64,000 nucleotides of DNA from NCBI GenBank assembly GCA_008107755.1, contig VIRH01000087.1:124001-188000 (forward strand). Reading direction: 5' to 3'. Below are positions 1-64,000 of this stretch, one piece after another. The stretch is from Rhodobacterales bacterium (GTDB taxonomy: Bacteria > Pseudomonadota > Alphaproteobacteria > Rhizobiales > Stappiaceae). The notes beneath the pieces are model-generated. The model saw only the letters and a program-made list of their open reading frames with translations. It was not told the DNA's origin and did no database searches. Position 1 is the stretch's first letter, and each line of letters begins with the position of its first letter. Made by a program: the position numbers and the translations under genes.

Positions 1-217
1 CACTCGCCAGCAGCACCATCGCGGCCCAGACCCGCGCCCACGGCAGGGCGCCGGGACCGTCCAGGGCAAGCAGGGACAGGAGACCCGACGGATAAATGAG
101 CACGATCAGGGCGAGAAGGGATTGCAGGGCAAGATTGACAGCCAGAAGCCGGCGATAGGCATCACGTTTCCGCCGTGCATCCGACTGGCTCCAGCCCAGG
201 GACAGTGAATCGCTCAT
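1..217 (-). CDS. Membrane protein, C-terminus cut by window edge
   Basis: Reading from an ATG at 215-217, the frame stays open to base 1, giving about 72 residues with no stop. After a charged cytoplasmic-looking start (SDARRKRDAYRRLL) come two hydrophobic stretches, roughly residues 27-50 and 57-72, so this is an integral membrane protein. It starts 14 bases after the stop of the di-haem cytochrome gene on the same strand, so it is very probably the fifth gene of the dioxygenase operon. The visible part is too short to name a family. A DoxX-like or other small quinone-linked membrane protein is possible but unproven. Confidence 0.6.
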   Translation of the reverse strand, partial: MSDSLSLGWSQSDARRKRDAYRRLLAVNLALQSLLALIVLIYPSGLLSLLALDGPGALPWARVWAAMVLLAS

Positions 218-231
218 CTCGGACGTCCTTC

Positions 232-1794
232 TCAAAATGTCATCAGATACTGCAGGAGCGCGCTACGCTCCGCCGCGCCCAGCGTAGTGCCGTAGGCATG
301 GCCGCCATTGCCATTGCCTGGCGCTTCGGTGTCGAAGCAGAAACGGCCGTCGGGCTCCAGTCCACCGGCCTCGCAAGGCGGCGACAGGAAACCGCCGCGT
401 TCCGCATCCACGACGTCGCTCGCGCGCAGAAAGCGGACCGGACGCTCGGACGGCGGCAGCAGAAGATCGGCAAGAGTCGGCACGGACCCGTTGTGCAGAT
501 ACGGCCCCCGAAGCCAGAGCCCGTCGAGCGGCATGTTCGCGTAGCCGTCGGTCTTTCGGAAATGCCTGAACTGGTAGGGCGTTCCGGCGAACAACTCGTT
601 CAACTGACGATCGCGGAATGCCTCGGTATAGGAATCGAGCCGACCCCGGTCGGTGTCGATCCGGTCGGCGGGTTCGACCTCGCCGAGCACTTCTCCCTCG
701 AAGACATACCGCCCTTCGTTGTCCCTGTATCCGTGACAGTCTGCGCAGGCGTCCATGTAGATCGCCCGGCCACGATCCATTGTCTCGCTGTCGGCCTTCA
801 CGCCAAGCGGACTTTTCGGGGGCTCGAGATCTTGCAGCCAGTACGCAATCCGGCCGATTGCGGCATGATCGACGGTTTCGGGCGTCACGCCGGCACCAAT
901 GGCAGCCGAAAGGTTGCGTTCCGCCAGCGAGGCGTTGTTGCCGTCCCAGTGCAGATTCATGCCTGCCTTCGCTCCCTGCAGGAAGATCGCGGGAAAGTCC
1001 GACGCACCTATGCGTTCCTCCACCGTCAGATCGGCAAGAGGGACATTCAGCTGAATAACCTTGTAGGGATTGAATGTATCGACGCGCCCCGGCCCCCAGG
1101 GCGGCTGGTCCTCGAGCAACGGGCGCAGCCGGGAAGCACGCACGATCAGCTCTTCCCTCAGTCTCGGCAGCACCAGAAACCGCCAATACAGCTTCTCGAG
1201 CGGTCCGAGACGCTGACCGCTTTCCCTGATCGCCTCGAACACCGCATCACCCGACAGTTTCTCCGAGTAGGCGGCTGACAGGATGAAGCTGATGAACGTT
1301 TCGAGCCGAAGATTGTTCGACGGCATGCCTGCAACGATCCTGCGCGCCGCCCCCTCGCTCTCGCGCACAGTCCCGACATGGCACGTCGCGCAGTTGAACC
1401 AGACCAGGTCAACACCGCGATATCGGCGCTGCGCAATACCGATGGGAAGCTGCAGGCGCTCGCCGTTCTTTTCCTCGTAGAGAAACCCGAACGCTTCGTA
1501 GTCCTTTCGTCCCTGGAAGGAATCCTTGAAGAGATAGGGCAGTGCAAGCCACAGCTTCTTCGGAATTCCGCTCGTCGGCTCGGCGCCGATCGATCCGTAT
1601 TTGAAATGCTCTTCCGGATCGGCGTAGGAGGGTGTGGTTTCGCGCAGGATGGAAACCGCACCGACGATTGCGATGATCAGGACAACGAACAGAAAAACGA
1701 TCAGGGCGAGAAGTGTCAGGAAGAGCGGCCGCGTCACCTTCCGGCGCCGGGCCAGTTCGCGTTCCACAAGTGTGGGATAATAGGGATCGGCCAT
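232..1794 (-). CDS. Membrane-anchored di-haem cytochrome c, MauG/RoxA-like
   Basis: A 520-residue protein with an N-terminal anchor (residues about 21-50, strongly hydrophobic) and a periplasmic body. Two haem c motifs are visible: CATCH at 135-139 and CADCH at 350-354. A later segment reading RGPYLHNGSVPTL matches the conserved C-terminal motif of the cytochrome c peroxidase/MauG and RoxA-type di-haem families. It probably moves electrons at, or performs oxidative chemistry on, the periplasmic face of the inner membrane. It starts 12 bases after the OYE gene and is followed 14 bases later by a membrane protein, so it belongs to the dioxygenase operon. Whether it is an electron carrier or an oxygenase/peroxidase cannot be told from sequence. 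Confidence 0.85.
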   Translation of the reverse strand: MADPYYPTLVERELARRRKVTRPLFLTLLALIVFLFVVLIIAIVGAVSILRETTPSYADPEEHFKYGSIGAEPTSGIPKKLWLALPYLFKDSFQGRKDYEAFGFLYEEKNGERLQLPIGIAQRRYRGVDLVWFNCATCHVGTVRESEGAARRIVAGMPSNNLRLETFISFILSAAYSEKLSGDAVFEAIRESGQRLGPLEKLYWRFLVLPRLREELIVRASRLRPLLEDQPPWGPGRVDTFNPYKVIQLNVPLADLTVEERIGASDFPAIFLQGAKAGMNLHWDGNNASLAERNLSAAIGAGVTPETVDHAAIGRIAYWLQDLEPPKSPLGVKADSETMDRGRAIYMDACADCHGYRDNEGRYVFEGEVLGEVEPADRIDTDRGRLDSYTEAFRDRQLNELFAGTPYQFRHFRKTDGYANMPLDGLWLRGPYLHNGSVPTLADLLLPPSERPVRFLRASDVVDAERGGFLSPPCEAGGLEPDGRFCFDTEAPGNGNGGHAYGTTLGAAERSALLQYLMTF

Positions 1795-1806
1795 GTCTGC
1801 GTGTCC

Positions 1807-3141
1807 TTACCTCGGGATCACCAGCCGGCTTCGCGGCGTGTAGATGGTCATGATCTCGTCGATCATCGCCTGATAGGACTCGAACCGTGCCTCCTCGTAG
1901 CAGCCCATCGGGTTCTTCGGTGCGTTCAGCAGGCACTTGTTGCAATAGGTGCAGGGACGTTCGGGCAAATCGGCGCCCGCGGCCCACTGCTTCACGAGGT
2001 CGTTGTTGGCGACCAGCGAGCGGGCGATCGCGACGGCGTCGAATTCGCCGTTTTCCAGCCCCTCTCGTATCAGGGACGCAGACTGATAACCGCCCGTGCT
2101 TATGACGGGGATGGTCACCGCAGCGCGGATCGCGGCCGCCTCGTTGCGGCTGACGCCTTCCACCGGCAACCCGCGCTTCATCCGGAACCACAGCCAGCGG
2201 AATATCGGTCGAAGCATCGGGTATCGGAACAGGAGGAAGTTGCGGAAGCCGTGAACGCCGGACGAAATCATCGCGTCATAGGTCACCGCCAGAAGCTCCA
2301 GCGGCAAATCTCCCGGCGGGTTGAGCGGATGCGGAAACAACGACCCGGTCGACACGTGAATGGCATCGGCGCCCAGCACCTCGCACCACTGCGCGACCTG
2401 AATCGTGTCCGTCAGGTCGTTTCCCTTCTTCTCCCATGGCAGGACGTTGTTCCTGTCGACGGCACTCAGCTTGACCTGCAGATGAAAGTCGCGGCCGACC
2501 GTCTCGCGGATCGCCGCGATGACCTCCAGCAGGAACCTTGCCCGGTTGCGCAGGGAGCCGCCATATCCGTCGGTCCGGTCGTTGATGCCCGAGCTGAGGA
2601 ACTGGGTGAAAAGATAGCCGTTGGCAGCATGCAGCTCGACCCCGTCGAGCCCTGCATCCTGCGCGCGCCGAGCCCCCTCCGCGAACGCCCGAACCAACCA
2701 GGCAATCTCACCCTGGCTCATGGCGCGACAGAGAAACCCGTGCAGGGTTTCGGCGTTGCTTGTGGCGCTCAGGGACGGTCGCATCTGGTTGTGAACGCCG
2801 GGAAGATCCATCTGGCGACCAGAATGGCTGAGCTGAAGAATGAACTTGGCGCCATGCTCTTGAACAGCGTTGCCAAGTGTCTTCCAGAGCGGGATGAACT
2901 CGTCGGAATGGATCGTGGCGTAGCCTGCAATGATGCGCCCTTCCATCAGCACCGGCACATAGGACGAGATGATGGCGCCGACCCCGCCCTGCGCAAACTT
3001 GGTCTCCCAGTTGATGCGGGTCTGTGTCAGCGAGCCGTCCTCGTTGTCGAAGCGGCCAGAAATATTGGACCTCAGCACCCGGTTCTTGATTTCAAGGTTG
3101 CGGCTGAGCTTGAGCGGGGAAAAGAGGATGTCGTCGCTCAT
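1807..3141 (-). CDS. Old-yellow-enzyme family NAD(P)H:flavin oxidoreductase with Cys cluster
   Basis: A 444-residue FMN-binding TIM-barrel protein. The active-site pair HAAN (His171, Asn174), the upstream QLSHSGRQ segment and the downstream DRTDGYGGSL segment are those of the OYE/2,4-dienoyl-CoA reductase family, which usually reduces activated C=C bonds. Near the C-terminus lie C397, C400, C403 and C414 (CTYCNKC then ten residues then C). This spacing is close to the 4Fe-4S motif of trimethylamine dehydrogenase and dienoyl-CoA reductase. The second, FAD/NAD-binding half of those enzymes is absent. Its ATG overlaps the stop of the upstream P450-like gene by 4 bases (ATGA), indicating translational coupling. 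The substrate is unknown; in this operon an oxidised fatty acid is plausible. Confidence 0.88.
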   Translation of the reverse strand: MSDDILFSPLKLSRNLEIKNRVLRSNISGRFDNEDGSLTQTRINWETKFAQGGVGAIISSYVPVLMEGRIIAGYATIHSDEFIPLWKTLGNAVQEHGAKFILQLSHSGRQMDLPGVHNQMRPSLSATSNAETLHGFLCRAMSQGEIAWLVRAFAEGARRAQDAGLDGVELHAANGYLFTQFLSSGINDRTDGYGGSLRNRARFLLEVIAAIRETVGRDFHLQVKLSAVDRNNVLPWEKKGNDLTDTIQVAQWCEVLGADAIHVSTGSLFPHPLNPPGDLPLELLAVTYDAMISSGVHGFRNFLLFRYPMLRPIFRWLWFRMKRGLPVEGVSRNEAAAIRAAVTIPVISTGGYQSASLIREGLENGEFDAVAIARSLVANNDLVKQWAAGADLPERPCTYCNKCLLNAPKNPMGCYEEARFESYQAMIDEIMTIYTPRSRLVIPR

Positions 3142-4061
3142 GCCCGCTCCCCCACCTTTTCCGCATCTTCATCGGCGGCCGCTTCCCCGCCCGTCGCCGC
3201 GTGCCAGACATGGTCCAGCAGCACCGGAACGGCCCTGTGCGCCGGGCATCGGCTCCATCCGGCTGTCAGAAAGGCCGTGCCTCCACCCGGATCAGCCTCA
3301 TTCGCCTTTGCCGCCTCCAGAAGGACCAGCGTTCCCTCGGAGACCGTCCCGACCCTTGAGACGCCCGGCCCCGGAGCCTGCCGCACGACTGTTTGCGGCG
3401 CGGCGAGCGTACGAATGACAGCCCTTTCACGCGCCGCCCCGTCTTCCCAGCCCGGGCGTTCCAGAAGGTTGGCCATTTCTGTAAATGCGGCGGCGAGATT
3501 GTGCACCGCTATTCCCGTGGCATGAACGGCCGCGAAATCGCCGGAGCAACGTTTCAGGAGAACCTGCTTGGCACGGCTCAATTGTCCGGTGATGGACCAC
3601 CAGAAAGACAGGAGCGGATTGCGCGTCTTCAGCGCCCGGTCCAGCAGCAGAGCTGCATCCCAGCTTTCGTCATCTGCTTGAAATTCCGGGTCGAACATCC
3701 GCCCGACGAGCCGCTGCGACGCAAGGCCTATCTGCCTTGGGTCGCTGATCCGCATGGCCTGAACGACCGCCTCTATGCCGCCGGGATCAAAGGCACGATT
3801 GTCCGCAAGAGCATCGAGACGCTGCTCCAGTTGCTGTTGGTTTCGCGCCCGATCCGCATCGCCGCGCAGCGCGATGCTGGGAAGCGGAACTCCCCGGATC
3901 GACATGACCGAGCGTATCCGGCCGGCGAGGATGCGGTTGAGCAGCGGCCCTTTGCGCCGGAAACCACGATCGAGCGCCGGATCGTCCGCCAGAGCCCGAA
4001 CTTCCTGCGGCACGTCCGTGAGGATGAGGTCTGCCAGCAGCGGAAGCTTCAACCGTCTCAT
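3138..4061 (-). CDS. Degenerate cytochrome-P450-like protein
   Basis: A 307-residue protein. I chose ATG 4061, which begins MRRLKLPLLADL ten bases after the dioxygenase stop; a longer frame would run into that gene. The order of segments resembles a shortened P450: residues 10-33 look like the P450 N-terminal strand/B-helix region (ILTDVPQEVRALADDPAL), 180-205 like helix I, 209-228 like helix K and the following strand (IRTLAAPQTVVRQA), 243-258 like the TLVLLEAAKANEADP stretch, and 268-274 (GWSRCPA) like the haem-thiolate loop, with C272 as candidate ligand. The Glu of ExxR is replaced by Ala214 and the usual Phe is shifted by one. The fold assignment is my inference by eye; an unrelated helical protein is the alternative. 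Confidence 0.55.
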   Translation of the reverse strand: MRRLKLPLLADLILTDVPQEVRALADDPALDRGFRRKGPLLNRILAGRIRSVMSIRGVPLPSIALRGDADRARNQQQLEQRLDALADNRAFDPGGIEAVVQAMRISDPRQIGLASQRLVGRMFDPEFQADDESWDAALLLDRALKTRNPLLSFWWSITGQLSRAKQVLLKRCSGDFAAVHATGIAVHNLAAAFTEMANLLERPGWEDGAARERAVIRTLAAPQTVVRQAPGPGVSRVGTVSEGTLVLLEAAKANEADPGGGTAFLTAGWSRCPAHRAVPVLLDHVWHAATGGEAAADEDAEKVGERA

Positions 4062-4071
4062 GACCCTGCTC

Positions 4072-5919
4072 CTACGCCGCGCCGTTCTTCCAGGGGAAGA
4101 ACGGGTTGCGGGCATCGCCCAGACTGCTTTCAAGCTCCGGAAAATGCCGTTTCAGGACACTGGCAAATCCGTTCTCCATCACCCACTCGAAACCGGCACG
4201 GGTATAGATCTCCGGCCGGAAATCGTCGGTAAAGAAACGATCGCTCTTGAGCCGGCGGGACGCCATCAGGATGAAGATCCGGAAAGCAGTGTCCGAAAAG
4301 CCGAAACGATAGGGCTGCCCGCGCGCTGATTGGGATTCGGCCAGAGTTCCGACCAGAAGATCGACCTTCTCGACGGAGTCGTCATAGACCTCCGCCAGTT
4401 CCTTCTGCCAGGTCTCGTTGCTTGTAATGTCGGCGAAAGTCTTGGGAACTCTCATGCCGGTCAGCCTTCGAAATTCCGCGAAACGCGGCACGCCGCGCTC
4501 CCGGTCCCGCAGGATGTCGACCGCAGCAAGGTCGATGAAGCGTTCGGGATCTCCCCCTTTGGAAAGCGCCCGCAAGGCATCGGGAAAATTATGGAGCGTT
4601 AAAGCCCCCGGATGAGAGGTGGCGAGAGAATATATGACGTCCGGCAGCGTCACGTCGGAATAGATCTTCCCCCGAACGCCGGTCATGGAGACATCCTTCA
4701 AGGGCGCTGTCAGAAGCTCGGAATTGTCCTGAAGGCGGCGGAAGGAAATCTCGTCCGGCAGCAGGGAATGCAGGCGATAGACCGCCGCAAACTCTTCGGT
4801 CATGGCATAGGGGGCGCCGTGGTGATCGGCAGGCGATCCCATGAGGCCGTTGACCACCTCGCTGTCCGAAAAGCGGGCGAAGCTCCTGGCAAAGCGCTCG
4901 CCGGTCAGGCCCCAGAAGTTGCCGCGCATCAGCATGCGGCCCTTGTCGGAATCCATCAGGGCCGGCGTCCATTCAATGGTATGGATTTTGGCAAGAAGCG
5001 CGGCATTCACGAGGCGCGCCTTCTGGAAGAGCCATTCGCCGCTGGCCCGCGGATGTTCCCCGGCAAGCCTGTCGACGATGGAATTGTGCTCGCGAGCGAA
5101 CAGGGTATGAAGCGCCGAAAGGCCGATCCACCAGTTGCCGTTGACCCCTGCCAGTTCCAGTCCCGGATTGTTCGCATCTTCCGGAAGATGTCCGTTCTCA
5201 TCCAGCCACAGCTTACCGTTTTCGAGCATCTGCCCGGTCTTCGGATCCGTCCTCAACCGGTCGCAGATTTCCTTGCTCGACCCATAGATCTGCGAGCCGT
5301 CCCACCAATGGGTTTCGGTATTGCGGAACGTCGTCGGACGGCCCTTGTCATGATCGTTGAGATCCGCGTCCCCGGTTGTTGCGGGAAGCGTCATCGGTCC
5401 GTGAGGCCAGTCGTCGTCGTCCGCCAGAGGAATATCCAGAAGGGTTTCCTTGTTGTTCGGTCCGTGGCTCAACCAGTCATGAACCATGAACTGGATCCAT
5501 GCCGGCACGAAGAGGTTGAGATGGGGAACGGGCTGAAAGCTCTGCCGCGCAAGCAGTTTTGAGGAGACCAGCCGGGGGCTCGGGTCCATCAGCACATCGC
5601 CCGTCTCCGCATAGGACGATTTCAGCGGCACGTTCCGGCCGAACCGCGTGCCCGCCATGCCCATCCACGGCCTGGCGAGATCGTTGTGGCTGCCGTCATG
5701 CGTCCTGAAACCGACGACGTCGAAGTCGTCGTCGCGCGCGGGCGACACCGGCGCGGTTTCCGTATCGGTCAGATTTGTCTTTCGCAGGTTCACCCTGTGC
5801 CCGAGAACAAGCACGACGGCAGGAAGGAACGGCCACTGATGCCATACCCTCACGTTTTCGGTCAGTCGGGAAAAGGCGCCGAGAGCTCTATCCAGGAGCC
5901 CTGGATTGTAACCGGACAT
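4072..5919 (-). CDS. Haem-dependent fatty-acid dioxygenase (alpha-DOX/COX-like peroxidase family)
   Basis: A 615-residue animal-type haem peroxidase. I chose ATG 5919, preceded by a G-rich Shine-Dalgarno; the frame is open 38 codons further upstream. The distal haem His is in QFMVHDW (His147). The segment EEFAAVYRLHSLLPD supplies Tyr381 and His384, the Tyr-x-x-His arrangement of cyclooxygenase (Tyr385/His388) and plant alpha-dioxygenase (Tyr386/His389), where the Tyr forms the radical that attacks the fatty acid. LHTLFAREHN (around 271-280) is also typical of the superfamily. No signal peptide is evident. It is the first gene of a five-gene operon, so the product hydroperoxide may pass to the P450-like and OYE proteins. 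Substrate and regiochemistry are not predictable here. Confidence 0.85.
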   Translation of the reverse strand: MSGYNPGLLDRALGAFSRLTENVRVWHQWPFLPAVVLVLGHRVNLRKTNLTDTETAPVSPARDDDFDVVGFRTHDGSHNDLARPWMGMAGTRFGRNVPLKSSYAETGDVLMDPSPRLVSSKLLARQSFQPVPHLNLFVPAWIQFMVHDWLSHGPNNKETLLDIPLADDDDWPHGPMTLPATTGDADLNDHDKGRPTTFRNTETHWWDGSQIYGSSKEICDRLRTDPKTGQMLENGKLWLDENGHLPEDANNPGLELAGVNGNWWIGLSALHTLFAREHNSIVDRLAGEHPRASGEWLFQKARLVNAALLAKIHTIEWTPALMDSDKGRMLMRGNFWGLTGERFARSFARFSDSEVVNGLMGSPADHHGAPYAMTEEFAAVYRLHSLLPDEISFRRLQDNSELLTAPLKDVSMTGVRGKIYSDVTLPDVIYSLATSHPGALTLHNFPDALRALSKGGDPERFIDLAAVDILRDRERGVPRFAEFRRLTGMRVPKTFADITSNETWQKELAEVYDDSVEKVDLLVGTLAESQSARGQPYRFGFSDTAFRIFILMASRRLKSDRFFTDDFRPEIYTRAGFEWVMENGFASVLKRHFPELESSLGDARNPFFPWKNGAA

Positions 5920-6041
5920 GTCGTTGCCCCCAATCAACGATATTTTGTTATTCTTCTCCCGCCCGCGAGAAATTTCAAAAGCTAAAAACAAATATAGATC
6001 GGTCCCGCCATAAAAGATAACGAGATAAATCAAATGGACAG

Positions 6042-6062
6042 AAGGCAGATATACTCTGCCTT
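6042..6062. other. Hairpin in the dioxygenase operon leader/promoter region
   Basis: Perfect 8-base arms AAGGCAGA (6042-6049) and TCTGCCTT (6055-6062) enclose a 5-base loop, followed on the plus strand by TTT. It is terminator-like for the plus strand, but no plus-strand gene ends here. It lies about 120 bases upstream of the minus-strand dioxygenase start, so it may sit in that gene's leader or act as a regulatory element. Confidence 0.4.
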
Positions 6063-6140
6063 TTTAGCAAAACTGAAAACTTACGTTATGTCAATTAATG
6101 ATTGATCGGGCCCGATTTTCTACCAGTGGAAGAAAAATGA

Positions 6141-6166
6141 CCCAATGAGGTTGTAACCTCATCGGG
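6141..6166 (-). terminator. Rho-independent terminator of the sldB-sldA-like operon
   Basis: On the minus strand, an 11-base stem (CCCGATGAGGT pairing with ACCTCATTGGG, one G-U pair) with a 4-base loop is followed by TCATTTTTC. It lies about 60 bases past the stop of the PQQ dehydrogenase. A second hairpin with perfect 11-base arms at 6189-6199 and 6205-6215 lies closer to the stop but lacks a T run. Confidence 0.7.
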
Positions 6167-6224
6167 CCATACTTGCCTGGCTTTCAACGGATCGCCGATC
6201 TGACATCGGCGATCCGGTCAGGCG

Positions 6225-8471
6225 TTATTGCGGAAGGGCGTAAACGGCAATCTGATCGCCAACCTTCGGCTTCAGGATGGAATTGCCGCCGGATATGAAG
6301 GCGACATATTGGCGCCCCTTGTACTCGTAGACAGCCGGGTTCGCGACCACCGGAGCCTCCATCTGATCGGACCAAAGCTCCTCGCCGGTCTTCAGATCAT
6401 AGGCACGCACCTTTTCATCCATCGTTGCCCCGATGAAGATGATGCCGCCCCGCGTCACGGCAGGACCACCAATGGTGGGCGAGCCCATGCTGTCTGGCAT
6501 GAAGAAGCCGTATTTCTGGGAAGACCCGATGGGCCTGCGCCACTTCACGTCGCCAGTATGCATGTCCAGTGCGACGAGTTCGCCGAAGGGCGGCTTCCAG
6601 CACGGCATGCCGAGCCAGTTCATGGCGTTGTGCAGCCCCATGCCGTAAGGCGCTCCCTCCTGCGGGTAGAGCCCGTTCTCGTTGCCAGAACCACCGGACT
6701 GCTTGTTGTATTCCTCGCGAGGATAAAGCTTCACGTACTGGACCACATGCGACGTGTTGACGACGGCGGTCTGGCTCTCCGGATCGAAGGCGACCCCGCC
6801 CCACTGCACACCGCCGGCGGAATCGGGATAGGTCAACGCGCCCTCGCCCTTCGTCGTAGGAGGCGTGTACATTCCCCTGTATTCGAGGTTGTCGAAGAGC
6901 TCACTGCACTCACCGAACCCGACCATATCAGCGATCGGCCAGACCTCTGGCTTCTCGGACTGGTCGAGCAGCGGCGCCGGTTTGGTCGGGAACGGCTGCG
7001 TCGGTGCGTAGTACTCGCCGTCCACAGTGCCGTCACCGGCCGGGACCGGACGTTCCTCGATAGGCCAGACGTCCTCTCCGGTCTCCCGGTTGACGACGAA
7101 CAGAAAGCCCATTTTCGTTGCCTGCATCAGGGCCGGAATGGTCTTTCCGTCGACATCGATATCCATCAACGTCGGAGCCGAATTGATATCGTAGTCCCAG
7201 ATGTCGTGATGAACCCACTGGCGGGACCAGACAACTTCGCCCGTATCAAGGTCCAGCGCCGTCGTGGAGGTGGCATAGGGAATTTCTTCCGTGCGGTTCC
7301 CGCCCCAGTAGTTGGGCGATGGAGAAGCAACAGGAAGGTAGACCATGTTCAGGCCTTCATCGACCGACATGTGCGTCCACACATTTGCGGTGCCTGTTTT
7401 CCTGCGAATGTTCTCGGGCAAGGTCTGAAAGGCCCACTGCATTTCGCCGGTCTGCGGATCAAGCGCGAACACCGCGCCGGGAGGCGCTTCCGCATAGGCC
7501 CAGTCCTTGCCGGCCCAGCCGAGAATGAGATGATTGCCGGCAACTGTCGGCGGCTGCAGCAGAGACAGAGGGAAGCGATCGTTGACCGTATTCCACTGGT
7601 TGACGTCCAGCGCACCGTTTTCGCCGAAACGGCTGCAGGCCTTTCCGGTGTCGGCATCGACCGCGAAGAGCTGGGCGTCCATGGTGCCGATATAAACGAT
7701 TTTCAGGCAATCCTCGCCAGCGACCGGCTTCGGGTTTTCCCAATAGGCAACACCCCTGTTCTTGAGGGCAGGCTGCGTCAGAGGTTCAAGAGCGGAATCG
7801 GTCGAAAAGGACCACTTTTCCTCGCCTGTCGCGGGATCCAGGGCGAGGATCCTGTAGAAGGGCGTGCCGATGTAAAGCGTATCGTTCGCGAAGATCGGGG
7901 TCGCCGACCAGACGGTGGCGGCAAGATTGCCCGAGCCGTCGGAAAGATCGCCCGTGTGGACCTCCCAGACCTTTTCCAGCTTGTCGACGTTGCTCGTGGT
8001 GATCTGGTCAAGGGGAGAATATTTCTGCGCGTTCGGCTGACCGTGGAACCCGTCCCAAACGGCCTTTTCAGGCACCAGCGGAATGTCGCTGCGCGTCCTC
8101 TTTTCAAGATTGTAGGTCGGATCGGTCACGCCTGGAAAGACGTCCTCCTTGGGAGCAGCCGTTTGCGCGGATGTCTCTGCGGATGCCGCTGCCTCTCCAT
8201 CGCTCTGCGCGGTCCCGGCGCTCTCCGCTCCGCCATCATTCTCCGCGTTTCCTGCGTTCTCGGCCTCTCCTGCGCTCTGCGTGTCGCTGTCTGGAAGCGG
8301 CATCGCCTGGGGGGCAGCAGCACCGTCGGGTGTAACCTCTTCTTGCGTCTGCCCCGTCTGGCCGTCTTCGGGGACGGCCTGCGGCGTATCTTGCGCATAG
8401 ACGGTGCCGGAAAGTGTGACCATCGCGGTGGTCATGAGCGCGGCGGTGAGGGTGAGATGACGTGGCCTCAT
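6225..8471 (-). CDS. sldA: PQQ-dependent membrane polyol dehydrogenase large subunit, SldA-like
   Basis: A 748-residue quinoprotein with a signal peptide ending near AQD (residues 1-26), then an acidic, Ala/Glu/Thr-rich low-complexity linker to about residue 115, then an eight-bladed propeller. Repeated tryptophan-docking segments such as ALDPATGEEKWSF, ALDLDTGEVVWSRQW and AYDLKTGEELWSDQ are visible. Members of this glucose/polyol dehydrogenase family oxidise sugars or polyols in the periplasm and reduce ubiquinone. Here the membrane part is a separate upstream gene whose stop overlaps this ATG (ATGA), the arrangement of Gluconobacter SldAB. The substrate (glycerol, sorbitol, other polyol or glucose) cannot be fixed from sequence. 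I saw no pqq biosynthesis genes in the window. Confidence 0.8.
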   Translation of the reverse strand: MRPRHLTLTAALMTTAMVTLSGTVYAQDTPQAVPEDGQTGQTQEEVTPDGAAAPQAMPLPDSDTQSAGEAENAGNAENDGGAESAGTAQSDGEAAASAETSAQTAAPKEDVFPGVTDPTYNLEKRTRSDIPLVPEKAVWDGFHGQPNAQKYSPLDQITTSNVDKLEKVWEVHTGDLSDGSGNLAATVWSATPIFANDTLYIGTPFYRILALDPATGEEKWSFSTDSALEPLTQPALKNRGVAYWENPKPVAGEDCLKIVYIGTMDAQLFAVDADTGKACSRFGENGALDVNQWNTVNDRFPLSLLQPPTVAGNHLILGWAGKDWAYAEAPPGAVFALDPQTGEMQWAFQTLPENIRRKTGTANVWTHMSVDEGLNMVYLPVASPSPNYWGGNRTEEIPYATSTTALDLDTGEVVWSRQWVHHDIWDYDINSAPTLMDIDVDGKTIPALMQATKMGFLFVVNRETGEDVWPIEERPVPAGDGTVDGEYYAPTQPFPTKPAPLLDQSEKPEVWPIADMVGFGECSELFDNLEYRGMYTPPTTKGEGALTYPDSAGGVQWGGVAFDPESQTAVVNTSHVVQYVKLYPREEYNKQSGGSGNENGLYPQEGAPYGMGLHNAMNWLGMPCWKPPFGELVALDMHTGDVKWRRPIGSSQKYGFFMPDSMGSPTIGGPAVTRGGIIFIGATMDEKVRAYDLKTGEELWSDQMEAPVVANPAVYEYKGRQYVAFISGGNSILKPKVGDQIAVYALPQ

Positions 8472-8827
8472 GCGTAGGCCCTCCTGTGAGAATTGTCCGG
8501 CAGGGCCATATCGGCAACCAGGCCGACAAGTACGATCGCCATCGCGGCGATCAGCCACCACTCGTGAAGAAAATAGCCCGCGAGCGCGGTCAGCACCGCT
8601 CCCAGCACCGAGAGTGAGCGCAGGATCCCCAGAAGCACGCCATGTCGACTGACGAACATCAGCGCGCCCGCGCCAGTCAGCAGGACACACGCGACAATGA
8701 CGAGACCGGCCCCGAAGGTTCCCGTGACGCCGGTCAGCGGAGCGAAATAATTGTAAAGGGTGATGACGAGACCGGCGAGGGACCCGGCAAGCATGAGAAT
8801 GAGACCTGGATAGTTCAGGCGGGACAT
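8468..8827 (-). CDS. sldB: Membrane anchor subunit of PQQ dehydrogenase, SldB-like
   Basis: A 119-residue protein with four hydrophobic segments (roughly residues 7-27, 37-57, 65-83 and 89-107), matching in size and topology the N-terminal membrane domain of Gcd-type enzymes and the separate SldB subunit. It would anchor the periplasmic quinoprotein and pass electrons to ubiquinone. A strong AAGGAGG lies 8 bases before the ATG at 8827. Its TGA overlaps the start of the downstream large subunit, so the two are probably made in fixed ratio. Confidence 0.75.
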   Translation of the reverse strand: MSRLNYPGLILMLAGSLAGLVITLYNYFAPLTGVTGTFGAGLVIVACVLLTGAGALMFVSRHGVLLGILRSLSVLGAVLTALAGYFLHEWWLIAAMAIVLVGLVADMALPDNSHRRAYA

Positions 8828-9188
8828 CGGTATCCTCCTTGAGGCGATGCAATGGAAAAGGATTTGCCAGGACTCCAGCGAGAGTCCACGATGGCGCCTC
8901 GGTCATGTCGGCCTTGGAAGGGCGTTTCGTGATTGGGAGAAAATCCGGCATGGGACTGAAGATCGACTGTGAGGTACCTCCGGATGGGTCCGAAAAATTG
9001 TCAAAACCTGCTTGAGCAGGAATTCCTCTACCCGATGCCTTAACGCACGACCCGGCAGGAGGTTCCATCGTAATCTCTCCGAATTGCTTTTACCGGAGCA
9101 ATCAATCCCGGCGCGGATCAACTCAAACCTTGAAGCCCTCGGTCCACGCTCTTAAAAGAAAAGCCAAACACGACAGGAGTGAGCCACG
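8828..9188. other. Intergenic region, no gene recognised
   Basis: These 361 bases separate the divergent sldB-like and hlyU-like genes and should hold both promoters. Short open frames are present on both strands, but none has a convincing ribosome site or protein-like composition. A small inverted repeat GGACTC-N6-GAGTCC occurs around 8870-8887. Nothing else stands out. Confidence 0.4.
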
Positions 9189-9482
9189 ATGCTCGGAAAC
9201 ATGTTCAAGTCTCTTTTCGGCGGCTCCGGCGAGAGCAAGGAAAAGAGCGCCTCCCCGGTCGAGACCGTCGACCACGAAGGATACACGATCATCGCCGAGC
9301 CCCGGCCCGCCGGAGGACAGTGGCAGGTCGCCGGTCGGATAGAGAAAACCGAGGGTGACGAGACCCGCGTCCATACCTTCATTCGTGCCGACACGCTGCC
9401 TGATCAGGACAGTGCCGCGAACGAGATGATCCGAAAGGCGAAAATGATGATTGACCAGCAACGGGATACGCTATTCGATTGA
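9189..9482 (+). CDS. HlyU family protein
   Basis: A 97-residue soluble protein matching the HlyU family: the central segment VDHEGYTIIAEPRPAGGQWQ followed by VAGRI and the C-terminal helix with MIRKAKMMIDQQ are typical. In Vibrio HlyU is described as a regulator of haemolysin expression, but short alphaproteobacterial members like this are unstudied and the regulator name may not reflect their job. GGAGTGAGCC precedes the ATG. The gene stands alone before pgsA with a 136-base gap. Confidence 0.8.
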   Translation: MLGNMFKSLFGGSGESKEKSASPVETVDHEGYTIIAEPRPAGGQWQVAGRIEKTEGDETRVHTFIRADTLPDQDSAANEMIRKAKMMIDQQRDTLFD

Positions 9483-9618
9483 GCCGACGGCCCCTCGCCC
9501 CTCGCCCCTCTCCCGCTGCGCGATATCTTCCGGAGTGACGTTTTGCGAACCGGCCAGAAGAGAGGTGCACTCTCCCGGCCCTGCCCACGGCACAATAGTG
9601 TGAATTTCGAAAGCCGAC

Positions 9619-10191
9619 ATGAAACGTAACGTTGTTCTGAGCCTGCCCAACCTCCTGACATACGGGCGCATTCTGGCGGTGCCTGCTGTGTCCGCCTGCT
9701 TTTATTTCGAAGGAACGACCCCGCGCTGGATCGCGCTCGGCCTGTTCATTCTCGCGGCGATAACCGATTTCTTCGACGGCTATCTGGCACGCGCCTGGCA
9801 GCAGCAGTCCGCGCTCGGCCGGATGCTGGATCCGATCGCCGACAAGCTGCTCGTTTCGGTCAGTCTTCTCATGCTTGCGGCGGACGGGACGATCGGAAAC
9901 TGGTCGCTCGCAGCCGCAATCATCATCCTGTGCCGAGAGATCCTGGTATCGGGGCTGCGAGAATTCCTGGCCGAGTTGCAGGTAAGCGTCCCCGTGACAA
10001 AGCTCGCGAAATGGAAGACAACGGTTCAGCTCATTGCCATCGCTTTCCTTCTCGCCGGACCGGCCGGAGACATGGTTTTCACCTACACGACCCTGATCGG
10101 CTTGATCGCATTGTGGGTCGCTGCCACACTGACCCTATATACGGGCTACGATTATTTTCGGGCCGGCATCGGGCACCTGATCGCCGAATAG
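9619..10191 (+). CDS. pgsA: CDP-diacylglycerol--glycerol-3-phosphate 3-phosphatidyltransferase
   Basis: A 190-residue integral membrane enzyme of the CDP-alcohol phosphatidyltransferase family that makes phosphatidylglycerophosphate for phosphatidylglycerol and cardiolipin. The catalytic signature DG-x2-AR-x8-G-x3-D-x3-D is present as DGYLAR followed by GRMLDPIADK. The N-terminal LPNLLTYGRI motif and about five hydrophobic helices agree. It is followed by moaD and moaE on the same strand, a common order in Hyphomicrobiales. Confidence 0.95.
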   Translation: MKRNVVLSLPNLLTYGRILAVPAVSACFYFEGTTPRWIALGLFILAAITDFFDGYLARAWQQQSALGRMLDPIADKLLVSVSLLMLAADGTIGNWSLAAAIIILCREILVSGLREFLAELQVSVPVTKLAKWKTTVQLIAIAFLLAGPAGDMVFTYTTLIGLIALWVAATLTLYTGYDYFRAGIGHLIAE

Positions 10192-10243
10192 GCGTTGCGC
10201 AGGCGCCGTCTCTCGGCCGGTTCGCCCATCATCGAGAGGTCTC

Positions 10244-10495
10244 ATGAATATCCGCTATTTCGCCTGGGTGCGTGAACGGGTCGGCATCGAAGAGGAAACG
10301 ATCGAGGTTCCCGGGCATGTCGAAACGGTTGCCGATCTGATCGCCCATCTGAAATCCATCGATGAAAACCACGCCTCGGCCTTCGAGGAAGAAGATGCTA
10401 TCCGGGTCGCTCTCGACCAGTTTCACGTCGAGCAGGACGCCCTTGTGGCCGGCGCCCGGGAAGCCGCGTTCTTTCCTCCGATGACCGGCGGCTGA
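10244..10495 (+). CDS. moaD: Molybdopterin synthase sulfur-carrier subunit
   Basis: An 83-residue ubiquitin-fold protein ending in the required Gly-Gly (PPMTGG), whose C-terminus is adenylated and thiocarboxylated to donate sulfur to precursor Z in molybdenum cofactor synthesis. The start MNIRYFAWVRERVG is typical of MoaD. The stop is 3 bases before the moaE start, so the two subunits are co-translated. Confidence 0.95.
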   Translation: MNIRYFAWVRERVGIEEETIEVPGHVETVADLIAHLKSIDENHASAFEEEDAIRVALDQFHVEQDALVAGAREAAFFPPMTGG

Positions 10496-10498
10496 GCG

Positions 10499-10957
10499 AT
10501 GACCATCACACCGCGCGTGCGGGTTCAACTCGAGAATTTCGACGCAGCGGAGGAATCCCTTCGGCTGAGCGCCGGACGGCTCGACGTCGGTGCCATCGTC
10601 ACCTTTACCGGCCTGTGCCGCGACGAAGCCGGCACCCTCAGTGCCCTTGAACTTGAACATTATCCCGGCATGGCGGAAGCGGAGCTGAACCGGATCTCGA
10701 CAGAGGCGGCAGAACGCTGGCCACTGACCGGCCTTACCGTGATCCATCGCTACGGGCGCATCGCACCGGGTGAAAACATCGTCCTTGTCGTTGCCGCTTC
10801 TTCCCACCGGCGCGCAGCCTTCGAGGCAGCGGACTTCCTGATGGACTTCCTCAAGACCCGAGCGCCCTTCTGGAAGAAGGAGCATTTCATCTCGGGCAAG
10901 GAAGGGTCATGGGTGGACGCGAAGGCCGGTGATGACAGCGATGCCGCACGCTGGTAA
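10499..10957 (+). CDS. moaE: Molybdopterin synthase catalytic subunit
   Basis: A 152-residue partner of MoaD. Recognisable blocks are the VGAIVTFTGLCRD segment, ALELEHYPGMAE, the IHRYGRIAPGE motif and the C-terminal FLKTRAPFWKKEHF, which carries the conserved lysines near the active site. It converts cyclic pyranopterin monophosphate to molybdopterin with MoaD-thiocarboxylate. It is the last gene of the pgsA-moaD-moaE group. Confidence 0.95.
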   Translation: MTITPRVRVQLENFDAAEESLRLSAGRLDVGAIVTFTGLCRDEAGTLSALELEHYPGMAEAELNRISTEAAERWPLTGLTVIHRYGRIAPGENIVLVVAASSHRRAAFEAADFLMDFLKTRAPFWKKEHFISGKEGSWVDAKAGDDSDAARW

Positions 10958-11068
10958 CAACAGGGGCTGGCTCTCAACAGTTTTACAATCTTCAGGCGCA
11001 TACACTCTGAATGCACCTTCACTCCTCCAGCGCCAACTGCTCCCGCCTTTCGAATTGGTTCCAGACCT

Positions 11069-12364
11069 GTGAAACACACCAACGACATTTCCGACGACCC
11101 CGCCTCATCCGCCCCAAGGCATGCCGCCCACGGACGCCAGGAAGTGCTGCGCGATCCGGGAATTCCATTTGCCGAGTTCGTTGCCATAATCGCCATGATC
11201 ATGGCCCTCAATGCGATGGCTATCGACGTGATGCTTCCGGCCTTGCCAGCAATTGGTGATGCTCTTGACATCATTGAGGAAAATCACCGCCAACTCATTC
11301 TGCTGACGTATCTCTTGGGCTTTGGGGGCGGACAGCTTTTCTTTGGTCCGGTGACTGATGCCTTCGGGCGGAGGCGCGTCCTCATCGGAGGCCTTGTGGT
11401 CTACAGTCTGGCAAGTGTCGGCGCCATGTTCGCAATGGACCTCGAAACCCTGCTTTTCGCCCGGGTCCTTCAGGGAATCGGCTGTGCCGCGGCCCGTGTC
11501 ACCGCCCTGTCCACCGTTAGAGACTGCTATACCGGACGCCGTATGGGCAAGGTCATGTCGCTGGTCATGATGGTGTTCATGGCCGTTCCCGTCATCGCCC
11601 CTTCGGTCGGTCAGGCTGTCCTGCTTGTTGCCGGCTGGCACTGGATCTTCACGCTTCTGATGGTGTCCGGCGTCGCCATGGTCGCCTGGACGAGCCTCAG
11701 GCTGCCCGAAACTCTGGCGGTGGAAAAAAGGCGGCCAATGGTGGCCGCAACCATCACAAGCGCCTACATGACGGCGCTCAAGACCCGGGCCTGCCTCGGC
11801 TATACGGTCGGAACGGCGTTCATTTTCGGTGGCCTGTTCTCGTTCCTCGCCATGTCGCAGCAGATCTTCGTCGACGTCTTCGGCCTCGGCAATCTGTTCC
11901 CGGTCGTCTTTGCGGTCATCGCCGTCACCATGGCGTTCGCATCCTTCATGAATGCCCAGCTGGTGGAGGCCATCGGCATGCGGCGACTGTCCCATGCCGC
12001 CGCAGTCTTCTACACCGGCATCGGCGCCCTGATCTGGATTTTCGCGGCCACCGGATACGAGAACTTCTGGGCCTTCCTGATCCTGGCCACGTTGATCATG
12101 ATGACCTTCGGCTTCCTGGGCGCAAATTTCAATGCCATGGCGATGGAACCGCTCGGCGATATCGCCGGAACCGCCTCCTCCGTCATCGGCTTTATCAGCA
12201 CCCTTGGCGGTGCCATCTTCGGCTACCTTATGGGCCAGCAGTTCGATGGCACCACACAGCCGCTCGGGATGGCCTATACGGTCTATGGCCTGTGCGCGAT
12301 CGGCTGCATCCTCTACGCCGAGCGCGGGCGCATGTTCCACGCGCTGGAAAGAAACGGCGACTGA
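11069..12364 (+). CDS. Bcr/CflA-type MFS multidrug efflux transporter
   Basis: A 431-residue major-facilitator protein with 12 predicted membrane helices after a 35-residue soluble N-terminus. The MFS loop 2-3 motif appears as FGPVTDAFGRRRVLIGG and motif C-like glycine/proline residues follow in helix 5. The helix 1 segment NAMAIDVMLPALPAIG is characteristic of the Bcr/CflA drug-export group. The chosen start is a GTG; no strong Shine-Dalgarno is visible. The substrate is unknown. It lies alone between moaE and the convergent MDR gene. Confidence 0.85.
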   Translation: MKHTNDISDDPASSAPRHAAHGRQEVLRDPGIPFAEFVAIIAMIMALNAMAIDVMLPALPAIGDALDIIEENHRQLILLTYLLGFGGGQLFFGPVTDAFGRRRVLIGGLVVYSLASVGAMFAMDLETLLFARVLQGIGCAAARVTALSTVRDCYTGRRMGKVMSLVMMVFMAVPVIAPSVGQAVLLVAGWHWIFTLLMVSGVAMVAWTSLRLPETLAVEKRRPMVAATITSAYMTALKTRACLGYTVGTAFIFGGLFSFLAMSQQIFVDVFGLGNLFPVVFAVIAVTMAFASFMNAQLVEAIGMRRLSHAAAVFYTGIGALIWIFAATGYENFWAFLILATLIMMTFGFLGANFNAMAMEPLGDIAGTASSVIGFISTLGGAIFGYLMGQQFDGTTQPLGMAYTVYGLCAIGCILYAERGRMFHALERNGD

Positions 12365-12424
12365 TCCGGCAGACGGAGCGGGACCAGCACGGCCTCGCTC
12401 CGTCTGCCGCCTGTCTGTTGTCTG

Positions 12425-13498
12425 TTAACCTCCAACCCTGATCCCGATCTTGCCCACATGGGCCTTCCCGAGAAACGCCTCTTGGGCTGACCTCAGATCC
12501 TCGAGGGCAAACGTCTCGGCCACCACCGGGCGGATTTCGCCCCGCTCGATATACCCCACGAGGTCTGTGAAGATATTACCGGACTGGTAGGTGCTGCCCA
12601 TAAGCGTCAGGTCGCGCAGATACAGCGTTCGCAGATCCAATTCGACGATCGGTCCGGCAATCGCCCCGGCGGCAACATAGCGTCCGTGATCGCGCAGAGC
12701 ATCGATCAATTCCGGCCAACGCTCACCACCGACCAGGTCAAGAATGACGTTAAAACTGTGAGCTGGTGGGACATCGTCGCGGTAGATGACCTCATCCGCC
12801 CCGAGTTCCCGCAGCTTATCTGCCTTGCCCCGGCTCGTCACGACCGTCACATGTGCTCCCCTGCGCTTTGCAAGCTGGATCGCCGCGGCTCCGACCCCGC
12901 CGGAGGCACCGGTCACCAGCACGCGCTCTTCCCCCAGACCGGCTCGCTGGACCATCCCTTCCGCGGTCGAGAAGGCGCAAGGGAAGGATGCCAGTTCGAC
13001 ATCGCTCAGGTCAGACGTGATGGCGATTGCATCCCTGGAGCGCGCCGTCGTGCATTGCGCGAACGCCCCGTTCCGCTCCGAGCCGAAGGTTATCACGCTG
13101 CGGCTGCCATCCGGGGCCGAAGTGGGTATCTGGACCCGCACGAGCACCCGTTCACCGATGCGCCCGGAAGACACCCCGTCGCCCACGGCAACGATCTCGC
13201 CGCAGCAGTCCGCTCCCTGGATCAGCGGAAAAGCCAGAGGGTTGCCTGTCCAGCTTCCCTCCGTGTCCGCTCCATCACCATAGCCGGCATTGGCGCCCGC
13301 AGCGGTGTCGCCCCGAACTGCCTTGGAGTACCAGCCGGTCCGCGTGTTCACATCGGTGTTGTTGACCGCAGAGGCTCCGACCCGCACCAGCACTTCGCCA
13401 TTTGCTGGCTTCGGCACCGGAACGTCCGTGCGCCAGACCAGTTTCTCCAGCCCACCATGACCGGTCAGCACCATTGCGCCCATTGTTTCGACAGCCAT
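12425..13498 (-). CDS. Medium-chain (quinone oxidoreductase-like) alcohol dehydrogenase family protein
   Basis: A 357-residue MDR-superfamily enzyme from ATG 13498 (GGGAG upstream; a GTG 18 bases earlier is also possible). The N-terminal GroES-like domain includes GADCCGEIVAVGDGV; the NAD(P)-binding Rossmann segment is VTGASGGVGAAAIQLAKRRG. The four structural-zinc cysteines of classical alcohol dehydrogenases are absent, so it is closer to quinone oxidoreductase or enoyl reductase types. It is divergent from a TetR gene, with twin operators between them, so it is likely the target of that repressor and may handle a reactive electrophile. Confidence 0.85.
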   Translation of the reverse strand: MAVETMGAMVLTGHGGLEKLVWRTDVPVPKPANGEVLVRVGASAVNNTDVNTRTGWYSKAVRGDTAAGANAGYGDGADTEGSWTGNPLAFPLIQGADCCGEIVAVGDGVSSGRIGERVLVRVQIPTSAPDGSRSVITFGSERNGAFAQCTTARSRDAIAITSDLSDVELASFPCAFSTAEGMVQRAGLGEERVLVTGASGGVGAAAIQLAKRRGAHVTVVTSRGKADKLRELGADEVIYRDDVPPAHSFNVILDLVGGERWPELIDALRDHGRYVAAGAIAGPIVELDLRTLYLRDLTLMGSTYQSGNIFTDLVGYIERGEIRPVVAETFALEDLRSAQEAFLGKAHVGKIGIRVGG

Positions 13499-13518
13499 TT
13501 TCGAGCCAGCTCCCACTT

Positions 13519-13562
13519 GTAGAATAATCTTTCTACTTGCGAATGTAGAATGATTATTCTAC
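13519..13562. promoter_or_regulatory. Twin TetR operator, GTAGAA-N6-TTCTAC twice
   Basis: Two copies of the same palindrome GTAGAA-N6-TTCTAC lie at 13519-13536 and 13545-13562, with centres 26 bases apart, in the 74-base gap between the divergent MDR and TetR genes. The second extends to 9-base arms (ATGTAGAAT/ATTCTACAT, 13543-13564). Position and symmetry are as expected for TetR-family autoregulation with control of the neighbouring enzyme. Binding is inferred. Confidence 0.75.
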
Positions 13563-13572
13563 ATCGTCAACC

Positions 13573-14082
13573 ATGAGTGAAATTCAGGAAAAGATTGCCT
13601 CGGGTCTGGAAAGACACTTTGCCGAGCGCGGCTTCGCGGAGCCGAGCGTTCCAGAGCTGCGCGATGCCGCCGGTGTGAGCCTCAGGACGCTCTATAAATA
13701 CACGCCGTCGCGCAGCGAGATGGTCTATGCCGCTCTCGAACACCGGCATCGACGCTATCTGGAGGAGCTGTTTGCAGATCTGCCGACAGAGCAGCAGAAA
13801 GTCCCGGCTGCCCTCATTGATCGGGTCGCCGGCTGGATGAGGACACAAGCTTCTCACGGGTGTCTTTTTCATGCAGCAGTGGCAGCCGCTCCCGAAGATG
13901 CACGTCTCATGGCTCTTTTGAAGGATCACAAGGCACAAGTCGCCGAACGGGCCGCCGCGGTAGCCGGCATACCCGGACGCGAGATCGAGCTCACGCTCAT
14001 TCTTGAAGGGCTCACACAGACCTTTCCGCTTTACGGAGAAGCGACCGTCATCCGCGCCAAGCAGCTTGCAGCGACGCTATGA
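13573..14082 (+). CDS. TetR/AcrR family transcriptional regulator
   Basis: A 169-residue repressor. The N-terminal helix-turn-helix is residues about 8-53, with PSVPELRDAAGVSLRTLYKY as the recognition region; the rest is a helical ligand domain, short for the family. It starts 10 bases after the twin palindrome at 13519-13562 and is divergent from the MDR oxidoreductase, so it probably represses itself and that enzyme until a ligand binds. A bidirectional terminator follows. Confidence 0.88.
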   Translation: MSEIQEKIASGLERHFAERGFAEPSVPELRDAAGVSLRTLYKYTPSRSEMVYAALEHRHRRYLEELFADLPTEQQKVPAALIDRVAGWMRTQASHGCLFHAAVAAAPEDARLMALLKDHKAQVAERAAAVAGIPGREIELTLILEGLTQTFPLYGEATVIRAKQLAATL

Positions 14083-14109
14083 CCAAGGCAGAAACAATCT
14101 GAAAACAAA

Positions 14110-14134
14110 AAAAGGCGGGCCAGGCCCGCCTTTT
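14110..14134. terminator. Bidirectional terminator between tetR and ilvE
   Basis: Perfect 10-base arms AAAAGGCGGG (14110-14119) and CCCGCCTTTT (14125-14134) around a 5-base loop, with A and T runs on both sides. It sits between the convergent tetR (plus) and ilvE (minus) genes. Confidence 0.85.
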
Positions 14135-14155
14135 CCGTTCGAATGCCGATACTGA

Positions 14156-15058
14156 TCAGCCGGCAGCCGTTTTCAGCGTCGGCACGTTCGGCCGCACGGC
14201 CGCGTCGTAATCTTCCATCAGCGTCTTGATGATATCGCCGACCACGAACTGGTTTCCTGCGATTTCGGACACGGGGGTAACTTCCGCCGCAGTGCCCGTG
14301 ACAAAGCACTGTTCGAAGCTCGAGAGCTCGTCCGGCATGATCGCCCGCTCGATGACTTCGATACCACGGTCCTTTGCAAGTCCGATCACCGTCTGGCGCG
14401 TGATGCCGTTCAGGAAGCAATCCGGCGTCGGCGTGTGGATCTTGCCATCCTTGATGAAGAAGACGTTCGCGCCGGTTGCCTCGGCAACCTGACCACGCCA
14501 GTCAAGCATCAGGGCATCGGCATATCCCTTGGACTCTGCCGCATGCTTGGAAATGGTGCAGATCATGTAAAGACCGGCGGCCTTCGCCTTGTAGGGCGCG
14601 GTTCTCGGATCCGGGCGGCGATAATCGGCCATGTCGAGACGGATGCCCTTCAGCCGTTCTTCAGGCTTGAAGTAGCTCGGCCACTCCCAGGCAGCGATGG
14701 CAAGGTGGATCGTGTTGTGCTGCGCGGAGATGCCCATCATCTCGCTGCCGCGCCAGGCAACGGGTCGGATATAGGCATCGACCAGATTCATGCGCGCCAG
14801 CGTTTCTTCCTTGGCTGCGTTGATCTGTTCCGCCGTCCAGGGGATCTCGAACCCCAGCATGTCTGCCGAGGCAAGCAGCCGCTCGGTATGTTCCTCGGAT
14901 TTGAAAATACGACCGCCGTAGGCTCTTTCGCCTTCGAAAACGCTGCTGCCGTAATGCAGGCCGTGGCTCAGCACATGCAGCTTGGCGTCCGACCAGGGCA
15001 CGAAGGTGCCGTCGTACCAGATGTCACCACTGAGCTGATCAAAGGGCGTTCCAGCCAT
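14156..15058 (-). CDS. ilvE: Branched-chain amino acid aminotransferase
   Basis: A 300-residue fold-type IV PLP aminotransferase catalysing the last step of valine, leucine and isoleucine synthesis and the first of their breakdown. The start region (IWYDGTFVPWSDAKLHVLSH), the PLP-lysine region (APYKAKAAGLY) and the VAEATGANVFFIKDGKIHTP segment are characteristic. A GGGAGA site precedes the ATG. It is a single-gene unit ending at the bidirectional terminator. Confidence 0.95.
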   Translation of the reverse strand: MAGTPFDQLSGDIWYDGTFVPWSDAKLHVLSHGLHYGSSVFEGERAYGGRIFKSEEHTERLLASADMLGFEIPWTAEQINAAKEETLARMNLVDAYIRPVAWRGSEMMGISAQHNTIHLAIAAWEWPSYFKPEERLKGIRLDMADYRRPDPRTAPYKAKAAGLYMICTISKHAAESKGYADALMLDWRGQVAEATGANVFFIKDGKIHTPTPDCFLNGITRQTVIGLAKDRGIEVIERAIMPDELSSFEQCFVTGTAAEVTPVSEIAGNQFVVGDIIKTLMEDYDAAVRPNVPTLKTAAG

Positions 15059-15164
15059 TATTCATCTCCCGCTCGCTCTTCTGAGCGTATTTTGTCTTCG
15101 GACAACAGCCGGTGAACAGCGCCGGATCCCTGCGCTTTTTTCACTGCTGTATGTTTTGCACAGC

Positions 15165-15281
15165 ATGCCAACTATCGGTATCCTGATGGCTGCGGTGATC
15201 TGGATCGGATTCGTTTATCACCTGATGCTGAAAAATGCATCAAAAAGACCGATCCTTTCGTCCGCAGCGAGCAACAAGTAA
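15165..15281 (+). CDS. Possible 38-residue small membrane protein
   Basis: An ATG-to-TAA frame of 38 codons lies in the gap upstream of the marR-like gene, ending 23 bases before that start. Residues 4-22 (IGILMAAVIWIGFVYHLML) would form one membrane helix, followed by a basic tail. No clear Shine-Dalgarno precedes it. It is either a real small membrane protein or chance; support is weak. Confidence 0.25.
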   Translation: MPTIGILMAAVIWIGFVYHLMLKNASKRPILSSAASNK

Positions 15282-15304
15282 CAATCGACCAGAATTAAGT
15301 CAAT

Positions 15305-15862
15305 ATGACTGACATAAATTTCAAGCCAGCGCAGTCTGCTCCATCGGCCAAGCTCCCTCAGGACGAATCGTCCCTACTGACGTCAGGTGAGGAAGGAGCA
15401 TTGGCGTATGATCTGATCGAGCTTCTGTTCTTCGCCTACCGTGATTTCACCGGCGACCCGGACGAGGCGCTCGCGCGGTTCGACTTCGGCCGCGCTCACC
15501 ACCGGGTGCTGCATTTCGTCGACCGGAACCCGGGGATCATGGTCACCGATCTCCTCGGCATCCTCGGGATCACGAAGCAGAGCCTCGGCCGTGTTTTGAA
15601 GCAACTGGTCGATGAGGGCATGATAGAGCAGCGCGAGGGGCACCACGACCGGCGCCAGCGGCTGCTCTACACAACGCCCATCGGTCATGACCTGGCGGTG
15701 GACCTGACACGTCTGCAACAAAGGCGCCTTGAACGCGCCCTAATTGACTTGCCAGATGGCAGCGAGGAAATTGTCCGCACGTTCTTGCTTCGGATGATCG
15801 ATCCCGAAGCCCGATCGGACATTCTCAAACTGATCCGAAGCCCCTTCGGGCTGAAGGACTGA
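15305..15862 (+). CDS. MarR-family regulator, PetP-like
   Basis: A 185-residue winged-helix protein. The segment NPGIMVTDLLGILGITKQSL is the HTH and QREGHHDRRQRLLYTT is the wing, both typical of MarR. It is followed 35 bases later by an OmpR-type response regulator. That order matches petP-petR of Rhodobacter capsulatus, where petR was reported as needed for cytochrome bc1 production. The bc1 genes here lie 37 kb away, so any functional link is inference. Transcribed with the next two genes. Confidence 0.85.
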   Translation: MTDINFKPAQSAPSAKLPQDESSLLTSGEEGALAYDLIELLFFAYRDFTGDPDEALARFDFGRAHHRVLHFVDRNPGIMVTDLLGILGITKQSLGRVLKQLVDEGMIEQREGHHDRRQRLLYTTPIGHDLAVDLTRLQQRRLERALIDLPDGSEEIVRTFLLRMIDPEARSDILKLIRSPFGLKD

Positions 15863-15897
15863 CAGAGCCTTTTTCAAGAAGGACGACACGAGCGAAT

Positions 15898-16596
15898 ATG
15901 AACCCCCAGCCGCCTGACGACAATGCAAACCACATCCTTCTCGTCGATGACGACAAGCGCATCAGGGACCTGCTTTCCAGGCTGCTGAAAGACAACGGCT
16001 TCCGGGTCTCCGTGGCCGGCAATTCCGCTGAGGCCCGCACCTGCCTGTCGGGGCTGGAATTCGACCTGATCATCCTGGACGTGATGATGCCGGGCGAAAC
16101 CGGTATCGAGCTTGCGACCCATCTGAGGAAGGACTCCCAGGTTCCGATCCTGATGCTGACGGCCAGATCCGATGCGCCCGATCGCATCGCCGGCCTGGAA
16201 GCCGGCGTGGACGATTACCTGACCAAGCCATTTGAGCCACGGGAACTGATGCTACGCATCGCCGCCATCCTGAGACGTGGCAGCCAGCAGCCCGTTGTTG
16301 CAGCGGAAGAGATCCACTTCGGTCCCTTCTCCTTCAATGCCGCCCGTGGTGAATTGAAGAACGGCGAGGCCATGGTGCGTCTGACCGACCGGGAAAAGCA
16401 GATCCTCTCGATCTTCGCCGAACGGCCCGGCGCAACGGTGCCACGGCACAAGATCGTGGGGGATGAGAGCGGACTTGGCGAGAGAACGGTCGACGTCCAG
16501 ATCAACAGGCTCCGGCGCAAGATCGAATCTGATCCCGGAAACCCGATCTATCTGCAGACGGTCCGGGGCATCGGCTACCGCCTCGCCTGCGACTGA
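15898..16596 (+). CDS. OmpR-type response regulator, PetR-like
   Basis: A 232-residue protein with a receiver domain (residues about 15-128) carrying the acidic pair in VDDDKR, the phospho-acceptor Asp in IILDVMMPGETG and the conserved Lys in LTKPFEP. An OmpR/PhoB winged helix follows (about 135-230; QINRLRRKIESDPGNP near the end). It is probably phosphorylated by the kinase encoded 11 bases downstream. The preceding MarR gene makes the arrangement PetP-PetR-like. Confidence 0.92.
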   Translation: MNPQPPDDNANHILLVDDDKRIRDLLSRLLKDNGFRVSVAGNSAEARTCLSGLEFDLIILDVMMPGETGIELATHLRKDSQVPILMLTARSDAPDRIAGLEAGVDDYLTKPFEPRELMLRIAAILRRGSQQPVVAAEEIHFGPFSFNAARGELKNGEAMVRLTDREKQILSIFAERPGATVPRHKIVGDESGLGERTVDVQINRLRRKIESDPGNPIYLQTVRGIGYRLACD

Positions 16597-16607
16597 GCCC
16601 CGCGCAC

Positions 16608-18002
16608 ATGTCGAGCCTAGCAGCCTATCTTCGGCGCATCCCGTTCATGAGTGCCCTCGCTCCTCTTCTGGTGGTCTACAGGTTCATGTCCCGGATCATC
16701 TACCGGGTCATGCCGAAGGGTCTGTTCACCCGGACATTCCTGATCATCGTCGCACCGATCGTCATCCTGCAGTCCGTGCTCGTTTTCGTGTTCATGGAAC
16801 GCCATTATCAGCTCGTGTCCCGGCGGATGTCCGAAGCGGTGGTCCGGGAACTTGCGGCGGTCGTCTATATCCTCGATAACTATCCGCAGGATCCTGAGAA
16901 CAGGACAATCGAAGCCCTCGGGTCGACCGCACTCGGCATGTCCATTTCCGTGATGCCCCTCGAGCCACTGCCAGCCCCGACGCAGAAACCCTTTTTTGAC
17001 GTCATCGACAAGGAGCTGAGCCTTGCCATCAGCCAGCGGATCGGCAAGCCGTTCTGGATCGACACTGTCGGTCGCTCCCGCTTCGTCGAGATTCGTATTC
17101 AGCTCGCGGATTCAATCCTGAGAGTGTTCACGAGACGCAGCCAGACCTATGCATCCAACTCGCATATCTTCCTCGTCTGGATGTTCTCCACCTCGCTCGT
17201 GCTGGTCGTCATAGCGCTGCTCTTCCTGCGCAACCAGATCCGCCCGATCGTGCGGCTGGCAACCGCCGCGGACGCGTTCGGCAAGGGACGACCGGTGGAA
17301 GATTTTCGCGCGAGCGGCGCCCGGGAAGTCCGCCAGGCAAGCCTTGCCTTTATCGACATGCGCCGACGGATCGAACGTCAGATCGAGCAGCGCACGACCA
17401 TGCTTGCCGGGGTTAGCCACGACCTGCGCACGATCCTCACGCGCCTGCGGCTGCAACTGGCATTTCTGGACGACACGTCCGAACGCGACGCCATGCGCAA
17501 GGACATCGACGAGATGACCCATATGCTGGAAGACTATCTTGCCTTCGCCAGCGGTGACGCGGACGAGGACATCGAGACAGTCGACATGGCGCTTCTTCTG
17601 GAAGAGATTGAGGAAGAGGCCGAGATATCCGGAAACGACGTGAAAACCTTCTTCGAGGGAGAAGGTGAAACGAAGGTGAAGCGGCTTTCGATGAAACGCT
17701 GTCTGGCGAACCTCGTCGTCAACGGCTGCAAATATGGCAACCGGGTCGAAGTGCACGGCAGGATCGACAATCGCTGGCTCACCGTCACGGTCGACGACGA
17801 CGGCCCGGGCATTCCACCGGAAGAACGGGAAAACGCGTTCCGGGCGTTCCATCGCCTCGACATTGCCCGGAACATGGACGAGAGCGGCAGCGGGCTGGGC
17901 CTTGCCATCGCACGCGACATAGCACGCGGCCACGGCGGAGACCTCTATCTGGAAAGCAGTCTGCTCGGCGGCTTGAGGGCCCGGCTCAGGATACCCGCCT
18001 GA
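16608..18002 (+). CDS. Sensor histidine kinase, EnvZ-like
   Basis: A 464-residue membrane kinase: helices at about residues 40-65 and 183-207 flank a periplasmic domain of roughly 120 residues, then a HAMP linker, the dimerisation/phosphotransfer helix with the acceptor His in AGVSHDLRTILTR (note Ile where most kinases have Pro), and a catalytic domain with N box (NLVVNGCKYG), G1 (DDDGPGIP) and G2 (GSGLGLAI). It directly follows the response regulator, its likely partner. The signal is unknown. A long N-terminal tail of about 40 residues precedes the first helix. Confidence 0.92.
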   Translation: MSSLAAYLRRIPFMSALAPLLVVYRFMSRIIYRVMPKGLFTRTFLIIVAPIVILQSVLVFVFMERHYQLVSRRMSEAVVRELAAVVYILDNYPQDPENRTIEALGSTALGMSISVMPLEPLPAPTQKPFFDVIDKELSLAISQRIGKPFWIDTVGRSRFVEIRIQLADSILRVFTRRSQTYASNSHIFLVWMFSTSLVLVVIALLFLRNQIRPIVRLATAADAFGKGRPVEDFRASGAREVRQASLAFIDMRRRIERQIEQRTTMLAGVSHDLRTILTRLRLQLAFLDDTSERDAMRKDIDEMTHMLEDYLAFASGDADEDIETVDMALLLEEIEEEAEISGNDVKTFFEGEGETKVKRLSMKRCLANLVVNGCKYGNRVEVHGRIDNRWLTVTVDDDGPGIPPEERENAFRAFHRLDIARNMDESGSGLGLAIARDIARGHGGDLYLESSLLGGLRARLRIPA

Positions 18003-18031
18003 GCCGAAGGGTTGCAGTCATCACCCTGCGA

Positions 18032-18373
18032 TCAGAAGAGCCGTCCGCCAATCGGAACGTCCTTGTCCGGCGACAGAAGAACCACTTCACCTTCGTCGTC
18101 CGGCACCCCGAGTGTCAGGACTTCGGACATGAAGGGGCCGATCTGGCGCGGCGGAAAATTGACGACCGCCATCACCAGCCGTCCGTTCAGCGTGTCCGGC
18201 GTATAATGCTTGGTTATCTGTGCAGATGTCTTCTTGATGCCGATTTCGGGACCGAAATCGATCCGCAATTTATAGGCAGGCTTGCGTGCCTCGGGAAATT
18301 CTTCCGCTTCCAGCACGCGACCGACGCGCACATCGACTTTCAGAAAGTCATCGAACTTGATCTGGTCGCTCAC
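18032..18373 (-). CDS. csaA: CsaA-type tRNA-binding protein
   Basis: A 113-residue OB-fold protein with the CsaA/Trbp111 signature: FDDFLKVDVRVGRVLEAEEF, then FGPEIGIKKTSAQITKHY, then GRLVMAVVNFPPRQIGPF. Proteins of this group bind tRNA and have been described as export chaperones. Convergent with the kinase gene (28-base gap) and followed upstream by a TetR gene on the same strand. Confidence 0.9.
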   Translation of the reverse strand: MSDQIKFDDFLKVDVRVGRVLEAEEFPEARKPAYKLRIDFGPEIGIKKTSAQITKHYTPDTLNGRLVMAVVNFPPRQIGPFMSEVLTLGVPDDEGEVVLLSPDKDVPIGGRLF

Positions 18374-18439
18374 GAACTCATCCTCTTGTTTCGCGCGCGA
18401 CCATGCCGTCTCGTTTAAAAGAGCGCAAGCCCGGGACCT

Positions 18440-19132
18440 TCAGGCGCCGACAGGAACGTCTTCGTCATACCCTTTCTCGGCGCTCTCGGAAGCAGATGAG
18501 CGATCACGGCGGCGTTCGGACGCCTTGCGGAAAAACGAACGCACGCCTTTGGCGACACCTTCCACACGGTCGAAGCGGCGCATGAAGGACGATCCGCGGT
18601 CCAGCTCCGTGTCGAGCTTGGCCATCGTACGTGGCATGCCTTCGTCGGTTTCGTTCAGCCAGACGCCGACGACGCGGGCAAACGCCACCGCAAGTCCTTG
18701 CCCCATGACGCCACCCTTCACGCCGGAGACATCAATACCGGCAGCAATCAGCATCCACTTCTGCGACCGCACCTCCAGGGTGTTGAATTCCAGCGCGAGA
18801 GCGGGATCCTGCCGCGCGGCCTTGTGCAGGGCGCGGACGGCCTCCTTGTGTTCCGAAAGAGCATCGATGCGCGACATCAGAACATCGAACAGCCGGTCTC
18901 TGGCAGGCTGATCGGCCATGTCCTCGTCGCGCTCGTCGAGAACCTCCTTGTCGACCGCCTCTGCGAAAGCGGCAACCATGGCAAGCCTGGAGGGAAAGGC
19001 GGAGCGCATCTCGGAAAGTCGGACGCCGGCAGTCTCTGCGACAAGCGGAAGAGAGACCTCCTCATAGGGCCGCTGCGCGAGCAGGTCCAGAAAGGTCTTG
19101 AGGATCTTTTGCCTGGTTTTTGCAGTCACCAT
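18440..19132 (-). CDS. TetR-family transcriptional regulator with long charged C-terminus
   Basis: A 230-residue protein starting at ATG 19132, preceded by GGAGAG at good spacing. The N-terminal HTH is residues about 4-50 (TRQKILKTFLDLLAQRPYEE then VSLPLVAETAGVRLSEM). The C-terminal 40 residues are unusually rich in Arg, Asp and Ser and look disordered. No effector can be inferred. A DNA-free role, as in COQ9-like TetR folds, is conceivable but not supported by any motif I can see. Confidence 0.8.
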   Translation of the reverse strand: MVTAKTRQKILKTFLDLLAQRPYEEVSLPLVAETAGVRLSEMRSAFPSRLAMVAAFAEAVDKEVLDERDEDMADQPARDRLFDVLMSRIDALSEHKEAVRALHKAARQDPALALEFNTLEVRSQKWMLIAAGIDVSGVKGGVMGQGLAVAFARVVGVWLNETDEGMPRTMAKLDTELDRGSSFMRRFDRVEGVAKGVRSFFRKASERRRDRSSASESAEKGYDEDVPVGA

Positions 19133-19259
19133 CGAACACTCTCCAGTTTTGCGTTTCATCCCTGAAGATAGGAACGATCACCCGGTGAGAAAAGGGTGAT
19201 GATCTCCTCGTTTTTGCGCTGCGTCCGTCTTCGAGATCTCTGTTTTAAGACTTGGTTGC

Positions 19260-19285
19260 GGAACCAGCCCCGTGCGCGGCGCGTT
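19260..19285 (+). promoter_or_regulatory. EcfG-type general stress promoter
   Basis: GGAAC at 19260-19264 and CGTT at 19282-19285 are separated by 17 bases, matching the consensus recognised by the alphaproteobacterial general stress sigma factor EcfG. It lies 154 bases upstream of a YciE/YciF-type ferritin-like gene, a class often found in such regulons. Confidence 0.7.
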
Positions 19286-19438
19286 GGTAGTGGAGAAGGC
19301 TGAACCACCGGTAAAAATTACAGGTGCCGAGACGGCAACTGTGATCGTCCCCGGAACGATCCTTCAGGACTGAATGATTGGATTAGGCGTGCCCCCCGCA
19401 ATCTCGGGAATACAGGACGCGCTTTCGAGGAGACCCCG

Positions 19439-19912
19439 ATGAAAACTTTAGCTGACGCCTTCGAACACACGCTTCAGGACATTTATTACGCCGAGAAGAA
19501 ACTGACCAAGACAATGCCCAAGCTGCAGAGCGCGGCCAACGGCAAGAAGCTGAAAGACGCTATCGGCTCGCATCTTGAAGAGACCAAGGGCCAGGTGAAG
19601 ACGCTGGAAAAGGTTTTCAAGTCCATCGGAAAGAAACCGTCCGGGGAAAAATGCGACGCGATTGAAGGTCTGATCAAGGAAACCAACAGCATCCTTGATG
19701 AAGCCAAGGGAACGGCGAAGAACGTCGCCCTGCTTGCCGCCTGCCAGGCTGTCGAGCACTACGAAATTGCGCGTTACGGAACCCTGCGCGAATGGGCAAA
19801 GGTTCTTGGGCACGAGGAGGCGCATGACCTTCTCACAAGTATTCTCGATCAGGAAAAAGCTGCCAACAGCAAGCTGACCAACTTGGCGGTCTCGACCATC
19901 AACGAAAGCTGA
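19439..19912 (+). CDS. Ferritin-like DUF892 (YciE/YciF-type) stress protein
   Basis: A 157-residue all-helical protein. The opening TLADAFEHTLQDIYYAEKKL, the later ACQAVEHYEIARYGTLREWA and the repeated Glu/His positions are those of the YciE/YciF family, which forms ferritin-like four-helix bundles with a possible di-metal site. Members are commonly induced by osmotic and general stress. CGAGGAG precedes the ATG. The upstream EcfG-type promoter at 19260-19285 fits that role. Confidence 0.9.
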   Translation: MKTLADAFEHTLQDIYYAEKKLTKTMPKLQSAANGKKLKDAIGSHLEETKGQVKTLEKVFKSIGKKPSGEKCDAIEGLIKETNSILDEAKGTAKNVALLAACQAVEHYEIARYGTLREWAKVLGHEEAHDLLTSILDQEKAANSKLTNLAVSTINES

Positions 19913-19996
19913 TCACGCCTCCCTCTTCCGGGAGTTTTGTCGCCGTGGGTGGTAGCCGCATCGCCCTCTCATGCTACCGTTCCGCGCGGCAGGACA

Positions 19997-20030
19997 GGGA
20001 TGGAGCGTGCCGAAACGCACGCTTCATCCC
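19997..20030. terminator. Terminator-like hairpin between convergent genes
   Basis: A 14-base stem (19997-20010 with 20017-20030, one G-U pair) closes a 6-base loop, followed by GCTATTTTC. It lies between the convergent stress-protein and proC genes and probably ends the former. The T run is imperfect. Confidence 0.55.
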
Positions 20031-20096
20031 GCTATTTTCATACTATGCGAGTGCTATAGCCTTGAGCCTGTGCGGGCCTGAGCCGCCGACGGGTCG

Positions 20097-20918
20097 TCAG
20101 CCCGCAAGATCCCGTGCCCGTTTGACGGCAGCCGCGACCGCTGCGGTCATGACCGGCTGAATGCCGCTTTCCTCATGCATCAGGACATCGAGCGCCGCCG
20201 CCGTGGTTCCGTTGGGGCTGGTCACGTTCTTGCGCAGGACGGCAGGATCCTCACCCGACTGGTGCATCAGCTCACCCGCGCCGCAAACTGTTGCGATCGC
20301 GAGTTCCTCGGCTAGCTCTCCGGGAAGACCAGCCGCCTTGCCTGCCGCGCTCAGGGCCTCGGCCAGATAGAACACATAGGCCGGCCCGGAACCGCTGACA
20401 CCGGTCACGAGGTCGATCTGATCTTCGTTCTCCAGCCACACGACCTTGCCAACGGCCGATAGAAGCTGCGTCACGTCCGCTTTCTGGGCTTCGCTCACCT
20501 CACTGGTCGGATACACAGCAGTGATACCGCGCTTCACCATCGCAGGTGTGTTCGGCATGCAGCGACACACGGGAACAGTGCCGAAAGCCTTGTGAAACTT
20601 TTCTACCGGTGTACCGGCCGCAACCGACAGCACCAGGGTATCGGCAGCAACAGCGCTGGCCAGCCCCGGAAGGACCTCGTCCATCATCTGCGGTTTTACG
20701 GCAACCAGAACGATTCCGGCGGTCAGATCTGCGGGCACCTCGCCGACATGGCGGATGCCATGTTTCTTGAGGAGCGCCTCCATCTCATCCGAAAGGCGGG
20801 GATCGCAGACCATGATGGCAGACGGATCAATGCCTTCCGCCATCCAGCCAGACAACATGGCCCCTCCCATCTTGCCGGCACCGACGAGAAGGAAGGGACG
20901 ATCTTTGGAAAAATTCAT
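20097..20918 (-). CDS. proC: Pyrroline-5-carboxylate reductase
   Basis: A 273-residue enzyme catalysing the last step of proline synthesis. The N-terminal Rossmann motif is LVGAGKMGGAMLSGW; the C-terminal substrate/dimer region includes VTGVSGSGPAYVFYLAEAL and the NVTSPNGTTAAAL signature. Its ATG overlaps the stop of the upstream YbjN-like gene by 4 bases, so the two are translationally coupled, a common order in alphaproteobacteria. Confidence 0.95.
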   Translation of the reverse strand: MNFSKDRPFLLVGAGKMGGAMLSGWMAEGIDPSAIMVCDPRLSDEMEALLKKHGIRHVGEVPADLTAGIVLVAVKPQMMDEVLPGLASAVAADTLVLSVAAGTPVEKFHKAFGTVPVCRCMPNTPAMVKRGITAVYPTSEVSEAQKADVTQLLSAVGKVVWLENEDQIDLVTGVSGSGPAYVFYLAEALSAAGKAAGLPGELAEELAIATVCGAGELMHQSGEDPAVLRKNVTSPNGTTAAALDVLMHEESGIQPVMTAAVAAAVKRARDLAG

Positions 20919-21415
20919 GCTTCTCCTGCGGTTTCAAACAAGGCGGTGTTCATTGCATCCGTCGCCGAATGACCGGCCCAGACAACGAACTGAAAGGCTT
21001 GATAGAAACGCTCGCAGTTTTCAAGTGCATTCGTCAGCATGCCTTCGATCTGTGCCGAGGATGCGTCCGCCCCGCCGCTCAGCAGCAGCGACTGCCGGAA
21101 CATGACGACGTTCTCCTTGTGCCAGAGATCGAAATGGCCCATCCAAAGCTGCTCGTTGACCAGAGCCAGAAGGCGCACGATCTCCGTCTTGCGGGGCTCG
21201 GTGACCTTGAGATCGAAGGCGCAGGCCAGATGAAGGGCCTCGACTTCCGCCATCCAGGAAAAGGAAACGTGGTAATCGCTCCAGCTCCCCTGAAGGGAGA
21301 TGGTGATCTCGTCATCGTCCGATCGCTCGAAAGCCCAATCGTTCAATGCGGCGACAGTTTCGATTGTGTCGACGGGATTACCAGGTCGCTCGAGTTCAAT
21401 CTCGATAAGGCTCAT
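20915..21415 (-). CDS. YbjN domain-containing protein
   Basis: A 166-residue soluble protein of the YbjN family, named in databases as putative sensory transduction regulators but without a defined activity. The segments VAALNDWAFERSDDDEITIS and LVNEQLWMGHFDLWHKENVV are typical. Its stop overlaps the proC start (ATGA), so it is co-expressed with proC. Confidence 0.85.
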   Translation of the reverse strand: MSLIEIELERPGNPVDTIETVAALNDWAFERSDDDEITISLQGSWSDYHVSFSWMAEVEALHLACAFDLKVTEPRKTEIVRLLALVNEQLWMGHFDLWHKENVVMFRQSLLLSGGADASSAQIEGMLTNALENCERFYQAFQFVVWAGHSATDAMNTALFETAGEA

Positions 21416-21757
21416 GATGCCTTCTCCCCTTCAGAGCCGGAGCCGAACACCCGATCAGGATAACCGGGCAGGCTGCCGGGAAATGTCCCATGCCGGAGGA
21501 GCAACACGCGTCCTTTTAGGCCCTGAAAGAACCGGTTCCGCCTTGCTCCGACGAATCCCTGTTATCGTTGAGTATAGGAGCATGAAGGACTTAAGGGATA
21601 CATACAGAATGCCGTGAAAAAGACGAAACTTGTGGACGGTTCAGCAAGAAATTTAATCACGCTGCTCAAAATCGCTGCAATTCCGCCACGTCCACACGTC
21701 GTATTTCTGTCATCTGCAATCAACAGAAATCGAGCCCGTCGGACCTTCAAGTCGCGA
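21416..21757. other. Intergenic region, no gene recognised
   Basis: These 342 bases lie between the start of the ybjN-like gene and the stop of ubiK, both on the minus strand. The region should hold the ybjN-proC promoter. The stretch around 21600-21720 is more A+T-rich than its flanks. No protein-like frame, terminator or repeat stood out. Confidence 0.35.
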
Positions 21758-22024
21758 TCAGGCGCCTTTCTTGCTGCCGGTTTCGGGCTTTTCGAGCTTC
21801 GCAAGTCGCGCTTCCAGTGCCTCGACCTTGTCAAGTGCGCGCACCGCCATGTCCTTGACGGCTTCATGCTCCTCGCGGGACACGACGTCCATATCGGAGA
21901 GAAAGCGCTCCGCCTGAGCGCGAAATGCGGTTTCCACTTCCCTGCGCGCTCCCTGCGCGACGCCCGCGGCATCGGTCATCAGTTTAGCGAATTCGTCGAG
22001 CATCCGGTTCGGTCCCTGGGCCAT
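21758..22024 (-). CDS. ubiK: UbiK/YqiC-type ubiquinone biosynthesis accessory factor
   Basis: An 88-residue protein from ATG 22024 (GGAGGG upstream; an in-frame ATG lies 12 bases earlier). The start MAQGPNRMLDEFAKLM, the central REVETAFRAQAERFLSDMDV and the C-terminal coiled coil (ALDKVEALEARLAKLE) define the UbiK/BMFP family, trimeric membrane-associated factors that help aerobic ubiquinone synthesis. It is divergent from lgt. Confidence 0.85.
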   Translation of the reverse strand: MAQGPNRMLDEFAKLMTDAAGVAQGARREVETAFRAQAERFLSDMDVVSREEHEAVKDMAVRALDKVEALEARLAKLEKPETGSKKGA

Positions 22025-22229
22025 CAGACCCTCCATGATCAGGAAAAAAACGTTACCCCCGAGAGGTATGGGGGTTTTGACAGAACTTCAAGAACCAATT
22101 CAGCCATCCCCGTCTTCGTCTTTGCCGCAGGGTGGTCCCGCGCCCTGCCCGTGGCTTGACGCGCGGAACAAGATGGCGCAAGCGTTGCGCCGTCTCGATC
22201 CCGTCACAGACCAGCCGAAGGACCCGTCC

Positions 22230-23063
22230 GTGTTGCCATTGCTCGTCCTGCCATTTCCGGCCATCGATCCGGTTCTGATAGAATTCGGCCCCTTCGCCCT
22301 GCGCTGGTATGCGCTGGCATATATCGTCGGCATCATCCTCGCCTGGCGGTACATGCGATCGCTCGTCGTCAACGACACTCTCTGGGGCACCGTCCGCCGG
22401 CCCGACCCGGTCGCACTCGACGATTTCGTTCTGTGGGGCACACTCGGCATCATCATCGGCGGGCGGATCGGCTACGTGCTCTTCTACAATCCCGCCTATT
22501 ACATGGCTAACCCGGCGGAGATCCTCGCGGTCTGGACGGGCGGCATGTCGTTCCACGGCGGCTTTACCGGGACGGTGATCGCGATGATCCTGTTCGCGTG
22601 GCGGCGCGGGCTGTCGGTCTGGACCCTGTTCGACCTGGCGGGCTGCGCGGCTCCGATCGGCCTCTTCTTCGGCAGGATCGCCAATTTCATCAACGCCGAA
22701 TTGTGGGGGCGGCCGACCGACGTTCACTGGGCCTTTGTCTTTCCGGGAGCGGGGCCGGAGCCCAGACATCCGAGCCAGCTCTACGAAGCCGCCCTTGAAG
22801 GCATTGTGCTGTTCTGCGTGCTGCGCCTTCTCAGCAACCGCTTCAAGCTTCTGCAAAAGCCCGGTTTCCTTGCCGGCGCCTTCGCGGCCGGCTACGGAAT
22901 CGCGCGAACGATTTCGGAGTTCTTCCGGGTGCCCGATGCCCAGATCGGGTATCTGAGCGGCTTTCTGACCATGGGCATGCTGCTCTCCGTGCCGATGATC
23001 CTTGCAGGAATTGCAGCGATGGTCTGGGCGTCCAGCCGAGCGCGCGGAGCTCTTGCCGAGTGA
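22230..23063 (+). CDS. lgt: Prolipoprotein diacylglyceryl transferase
   Basis: A 277-residue inner-membrane enzyme that transfers diacylglycerol from phosphatidylglycerol to the lipobox Cys of prolipoproteins. I chose GTG 22230 because GAAGGA lies 7 bases upstream and the length then matches the family; the frame is open 65 codons further upstream but without Lgt-like sequence. Signature segments include GGMSFHGGFTGT and GRIANFINAELWGRPT, with about seven membrane helices. Its TGA overlaps the next GTG start. Confidence 0.95.
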   Translation: MLPLLVLPFPAIDPVLIEFGPFALRWYALAYIVGIILAWRYMRSLVVNDTLWGTVRRPDPVALDDFVLWGTLGIIIGGRIGYVLFYNPAYYMANPAEILAVWTGGMSFHGGFTGTVIAMILFAWRRGLSVWTLFDLAGCAAPIGLFFGRIANFINAELWGRPTDVHWAFVFPGAGPEPRHPSQLYEAALEGIVLFCVLRLLSNRFKLLQKPGFLAGAFAAGYGIARTISEFFRVPDAQIGYLSGFLTMGMLLSVPMILAGIAAMVWASSRARGALAE

Positions 23064-24148
23064 CGCGGCTGAAGGACAAGCTGAAGGCGCGCATCGCTGC
23101 CGAAGGGCCGATCTCCGTTGCCCAATACATGTCCGCATGTCTGGCCGATCCGGAATATGGCTACTACCAGACCCGCGACCCCTTCGGCGTGAAAGGGGAT
23201 TTCATCACCGCGCCGGACATCAGCCAGATGTTCGGCGAACTGATCGGGGCATCCTGCCTGACGGCATTCGAGGGACTGGACGCGGCGCAGCCTTTTCAGC
23301 TGGCCGAACTCGGTCCCGGCCGCGGCACTCTGATGGCCGATCTGCTCCGCACGGCCACCCTGCGGCCGGCATTCCTCGAGGCAGCCCGTCTCAACCTGGT
23401 GGAAACCAGCGAACGCCTGCGGTCCGTCCAGAAGAAAACCCTGAAGAACGCCCCCCTTGCGCCGGAGTTCCGGAACACATTCGAGGAGGTTCCGGACGGG
23501 CCTTTGATCCTCTTCGCCAACGAGTTCTTCGATGCCCTGCCGATCCATCAGTTCGTGAAAACGCCCGACGGTTGGCGTGAACGACAGGTCGGGCTGGACA
23601 CGGCTGGCGAACTTGTCTTCGGCGCCGGTGCCGCGAAGCTACCCGCCGGGGCGGTGCCTCCGGATTTCGAGAATTGCCCGGCGGGCACGATCATCGAGAC
23701 TCAGCCTGCCGCGAACGCCATCGCCGCAGCCATCGGCGCACGGCTGGCGACCCATGGCGGCGTCGCTCTTTTCATCGACTACGGCTATGTCAGGACGGCC
23801 CCAGGCGATACGCTGCAGGCGCTCTATAAACACACCTATGATGACGTCCTCGCGCACCCTGGTGAAGCCGACCTGACCGCGCATGTGAACTTCGAGGCCC
23901 TTGCCGCCGCAGCGGTCGGGGCGGGCGCCCGCACTTGCCCGCCGCTCACCCAGGGCGATTTCCTGCTCCGATTGGGTCTGCTTGAGCGCGCCGGAGCGCT
24001 CGGCGCCGGAAAATCCGCCAGGGAACAGGACGCCATCCGCGACGTGGTCGAGCGCCTGGCTGCGCCCGAACAGATGGGCGGACTTTTCAAGGTTCTGGCG
24101 ATTACCGGCCCGCGCGACCGCATCGCACCGTTTGACACGCCCGGCTGA
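23060..24148 (+). CDS. MidA/NDUFAF7-type SAM-dependent methyltransferase
   Basis: A 362-residue class I methyltransferase of the former DUF185 family. The start APDISQMFGELIGA region, the SAM motif LAELGPGRGTLMADLL and FANEFFDALPIHQF are characteristic. Mitochondrial NDUFAF7 dimethylates an arginine in complex I subunit NDUFS2; the bacterial target is presumed similar. The start is a GTG overlapping the lgt stop (GTGA). It is the second gene of the lgt-pgeF group. Confidence 0.88.
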   Translation: MTRLKDKLKARIAAEGPISVAQYMSACLADPEYGYYQTRDPFGVKGDFITAPDISQMFGELIGASCLTAFEGLDAAQPFQLAELGPGRGTLMADLLRTATLRPAFLEAARLNLVETSERLRSVQKKTLKNAPLAPEFRNTFEEVPDGPLILFANEFFDALPIHQFVKTPDGWRERQVGLDTAGELVFGAGAAKLPAGAVPPDFENCPAGTIIETQPAANAIAAAIGARLATHGGVALFIDYGYVRTAPGDTLQALYKHTYDDVLAHPGEADLTAHVNFEALAAAAVGAGARTCPPLTQGDFLLRLGLLERAGALGAGKSAREQDAIRDVVERLAAPEQMGGLFKVLAITGPRDRIAPFDTPG

Positions 24149-24218
24149 AACACTCAAGGATCGGGTCCGGCAGCTGCGAATCGCGGCCTGCCGCAAGGAA
24201 TACTCTGGCTGGAAGCGA

Positions 24219-24983
24219 ATGAAGATCGAGGTAGACCTCTTGAAGCTGGACGGGATCCGTCACGGCTATTTCACCCGGCAAGGCGGCGTATCGACGGGAA
24301 TTTACGGAAGCCTGAATATTGGTCTCGGGTCGCAGGACGATCGCGATCTCGTGCGGGAAAACCGCAGCCGCGTTGCTTCTGTGCTCGGCGTCGGCGCAGC
24401 CAGCCTCGTCTCGCCCCACCAGATCCACTCGCCCGATGTCATCACCGTGGACAAGCCGTTCGAAGCTGACGCAGACCGGCGCGCAGATGCGCTGGTCACG
24501 GCAACACCCGGCCTTGCCATCAGCGTTGCGACCGCCGATTGCGGCCCGGTCCTCTTCGCGGACCCGAATGCCCGCGTCATCGGCGCTGCCCATTCCGGCT
24601 GGAAAGGCGCCTATACCGGTGTTCTCCAGAACACTGTCGCAGCCATGGAAGACCTCGGCGCGGCGCGCAGCGACATCGTCGCGGTTCTCGGACCGACGAT
24701 ATCACGCGGCGCCTATGAGGTCGGACCGGAATTCGAGCGCCGCTTCGTGGAAGCAGATCCCGGGTATGCCATCTATTTCGGGCCGTCCGAAAAGGCGGGG
24801 CATTTCATGTTCGACCTGCCTGCCTTCATCACCGATCGGCTCCGCGACCTTGGCCTCGCACAGGTCGCAAGTACGGGGCACTGCACATACGCGGACGAGG
24901 ACCGCTTCTTCTCGTTCCGCCGCACGACCCACCGCAGCGAACCGGATTACGGCCGGCAGATCAGCGCAATTGCCCTTCAGTAG
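24219..24983 (+). CDS. pgeF: Peptidoglycan editing factor/purine nucleoside phosphorylase, YfiH family
   Basis: A 254-residue protein from ATG 24219. The segments YFTRQGGVSTGIYGSLNIG, SPHQIHSPDV, ATADCGPVLF and AAHSGWKGAYTGVL carry the two His and one Cys of the laccase-domain metal site. Family members act on adenosine-type nucleosides and prevent misincorporation in peptidoglycan stems. It follows midA after 70 bases and precedes the M24 protein by 12 bases. Confidence 0.9.
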   Translation: MKIEVDLLKLDGIRHGYFTRQGGVSTGIYGSLNIGLGSQDDRDLVRENRSRVASVLGVGAASLVSPHQIHSPDVITVDKPFEADADRRADALVTATPGLAISVATADCGPVLFADPNARVIGAAHSGWKGAYTGVLQNTVAAMEDLGAARSDIVAVLGPTISRGAYEVGPEFERRFVEADPGYAIYFGPSEKAGHFMFDLPAFITDRLRDLGLAQVASTGHCTYADEDRFFSFRRTTHRSEPDYGRQISAIALQ

Positions 24984-24995
24984 GAAAGTCGACAG

Positions 24996-26153
24996 ATGGC
25001 CCTTCATTTCTCAGACGCCGAATTTTCTGCACGCTTCGACAAGCTGAAGGAGGCCATGGAGGCTGAAAAGCTGGACGCCATGCTGCTGTTCGCCCAGGAA
25101 AGCATGTACTGGCTGACCGGCTACGACACGTTCGGCTTCTGCTTCTTTCAGTGCCTCGTCGTCACGAAGTCCGGCGACAAGGTTCTCCTGACCCGGTCTG
25201 CCGACCAGCGCCAGGCGAAGCACACCTCCAACATCCAGGATATTCGCATCTGGATCGACCGCGGGTCCGCTAGCCCGGTCGGCCAGCTCAAGGACATGCT
25301 CTTCGACATGGACCTTCTGGGGGCCAGGCTGGGGATCGAATACGACACCCATGGCATGACCGGAAGAATTGCAATTCAGCTCAACGAGGAACTGTCCCGT
25401 TTCGCGGATATCAGCGATGCCTCAGAGCTGATCGCGGGCCTGCGCGCGGTCAAGAGCGCGGAGGAAATCGTCTATGTGCGCAAGGCCGCCGCGCTTGCCG
25501 ACAAGGCCTTTGAGGCGGCGATGGACAAGATCGGCCCCGGCGCCGACGAAGGCCACATCCTGGCCGCCATGCAGGGAACGATCTTCGAGGGCGGCGGCGA
25601 TTACCCCGGCAACGAGTTCATCATCGGATCGGGTCGCGATGCACTGCTGTGCCGTTACAAGTCCGGCCGGCGAACCCTGTCCCCGCGAGACCAGCTGACG
25701 CTGGAATGGGCGGGCAGCTACCGGCATTACCATGCAGCGCTCATGCGCACCGTCATCATCGGCACGCCTACCGATCGGCATGTGGAAATGTACGATGCCG
25801 CACGCGAGGCGCTTGCTGCGGTGGAAACCCAGCTTGTCCCCGGCAAGACCTTCGGCGATGTCTTCGACGCGCACGCCGAACGCGTTGATGCCCATGACAT
25901 GATGCCACACAGGCTGAACGCCTGCGGCTATTCGCTCGGCGCCCGTTTCACGCCGAGCTGGATGGACAGACCCATGGCCTACAGGGCCAATCCGGCGGAA
26001 GTGAAACCGGATATGGTCATCTTCATGCACATGATCCTCATGGATTCGAACTCCGGAACTGCCATGACGCTGGGACAGACCTACCTGACCACGGACGGCG
26101 CCCCGGAAAGCTTGTCCAAGCTGCCTCTCGACCTTCCGGTCAAGGCAGGCTAA
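24996..26153 (+). CDS. M24 (pita-bread) family protein lacking the metal ligands, creatinase-like
   Basis: A 385-residue protein with the creatinase N-terminal domain (about 10-150) and a pita-bread fold C-domain. The five metal ligands of aminopeptidase P/prolidase seem to be missing: the Asp-x(10)-Asp strand reads LTLEWAGSYRHYHAALMRT, the GHGIG block reads GYSLGARF, and the two Glu positions read FMHMILM and MTLGQTYL. That pattern resembles metal-independent creatinase-type hydrolases rather than Xaa-Pro peptidases. The substrate is unknown. It ends the lgt-midA-pgeF run. Confidence 0.8.
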   Translation: MALHFSDAEFSARFDKLKEAMEAEKLDAMLLFAQESMYWLTGYDTFGFCFFQCLVVTKSGDKVLLTRSADQRQAKHTSNIQDIRIWIDRGSASPVGQLKDMLFDMDLLGARLGIEYDTHGMTGRIAIQLNEELSRFADISDASELIAGLRAVKSAEEIVYVRKAAALADKAFEAAMDKIGPGADEGHILAAMQGTIFEGGGDYPGNEFIIGSGRDALLCRYKSGRRTLSPRDQLTLEWAGSYRHYHAALMRTVIIGTPTDRHVEMYDAAREALAAVETQLVPGKTFGDVFDAHAERVDAHDMMPHRLNACGYSLGARFTPSWMDRPMAYRANPAEVKPDMVIFMHMILMDSNSGTAMTLGQTYLTTDGAPESLSKLPLDLPVKAG

Positions 26154-26246
26154 ACAATTGCCACTTTGAGGCAAGGTTCGGTTTCCGGCTTGAATGGATA
26201 CCGGTCTGCGCCCACCGAGACAGACCACCGGAGCCAGGCCTCTTAC

Positions 26247-26768
26247 ATGCCCGAATTGTCCCGCCAGATCCCCGTTTCCGTCCTGCGCCTGCTGGCACTC
26301 CTGTTTCTTGCAGGCGGTCTTGCTGCCTGCCAGTCCTCGCCGCAACCGCCAAGCCCGATTGCCACCGCGGCACCGATGCCGACCGTCAACGGCCAGATTG
26401 ATCAGGACGAAGGCGTCACCTTCGCGTTCGAGCCCTTCACGGGAGCGCCCGGCAACATCGCCGACACGCTGTCCGAATATATCGGCCGCGAAGCCAAGAC
26501 ACAGGACATCAATCTCGTCCGCCGCGTCGGCGCCGCCGCGACCTACCGCGTCAACGGCTATCTCGCCGCCACCGGTCAGCCCTCGAGCGGCACCGTCTTC
26601 TACGTCTTCGATATCGTTGATTCCGCCGGGCGTCGTGTGAAGCGCATATCCGGGACCGAAACCACCGGCGGCGCCTCTGGCGACCCGTGGCAGGCCGTCA
26701 GTGCCGGCACGCTCGCACGTATCGCGAACAGGTCGATGGTCGAAATTTCGGCGTGGCTCAACCGCTGA
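26247..26768 (+). CDS. Putative lipoprotein
   Basis: A 173-residue protein from ATG 26247 with a lipoprotein signal peptide: a basic/hydrophobic start (LRLLALLFLAGG) and the lipobox LAAC, whose Cys is near residue 29. The mature part starts with a Ser/Pro/Ala-rich linker and then a compact domain of unknown function with DPWQAVSAGTLARIANRS near the end. It lies shortly after the M24 gene. No function is proposed. Confidence 0.8.
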   Translation: MPELSRQIPVSVLRLLALLFLAGGLAACQSSPQPPSPIATAAPMPTVNGQIDQDEGVTFAFEPFTGAPGNIADTLSEYIGREAKTQDINLVRRVGAAATYRVNGYLAATGQPSSGTVFYVFDIVDSAGRRVKRISGTETTGGASGDPWQAVSAGTLARIANRSMVEISAWLNR

Positions 26769-27006
26769 TCATGGCTTAGCCGGGTAAACGGGCAAGGGCG
26801 CGATAAAAAACCAAAAAAAGCACGCTTCGGTCCTCAAGGGCTGTTGTCGTTGCGCCGGTTGATTGCTACAACGCCGCCGCCTGCCGGGAGATCGTGGATG
26901 CGCCTTCCGGCATTCGGCAACCCAGATTAGTTCCTTTCCGCGCGCAACCAGTTCTCGTCCACCCGAGACTGCGAGCGCGGCGTCGCACCAGAAGGACTTG
27001 CGGCTC

Positions 27007-27939
27007 ATGAAGATCGTTGCAGGCAACTCCAACCGAGCCCTGGCCGAGGAAATCTCCAGATATCTGGATGTCCCTCTCGCCAAATGTCAGGTTCGGCGCT
27101 TTGCCGACCAGGAAATCTTCGTTGAAATCCAGGAAAACGTGCGTGGCGAGGACGTCTTCGTCGTCCAGCCGACAAGCTATCCGGCCAACGATCATCTCAT
27201 GGAGCTGCTCATCATCATCGATGCGCTGCGCCGGTCGTCCGCGCGCCGCATCACGGCCGTGCTCCCCTATTTCGGCTACGCCCGTCAGGACCGCCGCGCC
27301 TCCGGCCGAACTCCGATCTCGGCCAAGCTTGTGGCAAATCTCATTACCGAAGCAGGCGCCGACCGCGTTTTGACCCTGGATCTCCACGCTGGACAGATCC
27401 AGGGTTTTTTCGATCTCCCGACGGACAACCTCTTCGCCGCCCCTGTCATGACCCGCGACATCAAGGAGCGCTACGCAACCGACAACGTGATGGTCGTGTC
27501 TCCGGACGTCGGCGGCGTGGTGCGTGCCCGCGCCCTTGCCAAGCGGATCGATGCCCCGCTCTCCATCGTCGACAAGCGTCGCGACAAGCCTGGGGAATCG
27601 GAAGTCATGAACATCATCGGTGAGGTCAGCGGCTACGACTGCATTCTTGTCGATGATATCGTCGACAGTGGCGGAACGCTCTGCAACGCCGCAGAGGCGC
27701 TTCTTGCAGACGGCGCACAATCCGTGACCGCCTATATCACCCACGGCGTCCTGTCGGGTGGTGCGGTCGCCAGGGTGACGTCCTCGAAGCTGAAGGAACT
27801 GGTGATCACCAATTCCATCGAGCCGACCGCCGCCATCACGGCCGCATCGAACATCCGCACGATCTCCATCGCGCCCCTGATCGGCGAGGCGATCAACCGG
27901 ACCGCACTGGAAAAGTCGGTGTCCAGCCTCTTCAGTTGA
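27007..27939 (+). CDS. prs: Ribose-phosphate pyrophosphokinase
   Basis: A 310-residue PRPP synthase that feeds purine, pyrimidine, histidine, tryptophan and NAD synthesis. I chose the ATG at 27007 (MKIVAGNSN), the canonical start; the upstream frame is not Prs-like. Signature segments are [28 protein letters not shown] and the PRPP loop [14 protein letters not shown]. In many relatives rplY, pth and ychF follow directly; here 4 kb of other genes intervene. Confidence 0.97.
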
Positions 27940-27961
27940 TCCGCGACGACATGCATTTACG

Positions 27962-27992
27962 AAAAGCCCCGCTCTCCGGCGGGGCTTTTTTT
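27962..27992. terminator. Bidirectional terminator between prs and the chemoreceptor gene
   Basis: Arms AAAAGCCCCGC (27962-27972) and GCGGGGCTTTT (27979-27989) form a perfect 11-base stem with a 6-base loop and a T run. It ends prs on the plus strand and reaches the stop codon of the convergent chemoreceptor gene. Confidence 0.9.
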
Positions 27993-30120
27993 ATGCTGCG
28001 GCAACTTCCTTCAGAAACCGGTCGACGGTGTCTCGCAAAACACTCGTTCGCTGGTTCACGTCGGTGGACGCCGTGAGCACCTGGCTCGCCGAGGAACTGG
28101 TGACCTGCGCCTTTCCGGAGATCTTGACCATGGATTGCGCGACGTTCACCGTGCCCCTGGCAGCGTCCTGCACGCTGGCCGAAATCTCGCTGGTCGCCGC
28201 ACCCTGCTCTTCGACCGCCGAGGCAATGGTGCCGGTATATTCGTCGACCTGCTCCATCGTGTCGGTGATGCCGGCAATTGCGCTGACCGCTTCCTTCGTG
28301 GCCGCCTGAACCTCGGCGATCTGGCCTTCGATCTCTTCGGTCGCCTTGGCCGTTTGCGTGGCCAGTTCCTTCACTTCCGACGCGACCACGGCAAACCCTT
28401 TGCCGGCCTCCCCGGCCCGTGCCGCCTCGATGGTGGCGTTGAGTGCCAGGAGATTTGTCTGCTCGGCGATCGCCGAGATGAGGTTCACCACATCTCCGAT
28501 CCGCTGCGCGGCTTCCGCAAGTCCTTCGATCTTGACGTTGGTCTGCCTTGCGGCCTCCGATCCCTGGCGGACGATCTCCGTTGTCGAAAAGACCTGCCGG
28601 CGGATTTCCTCGATGGAGGCCGACAACTCTTCTGAGGCCGACGCAACGGTCTGCACGTTGGTCGAGGCCTGCTCGGAGGTCGCCGAGGCACTGGTCGCCT
28701 CGCCGGCTGTCTCATCCGCAACCGTGTTCAGATCCTCCGCCGCCGTGCGCATCTGCTCGCTGTTGCTCTGCACCGAATCCAGCATTTCTGTGACGTTGGA
28801 TCTGAAATCAGCGATGAGGCTGGAGACCCTGGCCGATTGCTTTTCCTGCGCCACCACGGCAGCGCGCTGTTCTGTCTCGAGCCGCTCGCGGGCAAGTGCA
28901 TTCTCGCGGAAGACCTCAACCGTCGAGGCCATCTCCGAGATTTCATCCGAGGCCGACTGTGCCGGCACGTCCACACTCGTGTCGCCTCCGGCCAGCTTCT
29001 TCATGACCGAACTCAGGCTGTTGATCCGGCCCGACAGGTTGCGCGCGACGATGACGCCGACGATACCTGCAACCAGCGCACAGACGATTGCAATGCCCAG
29101 GATCCAGAGTTTCAGGGAACCGAGCGGCGCCAGAACTTCTTCCGCGTCCTGGACGACGACCAGCGCATATTTCCGCTCCATTGCGGTAAAGGGGAAGACC
29201 GCAGCGAAGGCATCTCTGCCATGATAGTCTGCAATGCGCTCGAAGACGTCGTTGCCATTGGCAAGGGCTTCGTCGATTTCGGGTGCCGAGAACTGGTCGG
29301 ACAGCAATTCCGAAGCCTCCGGCGTACGGCTGCTGTCGTTCATGACCAGCCCGGCCTCGTTGAGCAGATAGATATTCCCGGTGTCCCCAAGACCGGCGTA
29401 GTCACCCAGAAGCGAACTGATCTTGGTCAGCGGCGTCTCATAGACGACCATGCCGATCGTCTTGGAGCCCACCGAGACCGGCGCGGCCCAGAAGCCCGCC
29501 GGCTTGCTTTCGGTGCCCGGATACGGAACCGGGTCGAAACTTGCGAGGGCGGCGCTGCCTCCCAGCACGATCTTTTCGTAGGCGGCAGCAAGAGGGGTCT
29601 CTTTCCATCCGTCGGACATGACGTTGACGGCAAAGTCTCCATGCTTGCGCGCTGTGTAGATGACATCTCCGTTCAGGTTGACGAGCAGAAGATCGGGATG
29701 ATTGTTGGCATCGGCATAATCGCGCAGAGGGACATGCTGCTTCGCGTGCGCCTTGTCATAAGGCTTGCGTCCAGCCTTCACCAACTGGTCACGCTCGTCT
29801 TCCGGATGCGGATTGTCGGTGATGTAGATCTTCGTCATCATAGGCGCGGCCTTGTCGCCGTATTTGTTCCACGCCGTATCCAGATCCGTAAAGGCAGACA
29901 GCAATGCCTTGCCACTCATATGCGACTCAAGAGCGGTCGTCTTGCTTCTGTAGAATTCCAGCAGATTGTCTCGCCTGCTTTCCGCAAGAGCCTTCAGCCG
30001 CAGCTCAGCCTGGCCGCGAACCGTATTTGCGCCTGACATATAGCTCGCAATGCCGACGCCACCTGAACACAGCAGCGCTATGCCGATCACGAGAGCGGGA
30101 AGTTTGGCGGACACTTTCAT
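27991..30120 (-). CDS. Methyl-accepting chemotaxis protein with dCache-type sensor
   Basis: A 709-residue transmembrane receptor: first helix at about 7-28, a large periplasmic sensor to about 335 with the Cache-like segment [20 protein letters not shown], a second helix ([17 protein letters not shown]), a HAMP domain, and a long cytoplasmic coiled coil with the conserved tip [19 protein letters not shown]. No C-terminal CheR/CheB-binding pentapeptide is present. The upstream gene encodes a secreted sensor-domain protein, a likely partner. It lies between prs and rplY, an insertion relative to the usual order. Confidence 0.93.
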
Positions 30121-30189
30121 GGTCTAGCCTACCGATGCTTGCGGGAAGCCGAGGCTTCCCGCAGGTGGTTGAGGGACGGGGTTACAGAG

Positions 30190-30759
30190 TCAGAGGTTGT
30201 TGACGTTCACGCCGAAAGTGACGGCGCCGATCGTGTCACCCGTATCCGGATCGATCACCGGAACGCTGACCTGGCTCTGCAGAACCTGGGTGCTGTCGTC
30301 CTGTTCAAGCTCGCTGATATGCACAGCGCCCTTGCCGGCAGGGTAGGTCTCTTTCCACTTGGCTTCATCCCCCTGCCAGAAGTCGGATGTTACCTCGCTC
30401 TGGCCGACATTCAGTCCCTTGGCGTCCATCACGAAGATTTCGGTAAAGAGCCCGTCGCTGTTCTCCTGCACCTCGCTCAGATACGATGACAGCGGCTTGT
30501 CGAGAACCTCATCGATCATCGGCTGTTCGATGGCATCGGCTTCCGCCCGCCAGGCCTTGTCCAACTCGTCGATCTTGCCCTGATCATAGGATCCCGTGAC
30601 GCCGTTCTGTTCCTTGACCGCCGAGACGACCTCGTCGGAGGAAACGATTTCCGCGATCTTGCCATTCGCAAGGGTTTTCAACTCGCTATCGAACTCGTTG
30701 GCGGATGCGGCTCCCGCAAAAAGAACGCAGGCCACAGTGGCTAAAAACAAATTCCTCAT
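30190..30759 (-). CDS. Secreted PDC/Cache-like sensor-domain protein
   Basis: A 189-residue protein with a signal peptide cleaved near ASA-NE (residues 1-20). The mature part reads like a stand-alone single Cache (PDC) domain: FTEIFVMDAKGLNVGQSEVT, then FWQGDEAKWKETYPAGKG, then VPVIDPDTGDTIGAVTFGVN. It has no membrane helix or signalling domain. It is upstream of the chemoreceptor on the same strand with a 69-base gap, so it may act as a periplasmic binding partner of that receptor. The ligand is unknown. Confidence 0.8.
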   Translation of the reverse strand: MRNLFLATVACVLFAGAASANEFDSELKTLANGKIAEIVSSDEVVSAVKEQNGVTGSYDQGKIDELDKAWRAEADAIEQPMIDEVLDKPLSSYLSEVQENSDGLFTEIFVMDAKGLNVGQSEVTSDFWQGDEAKWKETYPAGKGAVHISELEQDDSTQVLQSQVSVPVIDPDTGDTIGAVTFGVNVNNL

Positions 30760-30780
30760 GGGCTTCCTCTCTCCAGTTAC

Positions 30781-30975
30781 GCTAAGAGAGTTATAACTTC
30801 ATCAAATTAATATCAGGTTTATACTTATATTTATTCGAGATATGATAAAGTTTTCGATAATTACATTTAATAATCAATGTAAGAAATAACAATATAAAGG
30901 GAATTAATACAGAATAGTCTATACAACTACTATTACCCAAGAGTTTATTCTCACTCGCAAGCGCCCCCCCCCTTT
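30781..30975. other. A+T-rich intergenic island ending in a C run
   Basis: About 180 bases (30781-30960) are far richer in A+T than the rest of the window and contain no gene-like frame. They are followed by a run of ten C at about 30963-30972. The island lies between the divergent secreted sensor (minus) and MOSC (plus) genes, so it holds their promoters, but its length and composition are unusual and could mark foreign DNA. Confidence 0.55.
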
Positions 30976-31045
30976 CCCTCTTGACGGGCGTGCGGTGCTG
31001 TCCGACCTTCGCGTCGATCGCCCCCAAAGCCCCGGAAGCCCCAGC

Positions 31046-31732
31046 ATGACATCATCGGCACGTCTCATTGCCCTCTATACGGGCCAACCGGAACATCGGT
31101 GGGATGACAAGCCTCCTTCCGCGATCCACAAGAGCGCGCACGACGGGCCTGTGGATCTCGGACCGACCGGCCTCGCCGGCGACGCTCAGGCTGACCTTTC
31201 TGTCCATGGCGGCACGGAAAAGGCGCTGCACCATTATCCTTCGGAACATTACGAGCATTGGCGCCAGACGTTCGATCAGGATGCGGCGCCCTACCGCCCT
31301 GGCGGGTTCGGAGAGAACATCTCGACGAAAGGTTTTACCGAAGAGACCCTGTGCATCGGTGACGTGCTAACGCTCGGAACGGCGCGCCTGCAGATCTCCC
31401 AGGGACGCCAGCCCTGCTGGAAGCTCAACATGCATACGGGCAACCCGGCGCTTGCGGCACATTTCCAGAAAACTGGAAAAACGGGCTGGTACTACCGTGT
31501 GCTGGAACCCGGCCGGATCGAGCCCGGTCAGGTCCTGACGGTCATCGACCGTCCCTGCCCGGACTGGAGTTTGCAAGACGTCATCCTTGCGCGTTTCAAT
31601 CCGAGGCTCGACCCGGAAATCGCGGCCGCGCTAGCGGATCTCGCCGAACTCGCCGCGCCGTGGCGCGACGCTTTCGCGAAAAAATCGGTTCCAGGTGCCC
31701 GGGAAGACACGTCAAAGCGTCTCAACGGATAG
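31046..31732 (+). CDS. MOSC domain-containing protein, YiiM-like
   Basis: A 228-residue protein from ATG 31046. It has the MOSC features: [31 protein letters not shown], and the conserved Cys in [13 protein letters not shown], which in this family binds molybdenum cofactor sulfur. YiiM reduces N-hydroxylated compounds such as 6-N-hydroxylaminopurine; the same role is plausible here. It stands between the A+T-rich island and rplY. Confidence 0.88.
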
Positions 31733-31934
31733 CTGGAACGGCTTTGAAAGCGGGAACTTCCGCCGATTTTCGTCAGATTCCATCGCGGCAGGCTTGCACT
31801 TTTCCCCACCCTTATGTATGTACGCGCTCGCGCCTGCACCCCTGGAGGAGGCGCATCTGGGCCGATTCCGGACAACTCTTGCCTTCCGGCACGGTGTTCG
31901 CCGGTCCGTTATCATACACTCAAGGAGTTTTGCC

Positions 31935-32564
31935 ATGGCTGCCAGCTATGAGCTGAAGGCGTCGGCACGGGACCGGGTGGGCAAGGGGGCCGCACGGACA
32001 CTGCGTCGCGAAGGCCTTCTTCCTGCCGTGATCTACGGCGACAAGAAACCTGCCCTGCCGATCACCATTCCGGTGAAGGAAACCACCCTTACGCTGCACA
32101 AGGGCGGCTTTCTCACACATATCGGCGTGATCGACGTCGATGGCGAGAAGCATCAGGTCATCGCCAAGGACTATCAGCTGCACCCGGTGCGTGACGATAT
32201 CCTGCATGTCGATTTCCTGCGCGTTTCGAAGGGCGCGACCCTCACGGTCGAAATCCCGGTTCACTTCCTCAACGAAGAGGATTGCCCCGGCCTCAAGAAG
32301 GGCGGCGTTCTGAACATCGTCCGTCACACAGTCGAAATGACCGTTCCGGCCGACAGCATCCCCGAAGCGCTTGAACTCGACCTTATCAAGGCGCAGCTGG
32401 GCGACAGCCTCCACATCTCCGAGATCAACGTGCCGAAAGGCTGCGAGCCGACGATCACCGACCGCGATTTCACCATCGCGACGATCGCCGCACCGGCCGG
32501 TCTCAAAGACACCGACGACGACGCGGAAGCAGACGAGGCAGAAGGCGAGAGCGAAGGCGAATAG
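31935..32564 (+). CDS. rplY: 50S ribosomal protein L25/CTC family
   Basis: A 209-residue L25 of the long (CTC/TL5) type that binds 5S rRNA: the N-terminal domain runs to about residue 95 ([20 protein letters not shown] near the start), followed by the CTC C-terminal beta domain and a highly acidic tail ([18 protein letters not shown]). AAGGAG lies 8 bases before the ATG. A terminator follows, then pth. Confidence 0.96.
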
Positions 32565-32617
32565 GCCTCGCTTTCGTACAAATAAACGGGAAGGCGGCCC
32601 TCCGCCTCCCGACTTCG

Positions 32618-32643
32618 AGGCAGCCGGCATCGGCTGCCTTTTC
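32618..32643 (+). terminator. Terminator-like hairpin after rplY
   Basis: Perfect 8-base arms AGGCAGCC (32618-32625) and GGCTGCCT (32632-32639) with a 6-base loop, followed by TTTTC. It may only partly terminate, since pth follows 42 bases later. Confidence 0.65.
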
Positions 32644-32684
32644 GTATCCGCTTGCCGGCATCGAAACCGTCAGAAAGTTGCGCC

Positions 32685-33431
32685 ATGAAACTGATCGTCG
32701 GCCTGGGCAATCCGGGCGCCAAATATGAAGGCAACCGGCACAACATCGGCTTCATGGCCGTCGATGAGATCCATCGCCGCCATTCCGGTTTCCAGCCGTG
32801 GCGGGCACGTTTCCAGGGCCAGGTCTCCGAAGGCCGGCCGGGCTCCGAAAAGGTGCTCCTGCTGAAGCCCTCCACCTACATGAATGAATCCGGCCGATCC
32901 GTCGGCGAGGCGATGCGCTTTTTCAAGCTCGAGCCCGCCGACATTGTCGTCATCTATGACGAGCTCGATCTGCCGCCCGCCAAATTCCGCATGAAGGCCG
33001 GCGGCGGCCACGGCGGTCATAATGGCCTGAGATCGATTACCGCCCATATCGGCGAAGCTTACCGGCGCCTGCGCCTTGGCATCGGCCATCCGGGTGACAA
33101 GAAGCTGGTCTCCAACTACGTGCTCGGCGACTTTGCCAAGGCGGATGCCGAATGGCTCGAGCCGCTGATGATTGAGATCGCGGACAATGCCGATCTTCTC
33201 GCCGAGGGCAAGGACAGCCAGTTCGCCAACAAGCTCACACTGGCTCTGGAGCCGGAAAAGGCACAGCGCAAACCGAAGCAAGAGAGTGGTGATGCCCCCG
33301 CCGCCAAGTCGGGGAAGCCGAAAGGCCAGAGCCACATTCGCCAGGCGCGCCAGCCGAAGCAGGTCAATCTGCCGAAATCCGGCCCCATGGCAGACATGCT
33401 GAAGAAACTCCTCGGCGGCGACAAATCCTGA
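32685..33431 (+). CDS. pth: Peptidyl-tRNA hydrolase
   Basis: A 248-residue enzyme that recycles peptidyl-tRNA released from ribosomes. I chose ATG 32685 ([11 protein letters not shown]). Catalytic landmarks are NRHNIGF with the active-site His, YDELDLPP, and [13 protein letters not shown]. The C-terminal 60 residues form a basic, Lys/Gln/Pro-rich tail beyond the usual 190-residue core, common in alphaproteobacteria. Confidence 0.96.
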
Positions 33432-33543
33432 TCATCGGCGCACAGCCGAAGATGCAGCCAAAAGATGCTTTGAAACGAAAATACGTGCCATAATTGCATC
33501 TGCGGGATGAAACTGCCACAAATCCATGACGAGGAGGCAAGCG

Positions 33544-34575
33544 ATGCGGTCCGCGACAGTCCTCACGATACTGGCCCTGGTGATGGGGTCTCCGGCGACG
33601 GCGTTCGAGAAACTCGAGGGGTATTTCATTGCCGAAAAGACCTGCGAGGCCTTTCATAGCAAGAACAGGCAGACCAATCCCGGCAACATCGTCACGACAC
33701 CCCGAACCGCCTATGACATGCTCGGTATGAACAAGGCCGGCGGCGATTATTTCCAGATAACGATTGAAGGCGCGCCCGTTTCCTCATCCCGCTGGGTGAG
33801 CACCGACTGCGGCAAGCATGTCGTGGATGCGGGAGCACCGACGAGCCAGTCCGATGGCTCGGACGACACGGCCCCCCCGGGGGCTGTCGTCGATCAGGAC
33901 GGCCCGGAATCGACCGACAACCTCCTGACCCTCAGCTGGCAGCCAGCCTTTTGCGAAACCCGTCCGGGCAAGACGGAATGTCGAGACCTGAATGACGGCC
34001 ACCTTCCCCACACGCTGCGGCAACTTTCCATTCACGGCCTTTGGCCGCAGCCGCGCGGCAAGGATTACTGCGCAGTTCCTGCCAGCCTGCGCAACCTGGA
34101 CACTCCGGACAGCTGGAACCGCCTGCCCGCGCCGGAGATCGATGCGGAAACGGCCGATGCCCTGCGCGCGGCCATGCCCGGCATGGCGAGCTTCCTGCAC
34201 CATCACGAATGGATCAAGCATGGCACCTGCTACAAGGGTGCCGGCGGCGCACAGGAGTATTTCGCCGACACGCTTTTGCTGACAGACCGGATCAATGCCT
34301 CGTCCGTCGGCGACCTCTTCTTCAACAATGTCGGCCGGGAGCTTTCGGCAGATCAGATCCGGGCTGCGTTCGACCAGTCGTTCGGACAGGGCGCCGGCGA
34401 GCGGGTCGAGATCAGGTGCACACAGGATGGCAACCGCACGATCATCACCGAGATCTGGATCAGCCTGAAGGGCACCATATCGCCGGATGCCGAGCCTGGT
34501 GACCTGATACGCGCCGCCGCCCCGACCGGCATGGGCTGCAGAAGCGGCGTGATCGATCCGGCGGGTCTCCAGTAG
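33544..34575 (+). CDS. Secreted ribonuclease T2 with extra N-terminal region
   Basis: A 343-residue protein from ATG 33544 (AGGAGG seven bases upstream) with a signal peptide ending near ATA-FE. Both catalytic blocks of RNase T2 are intact: CAS1 SIHGLWPQ and CAS2 HHHEWIKHGTC, each with its His. Before the usual enzyme start (LLTLSWQPAFCE) lies an extra segment of about 110 residues containing a Cys-bearing domain and a Gly/Ser/Asp linker. It would cleave RNA in the periplasm or outside the cell. It sits between pth and ychF, which are normally neighbours. Confidence 0.9.
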   Translation: MRSATVLTILALVMGSPATAFEKLEGYFIAEKTCEAFHSKNRQTNPGNIVTTPRTAYDMLGMNKAGGDYFQITIEGAPVSSSRWVSTDCGKHVVDAGAPTSQSDGSDDTAPPGAVVDQDGPESTDNLLTLSWQPAFCETRPGKTECRDLNDGHLPHTLRQLSIHGLWPQPRGKDYCAVPASLRNLDTPDSWNRLPAPEIDAETADALRAAMPGMASFLHHHEWIKHGTCYKGAGGAQEYFADTLLLTDRINASSVGDLFFNNVGRELSADQIRAAFDQSFGQGAGERVEIRCTQDGNRTIITEIWISLKGTISPDAEPGDLIRAAAPTGMGCRSGVIDPAGLQ

Positions 34576-34705
34576 CCCTCAATTCAGGTTTTGCGTCCAA
34601 TCCCCCCACTTCCGGCGAGGCCCGGACCGCAAAGCCTTGACCTGCCCGTTGCGCTCGGGCATTTAGCCCCCAAACAGTCTCGAAAACCAGCGAAAGCGAA
34701 CTCCC

Positions 34706-35806
34706 ATGGGTTTCCAGTGCGGCATTGTCGGACTGCCGAATGTCGGCAAGTCCACGCTCTTCAACGCGCTCACCAAGACGGCCGCTGCCCAGGCAGCCAA
34801 CTACCCCTTCTGCACCATCGAGCCGAATACCGGCGAAGTGGCGGTACCGGACCCGCGCCTTTACGCGATCAGGGGTGTTGCGGGCTCGAAGGAAGTGATC
34901 CCGACCCGGATCACCTTCGTCGACATCGCCGGCCTCGTGCGCGGCGCGTCGAAGGGCGAAGGCCTTGGCAACCAGTTCCTGGCGAACATCCGCGAAGTCG
35001 ATGCGATCGCCCATGTCCTGCGCTGCTTCGAGGACGACGACATCACCCATGTCGAGGGCACGGTTGACCCGATCGCGGATGCTGAAACTGTCGAGACCGA
35101 ACTTATGGTCGCCGACATGGAAAGCCTTGAGCGGCGCATTGCGCCCCTGAAGAAGAAGGCGACCGGCGGCGACAAGGAAGCCAAGGCGGTCCTTCCGATC
35201 ATGGAAAAGGCGCTCGCGCTGCTGCAGGACGGCAAGCCTGCGCGCGTGCTGGAAGTCGCCGACGCCGACGAGGAGCGGATGCTGACAGGCCTGAACCTCC
35301 TGACCGCCAAACCGGTCCTCTACGTCTGCAACGTCGATGAGGCATCTGCCGGCGAAGGCAATGCGCTGTCGGCCAAGGTCGCCGAAATGGCAAAGGAACA
35401 AGGCGCGGCGTCGGTCGTGATTTCCGCAGCCATCGAGGCGGAGATCTCCCAGCTCGACAAGGAAGAGCAGGAAGAATTCCTGGAGACTATCGGCCTTGAG
35501 GAGCCGGGCCTGGACCGGCTGATCCGCGCCGGCTACGACCTCCTCGGCCTGATCACCTATTTCACCGCCGGCCCGAAGGAAACCCGCGCCTGGACGATCA
35601 CCCAGGGAACCAAGGCGCCCGGCGCTGCCGGCGTCATTCACACGGATTTCGAACGCGGCTTCATCCGCGCCCAGACCATCGCCTATGACGACTACGTGTC
35701 TCTCGGCGGTGAAACCGCGGCCAAGGAAGCCGGCAAGGCGCGCGACGAAGGCAAGGAATACATCGTCAAGGACGGCGACGTGCTCCTCTTCAAGTTCAAT
35801 ACCTGA
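34706..35806 (+). CDS. ychF: Redox-regulated ATPase YchF
   Basis: A 366-residue Obg-family P-loop protein that prefers ATP and binds ribosomes. The P-loop GLPNVGKSTLFNALT, the DIAGLVRGASKGEGLGNQFL switch region, a coiled-coil insertion (about 135-170) and the C-terminal TGS domain (from about residue 283, with YFTAGPKETRAW) are clear. It ends the prs-rplY-pth-ychF housekeeping run and is followed by a terminator. Confidence 0.97.
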   Translation: MGFQCGIVGLPNVGKSTLFNALTKTAAAQAANYPFCTIEPNTGEVAVPDPRLYAIRGVAGSKEVIPTRITFVDIAGLVRGASKGEGLGNQFLANIREVDAIAHVLRCFEDDDITHVEGTVDPIADAETVETELMVADMESLERRIAPLKKKATGGDKEAKAVLPIMEKALALLQDGKPARVLEVADADEERMLTGLNLLTAKPVLYVCNVDEASAGEGNALSAKVAEMAKEQGAASVVISAAIEAEISQLDKEEQEEFLETIGLEEPGLDRLIRAGYDLLGLITYFTAGPKETRAWTITQGTKAPGAAGVIHTDFERGFIRAQTIAYDDYVSLGGETAAKEAGKARDEGKEYIVKDGDVLLFKFNT

Positions 35807-35878
35807 TCGTCCCGTTCAGGCTTGTAACATCGTCCCGGTCTGACGCTTCGGCATCAGAACCGGGGCCATGCACCGTAT

Positions 35879-35903
35879 CAGGCGGGTTGAGACCCGCCTG
35901 TTT
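35879..35903 (+). terminator. Terminator after ychF
   Basis: Perfect 9-base arms CAGGCGGGT (35879-35887) and ACCCGCCTG (35892-35900) with a 4-base loop, then TTTC. A second, imperfect hairpin with a TTCG loop lies just upstream at about 35833-35863. Confidence 0.75.
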
Positions 35904-35971
35904 CAGACCTCCCCTCCCCGCAGGAGCGCGGAGGACATAAGGGAGTGACCGGGCGCGATATGCCCCGTCCC

Positions 35972-36724
35972 TCACCGGCTCGCGGCATAGTAGGACACGC
36001 GCCGCTCCAGATACGCCAGGAACTCGGAGACGGAGAAGGCGAGCGCGAACAGAACGATCAGCACCGCCCAGAAATGGGCCATGAGGAAGTTGTTCGCATA
36101 AAGCTCGAACAAGGCGCCGAAGCCGACGATCGAGATCAGAAGCTGGCCGATGATCACGCCCTTCACCGCTCGGATGACGCCGATGCGCACACCGCCGAGG
36201 ATCTCCGGAAGCGCTGCCCAGAAATAGATCTTGTAGAAGGCCTGTAGCGGGCTTGCGCCGTAGCTGTGCGCCATTTCTACCAGCGAGCGATTGATCTGCA
36301 GCACACCTGCCCGCGTGTTCAGGATGATGATCCAGATCGCGAAGAGCGTCGTGGTGATGATGATCGATTTCATTCCGAAACCGAAAAGCACCATGAGCAC
36401 CGGCACGAGAGCGGTCAGCGGCGCACTCAGGAACATGTTCACCCAGGGCAGCAGAAGCTCGTCGATCAGCCGGCTCTTGCCCATGAGAATGCCGACAGGA
36501 ATGCCGATCACGACGGCAAAGAACACCCCGGCCGCAAAAGCCTGGGCCGTTTCCGAAAGGGCTTTCAGAAACGGCGACGTGCCGATGACCGAGGTCAGCG
36601 TGACCATGACTTCCGAAAGCGGCGGCACGAAGAATGTCAGGTCAAGCTGCCCGACGATCTCCCACACCAGCGCCCAGAGCAGAAGCGACGACATCGCCGG
36701 CAGTCGATATCCGAAAAGGGTCAT
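35972..36724 (-). CDS. ABC transporter permease (TauC/SsuC type), second permease
   Basis: A 250-residue inner-membrane protein with about six helices. The EAA loop, which contacts the ATPase, reads EMAHSYGASPLQAFYKIYFW. It is the last gene of the importer operon, 9 bases after the ATPase stop, and differs clearly from the first permease, so the transporter is probably a heterodimer. Confidence 0.88.
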   Translation of the reverse strand: MTLFGYRLPAMSSLLLWALVWEIVGQLDLTFFVPPLSEVMVTLTSVIGTSPFLKALSETAQAFAAGVFFAVVIGIPVGILMGKSRLIDELLLPWVNMFLSAPLTALVPVLMVLFGFGMKSIIITTTLFAIWIIILNTRAGVLQINRSLVEMAHSYGASPLQAFYKIYFWAALPEILGGVRIGVIRAVKGVIIGQLLISIVGFGALFELYANNFLMAHFWAVLIVLFALAFSVSEFLAYLERRVSYYAASR

Positions 36725-36733
36725 GGCCGTCTC

Positions 36734-37546
36734 CTATTCCACGTAGCTTCTGAGTGATGCCCAGATGCTGTCCACGATATCGAGATATTCGGGATCCCGG
36801 CGGAGCGTATCGGTATTCTTGTGCCGAAGATCCGTCGGACGGATGATTTCGGAAACGCGGCTCGGGCGCGGCAGCAGGATCGCGATCTGGTCGGACACAT
36901 AGACCGCTTCCTCGATCGAGTGCGTCACGAAAATGAAGGTCTTGTTCTCGTGCTGCACCAGGTTGAGGAGGTCTTCCTGGAACTTTCGGCGCGTCTGCTC
37001 ATCGACGGCAGAAAACGGCTCGTCCATCAGCAGCACATCGGCATCGACGGAGAGGGCGCGCGCCAGCCCGACACGCTGGCGCATGCCGCCCGAGAGCTGG
37101 TGCGGATAGCTGTTCTCGAACCCCTTCAGCCCGACATCCGCAATGTACTTTTCAGCGATCGCCTCGCGTTCGGATCTGGCGACACCACGCAATTCCAGCC
37201 CGAAGGCGACGTTGCGAAGCACGGTTGCCCACGGCATGAGCGCGAAGTCCTGAAAAACGAAGGCGCGGTCCGGTCCCGGCCCCGTGACCGGCTTGCCGTT
37301 GACCTCGATCTCGCCCGATGTCGGTTTCAGGAGACCGGCGATGATCTTGAGCAGGGTCGTCTTGCCACAGCCTGACGGCCCCAGCAGCGACGTCAGCTGG
37401 CCGCGCGGGAACTCCAGCGTCAGGTTCTTCAGCGCCTCCACGTCCCCGTAGGTCTTGGAGACCGAGCGGGCGACCACGGCATTGTCTGTCTCCGGCAGGG
37501 CGGCGGTGTCTACGGCTTCTTTAATCTGAGGCATAACCACGGACAT
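36734..37546 (-). CDS. ABC transporter ATP-binding protein (TauB/SsuB type)
   Basis: A 270-residue ATPase. Walker A is LLGPSGCGKTTLLKII, the signature is LSGGMRQRVGLARAL, Walker B is LLMDEPFSAVDE and the switch His is in VTHSIEEA. I chose ATG 37546; a TTG 24 bases upstream is also possible. Either start overlaps the end of the upstream permease gene, indicating coupling. The family imports nitrate, sulfonates, taurine, pyrimidines and similar small molecules. Confidence 0.92.
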   Translation of the reverse strand: MSVVMPQIKEAVDTAALPETDNAVVARSVSKTYGDVEALKNLTLEFPRGQLTSLLGPSGCGKTTLLKIIAGLLKPTSGEIEVNGKPVTGPGPDRAFVFQDFALMPWATVLRNVAFGLELRGVARSEREAIAEKYIADVGLKGFENSYPHQLSGGMRQRVGLARALSVDADVLLMDEPFSAVDEQTRRKFQEDLLNLVQHENKTFIFVTHSIEEAVYVSDQIAILLPRPSRVSEIIRPTDLRHKNTDTLRRDPEYLDIVDSIWASLRSYVE

Positions 37547-38282
37547 TTCCTTCAAAGAGATAGACTTCAAGCCGCTCCAGGAAGTTCAGGAACAGGACGG
37601 CCAGAAGGATGATGGAGAAGATCGCCGCATACATGGCGGGATAGTCGGCGATCGAGCGGCTGTAGGTGATGATGTCGCCGACACCCGTCGGCGTGATCTT
37701 CAGCTCGGCGAGCACGGCGCCGATGAAGCCGGCGGAGATGCCAAGGCGCAAACCGCTGAAGATCACCGGCGACGCGGCAGGAATGACGATCCGCAGGATG
37801 ATGGCGGTGTCGGAGGCCAGGAACGACCGGCCCATCTCCTTGAGCGAGGCCGGCGTGTTGCGCACCGCACCGGCCGTGTTGAGCACGATCACCGGCATCG
37901 CCATGATACAGACCACGAACACCTTGGAGGTCAGGCCGATCCCGTAGGCCATGACCAGCAGCGGGATCAACGCGGCAAGCGGCGCTGCCTGCATGACGAT
38001 GAAGATCGGCGAAAACAGCCAGTCGAACTTGCGGCTCAGCCCGATCCAGAGACCGAGACCGATGCCGAAGAAGGCGGAAATCAAGACCCCGACCACCAGG
38101 GGACGGAGTGTTTCGACGTAGGCGATCAGCAAGGTGCCGTCGGCCGCCATGCGGGCAAGTGCCCCCATGCTGTCGAAGAACGTCGGGAAAGCGTAGCTGA
38201 CCGGGATCATTCCGGCGATTTGCCAGGCCCCGAAGAGCACTGCCGCGGAAATGATCTTGAGCCAGAGGGAACGGCGCATCAT
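37521..38282 (-). CDS. ABC transporter permease (TauC/SsuC type), first permease
   Basis: A 253-residue membrane protein from the first of two adjacent ATG codons at 38282. It has about six helices and an EAA-type loop (SLKEMGRSFLASDTAIILRI). It follows the binding-protein gene and overlaps the ATPase gene. With the 35972-36724 permease it would make an unequal pair. Confidence 0.88.
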   Translation of the reverse strand: MMRRSLWLKIISAAVLFGAWQIAGMIPVSYAFPTFFDSMGALARMAADGTLLIAYVETLRPLVVGVLISAFFGIGLGLWIGLSRKFDWLFSPIFIVMQAAPLAALIPLLVMAYGIGLTSKVFVVCIMAMPVIVLNTAGAVRNTPASLKEMGRSFLASDTAIILRIVIPAASPVIFSGLRLGISAGFIGAVLAELKITPTGVGDIITYSRSIADYPAMYAAIFSIILLAVLFLNFLERLEVYLFEGNVRGYASD

Positions 38283-38446
38283 GAGCCAGATTCCTGTATG
38301 TCTGGGGCGAAAAGGGTGCCGGCCAGCCAGCCGATCCTGGCATTCGAGCACGGCTTGAGCCGGCTCACGCGATCCGGTGTCTAGGTCCGGCAGGCATGCG
38401 TTTCAGGTGCGGGCGGAACAGCGCGCCTGCCCGCACCGGTCTGCGA

Positions 38447-39424
38447 TTACTGTGCAGCTGCCTTCAGCGGGGCCAGGTACCAGAAGTCCTCGACCTTCAG
38501 AGAGGCGGGATCTCCCTCAAGCTGGCCTGCACGCGAATACCAGTCGAAATCGGCAAGCGCGGCTTTCTCGCCGCCGCCGTCCGGATCATAAAGACCACCG
38601 GCGACTGCCGCCGTGTAGAACTCGTCGAGGTTGCCGAGGATCTCGGGCGGAAGCTGGCCGATGGGCCCATCCGGATCGGTCTCTTTGGAGATGATCGTCG
38701 GATCTTCCACCATGTCCTGCCAGACGCTCAACAGCGCATTCACGAAGATGTCGACGTCTTCCTCGTTGTTCTTGATCCAGTCCAGATTGGCGAACAGCGC
38801 CTCGTCGCTGGCATCGACCTCGAACATCGGCAGGACGTTGAATTTCTCGCCCGCAATCTTCATGACCTTGTTCTTGTTCGCCAGGTCGATGATGGTCGCA
38901 TCGGTCTGACCTGCCATCAGTGCCGCCACGCGGTTGGAGGAGCCCGGAACATAGGAGCGCTCGCCGAACGTAATGCCGACCTTTTCCTCGATCACATTGG
39001 CGATGGAATCCGTTCCGCCGCCGCGCGAATGCAGCATGATCGGCTCGCCGTCGAGATCCTCGAGCTTTTCGTATTTCTGGGAGGTGACGGGGAAGAACTT
39101 CAGCTTGGACAGCTGAAACACGATCCGGAGCGGAGCCTTCGAGCGCTGCATGGCGGCATAGGGCGTTCCGAAGCCGATATCCATCTGGCCGCTGAGAACC
39201 GCCTGAATGGCCAGTTCCTCATCGGAGAAGGCTGTCCACTCGTAGTCAAGGCCGTCGGCCTTCGCCCGGTCGAGAGCGACGAAGAAGGCTGCCAGTTCGT
39301 CGGACGGTGTTTCCGCCAGGGCGATCTTGATTGTGCCGGCCGCCTGGGCCGATCCGGCAAGCAGGGCCACCGCCAGCGGAATGGATACGGCTGCAGCCCC
39401 CAGTTTGCGCAGAAGTCTCATCAT
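38447..39424 (-). CDS. ABC transporter substrate-binding protein (NMT1/TauA type)
   Basis: A 325-residue periplasmic protein from ATG 39424, preceded by AGGAGA. The signal peptide ends near AQA-AG. The mature sequence has the type II binding-protein layout, with EPIMLHSRGGGTDSIAN and MAGQTDATIIDLAN lining the expected ligand cleft. It is the first gene of the importer operon. The ligand is unknown; the divergent FAH-family gene hints at a small organic acid. Confidence 0.88.
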   Translation of the reverse strand: MMRLLRKLGAAAVSIPLAVALLAGSAQAAGTIKIALAETPSDELAAFFVALDRAKADGLDYEWTAFSDEELAIQAVLSGQMDIGFGTPYAAMQRSKAPLRIVFQLSKLKFFPVTSQKYEKLEDLDGEPIMLHSRGGGTDSIANVIEEKVGITFGERSYVPGSSNRVAALMAGQTDATIIDLANKNKVMKIAGEKFNVLPMFEVDASDEALFANLDWIKNNEEDVDIFVNALLSVWQDMVEDPTIISKETDPDGPIGQLPPEILGNLDEFYTAAVAGGLYDPDGGGEKAALADFDWYSRAGQLEGDPASLKVEDFWYLAPLKAAAQ

Positions 39425-39519
39425 GTTCTCCTCCCTGATTTGGACCAAAGGTCCGTTTGTTCCCGCTCACCTGCTCGCTTCTTGTCCGACCTGGCTTGGC
39501 TCCCGGGAAAAATCCGTGG

Positions 39520-40233
39520 TCACACCTCCCCGAACAGTCGTGCCGAGACGGAGCTGATGTGCTGCCACATGGCATCATGCGCGGCCTTGGGATCGCGAGC
39601 GGCGATCGCCTCGCAGATGCGGTCGTGTTCCGCGAAGCTTCCATGCTCCTCTGGCGGTTTCCGGGTCTCGCGGATCACCGCGCTGACCGCCACCGCCCTG
39701 CGCACCTTGTTGAGCTGATCGAACAGGCTCCGCAGCAGGATGTTGTCGGTCGCCTCGGCGATCGCGTAGTGGAACAGGTCGTCCTGGGTCTCGTATTCCT
39801 CCCAGCTCGAGGCAGCACGTGCCCTGTCCTTGATGTCGGTGATTTTCTTGACCGCATGCCTCGATGCATTGATCGCCGCCTCCCGCGCGATCACCGCCTC
39901 GATGCACTGGCGCGCCCGCATCATCTTGACCGGTGTGATCTGGTGGCTGATTTCGGACAGAAGGCCGATATCAAGCGCCTCGTCCTGACCGGCGATGAAG
40001 GTTCCCTTTCCGACATGGCGCCAGATGACCCCTTGATGCTCGAGCGTATCTAGCGCCTTGCGCAGGTTGCTCCGCGTCAGACCAAGCTGACCGATGAGCT
40101 CGCGCTCGGACGGCAAGCGGTCCCCCGGAGCAAGATCGTGCTCCGCGATGAAATCCTTCAAGAGTGCAACCGCTTCGCTGCGGCCTGCTGCTTCCGGACG
40201 GGTCAGCACGAGGTGTTTCCCTCTTCTTGGCAT
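39520..40233 (-). CDS. GntR-family (FadR/FCD type) transcriptional regulator
   Basis: A 237-residue regulator from ATG 40233. The winged helix spans about residues 18-78 (RLPSERELIGQLGLTRSNLR is the recognition region) and the helical FCD ligand domain follows, with metal-binding-type residues including DDLFHYAIAEATDN. It lies immediately upstream of the importer operon, 95 bases from the binding-protein start, and is divergent from the FAH-family gene. Repeated GATCAACCA motifs abut its start, so it likely controls itself and both neighbours. Confidence 0.88.
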   Translation of the reverse strand: MPRRGKHLVLTRPEAAGRSEAVALLKDFIAEHDLAPGDRLPSERELIGQLGLTRSNLRKALDTLEHQGVIWRHVGKGTFIAGQDEALDIGLLSEISHQITPVKMMRARQCIEAVIAREAAINASRHAVKKITDIKDRARAASSWEEYETQDDLFHYAIAEATDNILLRSLFDQLNKVRRAVAVSAVIRETRKPPEEHGSFAEHDRICEAIAARDPKAAHDAMWQHISSVSARLFGEV

Positions 40234-40239
40234 CTGGCA

Positions 40240-40339
40240 GATCAACCAAATTGATCAACCAATTTTACGATCAATATCTGAATTAATCCTGAATCAATGG
40301 GATTTTGCAAGAAAAAATCGAAGATAAAAAAATTGGTTG
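40240..40339. promoter_or_regulatory. Candidate GntR operator repeats
   Basis: GATCAACCA occurs at 40240-40248 and again at 40253-40261 (13-base period), and a related TGGTTG in reverse orientation occurs at 40334-40339. The second copy is part of an imperfect palindrome with AATTG/CAATT ends. The region is A+T-rich and lies between the divergent gntR and FAH-family genes. Binding is inferred. Confidence 0.5.
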
Positions 40340-40402
40340 TGATTGATCTGAAAATTGATAGGGTCGTGCCCGACCTAAAACCAGAACAGGCAGAGGTGAT
40401 TG

Positions 40403-41089
40403 ATGTCTGAGTTTGTGATCGAGCCGCCACGGCCCGCAACATTGCCCGTCAAGGGAACCGACAGCCGGTTTCCCGTGCGAAGGGTCTATTGCATCGGCCG
40501 AAATTACGCAGCACATGCGGTGGAAATGGGTCACGACCCGGACAAGGAACCGCCCTTCTTCTTCCAGAAGAACCCGGACAATCTGATCGTCTCGAAGGAA
40601 TTCCCCTACCCGGCAAAATCGGAAGACGTCCATTATGAGGCGGAAATGGCCGTCGCCCTGAAATCCGGCGGCACGAACATTCCGGTCGCAGACGCCCTCG
40701 CCCATGTCTATGGCTATGCAACCGCGCTCGACATGACCCGCCGCGACCTTCAGGGCGAAGCCAAGAAGATGGGCCGCCCCTGGGAGATCGGCAAGGCGTT
40801 TGAAAAGTCGGCTCCGATCACGGCGATCGTTCCGGCGGAAGACTGCCCGTCGATGGACAGCGGCTCTGTGAAGCTGACGCAGAACGGAGACCTGAAGCAG
40901 GACGGCGACCTCAACCAGATGATCTGGAAAGTGCCGGAAATGATCTCCTATCTCTCCGACCATTTCGAGCTGGCAGCCGGCGACGTCATTCTCACCGGCA
41001 CACCGGCCGGCGTCGGCCCGGTCTCGCGCGGAGACAAGCTCGTCGTCACAGTGGACGGCCTGCCGTCTCTCGAAGTCACCGTCGTCTGA
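40403..41089 (+). CDS. Fumarylacetoacetate hydrolase family protein
   Basis: A 228-residue enzyme from ATG 40403. Metal-binding residues of the FAH fold are visible in VHYEAEMAVAL (E-x-E) and the later GYATALDMTRRDLQ; the C-terminal VILTGTPAGVGPV is typical. This size class includes fumarylpyruvate hydrolases and oxaloacetate-type enzymes that cleave C-C bonds in 2-keto acids. It is divergent from the GntR regulator and probably acts on a product of the imported substrate. Confidence 0.88.
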   Translation: MSEFVIEPPRPATLPVKGTDSRFPVRRVYCIGRNYAAHAVEMGHDPDKEPPFFFQKNPDNLIVSKEFPYPAKSEDVHYEAEMAVALKSGGTNIPVADALAHVYGYATALDMTRRDLQGEAKKMGRPWEIGKAFEKSAPITAIVPAEDCPSMDSGSVKLTQNGDLKQDGDLNQMIWKVPEMISYLSDHFELAAGDVILTGTPAGVGPVSRGDKLVVTVDGLPSLEVTVV

Positions 41090-41118
41090 AGGTCGGACCG
41101 ACCCGACTGCAGTGCTGA

Positions 41119-41168
41119 CGGAAAGACATAGGCCCGCCGAGGAAACTCGGCGGGCCTATGTCTTTCCG
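41119..41168. terminator. Very long perfect hairpin with GAAA tetraloop
   Basis: Bases 41119-41141 pair perfectly with 41146-41168, a 23-base stem closed by a GAAA loop. It begins 29 bases after the FAH-family stop and no T run follows directly, so it may terminate, protect the mRNA 3' end, or belong to a dispersed palindromic repeat. Confidence 0.65.
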
Positions 41169-41561
41169 GGAAGGGACTTTCCTCAATAGATCTCGTCCAC
41201 AGGATGGCCTGACGGACCGGTTCAAGCTCAGCATCTTCGCGCCGCATCCGCGCATGGTCGACTGAATCAGGGCTTCCGACGGACGCTCTGCAGCACTGCG
41301 TCTTCAGGCGCCGTTCTTCACATTACCGGCGCACGCGAAGGAACCACGAACCGGCTTGCCTGTTTCCAGAATATGGACAATTGTCTCGCCTCAGCGAGCC
41401 GTGGATACTCGAAACATCTCATTCAGGTTTCTGCCCTACCCGAAAAGACACGCGGAAAGTCGTCGACATGATATCGCCCACCGGGCTAGCGGTGGGCCGA
41501 TTGTGACTGCCGACCTCCGGCAAGTCGCCAAACTTCTTTGTTCACTGGAGTTCGAACGGAC
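41169..41561. other. Intergenic region before the SLC13 gene
   Basis: About 390 bases with no convincing gene. Short frames exist on both strands but lack ribosome sites. The promoter of the SLC13 transporter must lie here. No repeats beyond the adjacent hairpin were noticed. Confidence 0.35.
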
Positions 41562-43337
41562 GTGACATTTGACCAGATTGCCCTGTTCATCCTCTTCGGA
41601 GTTGTGTTCGCCCTGCTTGTCTGGGGCCGTATCCGGTTCGACCTGATTGCCTTTGCAGCCCTGATCGTCGGCGCGATGCTCGGGCTTGTTCCGTCCGGCG
41701 ACGTCTTTTCCGGCTTCGGTCATTCGGCTGTGATCATCATCGCGCTCGTCCTCATCGTCTCGCGAGGCCTCATGAATTCGGGCGCGGTGGAGCTGGTGGC
41801 CGGGTTTCTGCTGTCGGGCTCCGCCGGTCTTTCACGCCATGTTGGCGTCATGGCCGTTGTCGGAGCGGCCCTGTCGGGCATCATCAACAATGTCGCCGCC
41901 CTTGCGCTTCTCATGCCACTCGATATGGAAGCGGCGAAAAAAGCCGCGCGATCACCCGGCCTCACCCTGATGCCGCTTTCCTTCGCAACGATCCTTGGCG
42001 GCATGATCACCCTGATCGGGACACCTCCGAACATCGTCATTGCGGAATACCGGGCGACCGCGCTCGGCGAATCCTTTTCGATGTTCGACTTCACCCCCGT
42101 CGGCGCCGTTGTCGCCGTCAGCGGCATTGCCTTTGTGACTCTGTTCGGCTGGCGGCTGCTGCCCAAGCACTTCCGCGACGCGCCGGCCGCGGACGACCTT
42201 GCCGAAAGCCTCTATTCGGCCGAACTGCGCGTCGGCGACATTTCCGATCAAAAGCCGCTGACAGTCGGCGACCTTCATCCGATCGCGGAAGACAAGGACG
42301 TCGCCATCATCGGCCTCATCCGCAACGGCACCAGAGTCCGGGGCTTTGCGAGGCGCGAGCAAATCCGCAAGGGCGATTACCTGGTTGTCGAAGGGGACCC
42401 GAAATCCATCGAAAGCTTCATGGGCGTGGCCAAGCTCGATTTCGCCGGCTCCGAACAACACAAGGAGGGCATCGCCGGCGGCGCGCTTTCCCTCGTCGAG
42501 GCGATCGTGCCGGACAATGCCCGCATTGCCGGCTCGTCAGCGGTACGTCTCAGGCTTCTTTTCAGCCATGGCGTCACTCTTCTGGGCATCTCGCGGCGCG
42601 GCCGACGCATCCAGAAGCGGGTTCGCCATGAAATGATCCGCCCGGGGGACGTGCTCCTGCTGCTCGGACCGCAGGAGCGTCTCGATGCTGCCTGCAACTG
42701 GCTCGGCGTCTATCCGCTGGACGGTCGCAAGACCAGCATGATCCAGCGCAACAAGGCCTGGATCGCGATCACCGGCTTTGCCATCGCCATTGCCGCGGCA
42801 GTGGCCGGCGTCGTCTATCTTCCGGTCGCGCTGGCCGCCTGCGTCGTGCTCTATGCGGCCAGCGGGCTCGTCAGCGGTGCGGAAGTCTACAATTCCGTCG
42901 AATGGAAGGTCATCGTCCTGCTGGGCTCGCTCATTCCCCTCGGCCAGGCTTTCGAGGATGCCGGAAATGCGCAGCTGATTGCCGACGGCATCTTGAGCCT
43001 GACGGCAAATGCGCCGGCCTGGGTGACCCTCGCCCTCCTGATGGTGGTCACCATGACCCTCTCCGACTTCCTGAACAATGTTGCAACCTGCCTGATCGCG
43101 GCCCCCATCTCCATCCAGATCGCCAAGGTGCTGGAAGTCAACGCCGATCCCTTCCTCATGGGGGTTGCAGTTGCAGCTTCCTGTGCCTTTCTCACGCCGA
43201 TCGGCCACAAGAACAACACCATCATCATGGGACCGGGCGGTTACAGCTTTGGCGATTACTGGCGGATAGGCCTGCCCCTCGAATTGCTCGTCCTGGCGGT
43301 TTCCCTCCCGTCCATCCTCATCTTCTGGCCGCTTTGA
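41562..43337 (+). CDS. SLC13-family permease with two TrkA-C domains
   Basis: A 591-residue anion transporter from GTG 41562 (GGAG at 41547-41550; a TTG 24 bases earlier is possible). Membrane helices flank a cytoplasmic insert (about 195-385) holding two RCK_C/TrkA-C-type domains. The signature segments are SGIINNVAALALLMP, ITLIGTPPNIVIAEY and, in the second half, SDFLNNVATCLIAAP and FLTPIGHKNNTIIMG, typical of the Na+/sulfate or dicarboxylate group. The substrate is not predictable. Confidence 0.88.
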   Translation: MTFDQIALFILFGVVFALLVWGRIRFDLIAFAALIVGAMLGLVPSGDVFSGFGHSAVIIIALVLIVSRGLMNSGAVELVAGFLLSGSAGLSRHVGVMAVVGAALSGIINNVAALALLMPLDMEAAKKAARSPGLTLMPLSFATILGGMITLIGTPPNIVIAEYRATALGESFSMFDFTPVGAVVAVSGIAFVTLFGWRLLPKHFRDAPAADDLAESLYSAELRVGDISDQKPLTVGDLHPIAEDKDVAIIGLIRNGTRVRGFARREQIRKGDYLVVEGDPKSIESFMGVAKLDFAGSEQHKEGIAGGALSLVEAIVPDNARIAGSSAVRLRLLFSHGVTLLGISRRGRRIQKRVRHEMIRPGDVLLLLGPQERLDAACNWLGVYPLDGRKTSMIQRNKAWIAITGFAIAIAAAVAGVVYLPVALAACVVLYAASGLVSGAEVYNSVEWKVIVLLGSLIPLGQAFEDAGNAQLIADGILSLTANAPAWVTLALLMVVTMTLSDFLNNVATCLIAAPISIQIAKVLEVNADPFLMGVAVAASCAFLTPIGHKNNTIIMGPGGYSFGDYWRIGLPLELLVLAVSLPSILIFWPL

Positions 43338-43600
43338 GACCAGGTTCAGGGGCCTCGCTCGCTTCCCTTTCAAAACACGGAGCAGATGACGCTCTCGGGC
43401 GCGGGCGCTGCATCTCCTCGGCCCCGGCCCGGACACAAAGTCAGTCCGAAGTCAGCGAAAGGGACTTCTCTAACTACCAAAAGGTGTATAACTTTACGTA
43501 ATATAAACCATAAATTACATTTTCAGCTTGGACCGCAGCCAATTGCCTTACCGGCAGGATTTCCGACTTCCCGACCCCAAAAGGTCAGACAAAAGGTTGA

Positions 43601-44422
43601 ATGATGTTGCCAGTCCGCTTGCTGCCCGGAGCCTTCCTGCTCCTGTCCTTTTTTCCATCCTTCGGTCCCGCCACGCATGCCGCGGACCTTACCGTCGAGC
43701 CCGTTGTCGTCATCGAGGAAAGTGCTCCGAGGCAATGGGAGGTGCAAACCACGCTCTATCTCTGGGCGACGGCTCTGGAAGGCTCCATCGGCATCGGCAA
43801 TCTGCCAAATGCGAACATCGATGCCACCTTCGGCGACATCCTGGAAAACCTCGACGGAGCCGTGATGGGCAATGTCGCCGTCAGCAACGGCACATGGCTC
43901 CTGCTCGCCGATCTCGTCTGGTCGAAGATGTCGGACCAGACCAACCTGAACGTTCTCAATTCGCCGACACTCAAGTTCGAACAGTCCTTGCTGATTGCCT
44001 CGGCCATTGGCGGCTACGGGCTGCCTTTCGGCATCGATGCTCTCGATGTCTACGTGACGGCGGGTCTGCGCTATCAGAACCTGTCGGCCGATACCTCGCT
44101 CATCTCCGGCACGTATCCGCTTGAGGTCAACCGAAGCAGGACGGAAGACTGGCTGGATCCGATCGTCGGGGTCGCGGTGCAGTATGGTTTCAATGACCGC
44201 TGGCGCCTGAACGGCATCGCCGATATCGGCGGATTTGGTGTCGGGTCGCAGTTGACCGCCCAGGGCTTCCTGACCCTCAGCTACAACTGGACCGACCACT
44301 TTTCCACCGCGGCCGGATACCGCGCGATTTACACCAATTACGAATCCGGGTCCGGCTCCGACCGGTTCGACTATGAAGCCACACTTCACGGCCCCTTCCT
44401 GAGTGCCGCCTTCCATTTCTGA
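43601..44422 (+). CDS. Outer-membrane beta-barrel protein
   Basis: A 273-residue protein with a signal peptide cleaved near THA-AD and a body of alternating polar/aromatic strands ending in a C-terminal Phe (SAAFHF), the mark of outer-membrane insertion. Length suggests 10-12 strands. The first ATG of a doublet at 43601 is used. No known porin motif is recognised. It is a single gene after a 263-base gap. Confidence 0.75.
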   Translation: MMLPVRLLPGAFLLLSFFPSFGPATHAADLTVEPVVVIEESAPRQWEVQTTLYLWATALEGSIGIGNLPNANIDATFGDILENLDGAVMGNVAVSNGTWLLLADLVWSKMSDQTNLNVLNSPTLKFEQSLLIASAIGGYGLPFGIDALDVYVTAGLRYQNLSADTSLISGTYPLEVNRSRTEDWLDPIVGVAVQYGFNDRWRLNGIADIGGFGVGSQLTAQGFLTLSYNWTDHFSTAAGYRAIYTNYESGSGSDRFDYEATLHGPFLSAAFHF

Positions 44423-44600
44423 CACAGCAAGCCTTGCGTGCTGAAACCGCACGCTGGGTTTGCCTTGAGCGTCGCCCATCCTCCTGTTCAAGCGTGTGTC
44501 GACGTTGCCACATAGCTGGCACGTGGCGACAAAACGTGTAGAACACATGAAACGCACCATAGCGGTGCGATACCAAAAACCAGTTTTCGGGAGGATGAAC

Positions 44601-45509
44601 ATGGGCACAGCAAAGAGAATTCTGTTTACGGGCGGATCCGGCAAGGCCGGCCGGCACGTCATTCCCTATCTTCTCGATCAGGGACACCGGGTCGTGAATG
44701 TCGACCTGACGCCTCTCGACCATCCGGGCGTCGACAACCTGACGGCGGACATCACGCAATCCGGCGAAATGTTCAACGTCATGACGAGCTACGCCAATTT
44801 CGACGAGCTGGAGCCGGGCAACGGCGTCCCGGAATTCGATGCCGTCGTTCATTTTGCCGCCGTGCCGCGCATCCTGATCCATCCCGACAACAAGACCTTC
44901 GAGGTCAACGCGATCGGCACCTACAACGTGATCGAGGCGGCCGTGAAGCTCGGCATCCGCAAGATCATCATCGCCTCGTCGGAAACCACCTATGGCGTCT
45001 GCTTCTCCGACGGCCAGACCGACCCGCATGTCCTGCCCGTGGAAGAAGACTACGACGTCGACCCGATGGACAGCTACGGCCTGTCGAAGGTGGTCAACGA
45101 AAAGACCGCCCGCGCCTTCCAGCGGCGCTCGGGCTTCGATATCTATGCCCTCAGGATCGGCAATGTCATCGAGCCGCACGAATATGACCGCTTTCCGGAT
45201 TTCTTCCGGAACCCTGAACAACGGCGGCGCAACATATTCTGCTATATCGACGCGCGCGACCTCGGTCAGATCGTCGATCTGTGCCTGGAGAAGGACGGCC
45301 TCGGCTATCAGGTCTTCAACGCCGGCAACGACACCAACTCGGTCGATATTCCCAACACGGAGATCCTCAAGCGCTTCTTTCCGAACGTTCCGCTTTCAAG
45401 GGAGCTCGGAGACCACGAAGCGCTGTTTTCCAACCGCAAGATCCGCGAAGTGCTCGGTTTCAAGGAAGAGCACGACTGGCGCAAGTACGTCGACCCGATC
45501 AACAGCTGA
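44601..45509 (+). CDS. Extended SDR/NAD-dependent epimerase family protein
   Basis: A 302-residue protein from ATG 44601 (GGAGG at good spacing). The Rossmann glycine motif is TGGSGKAGRHVIP, the catalytic block is SSETTYGVCF and the Tyr-x3-Lys pair is in SYGLSKVVNE. The family covers sugar-nucleotide epimerases, dehydratases and uronate dehydrogenases; the C-terminal half (ELGDHEALFSNRKIREVLGF) is like the epimerase group. The substrate is unknown. It precedes the MaoC pair on the same strand by 59 bases. Confidence 0.85.
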   Translation: MGTAKRILFTGGSGKAGRHVIPYLLDQGHRVVNVDLTPLDHPGVDNLTADITQSGEMFNVMTSYANFDELEPGNGVPEFDAVVHFAAVPRILIHPDNKTFEVNAIGTYNVIEAAVKLGIRKIIIASSETTYGVCFSDGQTDPHVLPVEEDYDVDPMDSYGLSKVVNEKTARAFQRRSGFDIYALRIGNVIEPHEYDRFPDFFRNPEQRRRNIFCYIDARDLGQIVDLCLEKDGLGYQVFNAGNDTNSVDIPNTEILKRFFPNVPLSRELGDHEALFSNRKIREVLGFKEEHDWRKYVDPINS

Positions 45510-45568
45510 CCAATCCTTCTGACAGGCGGGCCCGCATTGCAGGGCCCGCCGCATCCAGCCGGAATGCC

Positions 45569-46027
45569 ATGTCCGATCTCAATTACTTCGAGGATTTCAC
45601 GCAAGGCCAGACATTCGACCTTGGAGCGCTCGCCGTCAGCCGCGAGGACATCGTGGAATTTGCCGCCGAATTCGACCCGCAGCCCTTTCACCTGACGGAA
45701 GAAGGCGGAAAGGCATCGCTGCTTGGCGGGCTGGCGGCGTCCGGCTGGCATACCGGTTCCCTGGTCATGAATCTTCTCGCCACCGGCCTCCTGAACCGCA
45801 GCGCATGCCGCGGCTCGCCCGGCATCGACCGGCTGCTCTGGAAACGTCCGGTCTTCCCGGGCGACACGCTGACGGCGACCGCGGAAGTCCTGGAAACGCG
45901 GGGTCTGAACTCCAAACCGGACCTCGGTCTCGTCACCTTGCGCGTCACGGCGGACAACCAGTCCGGGGTCAATGTGCTGCTTTGGGAAAGCCCGATCCTC
46001 TTTGGAAGACGAGAGCACGGTCAATGA
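45569..46027 (+). CDS. MaoC-fold dehydratase-like protein, first of pair
   Basis: A 152-residue hot-dog-fold protein. The hydratase signature appears as FAAEFDPQPFHLTEEGGK followed by GLAASGWHTGSLVM, with the Asp/His catalytic pair of MaoC-type (R)-enoyl-CoA hydratases. The substrate may be an acyl-CoA. Its TGA overlaps the next ATG (ATGA), and the second protein is similar, so the two probably form a heteromer. Confidence 0.88.
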   Translation: MSDLNYFEDFTQGQTFDLGALAVSREDIVEFAAEFDPQPFHLTEEGGKASLLGGLAASGWHTGSLVMNLLATGLLNRSACRGSPGIDRLLWKRPVFPGDTLTATAEVLETRGLNSKPDLGLVTLRVTADNQSGVNVLLWESPILFGRREHGQ

Positions 46028-46503
46028 CGGACTTTTTCGACGATCTCTGCATTGACGACACTTACGATCTGGGCGCGCATACCTTCTCCCGAGACGAGAT
46101 CCTGCGGTTCGCCGAAAAATATGATCCCCAGCCGTTTCACTTGAGCGAGGAAGCCGCCGCCGAAACACACTATGGCCGTGTGATCGCCTCCGGTTGGCAC
46201 ACGGCTTCGGTCTTCATGCAACGCTTCGTCGCGACGCTGAAAGCCTCCGAGGAGCGCGCACGGGCGGACGGAAAAACACCGGCCCGTTTCGGCCCCTCCC
46301 CGGGTTTTGAAAAGCTGCGCTGGATAAAGCCTGTCTATCCGGGCGATACGCTGAGCTATTCACAGAAGGTGACCGGCAAGACGGAAAGCCGCAGCCGGCC
46401 GGAATGGGGCATCGTCCATTCCGACATGCTGGCTCACAATCAGGACGGCGAGCTGGTATTTTCCTTCAAGGCGATCGTCTTCGTCGAACGGCGCGGAAGC
46501 TGA
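46024..46503 (+). CDS. MaoC-fold dehydratase-like protein, second of pair
   Basis: A 159-residue relative of the preceding protein, sharing FAEKYDPQPFHLSEEAA and VIASGWHTASVFM, with a longer middle loop (about residues 66-90). Start and stop overlap with the first gene points to tandem duplication and co-folding. Fused or paired hot-dog proteins of this type act on longer acyl chains. Confidence 0.88.
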   Translation: MTDFFDDLCIDDTYDLGAHTFSRDEILRFAEKYDPQPFHLSEEAAAETHYGRVIASGWHTASVFMQRFVATLKASEERARADGKTPARFGPSPGFEKLRWIKPVYPGDTLSYSQKVTGKTESRSRPEWGIVHSDMLAHNQDGELVFSFKAIVFVERRGS

Positions 46504-46567
46504 GGTCAATCAGCCGCCACGACCTGGCTCGTTCGACGGTTCAGGTTCCGAAGGAGATCCGAAGGGC

Positions 46568-47593
46568 CTAGCTCGGCTTTCTGCCGTGCACCAGCGTCGT
46601 CATTCCCGGGATCATCGGTCCGGTTTGGATATCGACGAAACCTGCCGCCTTCATCAGGTCCTCGACATAGGCACTGGTGATGGAGCGGGCTTCCGGATTG
46701 AAGGCCGTGTGCTGAAGCTGCCAAAGGGCGGCAAGCTTCGGGCCTTCCCTGTTCTCGTCGACCATGAAGTCGTGCACCATGAACCGCCCGCCCGGACTGA
46801 GGACACCCGCCGCCTTGCGAACAAGACTGGCAATTTCCGCGCCTGGTACGCCGGAAAAGAGATAGGACATCAGCACCGCGTCGGCGCTGGACGGCCATGC
46901 GTCCTTGAGCGCGTTGCCCGGCTGGTAGGCGATCCGGTCCTGAAGTCCTTCTTCGGCAATGAACTGCTCTCCGACCTTCGCGACGTTCGGGAAATCAAGC
47001 ACGGTGGAGCAAAGCTGCGGATAGGCCTTGCAGAGCGAAATGGAAAAGGCCCCTGTGCCGCCGCCGACATCCAGCAACATTCTGGCAGACGAGAGGTCGA
47101 CCATCTTGGCAAGCCCCCTGCCCGGCCCGAGAGATCCGGCATGTTGCGAGCGGGAATAAAGCCTTGCCTGTTCCGGATCGCTGAACCAGTCCTCATAGGA
47201 GGCAATCTGGTCCTGCTCGAGATTGTCCGTCAGTGCATCGTTGAGCTGAGTCAGGAAGGGATACATCTGCTTGTCGATCTGAAAGCGCAGATAATCGCCA
47301 AAATCGTATTTGCGTCCCTTCACCAGAAAGGATTCCGCTGCAGGCGAATTTGCAAAGCCGTCGCCATCGCGGCGGACAAGGCCGAGGCTGGTGAGAGCGG
47401 TCAGCAACGTTGTTGCCCGGTCGAGATCAAGGGCACTTTTTTCAGCAACATCTTTCGGAGACAGCGTCTTTTCGGAGAGAACCGAAAAGAGATCGACGTG
47501 GAGTGCAGAAAAAAGGGCTTTTGACCCCATGAAACCAAAAGCAATATCGGATATTTCCTCAGCCGATTCGAGTGACCTGACGGTACTCCCCAT
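46568..47593 (-). CDS. SAM-dependent methyltransferase, acetylserotonin O-methyltransferase-like
   Basis: A 341-residue class I O-methyltransferase from ATG 47593, preceded by AGGGAGGTGA. An N-terminal dimerisation winged helix (about 15-95) is followed by the SAM motif LLDVGGGTGAFSISLCK and the block GGRFMVHDFMVDENREGP. Family members methylate small phenolic, carotenoid or tetrapyrrole-pathway molecules; the acceptor is unknown. Convergent with the MaoC pair. Confidence 0.88.
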   Translation of the reverse strand: MGSTVRSLESAEEISDIAFGFMGSKALFSALHVDLFSVLSEKTLSPKDVAEKSALDLDRATTLLTALTSLGLVRRDGDGFANSPAAESFLVKGRKYDFGDYLRFQIDKQMYPFLTQLNDALTDNLEQDQIASYEDWFSDPEQARLYSRSQHAGSLGPGRGLAKMVDLSSARMLLDVGGGTGAFSISLCKAYPQLCSTVLDFPNVAKVGEQFIAEEGLQDRIAYQPGNALKDAWPSSADAVLMSYLFSGVPGAEIASLVRKAAGVLSPGGRFMVHDFMVDENREGPKLAALWQLQHTAFNPEARSITSAYVEDLMKAAGFVDIQTGPMIPGMTTLVHGRKPS

Positions 47594-47815
47594 ATTCACC
47601 TCCCTAAATTTACTTGCAGAATATTGATTGAAATCCATTTCAGAAAACCGATTTCAGGCAGGTGCAATCATACCTGTTGTGCAGTGCGATGCAAATTCGG
47701 AGGTCTTCGAAAAGAAACCCGAACCGGTTACCAGTCGGCCGCCCCTTGTTTCCGCGCCCCAAGCAAATAGGGTGTCGTGGCAATTCACCAAAGCCCCGCG
47801 GCAGAGACACCTCCA

Positions 47816-48727
47816 ATGCCACAATCCTCCCGTTTTCTCGGCTTTTCCGGCAGCCCTTCGGAAACGTCACCGCCTTGCGCAGTCATCTTCGGCGCCGGCC
47901 ATGGCAGCACCTATCCCGGCAAGGACAGCAGCGCCTATGCATCAGCCGCAGATGCCATTCGGGCAGCCAGTCAGGAAGATGCCGCTCTCGTCGAGAACTG
48001 GGATTTTGACCTCGGAGGCCCCTTGTTCGACAACCGGTCCGTCTGCTGTCTGGATTTCGGCAACGTCTCAAGCGCCATGCATGACAACGCCGGCAATCGC
48101 AGGCTGATCGAGACCAGGACCCGGGAAATCCTGGGCATTCCTGCCGTACCCATCATGATCGGCGGCGATGACTCGGTGCCGATCCCGTTCATCTCCGCCT
48201 TCGCGGACGTAGGCCCGGTCTGGCTCCTTCAGATCGACGCACATATCGACTGGCGCGACGACGTTGACAGTGAGCGCTTCGGCTATTCAAGCCCGATGAG
48301 ACGCGCAAGCGAGATGCCCCATGTCGAGGGCATCGTGCAGGTCGGCATGCGTGCGGTCGGCAGCGCGGGCGTTGCGGAACTGAAAGCCGCGCAGGGTTAC
48401 GGCAGCCGTCTGGTGAGCGCGCGCGAGGTTCACACAGCAGGCGTCGAGGCGGCGCTCCGCCACATCCCCGAAGGGGCCCGCACAATCGTCACACTGGATT
48501 GCGACGGCCTTGATCCAGGCCTCATGCCCGGTGTCGCGGCAAGAACACCCGGCGGCCTTACCTACACACAGGTGATTGATCTGATCGCCGGCCTCGGGAA
48601 ACGCGCAAGGATCACCGGTTTCGATCTGGTGGAGTACTTTCCGCCGGCGGATGTGGACGGCCTTTCAGCACTTACCGCGTCGCGCATCATCGTGAACGCG
48701 ATCGGCACCATTGCCCGCCAGACCTGA
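47816..48727 (+). CDS. Ureohydrolase (agmatinase/arginase family), altered first ligand
   Basis: A 303-residue protein from ATG 47816. Two of the three Mn-binding blocks are standard: DAHIDWRD and LDCDGLDPG. The first, usually GGDHS, reads GGDDS, putting Asp in place of the His that binds one manganese. The family hydrolyses agmatine, arginine and other guanidino compounds to urea; this variant may prefer another substrate. It is divergent from the methyltransferase gene. Confidence 0.85.
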   Translation: MPQSSRFLGFSGSPSETSPPCAVIFGAGHGSTYPGKDSSAYASAADAIRAASQEDAALVENWDFDLGGPLFDNRSVCCLDFGNVSSAMHDNAGNRRLIETRTREILGIPAVPIMIGGDDSVPIPFISAFADVGPVWLLQIDAHIDWRDDVDSERFGYSSPMRRASEMPHVEGIVQVGMRAVGSAGVAELKAAQGYGSRLVSAREVHTAGVEAALRHIPEGARTIVTLDCDGLDPGLMPGVAARTPGGLTYTQVIDLIAGLGKRARITGFDLVEYFPPADVDGLSALTASRIIVNAIGTIARQT

Positions 48728-48748
48728 AATTCCCGTCCTGCGGCATGA

Positions 48749-49228
48749 TCAAAGGCTACGCGCGAAGAGGATCTCGTCATGAATCTCGATGCCGTAATCG
48801 CCGCGCAACGGGATGCCGGGTTTCAGCTCACGCTCGCGGTCGATGATGCCCTGTCCGACCCGCTCCAGGCGGAAGCCGCGGCGCTGGTAGAAACGGAAAG
48901 CGTCGAGGTTGTCGTTGGACGTGCGCACGATCAGCCGGTCGATGCCGTGCGCCCGCGCATCCTGGACGACTGCATCCAGCAACTGGCTGCCGACACCGCC
49001 CCAGCGGTTCAGGGAATCCAGTGTGAGGATCTCCCACTCGACATCCCGCTTGATCAGCGTCACGAGGCCGACCAGCGTGTCCTCATCATAGGCGACGTAA
49101 CCCGGCAAACGGGACGCATCGATCATCTCGTCATCGAGCATGATTTCCGGCGCGGTCCAGCGCTCCGTCAGGAGCTGATGCACGGCGGCATGATCCCTGT
49201 CTTCAGTGGAACGGATAATCACGGGCAT
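48749..49228 (-). CDS. GNAT-family N-acetyltransferase
   Basis: A 159-residue acetyltransferase. The acetyl-CoA-binding region is GVGSQLLDAVVQDARAHGID and the C-terminal NLDAFRFYQRRGFRLERVG is the classic GNAT ending. The acceptor is unknown. Convergent with the ureohydrolase gene. Confidence 0.88.
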   Translation of the reverse strand: MPVIIRSTEDRDHAAVHQLLTERWTAPEIMLDDEMIDASRLPGYVAYDEDTLVGLVTLIKRDVEWEILTLDSLNRWGGVGSQLLDAVVQDARAHGIDRLIVRTSNDNLDAFRFYQRRGFRLERVGQGIIDRERELKPGIPLRGDYGIEIHDEILFARSL

Positions 49229-49252
49229 CAGTAAACTCCCAAAGCACGGGCT

Positions 49253-49900
49253 CTAGCGGCGAAAAAGCCGCGATTTCAGGGGACTACGCGATTGCCAGCG
49301 CAGCCGTTCAAGCTCTGGATCGATGTGCTCCTCCTCGGGATATCCGACGCATAGATAGGCCACAAGCCGCCAGGAGGCGTCAACATCGAGAATTTCACCG
49401 ACGGTGGCCGGGTCGAGGATCGACACCCACCCGACCCCGATCCCTTCCGTTCGGGCGGCAAGCCAGAAGGTATGGATCATGCTGACAGTCGAATAGGACA
49501 GCGTCTCCGGCATGGTCGAGCGGCCAAGCCCGTGCCCCTGCTCGGGATCCTCATCGCAAAAGACGGCGAGATGGACAGGCGCCTCGCGCAGGCCCGCCAA
49601 CTTGAGCGCGCGATAGTGCTGCGCGGTCTCGTCGTCGTATTCCCTCGCCGCAGCGGCATTTTCCTCTTCGAAGCACGCTGTCACCCGCGCCCTTGCTTCC
49701 GCGCTCTCCACAAGAACGATCCGCCAGGGCTGACTGTTGCCGACGGAAGGCGCAAGATCCGCAAGCTCGAGCAGGCGACCGATCGTTCCGTTCGGCAGCG
49801 GATCTGCGCGAAAGCGGCGCACATCCCGGCGCCACCGCAAAAGGGTCTCGAAGTCGTCGCGAAACGGTGCGGAAAACTCCGGTGCGTCGATATCCTCCAT
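49253..49900 (-). CDS. bluB: 5,6-dimethylbenzimidazole synthase
   Basis: A 215-residue nitroreductase-fold enzyme from ATG 49900 (GGGGGAGGA upstream). RRDVRRFRADPLPNGTIGRL, ADLAPSVGNSQPWRIVLV and IGVGWVSILDPATV match BluB, which breaks down reduced FMN to make the lower ligand of vitamin B12. Other B12 genes are not in the window. It lies 21 bases downstream of apt on the same strand. Confidence 0.92.
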   Translation of the reverse strand: MEDIDAPEFSAPFRDDFETLLRWRRDVRRFRADPLPNGTIGRLLELADLAPSVGNSQPWRIVLVESAEARARVTACFEEENAAAAREYDDETAQHYRALKLAGLREAPVHLAVFCDEDPEQGHGLGRSTMPETLSYSTVSMIHTFWLAARTEGIGVGWVSILDPATVGEILDVDASWRLVAYLCVGYPEEEHIDPELERLRWQSRSPLKSRLFRR

Positions 49901-49921
49901 GGCGTCCTCCCCCATGTCGGT

Positions 49922-50470
49922 TCAGTGGCCGGGAAATTCCACCAGAGTGCGCACCGGAACCTTCATGGCTTCAAGCTTCTTGCGGCCGCCGAGATCGGGC
50001 AGATCGACGATGAAGCAGGCTGCCTCGATATTGGCGCCCATGGAGCGCAGCAGCTTGCAGGCGGCCTCTGCCGTACCGCCGGTCGCGATCAGGTCGTCGA
50101 CCAGGATCACTCGGTCGCCCGGCTTGATGGCATCCTTGTGCACCTCCATCTCGTCGAGCCCGTATTCCAGCGAATAGGCGATCCGCACGGTTTCATGCGG
50201 CAGCTTGCCCTTCTTTCGGATCGGCACGAAGCCGGCAGAGACCTGATGTGCGACAGCGCCGCCCAGAATGAACCCGCGCGCTTCGATGCCGGCGATCTGG
50301 TCGACCTTCGACCCGGCCCATGGCTGAACCAGAGCATCTACCGCCCGGCGGAACGCGCGCGCGTTGCCCAGAAGCGTTGTGATATCGCGGAAGAGAATGC
50401 CCTCTTTCGGGTAATCCTTGATGGTGCGGATCGAGTTGATCAGTTCATCCTGGATTGTGTGCTCGCTCAT
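49922..50470 (-). CDS. apt: Adenine phosphoribosyltransferase
   Basis: A 182-residue salvage enzyme converting adenine and PRPP to AMP. The PRPP loop is [17 protein letters not shown], with [17 protein letters not shown] and [12 protein letters not shown] also characteristic. It follows mtnP on the same strand, which makes sense because MtnP releases adenine from methylthioadenosine. Confidence 0.96.
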
Positions 50471-50586
50471 CGAAGTCTCTTTCTCGTGCGTCGCCGGATC
50501 TGAGCCCAGCTAACGCTTATACCAGTTTTGGGCCGTCAGGCCGAAGCGTATCGGCGCGCGCCGGAAAGCATCCGGCACGGGCGATG

Positions 50587-51468
50587 TCAGGATGCCTTGT
50601 TGAGAACGCGTCCGGCGACCGCGTCCAACTTGGCGACCAGCGCCGCATCCCGCTTGTCGGGTGCGGTCATCAGTGCGAATTCCAGGGCGGTGTCGGACCC
50701 GGCCGGGCAGGATTGATGCTCGCGCGGCAGATCGCGCGCGACCCGTGCCACCAGCCGCTGCGCGTTGTCCGCATTGTCGTGCAGCACCTTGATGATCGCC
50801 TGGATGTCGACTTCGCCATGGTCGGGATGCCAGCTGTCATAATCGGTGACCATGGCAACCGTCGCGTAGCAGATCTCGGCCTCGCGGGCGAGCTTGGCCT
50901 CCGGCATGTTGGTCATTCCGATGACATCGCAGCCCCAGGAGCGGTAGAGTTCGCTTTCCGCAAGCGACGAGAATTGCGGTCCTTCCATCGCCAGATAGGT
51001 GCCGCCCCTTGCATAGGCAAGCTTCTCAGCCTCGGCGGCCGCCGCCACCGCGTCGACCAGTTTCGGGCTGACCGGGGTCGCCATGGAAACATGGGCCACA
51101 CATCCCGTGCCGAAGAAACTCTTGTCGCGTGCAATGGTGCGGTCGATGAACTGGTCCACCAGCACGAACATGCCCGGAGAGTGTTCTTCCTTCAAGGAAC
51201 CACAGGCAGACACGGACAGGAGATCCGTCACGCCGCAGCGCTTCATCACGTCGATGTTGGCGCGGTAGTTGATACTGGTCGGCGAATAGACATGCCCGCG
51301 GCCATGGCGTGGAAGAAAGACGATCTTGAGGCCGTCGATGGTGCCGATCCGGACCTGGTCGGAGGGCACACCCCACGGACTGTCCACCGTCACCCATTGC
51401 GAGTCTTCCAGCCCGGGAAGATCGTAGATGCCCGATCCCCCGATGATGCCCAGCACAGCTTCTGCCAT
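50587..51468 (-). CDS. mtnP: S-methyl-5'-thioadenosine phosphorylase
   Basis: A 293-residue PNP-fold enzyme splitting methylthioadenosine to adenine and methylthioribose-1-phosphate. The phosphate-binding start (LGIIGGSGIYDLP), FLPRHGRGHVYSPTSINYRA and YLAMEGPQFSSLAESELYRS are signature segments. The adenine goes to Apt, encoded next. In relatives this pair follows the petABC operon, as here. Confidence 0.95.
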   Translation of the reverse strand: MAEAVLGIIGGSGIYDLPGLEDSQWVTVDSPWGVPSDQVRIGTIDGLKIVFLPRHGRGHVYSPTSINYRANIDVMKRCGVTDLLSVSACGSLKEEHSPGMFVLVDQFIDRTIARDKSFFGTGCVAHVSMATPVSPKLVDAVAAAAEAEKLAYARGGTYLAMEGPQFSSLAESELYRSWGCDVIGMTNMPEAKLAREAEICYATVAMVTDYDSWHPDHGEVDIQAIIKVLHDNADNAQRLVARVARDLPREHQSCPAGSDTALEFALMTAPDKRDAALVAKLDAVAGRVLNKAS

Positions 51469-51538
51469 ATCCGCTCCAAGAGTTCGTGAGGACCTGCCTC
51501 ACCGTCCGCGTTCAGGAAAATTGCGACCGTGTGAAAGG

Positions 51539-52039
51539 TTATTCCAAGTGATCCCTGATGGCGTCAAGACCGGCCCGGGCACATTCCGCCTCGGTCTCGC
51601 TGCCACCGCCACCGGCAACGCCGATACCGCCGAGCATCTGGCCTGACGACGACAGGATCGGAATGCCGCCTGGCACCGGCACCGCGCCCGGCGATGCCGC
51701 AGCAGCCAGGGCCGCCGTTTCTGACGCCGATGCCTTTTCGGGCTTCAAGGCGCCCGCCGGGGCGTTGTAGATCGCGGCCGTCCAGGCCTTCTGCCTCGCC
51801 CTGTCGGTGACATAGGCGCCCCCCATATTGCTGCGAAGCGTCGCCTGCTCGATCCCGAAGCGATCCACGACCGAGACCCCGACCTGATACCCGGCCTCGT
51901 TGCACACGAGGATCGCCCGAAGGGCGGCCTTCATGGCGAGCTGGATATCCATGACCTCGACCGTGTGGGTGCCGGAGGATTGTGCAAGCGCGGGCGATGC
52001 CGCCACCAGCGCGACGAAACCTGCAACAAGGCTGCGCAT
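51539..52039 (-). CDS. GlcG/HbpS-family secreted haem-binding-like protein
   Basis: A 166-residue protein with a signal peptide ending near ALA-QS. The mature sequence is a GlcG/HbpS domain: YQVGVSVVDRFGIEQATLRS, then GGIPILSSSGQMLGGIGVAG, then the Glu/Cys-bearing end GSETEAECARAGLDAI. Some members bind haem or cobalamin in signalling, others are undefined. It lies between mtnP and petC, an insertion in the usual pet-apt-mtnP order. Confidence 0.82.
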   Translation of the reverse strand: MRSLVAGFVALVAASPALAQSSGTHTVEVMDIQLAMKAALRAILVCNEAGYQVGVSVVDRFGIEQATLRSNMGGAYVTDRARQKAWTAAIYNAPAGALKPEKASASETAALAAAASPGAVPVPGGIPILSSSGQMLGGIGVAGGGGSETEAECARAGLDAIRDHLE

Positions 52040-52063
52040 TTGGAGATTGTCCCCCTCAAAGAA

Positions 52064-52088
52064 AAAGCCGCCGGTGACCGGCGGCTTT
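52064..52088 (-). terminator. Terminator of the petABC operon
   Basis: Perfect 11-base arms (52064-52074 with 52078-52088), TGA loop; read on the minus strand it ends in TTTTTC. It lies 24 bases beyond the petC stop. Confidence 0.88.
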
Positions 52089-52111
52089 CGTTTGGCTTGC
52101 TCGAAGCCCGA

Positions 52112-52993
52112 TCAGTGCTCGACGTTACGCCAAAGCTTCTTCTTGGTGAAGTACAGCAGGCCGGCAAACACGATCAGGAAAACCATCACGCGGAAGCCGA
52201 TCTTCTTGCGCTCCTCGAGGTGCGGCTCTGCAGCCCACATCATGAAGGCCGAAACGTCGCGGGCGTACTGGTCGACGGTCATCGGAGTGCCGTCGGTATA
52301 TTCGACCAGTTCCTCGGACAGCGGCGGTGCCATGCCGATCGGGCCACCCGTCAGGTGCTCGTGGGCACAGTCGGCCGGCATCGATCCACCGAGGAACTTC
52401 GGATTGTAGTAGCCCGAGAAATCCTCACCCAGACACGCCGGAGCTTCTTCCGGGTAGTGGGTCAACAGCGCGTAGATGTAGTCCGGGCCCTGCTCCTGGT
52501 ACTGCGTGAAGGCATCGAAGACGAACCACGGGAAACCGCGATGCGCCGCACGGGCCTTTGCCAGCAGCGAGAAGTCGGGCGGATAGGCGCCGCCGTTTGC
52601 CGCGCGCGCCGCCTGCTCGTTCGGGAACGGCGACGGGAACTTGTCGGCAAGGATCGCCGGACGCTCGAACATTTCGCCATCATCGTCCGGACCGTCCATG
52701 ACGGTGTATTCCGAAGCGATCTGCTTGGCCTGCTCTTCGGTGAAGCTCGGACCGCCGTCCTGGGCCAGGGTGCGGAAGGCAACCTGGCGCAAGCCGTGAC
52801 ACGACGAACAGACTTCGCGGTAGACCTTGAAGCCGCGCTGCAGCTGACCACGGTCGAAGAAGCCGAAGGGGCCTGCGAAGGACCACTGCTGCCGCTCGAT
52901 ATGTGGCGGATCACCGGCTGCGAGGGCCGGCGTCGCGATGGCAACTGCCGCCACCGCTGCAAGGGAACGAACCATTTTGATCATGGTGCTCAT
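52112..52993 (-). CDS. petC: Cytochrome c1 of the bc1 complex
   Basis: A 293-residue subunit of ubiquinol-cytochrome c reductase. Signal peptide cleaved near ALA-AG, haem motif CSSCH at 62-66, conserved PPDFSLLAKAR, the sixth-ligand Met in GMAPPLS, and a C-terminal anchor helix (RVMVFLIVFAGLLYF). It passes electrons from the Rieske centre to soluble cytochrome c. Last gene of petABC, followed by a terminator. Confidence 0.97.
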   Translation of the reverse strand: MSTMIKMVRSLAAVAAVAIATPALAAGDPPHIERQQWSFAGPFGFFDRGQLQRGFKVYREVCSSCHGLRQVAFRTLAQDGGPSFTEEQAKQIASEYTVMDGPDDDGEMFERPAILADKFPSPFPNEQAARAANGGAYPPDFSLLAKARAAHRGFPWFVFDAFTQYQEQGPDYIYALLTHYPEEAPACLGEDFSGYYNPKFLGGSMPADCAHEHLTGGPIGMAPPLSEELVEYTDGTPMTVDQYARDVSAFMMWAAEPHLEERKKIGFRVMVFLIVFAGLLYFTKKKLWRNVEH

Positions 52994-53023
52994 GTCTCGA
53001 TTAACTCCTGATCCGGTTCGCGT

Positions 53024-54289
53024 TTACTTGGTTTCCGATGCAGCGGCTGCACCGGCTGGCTTGCCGGAACCACCCTTCAGAACCGCTTCCGAGATGGAGG
53101 CCGGTAAGGGCCGCGGTTTTTCGAAGAACCCGAGCATCGGCAGGATGATCAGGAAGTGGGCGAAGTAGTAGACCGTGCAGATCCGCGCCAGGATGACATA
53201 GGTGCCTTCCGCCGGCATTGCGCCGAGGTAGCCGAGCGCCACGCAGACCAGTGCAAAGATCCAGAAGAACTGCTTGAACAGCGGCCGGTAGGTACCGGAA
53301 CGGACCTTCGACGTATCGAGCCACGGCAGGACGAACAGGATCGCGATTGCGCCGAACATGGCCACGACACCGCCGAGCTTGTCCGGGACCGCACGCAGGA
53401 TCGCGTAGAACGGCAGGAAGTACCACTCGGGAACGATATGCGCCGGGGTCACCAGCGGGTTCGCCTCAATGTAGTTGTCCGGGTGCCCCATGTAGTTCGG
53501 CACATAGAACACGAACCATGCGAACAGGATCATGAACATGATGATCGCGAACAGGTCCTTGATCGTATAGTACGGATGGAACGGAACCGTGTCCTGCTTG
53601 GTCTTGGGCTGCACGCCGGTCGGGTTGTTGTTGCCCGTGGTGTGGAAGGCCCACACGTGCAGGATGACCACGCCGAAAATCATGAACGGCAGCAGGTAGT
53701 GCAGCGAGAAGAACCGGTTCAGGGTCGGGTTGTCGACCGCGAAGCCGCCCCACAGCCAGGTGCGGATGGCATCGCCGACCAGCGGAATCGCCGAGAACAG
53801 GTTGGTGATTACGGTCGCGCCCCAGAAGGACATCTGTCCCCACGGCAGCACGTAGCCCATGAAGCCGGTGCCCATCATGATGAGGAAGATGATCACGCCG
53901 AGGATCCAGGAGATCTCGCGCGGCGCCTTGTAGGAGCCGTAGTACATGCCGCGGAACATGTGGATGTAGACGGCGATGAAGAACATCGACGCGCCGTTGG
54001 CATGCAGATATCGCAGCATCCAGCCGAAGTTCACGTCGCGCATGATGTGCTCGACACTGTCGAACGCTGCGGTCGTGCTCGGGGTGTAGTGCATCACCAG
54101 AACGATACCGGTGATGATCTGCGAAATCAGGATGAAGAACAGAATACCGCCGAAGGTCCACCAGTAGTTGAGGTTCTTCGGGGTCGGGAAGTCGACGAAA
54201 GAGCCGCGCACAAGCGAAATGACGGGCAAGCGGCTCTCAAGCCACTTGGCTCCGGCGCTCTGCGGAACGTAGTTTGAATGTCCAGCCAT
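53024..54289 (-). CDS. petB: Cytochrome b of the bc1 complex
   Basis: A 421-residue membrane subunit with eight helices, binding two b haems and both quinone sites. [40 protein letters not shown] and [19 protein letters not shown] (with the PEWY Qo-site motif) are diagnostic. Middle gene of petABC; 30 bases separate it from petC and 25 from petA. Confidence 0.98.
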
Positions 54290-54314
54290 GGCTGTCTCCT
54301 AAAAATTCTTGCCG

Positions 54315-54896
54315 TTAGCCGATCTTGATCGTCGAGTCGCTGACGAACTCGAGCGGCGGAATCAGCAAATTCTCGGGAGCCGGGCCCTTACGGATACGGC
54401 CGGCAGTGTCGTAATGGGATCCGTGGCACGGGCAGAACCAGCCACCGAAGTCGCCCTCGTCGCCGATCGGCACACAGCCGAGGTGCGTACAGATGCCGAC
54501 CTGGACCAGCCAGTTTTCCTTGCCTTCCACGCCGCGGTTCACGTCGGTTGCTTCCGCGTCCGCCGGCAGGTTCGCATTACGTGCAATCGGATCCTTGAGA
54601 TCCGCAAGAGGAACAGCCTGTGCTTCTTCCACTTCAACCGCCGTGCGGTTGCGGATGAAGACGGGCTTGCCGCGCCATTTGACTGTGATTGACTGCCCTT
54701 CCTCCACGGCAGACACATCGACTTCAATGGAAGCCAGAGCCAGTGCAGAGGCGTCCGGGTTCATCTGGTCAATGAACGGCCATACCAACGCCCCGGCGCC
54801 CACAACGCCCATTGCCCCGGTCGCGATGTAGAGAAAGTCACGGCGGTTCGGTTCTTCCGCATCCGTGTTGTGTGCCAAGGTCGCGTCCTCTTTCAT
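54315..54896 (-). CDS. petA: Rieske iron-sulfur protein of the bc1 complex
   Basis: A 193-residue protein from ATG 54896, with a Tat-like N-terminus ([18 protein letters not shown]) that stays as membrane anchor. The 2Fe-2S ligands are in CTHLGC and CPCHGSHYD. It oxidises quinol at the Qo site and reduces cytochrome c1. First gene of petABC, so the promoter lies upstream at 54897-55130. Confidence 0.97.
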
Positions 54897-55132
54897 GTTC
54901 AACCTGTACCGAAAGCCCGCATCAGGTGCGCCGCCCTTCCTCCCTAGAAGAACTTCGCGACCATGCCGGGCTCAACGGAGACCGGGGAGCATCACGTCCG
55001 ACCGGTCAAGCGGCTTGTCTTTTTGCACCCTTCGAAACGCTTGTCCAGTTCAACAAACGGCTCCGCTTGAATATGTCGCAGTCAAAAATCCTTGCCTTGC
55101 CGCTTTTCTGCCCTTTTTTGGGGAACATGCGC

Positions 55133-55162
55133 AAGGCCGGAATTCCGCGGAATCCCGGCCTT
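55133..55162 (-). terminator. Terminator-like hairpin after the ABC exporter gene
   Basis: Arms with eight perfect outer pairs (AAGGCCGG/CCGGCCTT), an A-C mismatch and four inner pairs, 17 bases beyond the minus-strand stop of the ABC exporter. No clear T run follows on the minus strand. Confidence 0.5.
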
Positions 55163-55178
55163 GGCGAAAATAGCTGCG

Positions 55179-57017
55179 TCAGGCCGCCTCGACGGGGTCC
55201 AGAAAGCCGCCGGACTGGTGCTGCCAGAGCTGATCGTAGAGCCCTTTCCGGTCCAGAAGCTCCTGATGCGTTCCCTCCTCGATGATTCGGCCCTTGTCCA
55301 TGACGATCAGCCGGTCCATCGCCGCGATGGTGGACAGACGATGGGCAATCGCGATCACCGTCTTTCCCTCCATGAGGTCGAACAGGCTCTCCTGGATCGC
55401 GACCTCCACTTCAGAATCGAGCGCCGAAGTCGCCTCGTCCAGCGCAAGGATCGGCGCATCCTTCAGAAGGACACGGGCGATCGCGATACGCTGGCGCTGT
55501 CCGCCGGAGAGCTTCACGCCGCGCTCGCCGACATGGGCATCAAGGCCCTTGCGGCCCTCCATGTCCGAAAGCCCAGTGACAAAATCCATCGCATGGGCCT
55601 TGGAGAGGGCTTCCAGCACCTGCTCCCGCGTCGCATCCGGTCTGCCGTAGGAGACGTTGTCGAAGATCGACCGGTGAAGCAGAGACGTATCCTGCGTCAC
55701 CACGCCGACATTTGCCCGGATGTCGTCCTGCCGCACGCCAGAGATGTCCTGACCGTCGATCAGGATACGGCCTGCCTCCAGGTCGTAGAACCGCAGCAGC
55801 AGGTTCACCAGCGTCGATTTGCCGGCCCCTGACCGGCCGATCAGGCCGATCTTTTCGCCCGGAGCAATGGTCAGGCTGAGATCATCGATCACTCCGGCCT
55901 TCTTGCCATAGTGGAAGCGGATGTTCTCGAAGCGGATTTCGCCCTTGTCGACCTGAAGCGTCTTCGCCGCCGGCACGTCCACCACTTCACGCTCGCGCGA
56001 GATGGTCGAAATGCCGTCCTGAACCGTCCCGATATTCTCGAAGAGACCAGCCAGTTCCCACAGGATCCAGTGCGACATGCCCTGCAGCCGCAGCACCAGG
56101 GCAACCGCGATGGTGACTTCGCCGATGGTCACGTTGCCGGCCCGCCAGAGCGTGATCGACAGGCCTCCGATCGCCGCAAGCAAAAGCATGTTGATGAACA
56201 CCAGCACGATATTGAGCCAGGTCACCAGACGCATCTGCATGAAGACGGTCTTGAGAAAGCCCGTCATCGAGGCCCGGGCGTAGCTCTCCTCGCGGTCGGC
56301 GTGGGAAAAGAGCTTCACCGTCGTGATGTTGGTATAGGCATCCACCACGTGACCGGTCATGAGCGAGCGGGCATCGGCCTGCATCTTCGAAACGTCGCGC
56401 AGCCTCGGAATGAAGACGCGGATCGTCACGAGATAGGCCGCAAGCCAGATCAGGAGCGGCAACGACAGCCAGATGTTGGCGCCGCCGACCACGATCACGG
56501 CAGCCGTGAAATAGACCGCCACATAGACCAGGATGTCCGCCATCCGCGAGACGACTTCACGAACGCCAAGCGCCGTCTGCATCAGCTTTGTCGCGATCCG
56601 CCCGGCGAAGTCGTTCTGGTAGAAAGACACGCTCTGGCGCAGCAGATAACGGTGAACCCGCCACCGGATCGACATGGGGTAGTTGCCCATGAGGGCCTGG
56701 TGGAAGAACAGCTGCCAGAGAGCTTCCAGCAGCGGACGGACAACCAGCAGGACACAGAGCATCATGACCAGGACCGGCCAGTTTTCACTGAAGAACGTCT
56801 GCGGATCCGATTTCTCGAGCCAGGTCACAAGGTCGCCGAGGAATGTGAACACATAAACCTCGACGATGGCGACGAGCGTGCCCAGCAAGGACACGCAGGC
56901 AAGGATCGGCCACACGGGTTTGGTGTAGTACCAGCAGAAGGCCCAGAACGCCTTGGGAGGCACTTCCAGCTCAGTGTCGGCGAAGGGATCCGCCATTTTT
57001 TCGAAACGTGCGAACAT
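55179..57017 (-). CDS. ABC exporter, fused membrane and ATPase domains
   Basis: A 612-residue half-transporter from ATG 57017 (GGGAGAGG upstream). Six helices within about residues 20-340 are followed by an ATPase with Walker A GRSGAGKSTLVNLL, signature LSGGQRQRIAIARVL, Walker B ILALDEATSALD and the His switch IAHRLSTI. It works as a dimer, exporting lipids, peptides or drugs. The upstream small membrane gene ends 2 bases before its start, so the two are coupled. Confidence 0.92.
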   Translation of the reverse strand: MFARFEKMADPFADTELEVPPKAFWAFCWYYTKPVWPILACVSLLGTLVAIVEVYVFTFLGDLVTWLEKSDPQTFFSENWPVLVMMLCVLLVVRPLLEALWQLFFHQALMGNYPMSIRWRVHRYLLRQSVSFYQNDFAGRIATKLMQTALGVREVVSRMADILVYVAVYFTAAVIVVGGANIWLSLPLLIWLAAYLVTIRVFIPRLRDVSKMQADARSLMTGHVVDAYTNITTVKLFSHADREESYARASMTGFLKTVFMQMRLVTWLNIVLVFINMLLLAAIGGLSITLWRAGNVTIGEVTIAVALVLRLQGMSHWILWELAGLFENIGTVQDGISTISREREVVDVPAAKTLQVDKGEIRFENIRFHYGKKAGVIDDLSLTIAPGEKIGLIGRSGAGKSTLVNLLLRFYDLEAGRILIDGQDISGVRQDDIRANVGVVTQDTSLLHRSIFDNVSYGRPDATREQVLEALSKAHAMDFVTGLSDMEGRKGLDAHVGERGVKLSGGQRQRIAIARVLLKDAPILALDEATSALDSEVEVAIQESLFDLMEGKTVIAIAHRLSTIAAMDRLIVMDKGRIIEEGTHQELLDRKGLYDQLWQHQSGGFLDPVEAA

Positions 57018-57019
57018 GT

Positions 57020-57445
57020 TTACCTCTCCCATCCGATCACGCGAAGCGCGGCAGCCCGGCGTTGGGGCTCCTGCGGGTCCGGGTCGCGATAATGCGGACG
57101 AATGATGGGGCCGGACGGCGACAATCTCGCTCCGGCGATGAAACTTGTGACCGCCAGGGCCACGATGAATCCGCCCCAGAACAGATCCTGAAGCCTGTCG
57201 GCAAAGGCGCTCGCCGGGACTATTCTCCCGGCAATATCAACGGCCTCCACACTCGTCAGGCTTACGGCCAGAACCGGCAGGAAAAGAAGGACGGCCAGCG
57301 CGAAGGTGGCGGCGAAAAACACTGCGACCGTCTGCGCAAAACGGATAGGACCGCGAACCGCGCCACCAGATGGCCGCGCCGGTAAAGAATAGAAATCCCG
57401 TCGGTCCGCCATCGCGGACACCTCGGGTGGGAACTGGATCAGCAT
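57020..57445 (-). CDS. Small membrane protein of unknown function
   Basis: A 141-residue protein from ATG 57445 (GGAG upstream); the frame extends 30 codons further. Two hydrophobic helices (roughly residues 37-62 and 83-104) lie between polar ends; the C-terminus is rich in Arg and Pro. Its stop nearly touches the ABC exporter start, so it may help that transporter. No family is recognised. Confidence 0.65.
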   Translation of the reverse strand: MLIQFPPEVSAMADRRDFYSLPARPSGGAVRGPIRFAQTVAVFFAATFALAVLLFLPVLAVSLTSVEAVDIAGRIVPASAFADRLQDLFWGGFIVALAVTSFIAGARLSPSGPIIRPHYRDPDPQEPQRRAAALRVIGWER

Positions 57446-58045
57446 CGGAGTGTCTCCGAAAAGAAACGTCAGGTCTGGTGACAGCGAACCCGCGCAAACG
57501 CGAGCAGCCGGTTTGTTCCGACTTGGGCCAGTCACCGCAAATTTCTAGATATTGAAGAGGGTCAGCGTCTTCCTAGAGGAAGCGGACAGTCAATCCCCGA
57601 CAAGCCATGAGGGCGGCCGATGGCGCGATCAAGATGCGATCTATCATGTATGCCCTCCTGGTTGCGCGGCCCTGGCGGCCACTGAGATGACGGAACATGC
57701 CGATCTGGGAAACCGGCAGAACGCTTTGGTACCCGCATTCAGGTGCGTTGAAAAGCGCAAAACGTCAATCCGCAGTAGCTCACAAAGGACTGTTGCCGAT
57801 CGGCCACATTCGAGACGCGTGCCGGCATGCCGACGCCATTTCCCTATCCTGACACCGAACCAAGGCTCCCCTCGCAGGGGCCAGCGGTCCGGCAAAGCGT
57901 GCAGTTGCAGACACGCGCAAGCCTCAGGCATTGCACTCGCTGGTTCGTCACTCTAGTAAATTCTACCAAGGTATGCTTGGTCCTGTTCGTCTGGACGCCA
58001 CCGGCAGACGTTTCGGCTGACGGGTCGACAAAGGAACAAACGGCA
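57446..58045. other. Long divergent intergenic region
   Basis: 600 bases between the divergent membrane-protein and araC-like genes. It contains a candidate 24-codon minus-strand peptide (57573-57647), a short hairpin just past that peptide's stop (CTTCC/GGAAG near 57569-57582), and an inverted repeat ACCAAG-N5-CTTGGT at 57965-57981, possibly an operator. Longer open frames here look like chance. Confidence 0.4.
57573..57647 (-). CDS. Possible 24-residue peptide with strong ribosome site
   Basis: A minus-strand frame from ATG 57645-57647 to TAG encodes MIDRILIAPSAALMACRGLT plus four residues. AGGAGGG lies 5 bases before the ATG, one of the best ribosome sites in the window. A short hairpin overlaps its stop. 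It could be a small membrane peptide or a leader peptide controlling the downstream membrane/ABC genes; composition alone is not decisive. Confidence 0.35.
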   Translation of the reverse strand: MIDRILIAPSAALMACRGLTVRFL

Positions 58046-59023
58046 ATGCTGACAAAGAGGTTCCTTCCCGAGGATGGCATACCGGGGCTGACGTCATACA
58101 CCCTCGAAGACCCCGGAATGCAGGCCAATCTGCAGCCCTGGGTCGAGATGGAGTGCCTCCAGCTCAGCCATGGCCGCCGGGTTGCCGACTTCGATTGCCT
58201 GAACCTCGGCAGGCAAAAGATCGTGCGGGAAAGACAATCGGCATCCGTCCAGAAGGTCGGCCGGGCGACCTCGGACTTCTGTACGGTTTCCATCTCCTCG
58301 CAGGATGCCACGGCCCGATTTTCCGAGCATAGTTGTGCGGTCGAGGAAAGCATCTTCTTCATGCCCGGGGGTATGGAGTTCGACATCCACGTGCCTGCGG
58401 GCGGCGAGACCGTCTATGCCGGCTTCAGCCAGCAGGAGTTCCTGCAATGCGCCCGTATCCTGAACCCGAAGGAGTGGGAAAGGCCGCCGCCGAGTGTCCT
58501 GGCGCTGAAATCTCCTTACCGGGTTGATTTCAAGGCGGCCCTGGAGTTCGGCCTGCAATTGGCGCAAGACTTTGACGGCAGCGAAGAGCCTCTGCACGAG
58601 GACATCCTGCGTGCCCACGTCCTGCAAACAGCCTTGGACATCGTTGTTTCGGGCGAAGACGGCCATGAACCTTCGCACAGCGAGCGTCTTCGGGCCCTGG
58701 AGATCGGAAAGAAAGCACGCGCTTTCGTCGAGGCCCAGCTGGACAGCGCAACCTTACCGACCCTTGTGAACCTTTGCACAGAGCTTGGCATCTCCGAACG
58801 CACATTGCGCTACGCGATGCAGCAGTATGTCGGCCTCTCGCCCACGGTTTATCTGCGCCGCTGCCGGCTGAACCGGGTCCGAGCGTTGCTTGCCGCCGCC
58901 GATCCTCAGGAGACAACCGTCACGCAGGCGGCCATGCATTTCGGCTTCCTGCACCTTGGCCGTTTCGCCGGCCACTACAGGCGGATGTTTGCCGAAACAC
59001 CTTCGCAGACCCTCGCCTCCTGA
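58046..59023 (+). CDS. AraC-family transcriptional regulator
   Basis: A 325-residue regulator from ATG 58046 (AAGGA upstream); the frame is open 73 codons further but without AraC-like sequence. The N-terminal ligand domain is about 1-215. The C-terminal double HTH includes LVNLCTELGISERTLRYAMQ and QYVGLSPTVYLRRCRLNRVR, then the second helix pair ending GRFAGHYRRMFAETPSQTL. Targets are unknown; the autotransporter downstream is a candidate by proximity. Confidence 0.88.
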   Translation: MLTKRFLPEDGIPGLTSYTLEDPGMQANLQPWVEMECLQLSHGRRVADFDCLNLGRQKIVRERQSASVQKVGRATSDFCTVSISSQDATARFSEHSCAVEESIFFMPGGMEFDIHVPAGGETVYAGFSQQEFLQCARILNPKEWERPPPSVLALKSPYRVDFKAALEFGLQLAQDFDGSEEPLHEDILRAHVLQTALDIVVSGEDGHEPSHSERLRALEIGKKARAFVEAQLDSATLPTLVNLCTELGISERTLRYAMQQYVGLSPTVYLRRCRLNRVRALLAAADPQETTVTQAAMHFGFLHLGRFAGHYRRMFAETPSQTLAS

Positions 59024-59306
59024 TATTTTTACCTATATTTCCCGCCTTTGCCGAAAACGGATAGCTCGGCAACATTTCAATTTCTAGTTTGCACGCAAGA
59101 GCTTGAACTCCGAGTGCATTAATCGCCCAGATCCACTTCCGAGCTGAAGCCACGTTTTCATCGAAACAGCTCGGGAAGAAATGCAGATATTATCCAACGC
59201 CGGCGCAGTTTTCGGCCAATGCCGGTCTCGCAAGCTTCCGGCTTTGACACCGCAGCCGTTGCTGCGATCCGGCGCCGTCTCCGGAAGCCGATTGCAGCGC
59301 TTCACC

Positions 59307-62147
59307 ATGGAGTTTTTTCTTTTTCGCGTGCGCCCGGTTGTCCGGCGCAAAGATCGTCGCACGCCCCTTCTCGGATCTCTTGCCCTGGTTTTTCTGCTCC
59401 CGGCAGGAGCAATGGCTGCAACTCCAGTGGTCGGAACCGCGGGCACGGACGGCACATCTATCGGCCTGAACGACACGCCGCAGCAGATGAGCACCTCCAT
59501 CGGCCTGAACGGCGCAACAACGGATTTGACGACACTTCCATCCATCGACAACGGTGATCAGTTCGCGGTGACCATCAACGGAACGACGACCATTACGGTT
59601 ACGGTCTACACCGGCGAAACACTTCAGGATCTGGCGGCGAAGATCGACGCGCTTGACGGCGTGCGGGCGACAGCCACCACGACAGGTACCAACGACAAGA
59701 TCACGATCACAACGGAAAACGTAAACACGGCCATATTGATCGCCGACGTCAACGGCATCCCGATACACCATTTGGGTTTTGCGGCATTGCCAGGCTCGAT
59801 CGGCGTGGTTTCTACCGCTGGGGGCGACGGAACCAGTGGCGGCGATGCCCGGCAGACAGACGGTTCTTTCGATGGTATTAACTTCGGCGACAACACTTAT
59901 ACAGGCGGAAACGGCGGCGACGGCGGCACGACGGCCTATAACCTGACGGCGACCGACGGCGGCGACGCCGGAGACGGGGGCGACGGCTTCCAGATCAACG
60001 ATCCTTTTAAGAAGATCGAACTGCGGAACACATCGACCGTGGTCGCCGGTGGAAACGGCGGTGAAGGGGGCGCGGGAAGCGGCGGCGGCAACGACGGCGC
60101 GGATGGAGACGGGGGCATCGGCATCCACCTTGTCGGCGCCGGTCTCGGCGCGGTGGAGATCGTGAACCATGGCACGATTTCCGGCGGTCTCAGCGGTGAC
60201 GGCGTTACCCGCAATTATGCCATCTATCTCGAAAATTCCGGCAATACGTTGCGCATGTTCAGCGGAAGCGCACTAAACGGCAACGTGTACCTCGGCACGT
60301 CAGGCGGCGCACTGAGCCTTGAAGGAACCGGGTCGGAAGATGCCGGCTTTGCGGGCGTGGGAACGCTCAGCCTGACTTCCGGCTCGACCTGGACGCTGTC
60401 CGGCGCCATCGCACCCAACACGGGCGGCCTTTCCGTTGCTACCGCCGCGTCGAGCACCCTGACGCTCACGGGAACCGTAAGCGGCGACGATCTTTCTAAG
60501 TCTGGCAACGGCACCCTGGTCTTCGGGTCCACGGGCGCATTCTCCAATGCCATCACCGTTACCGCCGGAACCTTGAAGGTGAACGGAATCACAGGCGCGG
60601 TGACCCTCAATGGCGGAATGCTCGGCGGTTCGGGCACGGTCGGCACCTTGCGAGCCAATGCCGGCAGCACGATTGCTCCAGGCAATTCCATCGGCACCTT
60701 GAATGTCAGCGGTGACAGCACACTCGCCGCCGGATCCACCTACGCAGTTGAAGTCGATAGGAACGGCAATTCCGACCGGCTCGCCGCCACCGGCGAGGTG
60801 TCCATCGGGAGCGGTGTCACCCTCAGCATATCGGCGGAAAACGGCACGGACGATGGCAGCACCTATTTCGCATCCACCGCTTATACGATTATCACGGCAG
60901 GGACCGGCGTATCGGGACGCTTCAGTTCGGTAGACGAGAACTTCGCCTTTCTCGATTCGGACGTAGACTACGGCGACAAATCGGTCACCCTGACCCTGAC
61001 CCGAAACGCCTCGAGTTTTTCTTCCGCCGCGCAGACGCCCAACCAGCGCGCCACCGCCGATGGCCTGGCCAGCACCGGCTCCGGCAACGCCGCTTACGAC
61101 GCGGTTGTCGTTCTGAGCGAAACCGGCGCGCGCGAGGCGTTCAACGATCTATCCGGCGAGATCTTCGCTTCGATCAATCCTGTTCTGCTGCAGAATGCCC
61201 GCTTCACCCGGATCACGGTCGGCAACCGTATCCGTGGGGCCTTCGACAGCGTTGCATCGGCCGACCAGGCACAGTTCGCCTTCCACGGCAGTGGCGAGGC
61301 TGCACCGCTCGCGGTAGCGGACGGATTGGCCGCATGGGCAACAGGCTATGGCGGCTGGGGCACGATCGACAGCGACGAAAATGCCGCCCGGACAAACTAC
61401 ACCACCGGCGGCACGATCGTGGGGGCCGACACGGATATGCCAGGCGGCTGGCGCGCCGGACTTTTCGCCGGCATCGGCACAAGCCATTTCGATGTGCCGG
61501 ATCGGTCATCGTCCGGCACTGCCACGAGCTACACATTCGGAGCCTATGCGGGAAACCGGTTCGGTGCCGTTGGAGCGCGTCTTGGAGCCGGCCTCGGCCT
61601 GCATGATGTCGGCACCTCTCGCCACATACGCGCCGGAAGCTTCAGTGCAAATCCGAAAGCGGACTATCTGGCAACAACCGGCCAGCTGTTCGGAGAACTG
61701 GGCTACGCCGTCGATGCAGGGGCTACGCGGATTGAACCCTTCCTGGGTGCCGCCCTGATCCATCAGAACACGCCGGGCTTCTCCGAAGACGGCGGCGCGG
61801 AGGCATTGACCTCCGGCTCCAGCACGCAAGTGTCCGGCACCGCCACACTCGGCGTTCGCGCGGAACGGCGGTTCGCGCTTCGCGACGATCGGGATATCCT
61901 GCTTGAGGGATCAGTCGGATGGGAACATGGCATCGGCGACCTGACCGGCACCGCCGCCTTGCGGCTTGACGGCGGCGATATCTTCGAGGTCACCGGCGCT
62001 CCGGTCGACCGGAATGTCTTTCAGATCGGCACCGGTCTTTCGCTGGCACTTGCGCGCGACGCCCGGCTCGGCCTGACCTATGACGGCCAGTTCGCGACGA
62101 GCACTCAGACACACACGCTCAATGCCAGGCTATCCGCGCGTTTCTGA
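59307..62147 (+). CDS. Autotransporter (type Va) outer-membrane protein
   Basis: A 946-residue protein from ATG 59307, chosen because it gives a normal signal peptide (basic RRKDRR, then LLGSLALVFLLPAGAMA); another ATG at 59181 would add 42 residues. The passenger has a flagellin_IN-like segment (DQFAVTINGTTTITVTVYTG, GETLQDLAAKIDALDGV), a Gly/Asp-rich stretch (about 210-300) and beta-helix repeats with TLTLTGTVSGDDLSKSGNGT. The last 270 residues are the translocator barrel, ending in the required Phe (LSARF). Function is probably adhesion; unproven. Confidence 0.88.
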   Translation: MEFFLFRVRPVVRRKDRRTPLLGSLALVFLLPAGAMAATPVVGTAGTDGTSIGLNDTPQQMSTSIGLNGATTDLTTLPSIDNGDQFAVTINGTTTITVTVYTGETLQDLAAKIDALDGVRATATTTGTNDKITITTENVNTAILIADVNGIPIHHLGFAALPGSIGVVSTAGGDGTSGGDARQTDGSFDGINFGDNTYTGGNGGDGGTTAYNLTATDGGDAGDGGDGFQINDPFKKIELRNTSTVVAGGNGGEGGAGSGGGNDGADGDGGIGIHLVGAGLGAVEIVNHGTISGGLSGDGVTRNYAIYLENSGNTLRMFSGSALNGNVYLGTSGGALSLEGTGSEDAGFAGVGTLSLTSGSTWTLSGAIAPNTGGLSVATAASSTLTLTGTVSGDDLSKSGNGTLVFGSTGAFSNAITVTAGTLKVNGITGAVTLNGGMLGGSGTVGTLRANAGSTIAPGNSIGTLNVSGDSTLAAGSTYAVEVDRNGNSDRLAATGEVSIGSGVTLSISAENGTDDGSTYFASTAYTIITAGTGVSGRFSSVDENFAFLDSDVDYGDKSVTLTLTRNASSFSSAAQTPNQRATADGLASTGSGNAAYDAVVVLSETGAREAFNDLSGEIFASINPVLLQNARFTRITVGNRIRGAFDSVASADQAQFAFHGSGEAAPLAVADGLAAWATGYGGWGTIDSDENAARTNYTTGGTIVGADTDMPGGWRAGLFAGIGTSHFDVPDRSSSGTATSYTFGAYAGNRFGAVGARLGAGLGLHDVGTSRHIRAGSFSANPKADYLATTGQLFGELGYAVDAGATRIEPFLGAALIHQNTPGFSEDGGAEALTSGSSTQVSGTATLGVRAERRFALRDDRDILLEGSVGWEHGIGDLTGTAALRLDGGDIFEVTGAPVDRNVFQIGTGLSLALARDARLGLTYDGQFATSTQTHTLNARLSARF

Positions 62148-62260
62148 CCATTTATGGCCGGACACGGAAGCCTGAAGGTCGGTCCGCCGGATGCTCATCC
62201 AGGGGCCTCAGATTTGAAGATGTCCGATCGCGGGACGAGAACCAGCCGACTGGTGGGGAC

Positions 62261-64000
62261 CTATTGCGCAGCAGCCTCGAGTTCGGTTTCGCCGCACGAA
62301 AGCGAAAATTCCCGTAAATGAAGCTCGGCTTCCCTTGGTATCAGGGGGGCTGACACCACACCGCCCTGGATTGCCCTGCAGCCCATCTCCTTGAGCATGC
62401 ACAACTGGCCGGGCCCGTCGACACCGACTGCAGCCACATTCACGTTCAGGGAAACGGCCAACTGGATGACGGAGTTGACCAACTGCCGCTTCACCGGTTC
62501 GCTTTCGATACCGTCGATCAGGCCAGGCGTGATCTTCAGAAGATCGAAGGGCAGGTGAATGAGCTGGCCGCCGCCGCCATGGCCGCTTCCGAAGGAATCC
62601 AGCGCGATCTGGAAGCCTGCCTCACGCAATCGTTCGATCGCCGTGCGCAATGCGCCCGGTGTGTCGAAAAGGACGGCCTTCTCGTCCAATTCGATCACCA
62701 GTTCCTGTGGCGACAGACCTGCTTCGGCGCAGCGGTTGACGAGGCGTTCGGCAAGGTTCTTGTCCTTGAGGCTTGCTTCCGAGAGATTCACCGACATTCC
62801 GACAGGGTGACCGGACAATTCGCGAAGCTGCTGCATTTCCGCAAGACCGCGCTCGATCGCGAACCGTTCGATCTGAAACATCTGGTAAGCGACCTCCTTT
62901 GATGAAAGGTAGGACGCGGGATTGACCAGGCCTTCCGAGGGATGCAGCCAGTGGACCGTGACCTCGTAGCTGGTGATGCGGTCCTGTTGCAGGCAGTATT
63001 GCGGCTGCATCAGGATCGTCAGGTTGCCGGATAAGAGATCCTGGTCCAGACGCGCCATTGTCATGCGACGGTAACGGTTTTCCGCGCCGAGAGCATCAGT
63101 GTACCAGGCGATCATGTTGCGACCGGCTCTCTTGGCCGCGTAAAGGGCCAGGTCCGATCGGAGGATCAGCTCCGAAACGCCGGCTTCAGCCCGATCCGCA
63201 AGCGTGAGGCCAACACTGCCCGATACGCGCAAAAGCTGCAGGTCCACCTTGACCGGACGTGCCAGCCCTTTCAGGATCCCCTCGCCCAGGGCTTCGAGGT
63301 CCGGGCGCTCCACCGCTCCGTCGATCACGACGAGAAACTCGTCACCACCCATGCGGGCCACGAGCCCCTGCTCCCCGACGACGGATTTCAGCACCTGCGC
63401 GGCCCGACGCAGCACGGTGTCGCCGGCGCCATGGCCGTGATTGTCGTTGATGTCCTTGAAATGATCGAGGTCGAAGTGAATGAGCCCAATCCGCTCGCCT
63501 GGCTCTGCGGGTTTCGCGACAAGTTCCTGAAGCCGGGCGGTCGCGCAGGCACGGTTTGCGATGCCCGTCAGGTCATCGTGTTCGGCCTGATGCTTCAGTC
63601 TGTTGCGCGCTTCTTCAAGAGCGCGGACATGTTGAACATGCGCGCTGACATCCCGGCAGATCAGAATGATCTTGGTGTCTTCCGGCCTGGCGGCCTCGAA
63701 AGTCGCAAAAGTGAGCTGATTCCAGAAGAGTTCGCCGTTCTTTCTCCGGTTGAGTATCAGTTCCTCGGAACCGTCCCGGATGACGTTCAGATCATATTGG
63801 AAGTTCTCGATCTCGGCCGCGGTCATCTGCCGATCGTCGGGCAGGATGTATTCCTGCGGCCGCCTGCCCCTGATTTCTTCTGCGCTGTAGCCGGTAATTC
63901 GGGAATAGGCGGGATTGGACCATTCGATACGTCCGTGGATGTCCTGCATCACCAGGCCTTCATGGACCTGGTCGACTACCGTGTTCAGGATGGCGCTTCT
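62261..64000 (-). CDS. PAS-GGDEF-EAL protein, N-terminus cut by window end
   Basis: The frame runs from a stop at 62261 through the window end without a stop, giving about 579 residues. A PAS domain (WSNPAYSRITGYSAEEIRGR) is followed by a GGDEF domain with the intact motif GGDEF in ARMGGDEFLVV but no RxxD inhibitory site, then an EAL domain. The latter is degenerate: EAL reads EVT, DDFG reads DSFG and AEGVE reads AVGVD. It is therefore probably a diguanylate cyclase with a non-catalytic EAL module. Confidence 0.88.
   Translation of the reverse strand, partial: RSAILNTVVDQVHEGLVMQDIHGRIEWSNPAYSRITGYSAEEIRGRRPQEYILPDDRQMTAAEIENFQYDLNVIRDGSEELILNRRKNGELFWNQLTFATFEAARPEDTKIILICRDVSAHVQHVRALEEARNRLKHQAEHDDLTGIANRACATARLQELVAKPAEPGERIGLIHFDLDHFKDINDNHGHGAGDTVLRRAAQVLKSVVGEQGLVARMGGDEFLVVIDGAVERPDLEALGEGILKGLARPVKVDLQLLRVSGSVGLTLADRAEAGVSELILRSDLALYAAKRAGRNMIAWYTDALGAENRYRRMTMARLDQDLLSGNLTILMQPQYCLQQDRITSYEVTVHWLHPSEGLVNPASYLSSKEVAYQMFQIERFAIERGLAEMQQLRELSGHPVGMSVNLSEASLKDKNLAERLVNRCAEAGLSPQELVIELDEKAVLFDTPGALRTAIERLREAGFQIALDSFGSGHGGGGQLIHLPFDLLKITPGLIDGIESEPVKRQLVNSVIQLAVSLNVNVAAVGVDGPGQLCMLKEMGCRAIQGGVVSAPLIPREAELHLREFSLSCGETELEAAAQ

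Follow-up and report, generated by a model that had tools for sequence, protein, structure and literature searches.

Does a bacterial operon that sets a dioxygenase gene directly before a gene for a P450-like protein encode an oxylipin pathway of its own? Oxylipin synthesis by a paired dioxygenase and P450 is described from fungi, plants and animals in the available text of PMC13049297, and no paper on the gene set discussed here appeared in the open-access literature searched, a body from which subscription papers are mostly absent. The set opens the window, by which we mean the whole 64,000-nucleotide stretch of DNA that was analysed.

The operon and its alpha-dioxygenase

An earlier note had described five co-directional genes with gaps of 10, -4, 12 and 14 bases. 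The coordinates read from the sequence bear this out: all five lie on the minus strand, and gene 3 overlaps gene 2 by 4 bases. On the upstream side, a terminator-like hairpin behind a PQQ-dehydrogenase gene (6137..6170, minus strand; a 15-pair stem with a T tail, recognized as a consensus match only) probably marks the boundary of the operon. At the other end gene 5 (1..217, minus strand), which encodes a 140-residue membrane protein, is truncated by the window edge; the complete gene lies at L002:13795-14217:-, on the same contig, and extends 205 bases further.

The first gene (4072..5919, minus strand; 615 aa) is, as judged from its sequence, a full-length fatty-acid alpha-dioxygenase (alpha-DOX) that retains every catalytic and substrate residue examined. 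It matches PF03098 with an E-value of 8e-104 and the plant alpha-DOX structures 4kvj, 4kvl and 4hhr with E-values of 3e-104 to 1e-98 over ~590-605 aligned residues, that is, nearly full-length. COX-1 matches at 2e-7 or weaker, so that of the "COX/alpha-DOX-like" enzyme proposed earlier the alpha-DOX part holds and the COX type is rejected. A Ppo-type dioxygenase was likewise dropped in favour of the plant enzymes; the matches included no Ppo structure.

The distal His and the Tyr-x-x-His named in the earlier note are indeed present, as H147 and Y381-R-L-H384, the latter comprising the catalytic Tyr and the proximal His. H313, Y381, H384, R555 and R556 are identical in all 82 alpha-DOX rows (for the split alpha-DOX of locus L027, the residue count and the tree took the better of two pieces). 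H313 and R555/R556, located by hand count on the structure alignment, are presumably the equivalents of the alpha-DOX substrate residues His-311 and Arg-559. H147 is kept in 54 of the 82 rows, and the accessible part of PMC8720084 describes partial retention of the distal His within the alpha-DOX family itself. In best segments, gene 1 is 53-74% identical to the rest of its clade. With the plant and cyanobacterial enzymes (rice, Arabidopsis; CalDOX, LepDOX) it shares the catalytic Tyr, the two haem His and the counterparts of His-311 and Arg-559, but differs in its setting, a compact operon in which four further genes encode redox or membrane proteins. Since it is an alpha-DOX, the primary product expected is a 2-hydroperoxide (or a Cn-1 aldehyde) rather than the mid-chain hydroperoxide of COX- or Ppo-type enzymes; alpha-DOX is described as yielding Cn-1 aldehydes via the 2-hydroperoxide in the sections available of PMC9305512 and PMC8720084.

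A predicted P450-fold protein hidden from sequence searches

Gene 2 (3138..4061, minus strand; 307 aa) had been noted as P450-like with a candidate haem Cys. By sequence this assignment fails: neither phmmer nor a profile search of the PDB gives a P450 match, none of the 24 family members matches PF00067 at E <= 1, and the two PF00067 matches in its own genome lie elsewhere. The match lists are headed by chance-level entries, such as PdxS at E 0.02 and, in one member, CHAD at 0.0016. Local hhalign comparison with two P450 alignments scores 29 and 24, whereas three unrelated controls score 16, 13 and 15, an excess that is suggestive only; the probabilities are 1-5%, and global mode gives no usable alignment. 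At these low probabilities, the local alignment places F-A-A of gene 2 at the acid-alcohol ETT of helix I.

The predicted structure tells otherwise. In a Foldseek search of the PDB with the AlphaFold2 model (pLDDT 92.1), the best 50 of 159 matches at E <= 0.001 are all P450s, with a best E-value of 1.1e-5; these 50 have TM-scores (TMq) of only 0.34-0.60 and an rmsd of 6-15 A. They include TylHI, FrazP2, GfsF, RufO and fatty acid decarboxylase, which we take to be P450s although their entry titles do not name them as such. C272, the candidate thiolate, is present in all 24 homologues together with P222, R227, W269, H180, P273 and A274, and the Cys is kept in three further distinct loci (L195, L196, L203).

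The family also departs from the usual P450 signatures. At the positions aligned with the ExxR of helix K, Glu occurs in 0/24 homologues and Arg in 15/24. The FxxGx[HR]xCxG consensus is absent from the 24: F264 (22/24) is set back from the Cys by an extra residue, 2/24 have Gly at Cys-4, Ser takes the place of His or Arg at Cys-2 in 22/24, and Ala is found at Cys+2 in 24/24. Gene 2 is P450-like in its predicted fold and conserved Cys only, with Cys272 a candidate haem thiolate. A precedent of a kind is CYP157, described as a P450 family without ExxR in the text available of PMC3599690; it shares with gene 2 the (here predicted) P450 fold, the retained Cys and the lost ExxR. Gene 2 differs in being unseen by the Pfam P450 model and ~100 residues shorter than usual P450s.

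The flavoprotein, the di-haem cytochrome and gene 5

Gene 3 (1807..3141, minus strand; 444 aa) belongs to the Oxidored_FMN/OYE family (PF00724, E 4e-62), and its nearest solved structures are NADPH dehydrogenases, YqjM and 2,4-dienoyl-CoA reductase. Its CxxCxxC...C motif (C397, C400, C403, C414) and H171/N174/Y176 are invariant in the 25 aligned homologues, a set that excludes the L003-type loci lacking gene 3, L022, L027 and a weaker second match in L023. To our knowledge, OPRs have no such Fe-S-type Cys motif. Of the earlier OYE assignment and its comparison with plant OPR-type OYEs, the family thus stands while the OPR type is ruled out by the four Cys, and no OPR-specific features were found in gene 3. 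The 2,4-dienoyl-CoA reductase is a 671-residue protein with a C-terminal FAD/NAD domain; gene 3 keeps the four-Cys motif without that domain.

Gene 4 (232..1794, minus strand; 520 aa) carries two CxxCH motifs behind one N-terminal hydrophobic stretch, in agreement with the di-haem membrane cytochrome recognized earlier, and for this reason it probably faces the periplasm. It matches PF21419 (E 5e-14) and, as a whole protein, the NF040606 model 'di-heme-cytochrome C peroxidase' with 160.9 bits against a cut-off of 150; its two pieces in a six-frame search score below that cut-off. For its AlphaFold2 model (pLDDT 84.7) the sole Foldseek match under E 0.3 is the latex oxygenase RoxA (4b2n, E 8e-8). 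Both CxxCH motifs, H434, H499 and W283 are kept in 26/26 homologues (L017, a truncated L005 copy and a shorter second match in L046 excluded).

How far does this likeness go? Going by the portions available of PMC4496055 and PMC6311187, gene 4 shares with the rubber oxygenases RoxA/RoxB the predicted fold, the two CxxCH, the PYxHNGSVP (MauG) motif, the C-terminal axial His and the inter-haem Trp. It differs in having mostly Ala at the place of RoxA F317 (A301 in gene 4; A 23, N 1, T 1, D 1 and F 0 of 26), in scoring 46.7 bits against the NCBIfam RoxA cut-off of 1000, and in its membrane anchor. PMC6311187 describes the N-terminal haem of RoxA as an oxygenase site. In Pseudomonas aeruginosa, the fatty-acid dioxygenase and diol synthase PA2077/PA2078 (FadCcp) are RoxA-like di-haem proteins whose models also used RoxA as template, as far as the available text of PMC4496055 goes; compared by description only, they share these features with gene 4, and PA2077 is longer (634 aa from a 1905-bp ORF). 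With its predicted fold, gene 4 could be an oxygenase or peroxidase in its own right, and not solely a redox carrier. The cytochrome through which redox exchange had been proposed is thus borne out by its motifs as a two-haem membrane protein, while the role proposed for it is revised.

Gene 5 has three hydrophobic stretches (34-52, 63-81 and 110-128) and 24 aligned homologues (L017 and L053 excluded); no Pfam family was found in the window's copy.

Conservation across genomes

Are the five genes more than chance neighbours? Identical order is found in 21 loci, the window included: 18 of 80 loci retained after an alpha-DOX scan, plus two further genomes. Among 34 loci compared (the window and L002 being one contig), no cluster of flanking genes recurs in more than four; four clusters reach three or four loci, one of them PQQ-dehydrogenase-like. 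This difference places the arrangement beyond chance. The five-gene set is held together in distant bacteria, and a parting of the neighbours in related genomes, which the earlier note would have taken as refutation, is not what these loci show.

Gene 2 is rare (3/61, 2/385 and 4/398 genomes scanned) and adjoins alpha-DOX in 7/7 genomes where these scans found it. It also accompanies the alpha-DOX of L046, which falls outside the operon clade. Alpha-DOX without gene 2 is commoner: of 56 rows outside the clade L046 alone carries gene 2 within the stretch retrieved, and inside the clade it is missing from L022, L025 and L026. Near alpha-DOX outside the clade, a gene of the gene-3 type occurs in 5/56 loci and gene 4 in 3/56.

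Several loci are near-copies (L014/L018, L015/L017), and L198 and L009, L005 and L007, and L006 and L013 were each counted once as one contig. Two loci may be misbinned: L008, an Anaerolineae MAG, because it hardly differs from L009, and L021, a Burkholderiales MAG, because it sits beside L029.

A proposed pathway and its alternatives

What would such a set of proteins do? It probably makes an oxidised lipid, and we lean, by a little, towards one lipid-oxidation pathway that is in effect a split bacterial DOX-P450 oxylipin system. In a first step, well supported by the residues, the alpha-dioxygenase would bind a fatty acid by its carboxylate and form the 2-hydroperoxide. Gene 2 could then draw its oxygen from the hydroperoxide itself, and so need no reductase, and cleave or rearrange the O-O bond, by analogy with plant AOS, with PGIS and with the P450 part of the linoleate diol synthases of fungi. 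The four-Cys OYE may reduce an unsaturated carbonyl in the product or exchange electrons with the pathway, and the RoxA-type protein, kept at the membrane together with gene 5, might act on the lipid or drain electrons in the periplasm. In fungal Ppo/linoleate diol synthases, a haem dioxygenase is likewise joined to a P450-fold partner able to use the hydroperoxide, as the available part of PMC13049297 describes. There DOX and CYP form one polypeptide, whereas here they are separate ORFs with a 10-base gap, the dioxygenase is of the alpha-DOX type, and the partner has ~300 residues and neither ExxR nor FGxGx[HR]xCxG.

A bolder form of the proposal, which we offer tentatively and with more doubt than belief, makes gene 2 the founder of a new, sequence-invisible family of minimal haem-thiolate proteins, ~300 aa long and ExxR-less, that serve alpha-dioxygenases specifically. 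With its dioxygenase it would form a hydroperoxide isomerase or lyase of the two-protein DOX-P450 kind, the first from bacteria, and a RoxA-type lipid oxygenase in the periplasm would work in the same line. If true, a whole trans-envelope oxylipin pathway would consist of three haem enzymes, one each of the haem-b, haem-thiolate and di-haem-c types. More broadly, a conserved bacterial version with a P450-fold partner that had gone unnoticed would be a separate route to the dioxygenase-P450 logic. It would also place bacterial alpha-dioxygenases in a biological setting and bring to light a P450-fold family missed by the Pfam and NCBIfam models used.

Genes 3-5 could instead be a general electron-transfer unit of flavoprotein, di-haem cytochrome and membrane anchor that serves various flavo-oxidases and joined alpha-DOX and gene 2 only as a redox outlet, a reading we consider a serious minority possibility. 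It stands close to the redox-exchange idea of the earlier note. On two rhizobial plasmids homologues of genes 3 and 4, and weakly of gene 5 (22-29 bits), accompany a GMC oxidoreductase without alpha-DOX or gene 2, with a patatin-like phospholipase added on pRL11; in L197 gene 5 is fused to a gene-4 homologue behind a GMC-hydrolase protein; and five loci (L003, L020, L036, L085 and L203) have a homologue of an FAD-linked oxidase in the neighbourhood of alpha-DOX. Because they occur without genes 1 and 2, and the gene 4 profile matches 95/398 phylum genomes (four of them above 500 bits), genes 3-5 are not dedicated to the pathway. Against a pure relay speak the predicted RoxA fold of gene 4, with the oxygenase haem described for RoxA (PMC6311187, in part), and the location of the partners: the cytochrome is probably periplasmic, while gene 3 has no hydrophobic stretch in the same scan. 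The fold match has demoted a plain electron-transfer role, and the plasmid clusters and the fusion keep it as a rival.

Rather unlikely, in our view, is fatty-acid alpha-oxidation for catabolism or detoxification, with no oxylipin made for its own sake. Alpha-DOX would then shorten fatty acids to aldehydes, gene 2 destroy leftover hydroperoxide, the OYE remove reactive enals and the di-haem protein serve as a periplasmic peroxidase. The Cn-1 aldehyde chemistry cited above would fit, as would whole gene 4 passing the peroxidase cut-off, although its two six-frame pieces fall below it, and the P. aeruginosa diol synthase is proposed, in the text available of PMC4496055, to detoxify the hydroperoxide of its dioxygenase. 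However, with no flanking gene in more than 4/34 loci, nothing links the operon to an additional catabolic step (not every recurrent cluster was assigned an identity), and the rarity of gene 2 is more in keeping with an accessory product than with housekeeping catabolism.

The oxylipin reading also has to be set against a distinctly improbable one, in which gene 2, having given up both haem and catalysis, keeps the P450 fold as a scaffold and acts as accessory or chaperone subunit for alpha-DOX, leaving alpha-DOX, OYE and cytochrome as the active pathway: its missing ExxR, the Ser at Cys-2, its ~300 residues and its lack of a Pfam P450 score would fit, as would L043 and L053, outside the clade, which have those three genes without gene 2 (none found in their genomes G803 and G804), but CYP157 is described as an ExxR-less P450 family (PMC3599690, in part), and the Cys and the presumed haem-pocket residues (P222, R227, W269, C272, P273, A274), none of which a haem-free scaffold would need, are invariant in 24/24 homologues and stay in a copy of 29% identity.

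Operon layout and conservation

On the minus strand, the five-gene operon can be read in the sequence between position 5919 and the window's left edge, and the intergenic gaps of 10, -4, 12 and 14 bases reported in the earlier note are borne out there. Gene 5, the membrane protein (1-217 in the window), is complete when the same contig is read beyond that edge (L002:13795-14217). Directly upstream of the operon is a gene for a PQQ-dependent dehydrogenase (6225-9068), and a terminator-like hairpin (6170-6137) separates the two. Proteins related to this dehydrogenase are also found near the alpha-dioxygenase (alpha-DOX) at three loci (L003, L043, L046).

The operon is conserved. Out of 149 relatives, 80 alpha-DOX loci were kept, 18 of which (L007-L019, L021, L023, L028, L029, L031) carry the complete five-gene set in the same order. 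Together with the window, L195 and L196 this gives 21 loci, so that the conservation of the gene set, named in the earlier note as a check, is indeed observed. Among these loci are many from Alphaproteobacteria and those of two isolates of Ectothiorhodospira, a genus of Gammaproteobacteria. Several variants are seen as well: L024 has all five genes in a different order and with two cytochromes; a divergent cytochrome and an FAD-linked oxidase accompany alpha-DOX and genes 2 and 5 in L003 and L020; L022, L025 and L026 keep alpha-DOX and gene 5 without genes 2 and 4; and the L027 stretch ends within gene 3.

The alpha-DOX of these variants, of the five-gene loci among the 80 and of the window, 26 sequences in all, form one group with an SH-aLRT of 100 in a quick, midpoint-rooted tree, which carries a long-branch warning on the join of this clade to two Thermoleophilia rows. 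Among the 56 rows outside the clade, whose fetched stretches include many short contigs, we found proteins of the gene 3 type in five, gene 4 in three, and genes 2 and 5 in one each. In the flanks of 34 loci, four gene clusters are seen repeatedly, at 3 or 4 loci each; no cluster exceeds this count.

The alpha-dioxygenase and its predicted P450-fold partner

Gene 1 (4072-5919) encodes an alpha-DOX, which aligns with the plant alpha-dioxygenase structures across almost its entire length. In an alignment of 82 sequences (the window, L003 and the 80 kept loci), the catalytic Tyr381, the proximal His384, His313 and Arg555/Arg556 are identical in all rows; the distal His147 is present in 54. By a hand count on the alignment with the plant structures, His313 and Arg556 correspond to His-311 and Arg-559, the reported substrate residues of alpha-DOX.

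For gene 2 (3138-4061), neither a Pfam or NCBIfam family nor a PDB sequence match above chance level was found. Its AlphaFold2 model, built from 23 sequences, reaches a pLDDT of 92.1 and a pTM of 0.88, and points to a P450-type predicted fold: Foldseek retrieved 159 PDB chains at E <= 0.001, and every one of the best 50 is a P450, although the titles of a few do not name it as such. The matches listed include the fatty-acid P450s SPalpha and BSbeta as well as P450BioI. With TMq values of 0.34-0.60 and rmsd of 6-15 A to the P450 chains listed, the global fit is moderate. Across 24 homologues C272, P273, A274, W269, P222, R227, H180 and W286 are invariant, and the equivalent of C272 is kept in three further distinct homologues, whose lowest identity is 29%. 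Where ExxR would lie, Glu occurs in none of the 24 and Arg in 15. Loss of ExxR is described for the P450 CYP157 (PMC3599690), and according to PMC13049297 the helix I residue beside the haem in hydroperoxide-using P450s may be Asn, Thr or nonpolar; alignment of gene 2 with P450s gave no confident counterpart for this residue. Gene 2 is proposed to bind haem and to convert the alpha-DOX hydroperoxide.

How tightly are the two genes linked? With the window protein as query, gene 2 is present in 3 of 61 relatives, and the class and phylum samples contain it in 2/385 and 4/398 genomes. In all seven genomes that have it over the three scans (G000, G032, G022, G208, G742, G515, G787), alpha-DOX immediately adjoins it; G032 is assigned to the genus of the window's genome. 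Full-length alpha-DOX in the class sample is confined to the two gene 2 genomes, eleven others giving only partial peroxidase matches. The 14 genomes that underlie selected loci on the clade's margin or beyond it include one with gene 2 (L046, Acidobacteriaceae), where this gene is divergent from the alpha-DOX. L203, from G787, combines alpha-DOX and gene 2 with no genes 3-5 within the fetched 17-kb stretch. Genes 1 and 2 look like the strict pair.

The OYE-family protein, cytochrome and membrane protein

Gene 3 (1807-3141), the OYE-family flavoprotein, is the best conserved partner, with 67-85% identity among aligned operon copies and 56-58% to five copies outside the operon clade. It has a four-Cys motif, invariant in 25/25 aligned sequences, whose spacing is similar to that of the 4Fe-4S motif in 2,4-dienoyl-CoA reductase and trimethylamine dehydrogenase; unlike these, gene 3 stops short of the C-terminal domain.

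The model of gene 4 (232-1794; pLDDT 84.7) has RoxA as its sole match below 0.3 (E 8e-8), indicating a RoxA-type predicted fold. All 26 aligned sequences keep the two CxxCH motifs, the His of the MauG motif, the C-terminal axial His and the Trp between the haems, whereas the position aligned with RoxA Phe317 is Ala in 23/26 and Phe in 0/26. The whole protein passes the NF040606 cut-off of 150 with 160.9; in the six-frame genome search its two pieces each fall under it. The gene 4 profile matches 95/398 phylum genomes at E <= 0.001, just 4 of them above 500 bits. Gene 5 encodes 140 aa with three clear hydrophobic stretches. A single 646-aa open frame at L197 has a gene-5-like N-terminus (35.4 bits) followed by a gene 4 homologue (513 bits), and this fusion suggests that the two proteins work together. 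It lies downstream of a 1150-aa GMC oxidoreductase-alpha/beta hydrolase protein (L197:3680-9140). Next to its complete operon, L196 carries another gene 4-gene 5 pair, which is divergent (L196:2767-4696).

In Pseudomonas aeruginosa the di-haem enzymes PA2077 (10S-dioxygenase) and PA2078 (7,10-diol synthase), named FadCcp, were modelled on RoxA, and the second was proposed to remove toxic hydroperoxide (PMC4496055). RoxA, their modelling template, is also the fold match of gene 4, a candidate member of this group. The analogy fits an oxylipin pathway and detoxification alike. On the oxylipin reading, the OYE and the cytochrome would act on the product of gene 2 or carry electrons, and the end product of the operon would be an oxylipin.

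Two rhizobial plasmids, Rhizobium johnstonii pRL11 (L193:7445-19389) and one of Sinorhizobium fredii (L194:7436-19344), count against such a dedicated pathway: genes 3 and 4 have homologues there, and gene 5 a weak match (22-29 bits), unaccompanied by genes 1 and 2. Genes 3-5 therefore look like a broader module. The next genes on these plasmids encode another RoxA-type cytochrome, a larger protein that is also cytochrome-like (in pRL11 it has 929 aa and two CxxCH) and a GMC oxidoreductase; pRL11 adds a patatin-like phospholipase. This set is possibly a lipid-oxidation cluster lacking alpha-DOX.

Other neighbours of alpha-dioxygenases

A lipoxygenase-family protein adjoins alpha-DOX at six loci, immediately after it in three from Nitrospira (L055, L057, L059; PF00305 at E 1.5e-8 in L057) and upstream within about 0.8 kb in three from Pseudonocardiales (L078, L079, L086). 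FAD-linked oxidases lie near alpha-DOX at five loci (L003:11570-12949, L020:6026-7471, L036:10734-12161, L085:6556-8136, L203:4598-5989), directly following it in L036; all three scanned contain FAD_binding_4 and two contain ALO.
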